Shown in pieces: positions 1 through 26,191 of a stretch of DNA of 26,191 bases. The stretch spans positions 1 to 26,191 of IMG/VR virus record IMGVR_UViG_3300025168_000574. One strand, 5' to 3'. The notes under the pieces were generated by a model, which saw only the letters and a list, made by a program, of their open reading frames with translations, was not told the origin of the DNA and made no database searches. The translations under genes were made by a program, and so were the position numbers. Within the stretch, counting starts at the first letter, position 1. Every line of letters starts with the position of its first letter. This DNA comes from a virus.

Positions 1-1
1 A

Positions 2-208
2 TATTGGTACACAGGACATATACATAATAAACAAGCTATGGAGTTCTCTGGTTGTATGTGGGAATCGTTTCGTACTCTTGCTGGTTCTGATGCTTGGCAC
101 TCTGGAGCTGGATATAGATCTGGAAAAGATTTAAGTTGCGTGTTACTTCATAAAGACTTCGGAGAGATAGGAAGAAACACAGCGTCTCTCAAAATGGTAA
201 GAAGTTAA
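2..208 (+). CDS. Metallophosphoesterase-like protein, C-terminal end (partial)
   Basis: An open frame enters from the left edge and stops with TAA at 206-208, giving 68 residues. It begins YWYTGHIHNK. The GHIH matches the last metal-binding GHxH motif of calcineurin-like phosphoesterases. The following FRTLAGSDAWHSGAGYRSGK is the kind of tail I associate with phage-encoded members of this family, sometimes annotated as oxidoreductase or phosphatase. The N-terminal catalytic motifs lie outside the window. The gene ends directly against the first arm repeat of the attachment site (209), so it is probably the last gene of the phage's rightward late operon, with the sequence continuing around a circular or terminally redundant genome. 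Family assignment is from recognition of motifs only. A host gene downstream of ssrA is the alternative. Confidence 0.6.
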   Translation, partial: YWYTGHIHNKQAMEFSGCMWESFRTLAGSDAWHSGAGYRSGKDLSCVLLHKDFGEIGRNTASLKMVRS

Positions 209-232
209 ATGTTGCATTAATGTTGCATTAAC
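209..232 (+). repeat. Left arm-type repeat pair
   Basis: Two tandem copies of ATGTTGCATTA at 209-219 and 220-230, followed by AC. The block is identical to 371-394. It begins one base after the stop codon of the metallophosphoesterase-like gene. Probable integrase (or integrase and excisionase) arm-binding site. Confidence 0.8.
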
Positions 233-263
233 CAGCCCAAAATAGCCATATTCAGACATATAA

Positions 264-274
264 TAATGCAACAT
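264..274 (-). repeat. Single inverted arm-type repeat
   Basis: TAATGCAACAT is the exact reverse complement of the 11-mer arm unit and lies between the left arm pair and the core. A lone inverted copy could be a regulatory arm site, as in other phage attachment sites with several arm sites of differing orientation. Confidence 0.65.
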
Positions 275-308
275 CCAATTTAAGAATGCTTTCGTAGCAA
301 GGGTTACG

Positions 309-345
309 TGGTGGAGATGGGGGGAATTGAACCCTCGTCTGTTGC
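309..345 (-). ncRNA. ssrA: 3' end of tmRNA gene (ssrA fragment), integration core
   Basis: Read on the minus strand, this ends GGGTTCAATTCCCCCC then ATCTCCACCA. It has a T-loop TTCAATT, an acceptor 3' strand CATCTCC, discriminator A and an encoded CCA. A U at position 70 (numbered as in tRNA) fits the G3-U70 alanine identity pair of tmRNA, and the GACG before the T-stem resembles the E. coli ssrA 3' end. Only this end is present; the 5' part and tag frame are not in the window. The T-stem reads GAGGG against CCCCC, which leaves one A-C mismatch. tRNA-Ala is the main alternative and fits less well. Confidence 0.7.
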
Positions 346-370
346 TTTATTAGTAGTGTCTGTAGAGGGA

Positions 371-394
371 ATGTTGCATTAATGTTGCATTAAC
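371..394 (+). repeat. Right arm-type repeat pair
   Basis: Two tandem copies of ATGTTGCATTA at 371-381 and 382-392, followed by AC, identical to 209-232. It ends three bases before the stop of the integrase gene. The spacing to the core is shorter on this side than on the left. Confidence 0.8.
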
Positions 395-397
395 ACT

Positions 398-1564
398 CTA
401 TTTTGATGCTATTTTTAGCTCAGTTTTTGGATTTATAAGGCTTGCAAATTTATTGCCAGCTTCTGGAGCATCTTCATCAATAAATCTAGCATAGGTTCTA
501 TAAGTAAAACCAGCATCTTTATGGCCCATTTGTTTTGACACCCAGCCTATATTCTCACCAGAGGTTATAGCAAGAGAAGCAAACGTATGTCTAGTTTGAT
601 ATGGATAACGATACCTCACTTCTGCTTTTCTTAATATAGGAGTCCAGCCAGTTTTACGAATAGCTTGATCACCCTTCCAAGGTTTATTAAGTCTTGGGTT
701 ATGAAATATTTCTTTGTTCTGTAGATAAGTATATTGCTTTTGGTCTTTTAAAATGGTAATAACATCTTCTGTTAATTTAACCCATCTATAACTTGTTGAT
801 GTTTTTGGAAGCCCAACTATTTTTGCAGCTTGAGTCATTGCTTTATTTACATGCAATCTATTATTAGACCAATCAATATCATTCCATGTAAGAGCTATGT
901 ACTCACTGATTCTTAGACCAGTAAAAAAAGCAAGAGTAAATAAATTATGTATTTGACCATCACAAGAATTTAATATTAATCTTATTTCTTTTGTAGAGCA
1001 TGGGTCTATAATTTCATTCTTATTACTTACAAGTTTTCCTTTAAATTTTTTACCATATAAAGGATTAACTGCAATAAGCTCATCATCAACTGCTTCATCC
1101 AACGCTTGATTTAATAAAGTAAGTTTGTTTGATAAAGTCTTAGTTGTATTAGATTGTTTCTTTATCCATTTTTTTATATCTAACCATTTAAGCTCTGCTA
1201 TTGGATATTTTCCAAAAGTTGGTATTAGCTGATTGTATATTATGTTGGTATTTTTTTCTAAAGAAGAATCAGCGTAATTATGTTTATGTCCTTCATACCA
1301 TTCAGTAAGATATTGTTTGACTTTAATTGCTGATGTAGGATTAAATAAATATCTTTGTTTGTCTTTAGGAAATGTTGTAGCGTAATCAAAAGTGCCATCT
1401 TCTATAGCGTCTAAAACCCTAGCTCTAAATTTTGTTGCTGCTTTTAAGTTAGTTTCAGTGGGTTCACCCCATATTCTTGGTCTACATTGTGTTCCTTGAT
1501 AGGTGAATGTGATGACGATGCTGTTAGCACTTCCTTTACGAACTCCTGTCCTTTTTTTACCCAT
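398..1564 (-). CDS. int: Tyrosine-family site-specific integrase
   Basis: A 388-residue tyrosine recombinase that would integrate and excise the phage at the neighbouring att site. Residues 5-70 look like the N-terminal arm-DNA-binding domain (DUF3596 type, GVRKGSANSI start and FDYATTFP end), about 80-175 like the SAM-like core-binding domain, and about 185-365 like the catalytic domain. Visible active-site residues are Arg218 (TGLRISE), Lys254 (LPKTS), Arg325 (YQTRHTFAS), His348 (QMGHKD) and the nucleophile Tyr358 (RTYARF). The first His of the usual HxxR box is Tyr322, which I recall as normal for this phage subfamily. Last gene of the minus-strand operon. Its first 121 bases overlap the end of the excisionase-like gene in another frame. 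Start chosen because the arm domain begins immediately after it. Confidence 0.95.
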   Translation of the reverse strand: MGKKRTGVRKGSANSIVITFTYQGTQCRPRIWGEPTETNLKAATKFRARVLDAIEDGTFDYATTFPKDKQRYLFNPTSAIKVKQYLTEWYEGHKHNYADSSLEKNTNIIYNQLIPTFGKYPIAELKWLDIKKWIKKQSNTTKTLSNKLTLLNQALDEAVDDELIAVNPLYGKKFKGKLVSNKNEIIDPCSTKEIRLILNSCDGQIHNLFTLAFFTGLRISEYIALTWNDIDWSNNRLHVNKAMTQAAKIVGLPKTSTSYRWVKLTEDVITILKDQKQYTYLQNKEIFHNPRLNKPWKGDQAIRKTGWTPILRKAEVRYRYPYQTRHTFASLAITSGENIGWVSKQMGHKDAGFTYRTYARFIDEDAPEAGNKFASLINPKTELKIASK

Positions 1565-1722
1565 ACGTTAAAGCCCTCTATGCTAATTAAAACCCTGTTA
1601 TCAGGACTTCGCACCCAAACTTCATCTTCTCTAAACACACCTCGACTAATCTTAGTACGTATAGCCTCCTCTGAATAACCTGACTCGGATGCGAATTGCC
1701 TGATTGTTTTATATTCTATCAT
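1444..1722 (-). CDS. xis: Excisionase-like protein
   Basis: A 92-residue protein starting MIEYKTIRQFASESGYSEEA, with the winged-helix/MerR-like pattern of phage excisionases: a first helix-turn-helix, then RSPDNRVLISIEGFNVWVKKG. It would bend attachment-site DNA with integrase to favour excision. The start at 1722 is preferred over an upstream in-frame ATG at 1749 because its ATG overlaps the TGA of the preceding gene (ATGA). The excisionase-like core ends near residue 60. The remaining 32 or so residues are encoded within the start of int in a different frame, so the tail may be unstructured and exist mainly for translational coupling. Family from pattern recognition. Confidence 0.8.
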   Translation of the reverse strand: MIEYKTIRQFASESGYSEEAIRTKISRGVFREDEVWVRSPDNRVLISIEGFNVWVKKGQEFVKEVLTASSSHSPIKEHNVDQEYGVNPLKLT

Positions 1723-2042
1723 ATAATCTTTAATGCCATTCTGAACCATGGATCATAATAAGGTCTAGTTGCTTTAATATGCTTGTCACGTCTAGCTTTG
1801 TTGCTAAAATGTTCAAGCTTATAATTAAGTTTGTTTTTTTGATGGGCCTCACTATATGCGTAACCCATTCTAGCTCCTTTCTTAGAAAGCACTTGTTGAT
1901 CTGTTTCAGAGTCCATTCTTTTGAGGGCTGTAGTTTTAGATGTAATACCTGTTATACGCATTACATCTTCAGCAGTTATTACAGCCCCATGTTTATCAAT
2001 TAACTCTTGATCAACAAGAACTCTTGTCTTAGTAGTTCCCAT
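1719..2042 (-). CDS. Hypothetical protein, 107 residues
   Basis: I do not recognise this family. The protein is basic in its C-terminal half (KLNYKLEHFSNKARRDKHIK) and has a possible helix-turn-helix around residues 22-42 (ITAEDVMRITGITSKTTALK), so DNA binding is conceivable. The start ATG overlaps the TAA of the upstream gene by one base (TAATG), and its own TGA overlaps the excisionase start (ATGA). It is thus translationally coupled on both sides in the int operon. A role in control of integration or excision would be inference from position only. Confidence 0.75.
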   Translation of the reverse strand: MGTTKTRVLVDQELIDKHGAVITAEDVMRITGITSKTTALKRMDSETDQQVLSKKGARMGYAYSEAHQKNKLNYKLEHFSNKARRDKHIKATRPYYDPWFRMALKII

Positions 2043-2347
2043 TAACCAAACTCAGGCTCACTATAAAAATCTTCTGGCATAGGTGGGGGTGTTGGAGAAG
2101 CATGTTCTTGAACAGCTTGAGGTTTGTCAGGCTTCCAAGTATTAACTAAGATACGATGAGATTTACCATATTGATCAACCTCTCTTTTTTTACAAACCTT
2201 TAAGTTAAGATATTTCTTACCGTTCATTTCATACCACCAATCTTTAGCGTCTTGAACCTTAGATAAATCTAATGCAAATTCAACTACATTGCCATCAAAC
2301 TTTTCTTTACCACCACCACTTACATATAATTCTTCTTCTTTTTCCAT
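2042..2347 (-). CDS. Small protein with SSB-like acidic tail
   Basis: 101 residues. The first 70 are mixed beta-like sequence (EFALDLSKVQDAKDWWYEMN, KYLNLKVCKKREVDQYGKSH). A proline-rich linker (PTPPPMPEDF) then leads to an acidic end, YSEPEFG. A globular part, a disordered proline linker and an acidic tip is the layout of single-stranded DNA-binding proteins, and the annealing protein gene is in the same operon. This is inference: the terminal motif is not the canonical DDIPF, and I see no clear OB-fold signature. A strong Shine-Dalgarno (AGGAGG, 4 bases before ATG) supports the start. Confidence 0.75.
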   Translation of the reverse strand: MEKEEELYVSGGGKEKFDGNVVEFALDLSKVQDAKDWWYEMNGKKYLNLKVCKKREVDQYGKSHRILVNTWKPDKPQAVQEHASPTPPPMPEDFYSEPEFG

Positions 2348-2355
2348 GTTGCCTC

Positions 2356-2571
2356 CTAGGCTATTAATTTATATTGTGCTACTGTCTCAAGCTCACCAAA
2401 AGTATTTTTATGAGCTACAAGTTTGGTTGTAATGTCGTAGTCTTTACGAAGATTAAAAATGGCAGCAGATAACCTACTAGTCTTACAAGTAAATAATGCA
2501 TCCATATAATTCATTGTTTCGTTTTCTTGTAAAAATTTTAATACTCTTTGATCTCTAGTTAATTTGTTCAT
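2356..2571 (-). CDS. Small winged-helix-like DNA-binding protein
   Basis: 71 residues, starting MNKLTRDQRVLKFLQENETM. The pattern is a short helix, a second helix (MDALFTCKTSRLSAAIFNLR), then YDITTKLVAHKNTFGELETV as the wing. It resembles the small helix-turn-helix proteins that many phages carry in early operons, which have a conserved R-L-x-A-x-I-x-x-L-R core. It would bind DNA, possibly regulating the int operon. AGGAG lies upstream of the ATG at the usual distance. Specific target unknown. Confidence 0.8.
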   Translation of the reverse strand: MNKLTRDQRVLKFLQENETMNYMDALFTCKTSRLSAAIFNLRKDYDITTKLVAHKNTFGELETVAQYKLIA

Positions 2572-2591
2572 CTGTGTCTCCTATTAATAAG

Positions 2592-2620
2592 GGGCTGCTT
2601 TTAAGGAAAAGGTGCAGCCC
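2592..2620. other. Intercistronic hairpin
   Basis: GGGCTGC (2592-2598) pairs perfectly with GCAGCCC (2614-2620), and inside it TTTT (2599-2602) pairs with AAAA (2607-2610), with a three-base bulge. On the transcribed minus strand it sits just after the annealing-protein gene and before the Shine-Dalgarno of the next gene. There is no T tract after it, so it is more likely an mRNA processing, stability or attenuation element than a full terminator. Confidence 0.6.
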
Positions 2621-2636
2621 AAAACCTCCTATGAAT

Positions 2637-3248
2637 TTAGTTGTATTTCCTTTCAGCAGCATCTCTGCAAGATGATTTAATAAATGATTTTTCTTCAGGA
2701 TTAAAATCCCTCCAAACATCTTTCTGCTGTGAAGCTGTTAAATCACGATATGCTTCAACAGTTGCTATGTCATCTTTGTTATCGCAAGCAACTTTAATTT
2801 GAGCAATGTAATTGCCACGCATATCAGGATTATCTGCATCCCATGTTGGTAGATCAGGTAAGTCTTCACCTTCATATAGATAAAGACCCATTCCATGCAA
2901 GCCAATAGCTTTTGTAACACATCGTTTGATTGCAGTATTAACAGCCATTGAATCAACTGTCTCAAGTTTCTGGGCTTTGTTTTGAAAGTTTAAAATTGGC
3001 AAATGCTCTACATGCTCAAGTCCATCAACTGTTACACCACATTCAACCCAAGCAGTCCTACCATCAGTATGATAGTTCCATCCTTCAACATTTTTATATA
3101 TTGTGTATGTCGCATCAGGGTGTCTTTCTTTTAACCATCTCCAAGCATGAGCCCAAGACAAATAATTAAATTTACCTTTTGCCTCAACATTCTTAGAACA
3201 ATCAATTTCATACAAACTTTGAAAATTACTTTTTTTAGATTTTGTCAT
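2637..3248 (-). CDS. DUF1071/Sak3-type single-strand annealing recombinase
   Basis: 203 residues. The sequence SLYEIDCSKNVEAKGKFNYL, then SWAHAWRWLKERHPDATY, then AVNTAIKRCVTKAIGLHGMG followed by LYLYEGEDLP, matches the conserved layout of DUF1071 proteins, grouped with phage Sak3-type annealing proteins. These anneal complementary single strands during phage recombination and recombination-dependent replication, usually with an exonuclease and an SSB. The conserved part covers about residues 10-135; the rest is a charged helical tail. The start is ATG 3248, with AAGGAG at proper spacing; the GTG at 3251 is too close to it. No partner exonuclease is visible in the window, but an SSB-like gene follows. 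Confidence 0.85.
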   Translation of the reverse strand: MTKSKKSNFQSLYEIDCSKNVEAKGKFNYLSWAHAWRWLKERHPDATYTIYKNVEGWNYHTDGRTAWVECGVTVDGLEHVEHLPILNFQNKAQKLETVDSMAVNTAIKRCVTKAIGLHGMGLYLYEGEDLPDLPTWDADNPDMRGNYIAQIKVACDNKDDIATVEAYRDLTASQQKDVWRDFNPEEKSFIKSSCRDAAERKYN

Positions 3249-3257
3249 CACGTCTCC

Positions 3258-3542
3258 TTAAAAGTTAACTATATATTCTTGACCATCATTAGCTAGTTGC
3301 TGCAAATGATCCATTTGGTTTTTGCAATACTGAATGTGTTTATTATCTTGATCTTCAAATATTGCATTGTAGTAAGCATCAGCAAAACGTTTATGTTCTG
3401 TGCTGACATCTTTTAGATTTTTGTCAACAAGAGCTGCAACATGATCAAAAGCAGCTTGTCCAGTTAAAATCTCATCAGGTGAAGCATGATTATTTTCTGG
3501 TAGGTTATCAATTTGATCCATGTAATATTCTGAAATACTCAT
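3258..3542 (-). CDS. Hypothetical protein, 94 residues
   Basis: Not recognised. Acidic, predicted largely helical (AAFDHVAALVDKNLKDVSTE), with no membrane segment or cysteine-metal motif. The ATG overlaps the TGA of the small membrane peptide gene upstream (ATGA), and it lies just upstream of the annealing protein in the same operon. Probably an early-expressed accessory protein; no function can be assigned. Confidence 0.7.
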   Translation of the reverse strand: MSISEYYMDQIDNLPENNHASPDEILTGQAAFDHVAALVDKNLKDVSTEHKRFADAYYNAIFEDQDNKHIQYCKNQMDHLQQLANDGQEYIVNF

Positions 3543-3643
3543 ATCAATATAACTCCAATAATTAAGAAAATAAAAAGTGATACAGCCACCAGAAAACTGG
3601 CAGCTGCTTCGGCTAATTCATTAAGCTGATTTTTCGTTTGCAT
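3539..3643 (-). CDS. 34-residue single-pass membrane peptide
   Basis: A short frame starting MQTKNQLNELAEAAASFLVA and ending FLIIGVILI. It has a hydrophilic N-terminal helix of about 15 residues, then one hydrophobic segment of about 18 residues reaching the C-terminus. Its ATG lies 23 bases inside the end of the 68-residue gene, and its TGA overlaps the ATG of the next gene (ATGA), which fits the coupling style of this operon. It fills what would otherwise be the only gap here. No Shine-Dalgarno is seen, so expression would depend on coupling. It could act on the inner membrane; real function unknown. Confidence 0.5.
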   Translation of the reverse strand: MQTKNQLNELAEAAASFLVAVSLFIFLIIGVILI

Positions 3644-3827
3644 TTTTAAATTCATCAAAATTAATGCCCTCCCATGCAGCAAGAACATTTAATTTATAAT
3701 CAAATTTTTCAGCTTCTTCGATAGCAATGAGAGGCCCATAGCCTTGAGAAACTAAATCTCTAGCAAAATGCCAAGCTGCTTTAGAAAGATGTGCTCCAGC
3801 GTCTTTAAATTCATCGTATGTATTCAT
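3621..3827 (-). CDS. Hypothetical protein, 68 residues
   Basis: Not recognised. Starts MNTYDEFKDAGAHLSKAAWH; one compact helical domain with a conserved-looking ARDLVSQGYGPLIAIEEAEK segment. An excellent Shine-Dalgarno (AAGGAGG) lies inside the end of the upstream gene, whose TAA overlaps this ATG (TAATG). Cytosolic by composition. Member of the minus-strand early operon. Confidence 0.7.
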   Translation of the reverse strand: MNTYDEFKDAGAHLSKAAWHFARDLVSQGYGPLIAIEEAEKFDYKLNVLAAWEGINFDEFKNANEKSA

Positions 3828-4147
3828 TACGCTACCTCCTTTTTAAGAAGGTTAGAAAGTGCATTTTCTTTTTCATCAAGGCTAGGTGCAAATTCAACAA
3901 CGTGAAATTTTATAAATCCTAAAATATCACTAATGACTCTTTCAGTTTTCCATTCGTCATTCATGTTGTGAATACTAATTTTATGATCAAGCTGTTCATC
4001 CATCATAAAATACATACCTTCTGGTACATCTTTGCCTTCGTCAATCCAGCTCTTAAAAAATATTTCAAAGCCAGCAATTTGTAATAAATCTTTCATTACA
4101 CAAGTATCAACCCAGCTATCTAATTGGTAAGTTACAATCTTATTCAT
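3827..4147 (-). CDS. Hypothetical protein, 106 residues, first gene of leftward operon
   Basis: Not recognised. Starts MNKIVTYQLDSWVDTCVMKD. An upstream in-frame ATG at 4186 exists, but the ATG at 4147 has AAGGA eight bases before it and is preferred. The protein is acidic, mixed helix and strand, with no signal peptide and no clear motif. As first gene of the leftward operon, about 80 bases downstream of the presumed transcription start, it should be the earliest made. Early host-takeover or regulatory roles are common for such positions, but this is inference. Confidence 0.7.
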   Translation of the reverse strand: MNKIVTYQLDSWVDTCVMKDLLQIAGFEIFFKSWIDEGKDVPEGMYFMMDEQLDHKISIHNMNDEWKTERVISDILGFIKFHVVEFAPSLDEKENALSNLLKKEVA

Positions 4148-4234
4148 CACGTTTTTCCTTAAAGTTGTGGAAATTTGCTTATCCACTTAGCACACAAACC
4201 CTTGTTTTTACGTATTTTTAGTTTGTATATGCAT

Positions 4235-4305
4235 AGTATAATCTATTTTTTTGCTAATAGGTGAAATAAACGCAAAGTTTTTTTGTGCTAATAGACGAAA
4301 AAAAC
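4235..4305 (-). promoter_or_regulatory. Leftward early promoter region with 20-bp direct repeat
   Basis: On the minus strand a -10 element TATACT lies at 4240-4235. No good -35 hexamer is seen 17 bases upstream. Instead that position is covered by one copy of an imperfect direct repeat: TGCTAATAGGTGAAATAAAC (plus strand, 4252-4271) and TGCTAATAGACGAAAAAAAC (4286-4305), 17 of 20 identical and 34 bases apart. A promoter with a poor -35 and repeated sites at about -30 and -65 suggests binding by a phage repressor or activator. The protein is unknown; the repeat does not recur near the repressor gene start. Confidence 0.55.
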
Positions 4306-4334
4306 CCAGAGGCCCTATTGCTAAAGACTCTGGG
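4298..4334 (-). terminator. Rho-independent terminator
   Basis: On the minus strand CCCAGAG (4334-4328) pairs with CTCTGGG (4311-4305) and is followed by seven T residues (4304-4298). It lies downstream of the 119-residue gene on the same strand and would isolate the lysogeny region from the leftward operon promoter. The T tract overlaps one copy of the direct repeat. Confidence 0.8.
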
Positions 4335-4379
4335 GGGTACGCTACGTGATGAGAAGCGTGTAAATATTATACCAAATAT

Positions 4380-4739
4380 CTATGAATAGTTATTTTTTAT
4401 ATTAGTTATTTGATCAGAAATATTATAAGGGTATCCAGATGCACATGCTTCAACTTGTTCAGCAATGCTTTGTATATCTTGATCTATTTCTGTAGTCATA
4501 TCTATTAGTGTTTGTTTATCAACCCATGATGGAATGTTTTGAGCTATTTCCATTATGTCACTTGCTAAATAAACAATTTTAGATATTTCGTGAGCTCTGT
4601 TTTTTATCCATTCAATTAAAACTTCTAAAGCGTCAACAACGTGATCTTTAAATTGTTCTAATTGTTTTTCTGCAAAAACAGAATAATTGCTGGCTATTGC
4701 AACATCGTAATGCAACGATGATTTTATATTATCTAACAT
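4380..4739 (-). CDS. Hypothetical protein, 119 residues, lone gene beside repressor
   Basis: Not recognised. Starts MLDNIKSSLHYDVAIASNYS; almost entirely helical and acidic with regular heptad-like spacing (LEQFKDHVVDALEVLIEWIK, then ASDIMEIAQNIPSWVDKQTL), so a coiled-coil or helical-bundle protein is likely. GGAG precedes the ATG. The gene is set apart from both neighbours: a terminator follows, and about 450 bases without a clear gene precede it on the repressor side and strand. That makes it a candidate lysogen-expressed accessory (moron) gene. A Fur-box-like site and structured leader lie upstream. Any link to iron control is inference. Confidence 0.7.
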   Translation of the reverse strand: MLDNIKSSLHYDVAIASNYSVFAEKQLEQFKDHVVDALEVLIEWIKNRAHEISKIVYLASDIMEIAQNIPSWVDKQTLIDMTTEIDQDIQSIAEQVEACASGYPYNISDQITNIKNNYS

Positions 4740-4832
4740 ATTTACTCCATTTGTCCTTTTATACTTGTACGTATGTCTTACTCATGTTGAGCATCCAGCT
4801 ATATATCGTAGCCGAAACCAAGTTGTACTTAT

Positions 4833-5116
4833 AGATGTTACAGCAAGTTAAAAAACTTCTGTAGTACCATCTTGTATAGTTATGGCCTGTGCCAAATAAG
4901 AGTTCACTTGAAGGAGCTGACTCAATTCCCTGTTAGTTTGTTGAGTATGTAGGTTTCCACTACTTGCTCATGGGTACTTCCCATGTTGTTTAAGGGCAAC
5001 ACCCTTTCAACTGCAAGTAGTGGCATAGAGCCATTCTGTATTTAATTTGTTTATCGCTGCTTTCAGTATCAGTCGATAGAGCTCGCTTGTTTTAGGTGTC
5101 TAGCTCCTCTGCACCT
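4833..5116 (-). ncRNA. Structured leader or non-coding RNA (candidate)
   Basis: The 448 bases between 4740 and 5187 hold no convincing gene but many inverted repeats. TACAG-c-AAGTT pairs with AACTTCTGTA (4839-4849 with 4854-4863), extended by AGATG/CATCT (4833-4837, 4868-4872). TGGC pairs with GCCA (4883-4894) and ACTCAA with TTGAGT (4920-4946). A three-way junction lies at 4957-5023. Further out, TATCG pairs with CGATA (5052-5078) and AGGTG with CACCT (5094-5116). Transcribed leftward from the candidate promoter at 5119-5147, it would be a 5' leader of about 370 bases for the 119-residue gene, or a free RNA. Base composition looks less AT-rich than the neighbours. No known RNA family recognised. 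Strand is inferred from the promoter; the folds work on either. Confidence 0.5.
4957..5023. repeat. Compact three-way-junction inverted repeat
   Basis: Outer arms CCACTACTTGC (4957-4967) and GCAAGTAGTGG (5013-5023) are perfectly complementary over 11 bp. They enclose two hairpins: CATGGG/CCCATG (4969-4974, 4980-4985; 5-base loop) and AAGGG/CCCTT (4992-4996, 5002-5006; 5-base loop), the latter extended by TTG/CAA (4986-4988, 5008-5010). Junction linkers are 1, 0 and 2 bases. Such density of perfect pairing in 67 bases is unlikely to be accidental. Confidence 0.7.
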
Positions 5117-5118
5117 TA

Positions 5119-5147
5119 ATCATTTTGTAAATGATAATCATTATCAA
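5119..5147 (-). promoter_or_regulatory. Fur-box-like operator inside a candidate promoter
   Basis: GTAAATGATAATCATTATC at 5127-5145 matches the classical 19-base Fur consensus GATAATGATAATCATTATC at 17 positions (my comparison by eye). On the minus strand it lies between a -35-like TTGATA (5147-5142) and a -10-like AATGAT (5124-5119) with a 17-base spacer, the normal arrangement for Fur repression. Transcription would run into the structured leader and the 119-residue gene. The -10 is weak (4 of 6). A phage-encoded regulator binding an AT-rich palindrome is the alternative. Confidence 0.5.
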
Positions 5148-5187
5148 TACTACCTTGTTTTAAGTAGCAATGTTAATTATTTTAAAA

Positions 5188-5604
5188 TTAATTACTATGT
5201 CCTGAAAAAATTTTATTAACTTTACCTATAGTCGTAGCACCTTCAGGCAAATATAAACGATCATTCTTTTTAATTTTGACTAGATAAAAATCACTTTTAA
5301 GGTCTGGAGTAACTGGTGTATCAACTGCAACTAATGAAATATGCTGCTGTATTCTTACCACATTTGGTTCTAGTTCACCATCAAGAAGATATTGAACAGA
5401 AGTGCCAAGAGCATCTGCTAATTCTTTTATGTATCTAGGAACTTTAATTCTTCCTGATTCACAAAATTGAATGTTTTGATATGTAACACCAGCTAGTCCA
5501 GCTAACTCTGATTGTGTAAGGCCCTTATCTTTTCTTAATAATTTAACTCTCTCTCCAAGAGTTTTAACATTATCTATTACTACTTTAGTCACATCACTTG
5601 ACAT
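5188..5604 (-). CDS. XRE-family repressor, short form without peptidase domain
   Basis: 138 residues. A typical XRE/Cro-CI helix-turn-helix occupies about residues 15-75 (LGERVKLLRKDKGLTQSELA, then ESGRIKVPRYIKELADALGT followed by SVQYLLDG). It would act as the lysogeny repressor. The remaining 60 residues are too short for the S24 autocleavage domain of lambda CI-type repressors, and no Ala-Gly or Cys-Gly cleavage site with Ser and Lys catalytic residues is visible. The last part (DFYLVKIKKNDRLYLPEGAT, then IGKVNKIF) looks like the final strands of such a domain, as if the middle were lost. It is divergent from the Cro-like gene. A Shine-Dalgarno GGAG supports the start. Confidence 0.85.
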   Translation of the reverse strand: MSSDVTKVVIDNVKTLGERVKLLRKDKGLTQSELAGLAGVTYQNIQFCESGRIKVPRYIKELADALGTSVQYLLDGELEPNVVRIQQHISLVAVDTPVTPDLKSDFYLVKIKKNDRLYLPEGATTIGKVNKIFSGHSN

Positions 5605-5665
5605 TATTTACTCCACTTTACCAAATTAAGACGTGTTGCACAAAAAAACATTGTATACTTACGCC
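5605..5665. promoter_or_regulatory. Divergent repressor / Cro-like promoter region
   Basis: Rightward, a -10 TATACT (5654-5659) lies only six bases before the preferred ATG of the Cro-like gene at 5666, so transcription should start at or next to that ATG; no good -35 is seen. Leftward, TTGTGC (5642-5637 on the minus strand), a 17-base spacer and TAAAGT form a plausible promoter for the repressor. I do not see clear repeated operators in these 61 bases. Confidence 0.5.
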
Positions 5666-5851
5666 ATGGATAAATTAATCGCACATTTTGGAAATCAAAA
5701 AAAATTAGCTGATTTCCTTGATGTTAAACATGGACACATCTATTACTGGTTGAAAAATGGAATTCCACCACGAGTAGCTATAAAAATTGAAGAAAAGACT
5801 GATGGTTTGTTCAATCGTAGGCTTCTTTGCCCTGAATTCTTCAATCAGTAA
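5666..5851 (+). CDS. Cro-like / YdaS-type small DNA-binding protein
   Basis: 61 residues: MDKLIAHFGNQKKLADFLDV, then KHGHIYYWLKNGIPPRVAIK. This is the helix-turn-helix of Cro and YdaS-type proteins in the standard place opposite the repressor. It should repress repressor transcription and open the lytic path. The start at 5666 is preferred to GTG 5633 because the domain begins right at this Met and because the -10 element lies inside the longer version. There is no Shine-Dalgarno before 5666, consistent with a leaderless transcript. First gene of the rightward early operon. Confidence 0.85.
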   Translation: MDKLIAHFGNQKKLADFLDVKHGHIYYWLKNGIPPRVAIKIEEKTDGLFNRRLLCPEFFNQ

Positions 5852-5890
5852 ATATTGTCTTATGTCTAACAAAAGAATTTTATCACAAAA

Positions 5891-5896
5891 TATACT
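5891..5896 (+). promoter_or_regulatory. Candidate -10 element before the resolvase gene
   Basis: TATACT, the same hexamer as in the Cro-like and leftward promoters, lies 11 bases before the ATG at 5908. No convincing -35 was found. Because the gap to the preceding gene is 56 bases and no Shine-Dalgarno precedes the ATG, a short-leader transcript starting here is plausible. Confidence 0.35.
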
Positions 5897-5907
5897 TGCT
5901 TTTTAGC

Positions 5908-6237
5908 ATGACTGTGCAACTTCATATTCCAGCTTTAAGTATTAATGAATGCTGGCAAGGAAAGCGATTTAAGACAAAGAAATATAAAGCCTATGAAAAA
6001 CAAATTTTGCTAATGTTACCAAGGTACGAAATCCCAGAAGGCAAGCTGGCTGTCAAGATCGAGGCTGGGTTTCAATCTGCTGCAAGCGATCTGGATAACA
6101 TTGTCAAACCAATTTTGGACATTCTTCAAAAGCGATATGGCTTTAACGACAATAGAATTTACAGCTTAGAGCTTGAAAAGAAGGTAGTAGGAAAAGGTAG
6201 TGGTTATTTTAATTTTAATATTGAAGGGTATACGTGA
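5908..6237 (+). CDS. rusA: RusA-family Holliday junction resolvase
   Basis: 109 residues. It starts MTVQLHIPALSINECWQGKR. The conserved RusA core is SAASDLDNIVKPILDILQKR followed by YGFNDNRIYSLELEK: acidic DLDN, the Lys four residues on, LD, and the later Asp that bind metal and cut branched DNA. Phage RusA proteins resolve recombination and replication intermediates before packaging. A TTG at 5896 would add four residues but overlaps the -10-like element, so the ATG was chosen. The stop overlaps the start of the initiator gene (TGATG). Confidence 0.9.
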   Translation: MTVQLHIPALSINECWQGKRFKTKKYKAYEKQILLMLPRYEIPEGKLAVKIEAGFQSAASDLDNIVKPILDILQKRYGFNDNRIYSLELEKKVVGKGSGYFNFNIEGYT

Positions 6238-6956
6238 TGAATACTGAGCAAACAAATATAAAGGAACAACCAAGTTATTATGCAATACTGACAGCAGACG
6301 TAAGATACTCAAAGGTTTTAAAGCCTAATGAGAAATTATTGTTTGCTGAAATTACAGCACTTACAAACATGAACGGTCAATGCTTTGCAACCAACAAATA
6401 TTTTGCTGGCCTGTATGACGTTTCTATAGAGACTGTGAGCAGATGGGTATCGCACCTTGAGAAGTTAGGTTTTATTAAAAGAACGATCAAATACAAGCAA
6501 GGAAGCAAACAAATAGATAAGAGGTTTATAAGTTTAGCTACCCCTATTGACGAAAAGATCAATACCCCCCATGATAATAAAGTCAAGACCCCTATTGACG
6601 AAAAGGTCAAAGGTAATACTACAAGTTTTAATAGTTCTTTTATAGAAAATTTTTATCCAAATGAAACGTCTATATTAGCAGTAAGTGACAAGTATGGCTC
6701 TGTAGTAGATCGAGTATTACATATCGCAGTTCAAGAGTTTAAGGATGCAGCTACAAACAAAACAGGTGAGCCATATAATGATTTGCAATCAGCCTTTAGA
6801 AATTATGTACGTAAAGATTGGTTGGTAAGTTTTAAAGCTACACCACAAACACATGCTCAGATGAGAGGTAAGGTTATACAGGCTCAAACTAAACCTAACC
6901 TTGATAAGTTAGCTATGCAAAAGTCTATGAAAAAACTGGAGCAAGCTAATGGATAG
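6237..6956 (+). CDS. Lambda O-like replication initiator with HTH domain
   Basis: 239 residues. Residues about 25-100 form a winged helix-turn-helix (EKLLFAEITALTNMNGQCFA, then TNKYFAGLYDVSIETVSRWV, HLEKLGFI) of the type in phage replication initiators. Residues about 102-125 are three 8-residue repeats (TPIDEKIN, TPHDNKVK, TPIDEKVK) encoded by the DNA iterons. The C-terminal part (about 140-239) probably contacts the replication partner. The layout mirrors lambda O, whose gene contains the origin. The TGA of rusA overlaps this ATG (TGATG). The next gene overlaps the end by 8 bases and looks like a P-type partner. Confidence 0.8.
   Translation: MNTEQTNIKEQPSYYAILTADVRYSKVLKPNEKLLFAEITALTNMNGQCFATNKYFAGLYDVSIETVSRWVSHLEKLGFIKRTIKYKQGSKQIDKRFISLATPIDEKINTPHDNKVKTPIDEKVKGNTTSFNSSFIENFYPNETSILAVSDKYGSVVDRVLHIAVQEFKDAATNKTGEPYNDLQSAFRNYVRKDWLVSFKATPQTHAQMRGKVIQAQTKPNLDKLAMQKSMKKLEQANG
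6540..6665 (+). repeat. Three 24-bp tandem iterons plus AT-rich tract: probable replication origin
   Basis: Three in-phase 24-base units lie at 6540-6563, 6564-6587 and 6588-6611. Units 1 and 3 differ at two positions; unit 2 is more diverged but keeps ACCCC, ATGA or TTGA, and the AAAG-x-TCAA end. A strongly AT-rich stretch follows (about 6612-6665). Iterons next to AT-rich DNA inside the initiator gene are the hallmark of lambda-type origins. Function inferred from layout. Confidence 0.65.
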
Positions 6957-7260
6957 TAAATTAGATTACTTTGATATAACTTCACAGATTTATACACGTT
7001 TAGAGATGGAATATGGCTGGGCTACTCCAAAGGCACAAGACAAGGCAGAGCTGTGGAAGTTTTTAGCTTCTCAGTTAGCTAGGCACGATGATATGGTTGT
7101 CCTGTCTTGGGAAGAAGCTTTAGATAAGATTTCTGATGAAGGTAGTGAGTTTCCACCAAAGATACCAAAGCTGTTAATGATGATGAGGCGTTGTGCAAGA
7201 TTAAGAACGGAAAGGTCTGATGAGTTAGTTAAGTATTTACAGGAAAAGCAAAATGTCTAA
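6949..7260 (+). CDS. Replication protein, lambda P-like (probable helicase-loading partner)
   Basis: 103 residues. The pattern YTRLEMEYGWATPKAQDKAE, then LWKFLASQLARHDDMVVLSW, then a small hydrophobic stretch and FPPKIPKLLMMMRRCARL resembles the N-terminal half of lambda P-type proteins (RRQWVLAF, then FLPSPGQFVAWCR), including the proline motif before a final helix. It is shorter than lambda P, so the helicase-binding part may be reduced or the likeness may be only to that domain. The position immediately after the O-like gene supports the call. The ATG overlaps the preceding stop region by 8 bases. Confidence 0.6.
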   Translation: MDSKLDYFDITSQIYTRLEMEYGWATPKAQDKAELWKFLASQLARHDDMVVLSWEEALDKISDEGSEFPPKIPKLLMMMRRCARLRTERSDELVKYLQEKQNV

Positions 7261-7543
7261 GCTGCGTAAATATGCAAAGGGCCAACCCTGTCAAGTAATG
7301 CTTCCTACTGTTTGCATATCGGGTGGTGAAAACGAAACAACGGTCTTAGCCCACCTTCCATCATTTGGAATGGGTACTAAGAGTCCAGATTTGCTTGCAG
7401 CTCATTGTTGTTCAGCATGTCATGACGTTGTAGATGGAAGAGTTACAAGTGATAAAGACCGAGACATGATACGTAATTTTTTTACTGAAGGAGTTATACG
7501 AACAATAAGAAAGTTGTATGAAGATAAAGTTATAAACGTATAG
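7253..7543 (+). CDS. YbcO-like (DUF1364) nuclease
   Basis: 96 residues. MSKLRKYAKGQPCQVMLPTV, CISGGENETTVLAHLP, then AHCCSACHDVVDGRV matches the YbcO/DUF1364 family of lambdoid phages. The AHL...CxxC...CHD pattern (His and Cys residues around a metal) suggests an HNH-like endonuclease. Members sit beside RusA and NinB homologues in recombination regions, as here. The ATG overlaps the upstream TAA region by eight bases. The 3' end of the gene contains the left arm of a long inverted repeat (7529-7547). Confidence 0.85.
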   Translation: MSKLRKYAKGQPCQVMLPTVCISGGENETTVLAHLPSFGMGTKSPDLLAAHCCSACHDVVDGRVTSDKDRDMIRNFFTEGVIRTIRKLYEDKVINV

Positions 7544-7610
7544 GGCATTTTTTTATGTGTTACTGCGATTAGTGTTGCAAAAAATAAGGAGTGTCCTATA
7601 CCTTTATAAC
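7529..7610. repeat. Long imperfect inverted repeat across gene junction
   Basis: GTTATAAACGTATAGGGCA (7529-7547) and TGTCCTATACCTTTATAAC (7592-7610) pair over 19 positions with one mismatch (C-C) and one G-T pair. The 44-base interval has T7549-7554 opposite A7579-7584, which could add an inner stem. The left arm overlaps the stop of the YbcO-like gene, and the right arm ends just before the Shine-Dalgarno of the first micro-protein. There is no T tract after it, so it is not an ordinary terminator. Confidence 0.7.
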
Positions 7611-7623
7611 TACGGAGAGAGAA

Positions 7624-7698
7624 ATGCCACAAGGTAAAGGTACATACGGAAAAACTAGAGGAAGACCACCTGTTAAAAACAAAAAAAAGAAAAAATAA
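7624..7698 (+). CDS. 24-residue basic micro-protein
   Basis: Starts MPQGKGTYGKTRGRPPVKNK and ends in five lysines. I recall very similar tiny proteins (a PxGKGTYGxxxGRPxKK pattern) from many marine phage genomes, so it is probably a real conserved gene despite its size. The GRPP segment resembles an AT-hook, so nucleic-acid binding is possible. GGAGAG precedes the ATG. Followed within 20 bases by the membrane micro-protein. Confidence 0.6.
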   Translation: MPQGKGTYGKTRGRPPVKNKKKKK

Positions 7699-7715
7699 TA
7701 ATAAAGGAGTAAAAA

Positions 7716-7826
7716 ATGGAACAATTTGAAAAAGCAAAAGCATGGGCAAAAGCTAATCCTAAAATAGCAATCGTAATAGCGTTTGTTGTAGTTGGTGTAT
7801 TAGCTAACGCTTTGGGTCTAGGCTAA
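7716..7826 (+). CDS. 36-residue membrane micro-protein
   Basis: MEQFEKAKAWAKANPKIAIV, then IAFVVVGVLANALGLG. A charged N-terminal amphipathic stretch is followed by one hydrophobic segment of about 18 residues. AAAGGAG sits six bases before the ATG, which is strong support for translation. The stop TAA overlaps the next ATG (TAATG). A single-pass inner-membrane protein; holin-like or host-modifying roles are possible but unsupported. Confidence 0.65.
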   Translation: MEQFEKAKAWAKANPKIAIVIAFVVVGVLANALGLG

Positions 7827-7984
7827 TGGCAGATGGACTATATGCCAATATCCACGCAAAACGGAAAAGAATCGCTGCTGGTTCTGGAGAAAAAATGCGT
7901 AAACAAGGTGCAAAAGGTGCACCCAAAAATAATGCATTTAAGCAAGCAATGAAAACAGCTAAAAGAAAAACTTTATTGTCGTGA
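7826..7984 (+). CDS. 52-residue conserved basic phage micro-protein
   Basis: MADGLYANIHAKRKRIAAGS, then GEKMRKQGAKGAPKNNAFKQ. This matches a small basic protein pattern (GLYANIHAKRxRIxxGSGExMRxxGxxGAP) that I recall from many marine phages, of unknown function. It is strongly basic and Gly/Ala rich, compatible with nucleic-acid binding. The start overlaps the preceding TAA (TAATG), and the TGA overlaps the GTG of the NinB-like gene (GTGA), so it is coupled on both sides. Confidence 0.75.
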   Translation: MADGLYANIHAKRKRIAAGSGEKMRKQGAKGAPKNNAFKQAMKTAKRKTLLS

Positions 7985-8388
7985 GATTACTCGCTAGAAG
8001 ATTGCAGCAAGATGAAGCTATAAAGATGTTTCCACATTATTTAATGTCTTTTTTTAATGTGACAGATAAAGACAAAGTTGTAATAACTATAAAAGAAGAT
8101 GCCCTTACAAGATCAGGTCAACAAAATAAATTATTTTGGGTTTGGATGAAAGTCCTTGGTGATTTTCATGGACATCATAAAGGTGAGATGGCTGAAATAT
8201 TGCAGCAATCAATATTAGGAGAAACATCTTTTGTTAGCAAAGTTGATGGTGCAAAAATTAATAAACAAGAAAGAGCAAAACATTTAACAGTTGGACAATT
8301 TCAAAGTTTTTTAGAGCAAATAGAAATACACGCTGCTGAATATGGAGTTAGATTACCTTCAGAACAGGAGATAGATGTTGATAGTTGA
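7981..8388 (+). CDS. ninB: NinB/Orf-family recombination mediator
   Basis: 135 residues from a GTG start overlapping the upstream stop (GTGA). It resembles lambda NinB (Orf): VVITIKEDALTRSGQQNKLF, then WVWMKVLGDFHG, corresponding to the QNrkLWa region, and LTVGQFQSFLEQIEIHAAEY followed by GVRLP near the C-terminus, corresponding to the MxVgEFaeLLelIqafgtErGv region. NinB proteins bind single-stranded DNA or SSB and help loading of the annealing protein. Here the annealing protein is in the opposite operon. An ATG 45 bases downstream would cut into the first strand. Confidence 0.75.
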   Translation: MRLLARRLQQDEAIKMFPHYLMSFFNVTDKDKVVITIKEDALTRSGQQNKLFWVWMKVLGDFHGHHKGEMAEILQQSILGETSFVSKVDGAKINKQERAKHLTVGQFQSFLEQIEIHAAEYGVRLPSEQEIDVDS

Positions 8389-8560
8389 AATGGAAAAACT
8401 AATGAACAAGATTCATAGAGTCAAGAAATTAGCAGAAGGTGGTCGTTACATTTGCAAAGATGAAATGGGTAAGAACAATTTTGAATTAATTATTCGTGAG
8501 TTGGGTAACTTTCAAGAATGGCAATCCGAAAATGCTAAAGAGCCAAAGACTGGTGAATAA
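8375..8560 (+). CDS. Hypothetical protein, 61 residues
   Basis: Not recognised. MLIVEMEKLMNKIHRVKKLA; charged and helical, with no motif. AGGAG lies four bases before the ATG at 8375, inside the end of the NinB-like gene, and decides this start over ATG 8390. Overlaps the NinB-like gene by 14 bases in another frame. Late part of the early operon. Confidence 0.6.
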   Translation: MLIVEMEKLMNKIHRVKKLAEGGRYICKDEMGKNNFELIIRELGNFQEWQSENAKEPKTGE

Positions 8561-8577
8561 CATAAATGAAGTAAAAA

Positions 8578-8781
8578 ATGGTAAATGATAGATTCACACA
8601 TTTAGATAATTGGGATGACGATCCAGAGAACTTAGCTGAAAGATATATTGCTGCATTGTTAGTCATTGCAGACTTTGAAGATATAACTCCTAACGATGTA
8701 CATAATGGAATATCTGACATGCTAGAAGAAGCTGAGATAAGTTTCAACAGATCAAATCCTGAGAGTAATACTAAACACTAA
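8578..8781 (+). CDS. Hypothetical protein, 67 residues
   Basis: Not recognised. Very acidic (LDNWDDDPENLAERYIAALL, ADFEDITPNDVHNGISDMLE), helical, cytosolic. Its stop TAA overlaps the start of the small terminase gene (TAATG), so it is coupled to packaging genes and could be the last early or first late gene. No promoter was seen in the 17 bases before it. Confidence 0.65.
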   Translation: MVNDRFTHLDNWDDDPENLAERYIAALLVIADFEDITPNDVHNGISDMLEEAEISFNRSNPESNTKH

Positions 8782-9176
8782 TGTCTAAAGAATTACCTAT
8801 CTTAATTGGTGAAGGATTAACTGATAATCAAGTCAAGTTTATCAATGGTTATGTCAATCACTACTGTAACGTGAGTAAAGCTTGTATTGCAGCTGACGTA
8901 ACAAGACAAACATATTACAGATGGTCAAAAGAAAGTGACACATTTAGCGTAGCAGTTGATCAGGCCAGAGAAGCATTAAAGGATAGATGGGAAGATGAAA
9001 TTAATAAGCAAGTGTTTGAAGACAGGAATCCAGTAGTGCTTAACAAGTTTGCTCCTATGGTGTTAAGAGATCGAGGTTACGCTGATATTAAAGACGTAAA
9101 CATACAGGGCCAACAAGAGAACAACGTGGTGATAACTGTAGTAGATACTTTATTAGAGGAAAAGCTTGAAGATTGA
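8781..9176 (+). CDS. terS: Terminase small subunit-like protein
   Basis: 131 residues. The N-terminal region LTDNQVKFINGYVNHYCNVS, KACIAADVTRQTYYRWSKES is a helix-turn-helix typical of small terminase subunits (DNA recognition at the packaging site). A helical stretch follows (VDQAREALKDRWEDEINKQV), then a C-terminal tail. It lies directly before, and overlaps by 11 bases, the large subunit gene, the usual order. Packaging type cannot be read from the sequence. Confidence 0.8.
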   Translation: MSKELPILIGEGLTDNQVKFINGYVNHYCNVSKACIAADVTRQTYYRWSKESDTFSVAVDQAREALKDRWEDEINKQVFEDRNPVVLNKFAPMVLRDRGYADIKDVNIQGQQENNVVITVVDTLLEEKLED

Positions 9177-10425
9177 TCTAAAAATTACTAAACAATTTAA
9201 GCCTTTCTTAGACCCACAATATAGGTATTTGGTCAGCTATGGAGGCAGAGGTGGTGCTAAGAGTTGGTCTATAGCCCAGATACTTGTGCTAAGAGCTTTC
9301 CAGAAACCAACCAGAATACTATGTGTACGAGAAGTACAACGAAGCATATCAGAATCAGTGTTACAACTTTTAGCTGACACAATCGAAAGAATGGGCTTGA
9401 GAGATTATTTCGATGTACAGAAGACTCAAATCATAGGTACAAATGGTTCACGTTTTATCTTTGAAGGTGTCAAATCAAACATATCTAAAGTTAAATCTAT
9501 GGAAGGCATAGACATTTGTTTCTGCGAAGAAGCTGATCAGTTGTCTTACTCCAGCTGGATGACTCTTATTCCAACGGTAAGAAAAGAAGGCAGTCAGTTT
9601 ATGATTAGCTTTAATCCTAATGATGAAATGGATGACACTTATCAACGTTTTGTAGTTAACACACCACCTCAAACATACGTGGTCAAAACCAATTGGTCTG
9701 AGAACCCTTGGTTTCCAAATCAGTTAAACAAGGAAAGGCTTTATCTTAAAGAAAAGAATACAGACTTATACAATCATATCTGGGAAGGTGAAGTCTTATC
9801 TAATCGTGATGGTGCATACTTTGCTAAGTTTATACCTCAAGATCAAATCATGGACTTTAAAGTTGAGCCTAACCTTCCTGTTGATACGTACTGGGATTTA
9901 GGTGTGTCGGACAGCACTTGTATATGGCTTATACAACAGATTGGTATGGAGATTCGTGTTGTTGATTGTTATGAAAACCAAGGTGAAGGCTTACAGTTCT
10001 ATATTAACTGGCTACATGATTGGCGAACTAAGAACTCAGCAGTCTTTGGTGAGCATTACGCACCACATGATATACAAGTAAGGGAGCTAGGTACTGGTAA
10101 GTCCAGACTAGAGACAGCACGTAAGTTAGGCATACACTTTAGAGTAGTAAGAAGGTTATCAATAGAGGATGGAATACATGCAGCGAGGGCTATATTACCC
10201 AAATGTTACTTTGAGAAAACGAACACAAAGGATGGTTTACAAGCACTCAGAAGGTATAGGAAGGAGTTCGATGAGAAGAAGGGTATATACAAACCACACC
10301 CACTCCACGATTGGTCAAGTCACTATGCAGATGCCTTCAGATACTTTGCCATTGCCTTCAGAGACAGAAGTAAACAAAAACAAGTAGGACAACCACAAGC
10401 AAACATATCATGGCTGACAGCATAA
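9166..10425 (+). CDS. terL: Terminase large subunit, PBSX-type
   Basis: 419 residues; ATPase plus nuclease motor that packages DNA through the portal. Walker A-like SYGGRGGAKSW (residues 24-34), Walker B with catalytic Glu IDICFCEEAD (115-124), and SFNPNDE (148-154) in the motor part. Nuclease metal residues are Asp244 (WDLGVSD), Asp302 (APHD) and Asp389 (YADAFRY). The sequence pattern is that of the PBSX/Terminase_3 family rather than T7 gp19. The start is TTG at 9166, chosen because AGAGGA lies five bases before it and the protein needs this N-terminus. It overlaps the small subunit gene by 11 bases. Confidence 0.95.
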   Translation: MKIDLKITKQFKPFLDPQYRYLVSYGGRGGAKSWSIAQILVLRAFQKPTRILCVREVQRSISESVLQLLADTIERMGLRDYFDVQKTQIIGTNGSRFIFEGVKSNISKVKSMEGIDICFCEEADQLSYSSWMTLIPTVRKEGSQFMISFNPNDEMDDTYQRFVVNTPPQTYVVKTNWSENPWFPNQLNKERLYLKEKNTDLYNHIWEGEVLSNRDGAYFAKFIPQDQIMDFKVEPNLPVDTYWDLGVSDSTCIWLIQQIGMEIRVVDCYENQGEGLQFYINWLHDWRTKNSAVFGEHYAPHDIQVRELGTGKSRLETARKLGIHFRVVRRLSIEDGIHAARAILPKCYFEKTNTKDGLQALRRYRKEFDEKKGIYKPHPLHDWSSHYADAFRYFAIAFRDRSKQKQVGQPQANISWLTA

Positions 10426-10793
10426 ACATAGATTATTATTTAGCATGTGGTGACTCAGACGTACCACACTTCTGGGATGTCTTTACTGAAAAGCATTTTA
10501 GACATTGCTGTGCTTTTAAATGGGATGGTTATAACTGGATACTGATTGATCCATTAGGTCAATGTTTAGATATAACAATCATGCCTTACAGTAGTGATGA
10601 TGATGTACCAGATATTATGAGAAAAGCTGGTTTCACAGTCATAAGATACAAAGCAAAAACAAAACACAAATTTATCTTCAGGGGTATTTTGACATGCGTA
10701 ACAGTATGCAAACAACTCATGGGTATAAAAGCAGCTTGGGTAGTTACACCTAGGCAATTACACAACTATATAAAAAGGAGCAATACGCTATGA
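10410..10793 (+). CDS. Conserved phage protein of unknown function, 127 residues
   Basis: Starts MADSINIDYYLACGDSDVPH. Contains clusters of His and Cys (FRHCCAFKWDGYNWILIDPL, RGILTCVTVCKQLMGIKAAW). I recall similar proteins between terminase and portal genes in marine short-tailed phages, with no known role. The HCCAF...WxxxDP pattern loosely recalls thiol-dependent amidase or peptidase folds, but I cannot confirm a catalytic pair. Starts inside the end of terL (16-base overlap), and its TGA overlaps the next ATG (ATGA). Confidence 0.75.
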   Translation: MADSINIDYYLACGDSDVPHFWDVFTEKHFRHCCAFKWDGYNWILIDPLGQCLDITIMPYSSDDDVPDIMRKAGFTVIRYKAKTKHKFIFRGILTCVTVCKQLMGIKAAWVVTPRQLHNYIKRSNTL

Positions 10794-11056
10794 ATTTATT
10801 ACCAAAATATAACCTAGCATGGTTAGAAGATCACATGACATTTGGCTTTAGCAGCAAGAAGTCAGCACCACCACCAGCAGCACCAAAAAAATCTGAAGCT
10901 GAAGTTAAAGCAGATGCTAATAGAGATAGAAGTCTAAGAGAAGAGCAGTATGTTGAAAAGAAAGCAACAACAGCTGGTAAACGTAGACGAAGAGGTAAGA
11001 CTACTTTGCTTGCTAAAGGTAACGATGAGACAGGATTGTCAGACACATTAGGATAA
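10790..11056 (+). CDS. Small basic protein preceding portal
   Basis: 88 residues. MNLLPKYNLAWLEDHMTFGF, then a low-complexity stretch (SSKKSAPPPAAPKKSEAEVK) and a basic end (TTAGKRRRRGKTTLLAKGND). Ala/Pro/Lys rich, probably disordered. GGAG lies about nine bases before the ATG, which overlaps the preceding TGA (ATGA). A shorter start at Met16 is possible. I associate tiny proteins of this kind with the position before the connector in marine podoviruses; perhaps a minor head protein. Function not known. Confidence 0.7.
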   Translation: MNLLPKYNLAWLEDHMTFGFSSKKSAPPPAAPKKSEAEVKADANRDRSLREEQYVEKKATTAGKRRRRGKTTLLAKGNDETGLSDTLG

Positions 11057-11059
11057 ATT

Positions 11060-12625
11060 ATGCCAACATATAAGAAGAGCCCAGAAGGGGTTGTTGCATT
11101 GGTTAAAAGGTTTGAAGTAGCCAAACAACATCGTTCTTCATGGGAGTCACATTGGAAAGAGTGTTATGAATATGCTCTTCCACAAAGAGAGGTATTTGGA
11201 GAGCATGCTGGAGGTGCTAAAAAGAATACTAAGATATATGATTCAACAGCATTGATAGGTGTTCAAAGGTTTGCATCCAGACTTCAATCAACTTTAGTAC
11301 CACCATTTAAAAAATGGGCTAAGTTGTCTGCTGGCACAAGCATACCAAAAGAACAAGCTAATAACATTGATAAGCAACTAGAAGAAGTTACTAATACTTT
11401 GTTTAGTTATATCAACACAAGCAATCTAGCTACTGAAGCTCACGAATCATTTCTTGATCTAGCTGTAGGAACTGGAGCATTACTTCTTAACGAAGGTGAA
11501 GGTGATGATCTATTAAAGTTTACAGCTGTTCCTTTAAAAGAGTTATTAATTGAGGATGGCCCAATGGGTTCAGTTGAAACAGTCTTTAGATTGCATTCAC
11601 ATCCAGCTCGTAACATTAAACAAATATGGAAGAAAGGCAAATGTTCACCAGCTGTTATGGAAATGCTTGAAAGCAAACCAGATACTTTAGTTAGTATTAT
11701 TGAAGCAACTGTTTACAATCCTGATAAGAAACATTATGAATATGTCATTATCGAAGAGAAAAGTAAACACGTTATCTTTGAAGACTACTTTGAAGTTTCA
11801 CCATGGATTGTATTTCGTTGGTCTAAGGTAGCTGGAGAAAGATATGGTCGTGGCCCTATCATGACAGCACTGCCTGATATTAAGACAGCTAATGAAGTTG
11901 TTAAGTTTGTACTAAAGAATGCTGAGAAAGAAATCATCGGAGTTTATACAGCTGTTGATGATGGCGTTCTTAATCCTTGGACAGTAAACATTAAGTCTGG
12001 AGCAGTTATACCAGTAGCAGCTGAAGGTTCATTGTCACCATTACAATCTGGTGGTAACTTTAATGTTAGTGAGTTAATACTCCAAGACCTTAGAGAGAAC
12101 ATCAAGAAGGCTTTGTTTCATGACCAGCTTGGCCCAATGGAAGGCCCAACTAAATCAGCTACTGAAGTATCAATCAGACAACAAGAGTTAATGTCAGACA
12201 TTGGTTCATCGTTTGGTAGATTGCAGATGGAGTTTATTAACAAACTTATTAGAAGAGCAATAGATATTCTTGCACGAAATGGTAAGGTAGCACCAATTAA
12301 AGTTGGTGATCAGTTAGTAGATATAAAAGTTATCTCACCATTAGCTCAACAACAGGATATGGATGAAGTTAATAAGTTAGCTCAGTTTGTTCAATTTGCC
12401 ATGATGGTAGGTGAAGATGCTGTGAGAGTTGGACTTGATCTTGAAGCATTCCCAGAGCATATTGGTAAGTTACTTGGTGTCAATCCTGATCTTATTAGAG
12501 ATAAGAACGAGAGAGATGCTATGAAGCAGCAGATGCAAGAAGAGGCAGCAATGGCTCAAGCAGCAGAAGCAGCAGCTAACAACCCAGAAATGGCCCAACA
12601 AATGATGGGGCAAATGAGTGGTTGA
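11060..12625 (+). CDS. Portal (head-tail connector) protein, T7 gp8-like
   Basis: 521 residues, close to the length of T7 gp8. Typical features: VKRFEVAKQHRSSWESHWKE at the start; YDSTALIGVQRFASRLQSTL with PPFKKWAKL; DLAVGTGALLLNEG; SPWIVFRWSKVAGERYGRGP; FHDQLGPMEGPTKSATEVSI before the long helix; and a Gln/Met/Ala-rich tail. Forms the ring at the vertex through which DNA is packaged and to which the short tail attaches. It precedes the scaffold and capsid genes as in T7-like virion modules. The last 8 bases overlap the next gene. Confidence 0.92.
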   Translation: MPTYKKSPEGVVALVKRFEVAKQHRSSWESHWKECYEYALPQREVFGEHAGGAKKNTKIYDSTALIGVQRFASRLQSTLVPPFKKWAKLSAGTSIPKEQANNIDKQLEEVTNTLFSYINTSNLATEAHESFLDLAVGTGALLLNEGEGDDLLKFTAVPLKELLIEDGPMGSVETVFRLHSHPARNIKQIWKKGKCSPAVMEMLESKPDTLVSIIEATVYNPDKKHYEYVIIEEKSKHVIFEDYFEVSPWIVFRWSKVAGERYGRGPIMTALPDIKTANEVVKFVLKNAEKEIIGVYTAVDDGVLNPWTVNIKSGAVIPVAAEGSLSPLQSGGNFNVSELILQDLRENIKKALFHDQLGPMEGPTKSATEVSIRQQELMSDIGSSFGRLQMEFINKLIRRAIDILARNGKVAPIKVGDQLVDIKVISPLAQQQDMDEVNKLAQFVQFAMMVGEDAVRVGLDLEAFPEHIGKLLGVNPDLIRDKNERDAMKQQMQEEAAMAQAAEAAANNPEMAQQMMGQMSG

Positions 12626-12857
12626 GCATAAAGACCTAGACGCAATGATAGCAAAGCTATTTAAAACTCCTGATGGTAAGAAGGTTTTAAACCATTGGGA
12701 GGAGCGTTATATTAAAGCACCTGTCTGTATACCTACTCAGCCAGCTGAACAAGGCTATTACAGAGAGGGGCAAAACAGTGTTATACGTACTATACAAAAT
12801 GCCATAAAACGTAGAGAGAATGGCGATTATTTACCTAGAGGAGTCAACAATGAGTGA
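12618..12857 (+). CDS. Bbp19-like phage protein
   Basis: 79 residues from a GTG start at 12618, in the end of the portal gene. LFKTPDGKKVLNHWEERYIK, then YYREGQNSVIRTIQNAIKRR resembles the Bbp19-like domain found in short-tailed phages near portal and scaffold genes (FxTpdGkrVL... YreGqrsv). Role unknown; it may be a minor morphogenesis factor. The Shine-Dalgarno and start of the scaffold gene lie inside its end. Confidence 0.75.
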   Translation: MVEHKDLDAMIAKLFKTPDGKKVLNHWEERYIKAPVCIPTQPAEQGYYREGQNSVIRTIQNAIKRRENGDYLPRGVNNE

Positions 12858-13608
12858 AGAAAGTATATTAAGTGAGCAAGAAGTACCTGAAGAAACAACA
12901 ACAGAAGCTGTAACTGAAACAACCGAAACAACTGAAGCAGCCCCTGAAGGCTGGATGATGAGTGATGAAGTTAAAGGTGAAGGTGATGTACCAGAATGGT
13001 TTAAGACAGGAAAATATAAAACAGTAGCTGATCAAGCAAAAGCTTATGCTGGATTAGAATCTAAGTTAGGAGCATTTACTGGTGCACCTGATGATGGTTA
13101 TAAAGTAGAACTACCTGAAGGAATGGATGGTGAGCTAATATCAACTGAAGACCCAATGTTAGTTAGCTTTAATGAATGGGCTGCTGAAGCTGGACTATCA
13201 CAAGAAAAGCATACAGAGCTTATGGGTATTTATTTTAATGGCATGGTAGATTCTGTACCATCTGTTGAAGATGAAATAAAAAGAATTGGTAAAGATGCAC
13301 CACAAAGAATTAATGATTTTACTTCTTGGGCTAAAACTAATTTTGATGAAGCTGAATACCAAGCATTAGAAACTTTAGTTACAACAGCTGAAGGTTTCAA
13401 TGTGTTAGAGAAAATGCGTGGTATGTTAAGAGAAACAGATGTAGCAGCACCTAGCAGTAATACAACAATTGATAGTACTACTAAAGAAGCGTTGTATGAA
13501 TTAGTTGCTGATCCTAAATATCAAGAGTCACCATCGTTTAGAAAAGAAGTTGATGCAAAGTTTGAAGCGTTCTTTGGCAAACAAGCACAAAATGAAATAA
13601 GACAGTGA
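12850..13608 (+). CDS. Scaffolding protein
   Basis: 252 residues, highly acidic N-terminus (MSEESILSEQEVPEETTTEA), then GDVPEWFKTGKYKTVADQAK, LGAFTGAPDDGYKVELPEGM and a helical C-terminal region, the composition and order of capsid assembly (T7 gp9-like) scaffolds in this phage group. It would direct shell assembly and leave before DNA fills the head. The start at 12850 has AGAGGAG six bases upstream; an ATG at 12820 lies in frame but before this ribosome site and adds an unconserved stretch. The stop overlaps a further small gene (GTGA). Confidence 0.85.
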   Translation: MSEESILSEQEVPEETTTEAVTETTETTEAAPEGWMMSDEVKGEGDVPEWFKTGKYKTVADQAKAYAGLESKLGAFTGAPDDGYKVELPEGMDGELISTEDPMLVSFNEWAAEAGLSQEKHTELMGIYFNGMVDSVPSVEDEIKRIGKDAPQRINDFTSWAKTNFDEAEYQALETLVTTAEGFNVLEKMRGMLRETDVAAPSSNTTIDSTTKEALYELVADPKYQESPSFRKEVDAKFEAFFGKQAQNEIRQ

Positions 13609-13784
13609 AGTATGACATTGACTATGTGTTAGATGCAGTAAAAGAACTTCAATATAGGTCTGAAGTGCATGGTCAATTTATGAAACATCATTCAATGTAT
13701 GTAACCCTAGAGCTATTAAAACTCTGGGGTTTCAAGCAAGTCTATGTTAATGAAGCAGTAATACAAAATAAAAATACAAAATAA
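13605..13784 (+). CDS. Hypothetical protein, 59 residues (GTG start)
   Basis: A short frame from GTG at 13605, overlapping the scaffold stop (GTGA), to TAA at 13784. Sequence starts VKYDIDYVLDAVKELQYRSE; coding-like, with no rare clusters, helical (MKHHSMYVTLELLKLWGFKQ). Its size, coupling and place between scaffold and capsid suggest a real gene. Not recognised. It contains a weak hairpin (CCC-t-AGAG/CTCTGGG) without a T tract. Confidence 0.6.
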   Translation: MKYDIDYVLDAVKELQYRSEVHGQFMKHHSMYVTLELLKLWGFKQVYVNEAVIQNKNTK

Positions 13785-13948
13785 CGTGGTATCTTGATTG
13801 TAAGTTGTTATACTACGCCTATCGGACACTCTTGTCTAAGACCCGAAATCAAAAAAGTCAAGCAGCTTGTAAAAATTGCTAGATTCAGCCCGATTTCGGA
13901 AACCTGAATTGAACACAGAAAATTTAATTTAATTTAGGAGAAAGACAA
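13785..13948 (+). promoter_or_regulatory. Capsid gene promoter and structured leader
   Basis: 164 bases without a gene. TTGTTATACT contains an extended -10 (TG, one base, TATACT at 13809-13814), with transcription expected near 13821. The leader then has GACA/TGTC (13825-13836) within TCGG/CCGA (13822-13825 with 13843-13846), CCGAAATC/GATTTCGG (13843-13850, 13892-13899) and ATTCAG/CTGAAT (13883-13888, 13904-13909). The last two are mutually exclusive. AGGAG precedes the capsid ATG. Confidence 0.55.
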
Positions 13949-14764
13949 ATGTCTATCAGTCTATCAAGTGCAGCTTCAGCTCAATTCGATGCAGAAGTAA
14001 AGCACGCTTTCCAGACAGCTGGAAAACTCCGTAGTGCAGTTCGTTTAAGAACTGGTGTTGTTGGTGATACATACAACTTCCGTACTATGGGTAAAGGTTT
14101 GGCTAATCAAAAAGCTAGTCAAACAGATGTAACACCTATGGACATCTCACACGCTAAAGTAGCAGCAACCCTACAAAACTGGGTAGCTGGTGAATACACT
14201 GACGTGTTTGATGCAGCAGAAGTAAACTTTGATGAAAGAAGAGAGCTTGCAGAAACTATTGCTGGTGCAATGGGTCGTAGAGCAGATCAACTAATTGTTG
14301 ACGCTATGAGTGCTGGTTCAACTATTTCTCATGGTTCTGCTGGTTTAACAGTAGCAAAACTAACAACAGCTTCAAAGACGTTGAATGACAACGGAGTACC
14401 GTCAACTGACCGTATTCTTTTGACTTCAGCTGAAGGTATTGAAGACTTGTTAGGTGAAGAGAAAGCAACTTCAGCAGATTATGCAACATTGCGTGCATTG
14501 ATGTCTGGTGAGATAAACACTTTTATGGGTTTCAATGTCGTAATGATGGAAACTCGTGCTGAAGGTGGTCTTGCTAAGTCAGGCTCTACTCGTGACTGCT
14601 TCGCTTTCCATAAGTCATCTATCGGTTGTGCAATCGGTCTTGATATTTCAACGGAAGTTAACTACATTCCAGAGAAAACTTCATGGCTTTCTTTAGGCAA
14701 ATACAAAGCTGGTGCTGTCACTATTGACACTGCTGGAATAGTAAAAGTCGAAATCACTGAATAA
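13949..14764 (+). CDS. Major capsid protein
   Basis: 271 residues. MSISLSSAASAQFDAEVKHA, then VVGDTYNFRTMGKGLANQKA, NWVAGEYTDVFDAAEVNFDE, MGRRADQLIVDAMSA and a C-terminal strand-rich part (INTFMGFNVVMMETRAEG, SLGKYKAGAVTIDTAGIVKV) fit the capsid proteins of short-tailed marine phages, probably HK97 fold. It follows the scaffold gene and has its own probable promoter and a strong AGGAG, as expected for the most abundant virion protein. A strong terminator follows the next small gene. Confidence 0.88.
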   Translation: MSISLSSAASAQFDAEVKHAFQTAGKLRSAVRLRTGVVGDTYNFRTMGKGLANQKASQTDVTPMDISHAKVAATLQNWVAGEYTDVFDAAEVNFDERRELAETIAGAMGRRADQLIVDAMSAGSTISHGSAGLTVAKLTTASKTLNDNGVPSTDRILLTSAEGIEDLLGEEKATSADYATLRALMSGEINTFMGFNVVMMETRAEGGLAKSGSTRDCFAFHKSSIGCAIGLDISTEVNYIPEKTSWLSLGKYKAGAVTIDTAGIVKVEITE

Positions 14765-14776
14765 TAGGAGTTAATT

Positions 14777-15055
14777 ATGGCATTTAGTGCATCAACATTC
14801 GCAAGAATGACAACATCAGCAAACAGTGGAATCCCATGCATGTGGGGTTACTCAACAACTGATGCAACAGCAGTAGTAGACTCAGCTGGTTACTTTAATG
14901 CAGTAGCTGGTGACGTTCAAGTTGGCGATATAATTATGGCTAATACTTCAACTGGTGGTACGTTGGCAGCAGCGTTCTACTTAGTTTCTGCAAATAGTGG
15001 AACAGTAGTTGACGTTAATGACGCTTTAGTTATCAACGCAACTGACTCTGACTAA
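14777..15055 (+). CDS. Probable head decoration or minor capsid protein
   Basis: 92 residues, MAFSASTFARMTTSANSGIP, then STTDATAVVDSAGYFNAVAG, DVQVGDIIMANTSTGGTLAA. Ala/Thr/Ser-rich beta protein of a type I recall directly after the capsid gene in marine phages (FxxSTF, TTxDAxxxVDxxGYFN, VGDxI). A surface decoration role is inferred from position and composition. AGGAG lies six bases before the ATG. Co-transcribed with the capsid; a terminator follows eight bases after the stop. Confidence 0.7.
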   Translation: MAFSASTFARMTTSANSGIPCMWGYSTTDATAVVDSAGYFNAVAGDVQVGDIIMANTSTGGTLAAAFYLVSANSGTVVDVNDALVINATDSD

Positions 15056-15062
15056 ATAGGTT

Positions 15063-15085
15063 AAGCCCCTTCGGGGGCTTTTCTT
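15063..15085 (+). terminator. Rho-independent terminator after capsid module
   Basis: AAGCCCC (15063-15069), loop TTCG, GGGGCTT (15074-15080), then TTCTT. The stem is perfect with an ultra-stable tetraloop. It sits between the decoration-like gene and the tail-tube gene, whose ATG is only five bases after the T tract, so tail genes must be reached by read-through. Confidence 0.92.
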
Positions 15086-15090
15086 ACTAT

Positions 15091-15660
15091 ATGGCAGTTA
15101 AAAACTATACATCCATTGATCTAGCATCTAATGCATTATTGCTGATTGGTGAAGAAACAATATCATCCTTTACAGATGATTCAACAGCAGCATTAATAGC
15201 TGCAAACTTATACGAGCTCACTTATGAATCCTTACTAACTTTACATCCTTGGCGATTTGCATCAACTAAGTCTACACTTTCAAGATTAACAGCTTCACCA
15301 GTTAATGAATGGACATATGCATATCAATTACCAACAGATTTCTTAGTGGCTCAACATATAGACGATGCTAATGCAAGCTATCAAATATATGGTGATAAAT
15401 TATTTACAAACAACACGTCTGTTGTATTGGACTATACCTTCAAACCAGATGAATCCTTTTTGCCAGCTTACTTTGCTGAATTGCTAGAATATAGATTAGC
15501 AGCAGTGTTTGCTATTCCTATCACCGAGAGTACGACAAAAGGTGATTACTATTCGACACTAGGTGAAAGGCAACTAGCCAAAGCGAAGACTATTGACTCT
15601 CAGATGACACCATCGAGTGCTCCAGCTGGCAATTCATCTTTAATTAATTTCAGAGGCTAA
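15091..15660 (+). CDS. Tail tubular protein A (T7 gp11-like)
   Basis: 189 residues, close to T7 gp11 length. SIDLASNALLLIGEETISSF, then ANLYELTYESLLTLHPWRFA, WTYAYQLPTDFLVAQHIDD and YFAELLEYRLAAVFAIPITE are the conserved segments of the adaptor ring that joins portal to nozzle. The ATG follows the terminator at once and no clear Shine-Dalgarno is seen. Its stop abuts the next ATG with no gap. Confidence 0.88.
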   Translation: MAVKNYTSIDLASNALLLIGEETISSFTDDSTAALIAANLYELTYESLLTLHPWRFASTKSTLSRLTASPVNEWTYAYQLPTDFLVAQHIDDANASYQIYGDKLFTNNTSVVLDYTFKPDESFLPAYFAELLEYRLAAVFAIPITESTTKGDYYSTLGERQLAKAKTIDSQMTPSSAPAGNSSLINFRG

Positions 15661-17643
15661 ATGTCAAAGGTCTCTATTGCACAAACACAATTTACGTCTG
15701 GTGAATTAGACCCAAGATTAGCAGCTCGTTATGATTATGATGGCTATTACAAAGGAGCAGAAACATTAACTAATGTTATTTGTTTAAGTCAAGGTGGCGT
15801 GAAAAGAAGAGGAGGCATGAAATATATAAGTGCCCATACAGAAAACGCTGCACGTTTTGTTACCTTTGAGTTTAATGTCACACAAACATATTTACTAGTA
15901 TTCACAGCTTCCAAAATGTATGTTTATAAAGATGGTGTTAAACAAACAGGTTTAAACGGTTCAGGTAATGACTATATAGCAACACCTTATAACGCAACAC
16001 AAATTAAAGAATTAAATGTTACTCAGTCAGCTGATACTTTAATTATTGTTCATAATGCATATGCTCCAAGAAGTGTAGTTAGAGGTGGTTCGCATTCTAC
16101 TTGGACACTTTCTACAATTACATTTCCATACCAACCAACTTTTGATTTTGATCAAAACTATGACAGTAGTACATTTGCAATAGGCAGTGGTTTTAATGCA
16201 ATTGGTGGTGACGTAACAGTTACTTGTAATCAAGCAAGCAAAATTACCTCTAGTCATGTAGGTGGATTGTTTGAAGGCAATGGTGGTGTTATAAGAATTG
16301 AGTCAGTTAATACATCAGCTAAAACAATTACAGGAAAACTTTTAAAAGAGTTTATAAATCAAAACACCTTAGATGGTGTTGACGTTAGTTTAGAAGAACC
16401 AGTTTGGTCAGATGCTAAAGGTTATCCAGCTACTGTTACTTTCCATGAGTCAAGATTATGGATGGGTAATTCAACTAAAAGACCTCAAACATTATGGGGT
16501 AGTGTCATTGGTGAGTTCTTTAATTTTGATAGAGGTGTTGGTGGTGATGATGAATCAATTGACATTACATTAGACACAGACCAAGTTAACGCAATTTTTC
16601 ATCTTGTCTCTGGTAGGCATTTACAGATTTTTACATCTGGTGGTGAGTTTTTTATTCCTGACTCACCTATTAAACCTTCAGCAGTACGTGTTTCAAGACA
16701 AACAAGATATGGTGTATTAAAAAATGTTCGCCCAATTAATACTGATGGTGCGACTATGTTTATACAAAGGAACGGTAAGCAAGTGCGTGAGTTTATATTC
16801 ACATACACTGAAGCGTCTTATGTCTCCTCTGAGGTGAACTTGCTTGCCCCTCATATAATGGGGAGTGGTCTGCCAAAAGCCATGGCTAGTCAAACAGGTG
16901 ATGTTAACAACGAAGGTAACTATCTATTTGTAGTTAACAATGATGGCACTATGGGCGTGTTTAATACCAACCGAGCTGAAAAAGTTATGGCTTGGACTAA
17001 ATTTAAAACTGATGGCCTCATTCAAGATGTAGCAGTTGTAGAAGATGTGGTTTATATCTGGGTAGAAAGAACTCTAGGTGGTTCTACTAAATACCTTATT
17101 GAAGCTTTAGATGAGAACAACTTTACTGATTCTTCTGTAAGAAAATCTCAGTCTTCATCAGCAACAGTAACTGGTCTAAATCATTTAGATGGAAAAGAAT
17201 GTCGTGTTCGAGCTAACTCATTAGCTACAGCTAGTGGTGGCAAAACTAATACAGTAATGGCTAATGCTACTCCTTCAAGTGGCAGTGTTACATTGAATAG
17301 AGTAGTCACTGATGTTGAAGTTGGTATTAATTTTGACGTAACAATTAAAACAATGCCTTCAGCTATAAGTCTGCAAAGTGGGCCAGTTAGTGTTAAGAAA
17401 AGAAGAATATCAAAAGTATCAGCACAGCTGCATGAGTCAAGTGGCTTAAAGATTAATGGCAAAGTTGTTCCAAACAAAAATCTAGGTGCAAATGTTTTAG
17501 GTAAAGCTCCAGAAATATTTACAGGAATTAGAACTCTTCCAATATTAGGTTATTCAAAGACAGCACAAGTCACAGTTACTCAGACTGATCCATTGCCTTT
17601 GACTTTATTAGGTTTAACAATTGAATTACAGGTAACAGGATAA
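15661..17643 (+). CDS. Tail tubular protein B / nozzle (T7 gp12-like)
   Basis: 660 residues. The N-terminus QTQFTSGELDPRLAARYDYD, GYYKGAETLTNVICLSQGGV, KRRGGMKYI is a familiar signature of nozzle proteins in short-tailed phages. The body is beta-rich with repeated strand segments (RLWMGNSTKRPQTLWGS, QIFTSGGEFFIPDSPIKPSA, GVFNTNRAEKVMAWTKFKTD) as in a propeller. It closes the tail tube before infection and binds fibres. Somewhat shorter than T7 gp12. TAATG overlap with the next gene. Confidence 0.85.
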   Translation: MSKVSIAQTQFTSGELDPRLAARYDYDGYYKGAETLTNVICLSQGGVKRRGGMKYISAHTENAARFVTFEFNVTQTYLLVFTASKMYVYKDGVKQTGLNGSGNDYIATPYNATQIKELNVTQSADTLIIVHNAYAPRSVVRGGSHSTWTLSTITFPYQPTFDFDQNYDSSTFAIGSGFNAIGGDVTVTCNQASKITSSHVGGLFEGNGGVIRIESVNTSAKTITGKLLKEFINQNTLDGVDVSLEEPVWSDAKGYPATVTFHESRLWMGNSTKRPQTLWGSVIGEFFNFDRGVGGDDESIDITLDTDQVNAIFHLVSGRHLQIFTSGGEFFIPDSPIKPSAVRVSRQTRYGVLKNVRPINTDGATMFIQRNGKQVREFIFTYTEASYVSSEVNLLAPHIMGSGLPKAMASQTGDVNNEGNYLFVVNNDGTMGVFNTNRAEKVMAWTKFKTDGLIQDVAVVEDVVYIWVERTLGGSTKYLIEALDENNFTDSSVRKSQSSSATVTGLNHLDGKECRVRANSLATASGGKTNTVMANATPSSGSVTLNRVVTDVEVGINFDVTIKTMPSAISLQSGPVSVKKRRISKVSAQLHESSGLKINGKVVPNKNLGANVLGKAPEIFTGIRTLPILGYSKTAQVTVTQTDPLPLTLLGLTIELQVTG

Positions 17644-18053
17644 TGCAAGTAATCGGAGCAATGGCCCAAATAGCAGCATCACAACAAGCTGCATCAGCAC
17701 ATCGAGCATCAGGTGAAGCAGAGGCACAAGCACTTAGAGATAAGGCTGAAAGTGCAGAAAGTGCAGCTAAAGACAGAGAGCTTACACGCTTAGTACAATT
17801 AAGAAAAGTGAGAGCAGCACAAAGAGCTTATTGGTCAACCTCTGGCGTTGATTCATTTACTGGTTCACCAACTATTGTTGCTGCAAGGTCTTATGAAATG
17901 TTTGAACTAGATCAAGGTGCTGATCTTATTAATACTAGACAACAAATACGTACTTACAACAACTCAGCAGATGCAGCTGTTCGCATTGGTCGAATTAGAG
18001 CAAGAAGCTCAATACTCGGTGGAGTTATGGGTGCTGCAAACACAATGGTTTAA
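17643..18053 (+). CDS. Internal virion protein (T7 gp14-like)
   Basis: 136 residues. Begins MQVIGAMAQIAASQQAASAH, with a long Ala/Gln/Glu helix (EAQALRDKAESAESAAKDRE), then LRKVRAAQRAYWSTSGVDSF and TGSPTIVAARSY, typical of the small ejection protein family. It would be injected with the DNA and form part of the trans-envelope channel. The start overlaps the upstream stop by one base. Confidence 0.8.
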   Translation: MQVIGAMAQIAASQQAASAHRASGEAEAQALRDKAESAESAAKDRELTRLVQLRKVRAAQRAYWSTSGVDSFTGSPTIVAARSYEMFELDQGADLINTRQQIRTYNNSADAAVRIGRIRARSSILGGVMGAANTMV

Positions 18054-18055
18054 TA

Positions 18056-19765
18056 ATGGCAATACCAGAATACAACAGAACTGTACTTAGACAAACACAA
18101 GAGACAGATATGTCTGAAGCTAATGTTTATAAAGCATTGGCTCAAACCTTAGATAATTTTTCATCGCAGATAGGAAGTACTACTAGAAACTTAATGGCTA
18201 GTGAAAAAGCAAAACAAGCTGCTGAGTTAAAAGCTAACACCCTTGCTACTAAAACTTATCTGGATGGTAAAGAGGCAGACATTATTGAAGCAGCTCATAA
18301 AGCATCAATAAACAACCCTAATGATTATCAAGCCTATCTTGCTGAGTTTGATGCTCAAGCAAAAATATGGATGGATTACGAAGGCTTAGAAGGCATGGTT
18401 GGTGCATCAGCTGGTCTGAAAAGAATGATTGATCTAAAGAGACAAAAGTATGGTGAAAAACCTTATGAAGCTGAACAAAAGATTCTTAAAGAAAATGCTT
18501 ACAATGTTGCCAAGGTTAATTTAGTAGCAGATGTTGATGATTATGTTTATACAGCTGGTAGCTATATAGAACAATTTTATGACATGCCTATTGACGCTCA
18601 AATGTCTGATGATTTTGCTGATTATCAAGTTGAGACTTTGAAGCAGTGGCAAAAAATGACAGCTAAGATTAATGACTTAGTTACTGTCCATGATGTTGAT
18701 CCTGAAGTGGCTTTAGCTTTTGAAGAAAAAATGCAAACAAAATATCTTGTTGGCGTTGTTGGTAAACAGATTACAGAAGAAATTAATAACAACAATGGCG
18801 TAAATGCCTTATCTGAATTTTATACAAATCCAAACAAGTTCCTAAGAGATAGAAGTTATCTTGGTGCTTTAATACCTGAAGGCGTAAAAATATCTGAAGA
18901 GCTCAAACTAAGTATTTACGATGAGCTTAATGGCTATCTGGGTGACTTTGATAAAGCAGCTGCTGCAAAAGAAACTGAAGAAGATGAAGCCCTAGTAGAT
19001 TCTCAATTAGAAACTTATACTGCATTACTAGCTGGGTTACAAACTGGTGGTGAAATTAATGAACCTAATCTATACGATGCTTGGCGTGCTAATGACATAA
19101 ACGATACACAATACAGTGATTTGTTAGAAGCAATGGCAAGTAACAAATACTTTAAAGAGGATGAAACTATTAAATGGGATTTAACCCAAGATATGATAAA
19201 TCCAGAGCTGTCGCAAAAAGATAAGACTGCTTTAATTGCCGAAGAGTTAAGAAACAAAACAATATCAGGTGATTCAGCTGCGTCTTATTTAACAAAAGCA
19301 GTATCAGCAAGTAAAGTAACAGCTCAACCATTTTTTAGTCAAGCCAACTCAGCAATTGCCAAATCTTTTGGTGTGTCTGATTCTGGTATGTCTTTATTCC
19401 CATCATCAGGAATTAGTGAAGACGATTTAGTAAGAATGCGATTTGCTCAAGAAGAACTTTATCGAAGAGTTGAAGGGGGTGAAGAAGCAATTGAAATTTA
19501 TACTGAAATTATTAATAAATACAAAGCAGAAGATGACAAAGCAGAAAAACTACCATTAGGATCAGGCAGTAATCGTGATTGGAATGATTCGTATACTACA
19601 AAAGGTGGCTTTAATAGTTACTGGGTGGGTACTGTAGATAATGTCGATGGATATGCTACTCAGTTAAAGATAGGAGCTGATTTAGACGCTGGAATATTTA
19701 ATGAAGAAGAAGCTGAAAAATTAATTAAAGATTTAAGAGCTTATCTAAAAAAGGATATGGACTGA
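18056..19765 (+). CDS. Internal virion protein (T7 gp15-like position)
   Basis: 569 residues, nearly all helical, Ala/Glu/Lys rich. Early segment NLMASEKAKQAAELKANTLA, then a long region with repeated helices to a C-terminal SYTTKGGFNSYWVGTVDNVD. Assigned as the middle ejection protein because it lies between the gp14-like and gp16-like genes and has similar composition; direct sequence likeness to T7 gp15 is not obvious to me. No signal peptide. The TGA overlaps the next ATG (TGATG). Confidence 0.65.
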   Translation: MAIPEYNRTVLRQTQETDMSEANVYKALAQTLDNFSSQIGSTTRNLMASEKAKQAAELKANTLATKTYLDGKEADIIEAAHKASINNPNDYQAYLAEFDAQAKIWMDYEGLEGMVGASAGLKRMIDLKRQKYGEKPYEAEQKILKENAYNVAKVNLVADVDDYVYTAGSYIEQFYDMPIDAQMSDDFADYQVETLKQWQKMTAKINDLVTVHDVDPEVALAFEEKMQTKYLVGVVGKQITEEINNNNGVNALSEFYTNPNKFLRDRSYLGALIPEGVKISEELKLSIYDELNGYLGDFDKAAAAKETEEDEALVDSQLETYTALLAGLQTGGEINEPNLYDAWRANDINDTQYSDLLEAMASNKYFKEDETIKWDLTQDMINPELSQKDKTALIAEELRNKTISGDSAASYLTKAVSASKVTAQPFFSQANSAIAKSFGVSDSGMSLFPSSGISEDDLVRMRFAQEELYRRVEGGEEAIEIYTEIINKYKAEDDKAEKLPLGSGSNRDWNDSYTTKGGFNSYWVGTVDNVDGYATQLKIGADLDAGIFNEEEAEKLIKDLRAYLKKDMD

Positions 19766-22700
19766 TGCCATATAAAGGATTATCACCAGTGTATGGATCA
19801 GACAATGCTGTAAGTGATTACACTAAAACCCTTACTGATAATGATTCATACATTCATTCAGTCCAACATGCTAAAGATATTCATCTTGCTTCATTGCCAC
19901 CACAAGAAGCTCCAGACGTTTCTTTTAACGTAGACAACTTTGGAAACGTAGGCAGTTTAGTTATGGATGACACCTCTGACATACCTACCATGGATGGTTC
20001 AGAAAACAACGACAGATATTTAGGTGATTCACCTAATTTAAAACTTACTGATGACAACGAAGGCGTATTAATGAATTTATTTAATGCTCTTCCAGAAAAA
20101 GGACAAAGGCTTGCTACTCCTATTATTGCCCCTTTTTTTAATAACCCTGTAGTCAGTGGAATGACTCTTGGTATTACAGACGCTGGTCAAGGCATCCTAG
20201 ATATTGCTAGAGACTTTAATAACTTTATTGTAGAAGGCAACGGTGGTGAGGGTGTGTCCGAAGATGATTGGGCTAAGATTCCTGAAATACTTGCATCTAA
20301 CCCTGATTCTACAACAGAAGGGGTTGTCAGAGGGTTGACTCAATTTATGTCAATATTCGCTGGATTAGGTGGCATGCAAAGTGTTGTTAAAGTAGGTAGT
20401 AAAACAAAACAATTCTTTAATCAGATGTTAGCTGCTGGAGTAGCAGATGCTTCCTTTGATCCAGAGCTTGGAAACATTTCAACATTACTTAATGAGTTAG
20501 ATTTTATAGATGAAGACAATCCAATAGGAGCAGTTACAGAATTCTTAGGAGCTCCAGTTGGTGAAGATGCAGACGCTGCTGAAAGATTAGCATTTAGAGC
20601 TAAATCAGTACTTGAGGGTGTTGGTCTTGCTGTCGGTGTTCAAGGACTTATGGAGGGCTTTAAGTTTCTTAAAAAAACAATGATGGAAACAGACCCTGAT
20701 AAGTTTATTGAAATATTAGCTAAAGGTGGCATACCAGACCCTAGAAGTTTTGTTGTAGACAACAGTGGCGTATCAATAAATGCTACTAATGTGACCCCTC
20801 TTAAAGCAGCAGACTTTAAACGTAATAAAGATGGTACTTATGTTGGATTTAATAAAACAATAAACACACCACAGAAAATGACAAAGCTCATTAAACAACT
20901 TGAGGCTTTTGCTAAAGAAGGTGAGAAAGGAAAAATGTGGTATGAGAATTCATCTACTGCAATTTTAAAGATGGCTGGCAATGATCCAAAAGAAGCTGAA
21001 ATACTAGCTCAACTTATTGCAGTTACGTCTCAGTCTACTGGCGTTAAAACAAATACAGGCTTTGCTTTGAAGGCGTATTCACAATGGAAGGCTGGACTAC
21101 CAATTGATACAGGAAGATTTCCTAAAGCACAAAGTGAAAAGATTACAAATATTTTAAATGGTGTTCCATGGGAAGGCAGAAAGACAAACTCATTCTATCG
21201 TAATCTCATGGTTAACATTGACCCTAAAGTAGCTGCTGATCTGCCTACAACTCAAGATATGTGGATGGCTAGAGCATTTAATTTAGACTCTGACTCTCCA
21301 ACAGCTGCTCAATACGAAAACATGGAAAGAGTAACTCAAAACATTGCTACTCGATTTGGTTGGAATCCACATCAAGTACAGGCAGCAGTATGGGTTGCTG
21401 TTAAAGGTAGGTTTGATCCTGTCAAATCTTCTATAGCTAAACATGCTAAAGAAAAAGGCTGGATTAATTCTGCTGGTGAAGTGCTTCCTAAATATCAAAA
21501 GAAGTACGACAAATATTTTAATGAGAAAGTATTTGAAGCAGATTTTGATGAATCACAAATGCTAAAAGCAGCATATGATTATTCTAATGGCTTAGAAGAT
21601 AATCTTGGAAACATTGCATTAGAAGCTATACCTTCAAGAACGTCAAATGTGCTTTCAGGAATACATAATGCATCGCCACAAGAGCAAGCTTCTTTTACAA
21701 AGGATATGTATGACATATTTTTAGATGAAGATGGTATTGATGGGTTAGCAAAAGAGATAGGCATATTGTCACCAGATAACTTTACTGGCTTTGGTGGCTG
21801 GATGGGTGATGTTAATACTAGCGTTCAACTTAGAGCAGTAATGTCTGGAACAGCAGATGGTGGAATAAATCCAGCTGATCAAGAGCTAATGGACATATAT
21901 GCCAGTGTTGTAGGAACAGTCTTTAAACAAGATGGTGTATCTTACAGAAGAGCTTTTAGTGCTAAAAACATGAAAGAGTCAAATGGTGTGTTAGTTGAGC
22001 TGACTGATGCTAGAGGATTGACTCAAGAAGAAACAGAAAAACTATACAGAGCATTAGAGGCAGAATTTGGTGATTCTTGGACTTCACCAATACCTAGTAA
22101 AAACGGTGTTGAGCTTATTAATTACAGTGATGATATTGATAACAAAACCTTTAAACAAAAGGTCAATAATGCTATAATAGCAGCTGATTTGCCTGATTCT
22201 ACTATAGCGTCATTTAAGTCAGATGGTAAACTCTTAGAAAACGATTGGAGTAAAAACAAAAATGGGCAAGGTTACGAACAAGGTCTTAGCGAAAGATCAT
22301 CCTCTATTTACAGGGGGCTGGTCAGTAAATACGATCAAAAAGCTGAAGAAGTCAGACAAAGATATGCCAAAGAATACGGCTGGGATGAAGGATCAAAAGG
22401 ATCAACAAGCTCCTCCACAGTAGTACCAGCAGCATTTTATTATGCTGAACCAGAGCAACAAACCACTGGAGACTTTATTAAGTCTTTTGAGGGTTATCAA
22501 GACAAAGGCTATTACGCCACAGAATCAGAACAAGAAGCTGGATTAGTAACTGCTGGATATGGCTCTACTAATAGAGTCGCTAAAGGCGAGCAGATTACAG
22601 AGGCCCAAGCTGAAGAATTTTTTCAAGAAGACTTAGCAGTTGCTGAAACAGCAGTTGATAAGCTTGTTACAACAGAACTATCATCAAATCAAAGAGCAGC

Positions 22701-22908
22701 TATTGTTTCATTAGTATTCAATGTTGGTCAAGGCAATTTCAAAAAATCTAAAGCTCTTAAAGCATTAAACAAGGGTGACATAGACACATTCCTCAAAGAA
22801 GCGTTTGATCCTAAGATTGGTTTTGTTAAATCTGGTGGCAAAGTATTAAACGGTTTGGTTACAAGAAGACAAGCTGAAAAACAATTATTCTTAGGAGGCA
22901 CAGCTTAA
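19765..22908 (+). CDS. Large internal virion protein with C-terminal GH24 lysozyme
   Basis: 1047 residues. Residues about 370-570 (GKMWYENSSTAILKMAGNDP, then ITNILNGVPWEGRKTNSFYR, DMWMARAFNLDSDSPTAAQY) form a domain I know from marine phage virion proteins (DUF7178-like). The last 140 residues are a phage lysozyme: Glu909 in IKSFEGYQ, GLVTAGYGST with Thr929, RAAIVSLVFNVGQGNF and GLVTRRQAEKQLF. It would cut peptidoglycan during DNA entry. The Glu-to-Thr gap is five residues longer than in T4 or P22 type enzymes, and the middle catalytic Asp is not obvious. In T7 gp16 the lytic domain is N-terminal and of another family. Confidence 0.85.
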   Translation: MPYKGLSPVYGSDNAVSDYTKTLTDNDSYIHSVQHAKDIHLASLPPQEAPDVSFNVDNFGNVGSLVMDDTSDIPTMDGSENNDRYLGDSPNLKLTDDNEGVLMNLFNALPEKGQRLATPIIAPFFNNPVVSGMTLGITDAGQGILDIARDFNNFIVEGNGGEGVSEDDWAKIPEILASNPDSTTEGVVRGLTQFMSIFAGLGGMQSVVKVGSKTKQFFNQMLAAGVADASFDPELGNISTLLNELDFIDEDNPIGAVTEFLGAPVGEDADAAERLAFRAKSVLEGVGLAVGVQGLMEGFKFLKKTMMETDPDKFIEILAKGGIPDPRSFVVDNSGVSINATNVTPLKAADFKRNKDGTYVGFNKTINTPQKMTKLIKQLEAFAKEGEKGKMWYENSSTAILKMAGNDPKEAEILAQLIAVTSQSTGVKTNTGFALKAYSQWKAGLPIDTGRFPKAQSEKITNILNGVPWEGRKTNSFYRNLMVNIDPKVAADLPTTQDMWMARAFNLDSDSPTAAQYENMERVTQNIATRFGWNPHQVQAAVWVAVKGRFDPVKSSIAKHAKEKGWINSAGEVLPKYQKKYDKYFNEKVFEADFDESQMLKAAYDYSNGLEDNLGNIALEAIPSRTSNVLSGIHNASPQEQASFTKDMYDIFLDEDGIDGLAKEIGILSPDNFTGFGGWMGDVNTSVQLRAVMSGTADGGINPADQELMDIYASVVGTVFKQDGVSYRRAFSAKNMKESNGVLVELTDARGLTQEETEKLYRALEAEFGDSWTSPIPSKNGVELINYSDDIDNKTFKQKVNNAIIAADLPDSTIASFKSDGKLLENDWSKNKNGQGYEQGLSERSSSIYRGLVSKYDQKAEEVRQRYAKEYGWDEGSKGSTSSSTVVPAAFYYAEPEQQTTGDFIKSFEGYQDKGYYATESEQEAGLVTAGYGSTNRVAKGEQITEAQAEEFFQEDLAVAETAVDKLVTTELSSNQRAAIVSLVFNVGQGNFKKSKALKALNKGDIDTFLKEAFDPKIGFVKSGGKVLNGLVTRRQAEKQLFLGGTA

Positions 22909-25655
22909 TGGGCGTAGCTAATTCAATGTTTAGAGGCTTCTATGGTTCTATGAAAACTAGAGGCGATGAGGTAATAGAAAAAGCAAACACTGGTGCATTA
23001 AAAGATACTGTAGAAAAAACAGAACCTAATGCTGCAACTATTAATGCGTCTAACATAGATAATTCTAAACCAATAGCTCCTCCAAGCAAACCATTAGAAG
23101 TTGTTGATACTACTAATCTTGATGTTCCTAAAACAGCAGATGAAATATTAGATACATCTGCACCTGTAAATCCAAAAAGACAATCAAATCTTAGCTTTGA
23201 TGGCAGAAACTACAACCTTAGTAATATTACTGATCCTGATGAGTTGATAAGCGTTATTGATTTTATTGGAAGCAAAACAGATAACTTTGTACAAGCTAGA
23301 GGTGGAGGCCCAGAGTCTTTTGATCAAACCTTAAAGAATGCAAAAAATTCTTCTGTACCAGAGCTTGAAAGAATAATAGGTTATAAGTTAGGTGATGGTG
23401 TAACACCTTCAAGAGTTGCTGGTGCAAGAATACTATTACAAGAGTCTGCTGACAATCTTCGCAATATGGCTTTAAAAGTCCAAGCTGGTGAAGGTGACGT
23501 AAACTTTCAACTTAAATTTAGACAAGCAATATCATCGCATGTTGGAATTCAACAAGCAGTAGCTGGTATGGCTGCTGATTCAGGAAGAGCTTTAAATGCT
23601 TGGCGTATTCCAGTTGGTGCTGATATGGGTCAAGGTTCTTCTATTTACAGAACACAGCTGCAAACAGCAGTTGATAAATATGGTGGTGAAAAAGCAATTA
23701 GTAAGCTTGCAGATGTTATCTTAGATTCTAAAGATTTAACACAAGTTACTGCAAGATTAGAGAAAGCTCATTTTGCAAACAGCACAGACTTAGTTTTAGA
23801 ATATTGGATTAATTCTCTACTATCATCCCCAGCAACACACGTTGTTAATATGTCATCAAATCTTCTTGTTTCTGGATTAGCTGTTCCTGAAAGATTTCTT
23901 GCAGCAACATTTAGAAAAGTTTTAAGTCCTTTAGACAACCTTGAAATTACAGGTAATGGTATGTTTAGGCAAACTAATGATGGCATTCAATACGGTGAGG
24001 CTATGGCTCAAATGTATGGACATGCTGCTGGTATGCGTGATGGCTTTAGATTGGCATACAAGTCATTAAAAACAGGCGAAACTTCAGACCCAGCAATGAA
24101 ATATGAAGCTCGTAAATATAATGCTTTTAGTGCTGAAAACATAGATCATATGGGTGGAGCATTGTTTGATATAAAAGCTGGTAGTAGTGTTGCAAAAGGT
24201 GTTGACTTTTTTGGTGATTGGGTTATTCGATTGCCTTCTAAATTTTTAGGTGCTGAAGATGAGTTCTTTAAGTCTGTTGGCTATCGTATGGAGCTTAACT
24301 CTCTTGCTTACAGAACTGCTAAAGGGGAAGGCTTAGAAGGTGCTGAATTTGGTGCAAGAGTAAGAGAGCTTATAGAAAATCCTACAGAAGAAATACATCT
24401 TGGAGCTGTTGACGCTTCTAAATACCAGACGTTTACAAATGACTTAGGTGATAGTGGTAAAGCAGCTCAAAAGTTTATAAACAATTTTCCACCAGCTAAA
24501 ATTATTCTTCCATTTGTTAGAACTCCAACAAACATTATCAAATACACAGCTCATCGCACACCATTTAACAAACAGATGTGGGCTGATGTACAAGCTGGTG
24601 GCGTTAAAAGAGATGTAGCTTTAGCCCGTATGAGTATGGGTAGTGCAGCTTTGTTTATGGGTTACGAAATGGCTTTGTCTGGAAAAATTACTGGTAGAGG
24701 CCCAGCTAATAAAGAGCATAGAGATGCTTTAAGACTTACAGGATGGCAACCTTATTCTTATGTTGATACTGAAGGCAAGTACTATTCATTTAATAGATTA
24801 GACCCTGTAGGTATGTTTCTTGGACTAGCAGCTGACACTGCTGAAGTTATTCAATATGGTGATGACTTAGATGGCATGGAATACGCTATGGCTGCTATCT
24901 CAGCAGTAGCTTCAAATGTCCAAAACAAGTCATACATGGAAGGTATATCTAACTTTGTAAAAGCAGCTGATGATATGGAAAGATTTGGGCCAGCTTATGT
25001 TGAAAGATTAGTTGCATCATTTACACCAGCTACTTCTTTAGTAGGGCAGATTGAAAGAACTCTAGACCCTACATTAAATGAGGTCGATGGCATTTGGGAT
25101 CAGATTGCTTCAAGAACTCCATATTTTTCAGCAAACTTACCACCAAGAAGAAACATTTTTGGCAAACCAATAATTTTACAGGGTGGACTAGGCTGGGATT
25201 TTGTTTCACCAGTCTATACATCTAAATCTGAAAATGATCCTGTTGCTGATGAAATAGTTAAGCAAGAAGCTGGTGTGAGAATGCATAGAAAATTCTATGG
25301 AACAGGAAAATTCAGAACACCTTATACCCTAGAAGAGTATGACCGTTTAGTCGTTCTTACTGGACAAGAGATAAAAGATACAAAAGGCCCATACAAAGGT
25401 TTAAACCTACATGACACTTTGGCAGCAGTAATAAACAGTCCAATGTATTTAGATAAGCGAATGACTGATGGCCCTGATGGAAGCAGAGCAGCACTAATAA
25501 CAAATGTTATTAATAAATTTAAACAAGCTGCTATAAAAAAATTATTGACAGATACAAGCGAGCCTTTACATGCTGACTTCCTTGCAAGAGTCATTGAAAA
25601 AGAAAACTTAAAAGGCATGGCATATGACTCATCATTTACAGGAATAGGACAATAG
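22908..25655 (+). CDS. Large virion / ejection protein, 915 residues
   Basis: Begins MGVANSMFRGFYGSMKTRGD. Middle contains YWINSLLSSPATHVVNMSSN followed by LLVSGLAVPERFLAATF, a conserved signature of large ejection proteins in marine phages, then KVDFFGD-like and FPPAKIILPFVRTPTNIIKY segments and a moderately hydrophobic GSAALFMGYEMALSGKITGR. Several amphipathic to hydrophobic helices suit membrane insertion during genome entry. No enzymatic motif seen. AGGAGG lies upstream, and the ATG overlaps the lysozyme protein's TAA. In T7 order it lies between gp16 and the fibre. Confidence 0.7.
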   Translation: MGVANSMFRGFYGSMKTRGDEVIEKANTGALKDTVEKTEPNAATINASNIDNSKPIAPPSKPLEVVDTTNLDVPKTADEILDTSAPVNPKRQSNLSFDGRNYNLSNITDPDELISVIDFIGSKTDNFVQARGGGPESFDQTLKNAKNSSVPELERIIGYKLGDGVTPSRVAGARILLQESADNLRNMALKVQAGEGDVNFQLKFRQAISSHVGIQQAVAGMAADSGRALNAWRIPVGADMGQGSSIYRTQLQTAVDKYGGEKAISKLADVILDSKDLTQVTARLEKAHFANSTDLVLEYWINSLLSSPATHVVNMSSNLLVSGLAVPERFLAATFRKVLSPLDNLEITGNGMFRQTNDGIQYGEAMAQMYGHAAGMRDGFRLAYKSLKTGETSDPAMKYEARKYNAFSAENIDHMGGALFDIKAGSSVAKGVDFFGDWVIRLPSKFLGAEDEFFKSVGYRMELNSLAYRTAKGEGLEGAEFGARVRELIENPTEEIHLGAVDASKYQTFTNDLGDSGKAAQKFINNFPPAKIILPFVRTPTNIIKYTAHRTPFNKQMWADVQAGGVKRDVALARMSMGSAALFMGYEMALSGKITGRGPANKEHRDALRLTGWQPYSYVDTEGKYYSFNRLDPVGMFLGLAADTAEVIQYGDDLDGMEYAMAAISAVASNVQNKSYMEGISNFVKAADDMERFGPAYVERLVASFTPATSLVGQIERTLDPTLNEVDGIWDQIASRTPYFSANLPPRRNIFGKPIILQGGLGWDFVSPVYTSKSENDPVADEIVKQEAGVRMHRKFYGTGKFRTPYTLEEYDRLVVLTGQEIKDTKGPYKGLNLHDTLAAVINSPMYLDKRMTDGPDGSRAALITNVINKFKQAAIKKLLTDTSEPLHADFLARVIEKENLKGMAYDSSFTGIGQ

Positions 25656-25656
25656 T

Positions 25657-26191
25657 ATGGCAACAATAGTAATAGGTGACATAACACCTAAAAATCAATA
25701 TACAGCATCAGCAAACCAAACAGTATTTGCTTACTCATTTCCCATATTTGCTGAAACTGATATAAAAGTTTATATAGGCTCAACTTTAAAAAGCCTTAGT
25801 ACACATTACAGCGTATCTGGAGTTCAGAGTGCTAATGGTGGCAACGTAACGCTAGGAACTGGTGCTTCTAATGGTGACATAGTTACTATCCATCGTGATA
25901 TGGCTATATCAAGAACTTCTGACTATCAGGCTAATGGTGATCTTCTTGCTGAAACACTTAACGATGATTTAGATAAGATTGTTTTGATGGCTCAACAGGT
26001 TGAAGACCAAGTTAATAACAACACATTAAAGGTTGACCAGTTTGATACCTCAGTTGATTTAACGCTGCCAATAGTAGCCACTAGGAAAGGAACAGTGCTT
26101 GGCTTTAATGCCTCTACTGGTGCTCCAGAAGCTGGCCCTACTATTGCTAACGTAAATGCTTTAAGTGCAATCACAGCTAATATTAATACAG
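25657..26191 (+). CDS. Tail fibre protein, N-terminal part (partial)
   Basis: The first 178 residues run off the right edge. MATIVIGDITPKNQYTASAN, QTVFAYSFPIFAETDIKVYI, THYSVSGVQSANGGNVTLGT, DIVTIHRDMAISRTSDYQAN, LAETLNDDLDKIVLMAQQVE match the T7 gp17 N-terminal fibre domain that anchors fibres to the tail. The receptor-binding part is outside the window. A single base separates it from the upstream stop. Confidence 0.92.
   Translation, partial: MATIVIGDITPKNQYTASANQTVFAYSFPIFAETDIKVYIGSTLKSLSTHYSVSGVQSANGGNVTLGTGASNGDIVTIHRDMAISRTSDYQANGDLLAETLNDDLDKIVLMAQQVEDQVNNNTLKVDQFDTSVDLTLPIVATRKGTVLGFNASTGAPEAGPTIANVNALSAITANINT

Follow-up and report, generated by a model that had tools for sequence, protein, structure and literature searches.

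A predicted small antisense RNA in the repressor operon of a temperate phage matches the start codons of three lytic genes

The sar RNA of phage P22 and the OOP RNA of phage lambda are overlapping antisense RNAs, each directed at one gene. Both are small phage RNAs that pair with the mRNA of a lysis-lysogeny gene and block its expression (PMC12197685). The C4 RNA of phages P1 and P7 serves in phage immunity, its loops pairing at ribosome-binding sites; it comprises three stem-loops, with two pairing loops, and is processed by RNase P to about 77 nt (PMC5320573). The immunity region of phage P4 encodes the antisense CI RNA, which prevents expression of the replication genes of P4 itself during lysogeny: it is processed from a primary transcript and pairs with sites in that same transcript, causing premature transcription termination (PMC4825925). 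Finally, svsR of the lambdoid prophage NC-SV is a prophage small RNA located at the 3' end of cI, for which no pairing targets are known and which affects host functions (PMC12803456). The phage antisense RNAs in the literature that we compared act mostly on one gene, and we found no report in the open-access literature of a phage RNA that addresses the start codons of several lytic genes through a single seed. Here, by contrast, one short loop matches the starts of a replication gene, a recombination gene and an early gene, on both arms of the genome.

We analysed a virus record of 26,191 bases (hereafter, the window) that derives from a temperate phage. It encodes an integrase (398-1564), a CI-type repressor (5188-5604, minus strand; HTH_3/HTH_31) and a P22-Cro/YdaS-like gene that ends at 5851 on the plus strand, together with Sak annealase, RusA-like, replication-initiator, terminase and structural genes. 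With the repressor as query, three relatives with repressors of 55-61% identity were retrieved from IMG/VR, namely 3300021960_000414 (G001, pieces L002/L005), 3300009132_000264 (G002, an 8.2-kb fragment, pieces L003/L009) and 3300021089_000082 (L019/L028). All four phages share the order repressor, non-coding gap, homologue of a lone gene, small RNA and leftward early operon. The lone gene (4380-4739, minus strand) encodes 119 amino acids, has homologues of 30-35% identity at the same place in the three relatives and belongs to no recognisable family. Its product is predicted, with low confidence, to be all-helical, and the AlphaFold model (mean pLDDT 58) is too weak for a fold search. The position of the gene is that of rexAB in lambda; its product may be an exclusion protein, or else work with the small RNA as its partner. 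A search of the GTDB genome collection found neither the repressor nor the lone gene.

Transcription of both early operons appears to be under the control of the protein repressor. An operator-like element, CACAAAAAAACTTTG (4273-4287, minus strand), lies ahead of the leftward early operon, directly past the small-RNA terminator, and is near-identical in the relatives; another, CACAAAAAAACATTG (5639-5653, plus strand), lies ahead of the Cro-like gene. The 15-mer CACAAAAAAACWTTG has exact matches in the window at these two places only, one per early operon, which suggests repressor control of transcription on both arms, as in lambda; the pair are likely the repressor operators. TTTGTGTGCTA, or a sequence close to it, is preserved in the 5' leader of the leftward operon, followed by a small hairpin of variable sequence and then by the tagged start discussed below (window 4150-4230, minus strand; L002 4020-4080; L009 5985-6045; L019 3600-3670). 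This leader may contain an antitermination or regulatory site.

A small antisense RNA of about 60 nt is predicted 3' of the lone gene (4298-4361, minus strand, with inferred ends), about 470 bases downstream of the stretch 4833-5116, which an earlier sequence-only reading had flagged as a candidate structured RNA. The small RNA would consist of a 5' hairpin, a terminator and a run of U, and is preceded by an extended -10 promoter box, TGGTATAAT (4366-4374, minus strand), at which GTATAATAT is conserved in all four phages. In each of them, about 20-50 nt past the lone gene, GTATAATAT is followed by a hairpin, whose loop is (UC)UCAUCACGU or differs little from it, and then by a terminator hairpin and a U run. 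Among the four sequences, two-sided compensatory changes are seen in 9 of the 17 pairs and 97% of the cells are paired, a result that none of 500 shuffles equalled; sliding the partner by a single column lowers the pairing to 37-50%. The 5' hairpin itself shows a replacement of C-G by G-C in G002. The core of the loop, CAUCACGU, is predicted to be 84-93% unpaired across the four small RNAs. The loop of L019 is exactly the seed and nothing more, and that of G001, ACAUCACGU, allows pairing over 8 nt, not 9. The small RNA was not found in phage records, and a search of IMG/VR with a broader promoter-plus-loop pattern yielded, beyond the three relatives, only unrelated matches in which the RNA is absent; accordingly, four phages, the window and its three IMG/VR relatives, are the only ones found to carry it.

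The seed loop UCAUCACGU (4344-4352, minus strand) is an exact antisense match to ACGUGAUGA, a sequence lying across the start codons of three genes: those for the replication initiator and the Sak annealase, and the first leftward early gene. The tag, ACGTGATGA, is found at 4144-4152 on the minus strand, at the start of the first leftward early gene (3827-4147, ATG at 4147); at 3245-3253 on the same strand, at the start of the gene for the Sak-like single-strand annealing protein (2637-3248, ATG at 3248; Pfam SSAP_Sak, 3.2e-33); and at 6232-6240 on the plus strand, at the start of the replication initiator (6237-6956, ATG at 6237; PHROG replication initiation, 5.7e-28). Each of the three tagged starts lies 3' of a Shine-Dalgarno-like sequence. 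The window contains four occurrences of ACGTGATGA, the three gene starts and, reversed, the loop, against 0.07 expected. When pairing energies were calculated for all ATG starts of open reading frames of at least 60 codons, the best values in the window (-13.6 to -14.4 kcal/mol) belonged to exactly the three tagged genes; one further strong pairing site (24033) lies inside a 915-aa gene. In each relative, the initiator and the first leftward gene are among the top-ranked, and in two of the relatives they are joined there by the gene at the annealase position. Furthermore, the only 8-mers of the non-coding interval that are antisense to at least two gene starts are those of the loop, in all four phages. 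The tag could in part reflect a habit of start sites, such as a GTG next to the ATG or a TGATG overlap, yet only three genes of the window have ACGTGATGA.

The same 9-mer might, alternatively, be a DNA site (ACGTGATGA/TCATCACGT) recognised by the repressor, by Cro or by some other regulatory protein of the phage, and occur in a hairpin loop only incidentally; its recurrence near the immunity region and in the relatives is what such a site would produce. However, every gene-linked copy points the same way and positions the start codon identically; two of these three sites are internal to operons and distant from promoters; the arms on either side of the reversed copy in the loop covary; and a different 15-mer, present at both early promoters, fits an operator better. 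A protein-binding site thus appears to be a most improbable explanation of the tag, and we proceed from the reading that it is a target of antisense pairing.

The distribution of the tag in the relatives is informative with respect to what is being conserved. In G001, the tag is found on the same three gene positions. In G002, the initiator and the first leftward gene are tagged, and ACGTGATGG is present on the gene at the annealase position. In L019, the tag marks the initiator, the first leftward gene and two genes located past the integrase, but not on the gene at the annealase position, so that the regulon is not fixed. The genes behind the tag, meanwhile, are not the same: the first leftward proteins of the four phages are mutually unrelated, the initiators of the window and of G002 show no BLASTP similarity, and neither do Sak and the G002 protein at the annealase position (phrog_11717). 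Hence, the tag follows position, not protein, a pattern that is difficult to account for unless the tag itself is under selection. Two genes differ between relatives in whether they are tagged: the phrog_11717 gene is tagged in G002 and untagged in L019, and the MTIKEKMRELE gene is tagged in L019 and untagged in G002 (the loci of gain or loss being L019 5012-5641 and 8572-8697, L009 7090-7719 and L003 about 4600-4640).

Given these data, it seems probable that the ~60-nt RNA of the repressor operon is a trans-acting antisense repressor of lytic genes that pairs with the three start codons. The operon can be envisaged to comprise, in this order, the repressor, a structured leader, the lone gene and the ~60-nt antisense RNA with a promoter and a terminator of its own, such that the repressor, the lone gene product and the antisense RNA would all be made in the lysogen. 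The 9-nt loop UCAUCACGU would then pair with ACGUGAUGA across the start codons of the initiator, the annealase and the first leftward gene, blocking ribosome entry at three lytic genes. Production of the RNA, its action in trans by a block of translation and its service to lysogeny are all inferred here. With ribosome entry blocked by pairing, the protein repressor would be backed up, both in the lysogen and against a superinfecting relative: the repressor, bound at operators on both arms, would control transcription, and the antisense RNA would add a block of translation.

A different role can be imagined, in which the small RNA works chiefly in cis or serves as a sponge, either as the end of the repressor transcript that is titrated by lytic mRNAs or as a tuner of the adjacent leftward gene only. 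The first leftward gene lies about 200 nt downstream of it and on the same strand, which would suit such a role. Nevertheless, the RNA comes with a -10 box of its own and a terminator that covaries, and the initiator, being encoded on the other strand, would have to be reached in trans; accordingly, we regard a restriction to cis or sponge function as rather unlikely and retain the trans-acting antisense RNA as the preferred interpretation.

How, then, does this RNA compare with the described ones? It resembles C4 (RF01695) in that a loop is complementary to ribosome-binding sites of lytic genes, here to the start codon adjacent to the Shine-Dalgarno sequence in three genes. The differences are that the RNA described here has two stem-loops, a single antisense loop and a terminator, and three start-codon targets; its own -10 box would speak against a need for processing by RNase P. 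The covariance model of C4 (RF01695) finds no match at the gathering score in the window and no hit up to an E value of 5 in 4130-4450. With the P4 CI RNA it shares the nature of an antisense RNA of the immunity region directed against the phage's own replication genes, but it would be a separate short transcript, complementary to the start codons of several mRNAs from both strands; its complementary sites are the three start codons, one of them on the opposite strand, and not sites in its own transcript. Like sar and OOP, it would be a small phage RNA aimed at the mRNA of lysis-lysogeny genes; unlike them, it carries a short seed for several distant genes. A cis-encoded antisense RNA lies opposite its target and overlaps it fully, whereas this RNA overlaps none of its three targets and pairs over 9-10 nt. 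Like svsR, it would be a small RNA of a prophage with its gene at the 3' end of cI, and it differs in having three phage targets. The features expected of trans-acting seed-pairing sRNAs, namely an accessible short seed, a terminator with a U run and several targets at translation starts, are all present at the level of sequence. On the best reading, then, the small RNA would work like the C4 RNA of P1 or the CI RNA of P4, being a member of neither family.

The stretch 4833-5116 makes up most of a 448-nt gap between the repressor and the lone gene (4740-5187, minus strand) that is non-coding at the same position in the three relatives, so that its location had been read correctly. Also borne out is the view that it holds no convincing gene: according to codon scores trained on this phage, the best open frame in the gap scores -0.02 per codon, compared to +0.28 for genes (sd about 0.2) and -0.4 to -0.5 for open stretches in the wrong frame. 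It is, as had been stated, less AT-rich than its surroundings (GC 0.39 versus about 0.30 on either side). Searches for tRNA and tmRNA found none; the peptides of the region have nothing credible in Pfam, PHROGs or phage genomes; and the leader yields only chance matches of 22-30 nt against phage records and none against plasmid records. No family of Rfam 15 matches the window at the gathering score, with chance-level matches only below the threshold in the window region and in the L009 leader, and none in L019. The claim of structure survives in part. Folding is real, with z scores against shuffled sequence of -3.46 (minus) and -4.28 (plus) for the 284-nt region and -4.38 for the whole gap; in a tiling of the window into 186 stretches, the plus strand of the region ranks first and the minus strand fourth. 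The density of repeats, put at no fewer than seven, is ordinary: three perfect inverted repeats of at least 6 bp are observed, and 3.1 are expected from shuffles. The sole repeat that exceeds chance is one of 11 bp (4957-4967/5013-5023; 0/500 shuffles). Because both strands fold well, folding alone leaves the strand undecided, and it is the neighbouring genes and a conserved hairpin with a single-stranded tail that point to an RNA of the minus strand.

The 11-bp repeat, CCACTACTTGC/GCAAGTAGTGG, forms the stem of a predicted three-way junction (4957-5023, minus strand) around hairpins at 4992-5006 and 4969-4985. If the whole of 4833-5116 were one new large structured RNA, leader or free, this junction would be the part through which it acts, and both the rank of the stretch as the best-folding one of the window and the 11-bp stem would fit. 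The large branched fold, though, has no homologue in the three relatives by nucleotide comparison, the arm pattern has no match in IMG/VR, the junction none in phage or plasmid records and Rfam none either; the junction is specific to the window, its covariation is not measurable, and the two strands fold about equally well. Such an RNA seems unlikely. We also tend to doubt, though less strongly, that 4833-5080 is a decayed insertion or gene remnant that folds incidentally. The variation in gap length, about 125, 300 and 382 nt in the relatives against 448 nt in the window, would be compatible with a remnant, and stretches such as ELSQLLQVNSYLAQAITIQDGTTEVF look protein-like; the codon scores are not gene-like, however, and the peptides lack credible matches, as noted above.

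On comparison with the relatives, the sole conserved part of the stretch is a hairpin followed by an A-rich GCG tail, AGGTG-CAGAGGAGCTAGA-CACCT-AAAACAAGCG (5084-5116, minus strand), the 5' end of which coincides with the right border of the flagged stretch. It was first noticed in a nucleotide alignment of the relatives and then searched for by a script (stem of at least 5 bp followed by A[ACT]AAGCG). Six copies were found in the four phages, all in the gap between the repressor and the lone gene and all on the transcribed strand, and none elsewhere in about 57 kb searched (four sequences, both strands). The stems are AGGTG/CACCT in the window, ACTGG/CCAGT in G001 and in the first copy of G002 (G002a), AGTGG/CCACT in the second copies of G002 and L019 (G002b, L019b) and GGTGG/CCACT in L019a. 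Every pair is maintained, with two-sided changes at three of five positions, as counted from the script output; a MAFFT alignment of the six hairpins puts the arms out of register. In G001, the Shine-Dalgarno sequence of the lone gene follows immediately upon the hairpin, an arrangement suggestive of a leader element that acts in cis; with low confidence, we propose that 5084-5116 is a cis-acting control element for the lone gene. Thus, of the two options offered by the sequence-only reading, a regulatory leader or a free RNA, the leader retains a conserved, covarying hairpin within the flagged stretch, and the strongly supported separate regulator lies outside it. An H-type pseudoknot between the hairpin loop and the GCG tail (preQ1-like), judged by eye, was rejected, the pairing positions differing between copies; so was a pairing of the small RNA with the AAGCG tail, which fails in G002. 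Just upstream of the conserved hairpin, the window has a second small hairpin, ATCATTT-ACA-AAATGAT (5119-5135, minus strand), where G002 has GGTTC-ATTTT-GGACC, a putative homologue.

Taken together, these observations lead us to favour, with some reserve, the view that this lineage of temperate phages has a second, RNA-level immunity, in which one small RNA would silence a lytic regulon marked by a shared 9-nt start-codon tag, and in which incoming recombined genes would carry or acquire the tag, so that the regulon survives module exchange. A match that is kept while the genes are swapped would offer a testable model of an RNA-based repressor regulon surviving mosaic evolution, and suggests a simple way to search for others, by looking for immunity-region loops with antisense matches at the starts of several genes in the phage concerned.

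Follow-up and report, generated by a model that had tools for sequence, protein, structure and literature searches.

In a marine temperate phage, a compact inverted-repeat structure lies between two genes of the leftward operon, and a preliminary description had read it as a three-way junction. This raises the potential that the junction is part of a functional RNA. Alternatively, it could act as DNA, or it could be an inverted repeat without any function. We analyzed the window, that is, the whole 26,191-nt stretch of virus record IMGVR_UViG_3300025168_000574, alongside related phages and genomes of a gammaproteobacterial family.

The window carries an integrase, an excisionase, a Sak annealing protein, an HTH repressor, a Cro-like gene, RusA, a terminase and a head-tail connector. 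The features that frame the locus are as follows:

5188..5604, minus strand: upstream gene, HTH phage repressor (Pfam HTH_31/HTH_3; PHROG transcriptional regulators)
4380..4739, minus strand: downstream gene, helical protein of ~119 aa, at the equivalent position in all related phages
309-341, minus strand: putative att site, tmRNA 3' end CAGACGAGGGTTCAATTCCCCCCATCTCCACCA, beside the integrase

The junction sits in the 448-nt gap (4740-5187) between the repressor and the 119-aa gene, where the longest minus-strand ORF encodes at most 34 aa. The minus-strand order is repressor, RNA, small helical protein, and the arrangement of repressor, gap and small gene is kept in L002, L003, L005, L009, L010, L012, L024, L027 and L105/L106. 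Pfam and PHROG searches placed the 119-aa protein in no convincing family, and its predicted structure, which is of low confidence (pLDDT 63), gave no fold match. Since a tmRNA 3' end lies beside the integrase, ssrA is the probable integration target of the phage; 39 of 83 host-family genomes have a tmRNA 3' end that differs from the putative att site by no more than 2-3 mismatches. Repeated TTAATGCAACATTAATGCAACATT-type motifs on both sides of this site (window 200-410) are likely integrase arm sites.

Fold and stability of the junction

The junction and a small neighboring hairpin comprise the following elements:

4957..5023, minus strand: three-way junction, outer stem 5023-5013/4967-4957
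5004-4994, minus strand: junction stem P2, around GGGTGTTGCCC
4985-4980/4974-4969, minus strand: junction stem P3, CATGGG/CCCATG
5021..5033, minus strand: H3, small hairpin TGGC/GCCA, with weak covariation

We found that the perfect 11-bp outer stem of the preliminary description holds, with arms 4957-4967 (CCACTACTTGC) and 5013-5023 fully complementary. The two enclosed hairpins had been described as perfect, with 5-base loops. This is true of CATGGG/CCCATG, which closes a 5-nt loop, but the other arm is imperfect: on the plus strand, it consists of an AAGGG/CCCTT hairpin of 5 bp that sits on a 3-bp helix, with an internal loop. In the minimum free energy (MFE) structure, the linkers are 1, 2 and 1 bases rather than the 1, 0 and 2 given before. 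In an alternative pairing, the P2 loop TGTTG can pair with CAACA (4988-4984).

The 67-nt MFE is -31.1 kcal/mol on the plus strand (z -5.75; matched by 0 of 200 shuffles) and -33.2 kcal/mol on the minus strand (z -6.1), and no dinucleotide shuffle reaches the MFE of either strand. Among 17,418 segments of 67 nt from both strands, the junction has the lowest MFE; it beats every other such fold in the window by more than 8 kcal/mol, with the next unrelated site at -24.8. Perfect 11-bp inverted repeats with a short spacer occur 3 times in the real window and 0-5 times per shuffled window. The repeat is therefore unremarkable alone, and it is the two enclosed hairpins that make the junction exceptional.

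The relevant strand is the minus strand, which matches the flanking genes and the homologues. Hairpin H3 has counterparts at the same place in L105 (GGCT/AGCC) and L063 (TGGC/GCCA). The 3' side of this hairpin shares bases with the start of the outer stem, so H3 and the junction compete.

A larger RNA in phages and host chromosomes

Within a structured RNA of ~290 nt (5117-4825, minus strand), the junction forms the second domain; the remaining elements of this RNA are these:

5079..5116, minus strand: PK1, H-type pseudoknot, with S1 AGGTG/CACCT (5116-5112 with 5098-5094)
5106-5102 with 5083-5079, minus strand: S2 of PK1, GAGCT/AGCTC
5093-5084, minus strand: A-rich loop of PK1, AAAACAAGCG
5053..5077, minus strand: H2, strongly conserved bulged hairpin, ATCG-ACTGATA-CTG-AAAG-CAG-CGAT
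5036..5052, minus strand: linker AAACAAATTAAATACAG (consensus ANAAAUUAAUACAG), conserved in every phage and host copy
4825..4872, minus strand: PK-B, pseudoknot, with S1 AGATG/CATCT (4872-4868/4837-4833)
4867-4863/4829-4825, minus strand: S2 of PK-B, GTACT/AGTAC

The core is present at seven distinct phage loci, and gap-versus-gap BLASTN gave 82% identity over 5077-5006. In an alignment of the core from six phages (the window, L009, L010, L012, L024 and L027), both sides of PK1 S2 are changed in 4 of 5 pairs, giving the versions GAGCT/AGCTC, GCATC/GATGC, GCATT/AATGC and GCTCT/AGGGC; slid registers come nowhere near this covariation. The outer stem of H2 becomes CTCG/CGAG, CACG/CGTG or AACG/CGTT in relatives, and the host copies L063, L065 and L066 build the PK1 fold from wholly different letters (AGTGAG/CTCACT; CCTAT/ATAGG). 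Across 15 sequences, 7 of the 12 pairs of the S1 and H2 stems are changed on both sides, a count that leans towards structure because the alignment was fitted to it, and none of 500 shuffles reaches the covariation score. PK-B is 100% paired in the window, L105, L024, L077 and L109, with compensatory changes in 2 of 5 S2 pairs; S2 reads GGTCTT/AAGACC in the hosts L077 and L109. PK1, H2 and PK-B all show the compensatory helix changes across homologues that are expected of a conserved structured RNA.

We searched for host copies with a covariance model, R1, built from six phage loci. The 83 genomes searched belong to the family of a MAG that bears L028, the one related prophage found by a GTDB repressor search; this prophage is without the RNA, yet it pointed to the host family, whose genomes measure 0.7-2.8 Mb. 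R1 matched 8 of the 83 genomes (best E 2.3e-22) and a refined model matched 10. The refined model also matched L105, which was left out of the building of both models, at 3e-17. Among the best 11 candidates per genome in 369 genomes of the class, it gave no match, which argues only weakly that the RNA is absent there.

Seven of the first eight genomes carry the RNA at one chromosomal site, between a ~94-aa gene and a gene with a weak Pfam MASE1 match (in G041, this MASE1-like gene sits on a second contig, L109). Reading the upstream names from the sequences, we take the order at this site to be trpA, accD, ispH, a sugar-kinase-like gene, the ~94-aa gene and the RNA. In G039, the eighth genome, the upstream genes are those of this site, and the contig ends soon past the RNA. 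In the syntenic-site copies, a gene on the same strand ends shortly before the RNA. A second copy in G020 carries a terminator-like hairpin and precedes a ugpB-like ABC transporter operon (L064 9410-9601, minus strand). At the syntenic site of other species (L079, L080, L081 and L084), we observed a different intergenic sequence; those of L079-L081 are alike (TTGCTAAGTTTGCAAGG...AAAAAACTAAGCACGAG) and are perhaps another RNA module.

Phage and host leaders can be close, with 92.6% identity over 108 nt between L027 and L062, and 77% over 332 nt between host L077 and phage L105, although the genes behind the latter two are unrelated. We conclude that phages and hosts have exchanged the element. 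Comparative sequence evidence provides good support for a structured RNA family common to phages and to the chromosomes of one gammaproteobacterial family.

The preliminary description had called for a search for sequence-diverged copies of the same fold. The string AGGGTGTTGCCCTNAAACAA recurs in one further phage type (L105/L106) and in host genomes G027 (L077) and G041 (L078, L109), each time behind the same RNA core. In the window, L105, L077 and L078, ACTTGCAG provides the 5' strand of the outer stem that encloses P2 and P3; all four fold into a three-way junction in which one stem covaries. P2 (AGGG/CCCT) is invariant among them, while P3 is CATGGG/CCCATG in the window versus CTAGG/CCTAG in the other three. 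The outer stem shifts its register, pairing as CCACTACTTGC/GCAAGTAGTGG in the window, TGCAGTTT/AAACTGCA in L105 and TGCAG/CTGCA in the hosts. Given this re-registered outer stem and the covarying P3, the topology and one stem are supported, and the window alone has the exact 11-bp stem. In L077 and L078, the homologous stretches fold no more stably than shuffles, and other relatives carry different modules at the junction position. The earlier suggestion of a ligand-binding or ribozyme-like junction therefore stands in part: four homologous junctions within a larger RNA with compensatory changes support a functional RNA junction, but no Rfam ribozyme matches it.

Possible functions and comparison with known systems

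The RNA is probably a gene-control element common to phages and hosts. More specifically, we lean towards a new cis-regulatory intercistronic leader that gates the next gene in response to a ligand or an RNA-binding protein. Such a leader would act from the stretch of leftward mRNA that separates the repressor gene from the small gene. Its last pseudoknot would hide or expose the Shine-Dalgarno sequence and so gate expression of the downstream gene, which in some members a terminator-like hairpin may gate as well. The trigger could be a ligand or an RNA-binding protein recognizing the PK1-H2 core, with the three-way junction serving as a spacer or a tertiary-contact domain.

This reading draws on a constant polarity, location ahead of ORFs, structure next to the Shine-Dalgarno sequence, occasional terminators and unrelated downstream genes. 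In nearly every copy, the RNA lies just 5' of an ORF on the same strand. In L105, L024, L077 and L109, GGAG or GGGG follows the end of PK-B at ~10 nt, and in L002, L082 and L090 a hairpin is followed by AAAAAGCG, with TAGGAG immediately after it and ahead of the start codon; in all of these, PK-B or a related pseudoknot-like motif adjoins GGAG, GGGG or AGGAG. Differing downstream genes (phage helical protein, MASE1-like, ugpB-like) are what would be expected of a reusable leader. However, these genes have no evident common pathway and thus suggest no ligand, the modules 3' of the core are highly variable, and many relatives have lost the locus. In addition, ~85 nt separate PK-B from the start codon in the window, a greater distance than in relatives, and we found no terminator on the window's minus strand.

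The related motif is itself a recurrent feature, consisting of a hairpin whose 3' strand is preceded by ACGAC, followed by AAAAAGCG and often by TAGGAG as well. It occurs singly or in several copies at the following sites, which suggests a modular set of pseudoknots:

L002, 5450-5500: AAAAAGCG motif
L003, 5221-5400: AAAAAGCG motif
L005, 2855-2970: AAAAAGCG motif
L076, L082 and L090: AAAAAGCG motif

Because the RNA usually follows a same-strand gene, a small RNA derived from a 3'UTR also comes into question. A trans-acting RNA of this kind, made from its own promoter between the genes or processed from the upstream mRNA and ending at a T-run hairpin, would fit the terminator-like hairpins 3' of the core in L010, L027 and L064, the conserved single-stranded segments and the differing downstream genes. 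Yet L075, L089 and L088 have no terminator and their next ORF starts ~35-80 nt from the core, there is no conserved promoter, and several host copies leave only ~15-45 nt between PK1 and the stop codon of the upstream gene. We therefore consider a small RNA unlikely.

We judge it less likely still that the RNA is the partner of a neighboring protein, in a type III toxin-antitoxin or other RNA-protein immunity module exchanged between phage and host. The exchange itself, the variable and often lost locus, and the order of pseudoknots, terminator-like hairpin and ORF in some members, which resembles that of ToxIN loci (PMC8860590), would suit such a module. Against it, no tandem near-identical pseudoknot repeats occur at 4700-5250, downstream proteins match no ToxN/CptN/TenpN-type toxin in Pfam or PADLOC and no PADLOC defense family, defense-system models gave nothing convincing, and one copy precedes the ugpB-like transporter operon.

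A chance or lineage-specific inverted repeat is very unlikely to account for the junction: such repeats do arise by chance at this spacing, the exact outer stem is confined to the window and the L077 and L078 stretches are no stabler than shuffles, but the combined fold is by far the strongest in the window, and the homologues with invariant P2 and covarying P3 also close into a junction. That the locus acts as DNA, as the preliminary description had allowed, is highly improbable, whether as a cruciform, an operator or a replication signal. Perfect inverted repeats can extrude, and a Fur-box-like palindrome lies nearby at 5133-5145, but compensatory pairs in the neighboring domains, G-U pairs and a polarity fixed to the genes in all homologues are hallmarks of RNA. 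This palindrome (AATGATAATCATTATC, window 5130-5145) lies just 5' of the RNA, and a similar one (TAATGATAATGATTATTA) is equally placed in L024; the earlier hint of iron finds no support apart from this palindrome.

Returning to the leader, a bolder and rather doubtful extension is that multi-pseudoknot RNAs of a new regulatory class are traded between temperate phages and their small-genome marine hosts, and that through the phage copy the prophage senses or titrates the signal or RNA-binding factor by which the host's MASE1-like membrane gene is controlled, linking lysogeny to host state. Regardless, a covariation-supported RNA family that is absent from Rfam occupies both a phage repressor-led operon and a fixed host chromosomal site. 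If this RNA senses something, it would connect lysogeny control to the physiology of the host in uncultured marine bacteria in a way that can be tested, and it might lead to a new ligand or RNA-binding protein.

Rfam covariance models at curated thresholds gave no match in the window, and relaxed searches of the window and its relatives gave only chance-level, eukaryotic or unrelated matches at the RNA. A BLASTN search with the intergenic region returned nothing from phage and plasmid records, and literature searches found no description of the RNA. Readings as attC-like, tmRNA-like or cruciform elements were dropped because the matching features are absent.

The purine riboswitch and the hammerhead ribozyme share the three-way junction shape, but neither is supported: the preliminary description could not match the junction to their cores, and we found no match at curated or relaxed thresholds to the Rfam purine aptamer model or to the hammerhead models and their catalytic core. 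SAM-V has an H-type pseudoknot near the start codon (PMC2704228), and SAM-II/SAM-V and the preQ1 classes resemble our RNA in this and in the A-rich loop after stem 1, whereas the RNA here is larger and multi-domain, has no Rfam match and has no shared downstream metabolic pathway. Type III toxin-antitoxin RNAs (ToxI) resemble some members in having H-type pseudoknots, then a terminator-like hairpin and an ORF; here, however, there are no tandem repeats, and the downstream proteins are not ToxN-like. Among ribosomal-protein leaders, the rpsB motif combines a three-stem junction with a pseudoknot in a proteobacterial leader (PMC2704228), as our RNA does, but here there is no ribosomal protein gene and no Rfam match, and the RNA belongs to one gammaproteobacterial family and its phages. 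A structured leader RNA is thus a known kind of element, while the RNA family itself appears to be new.
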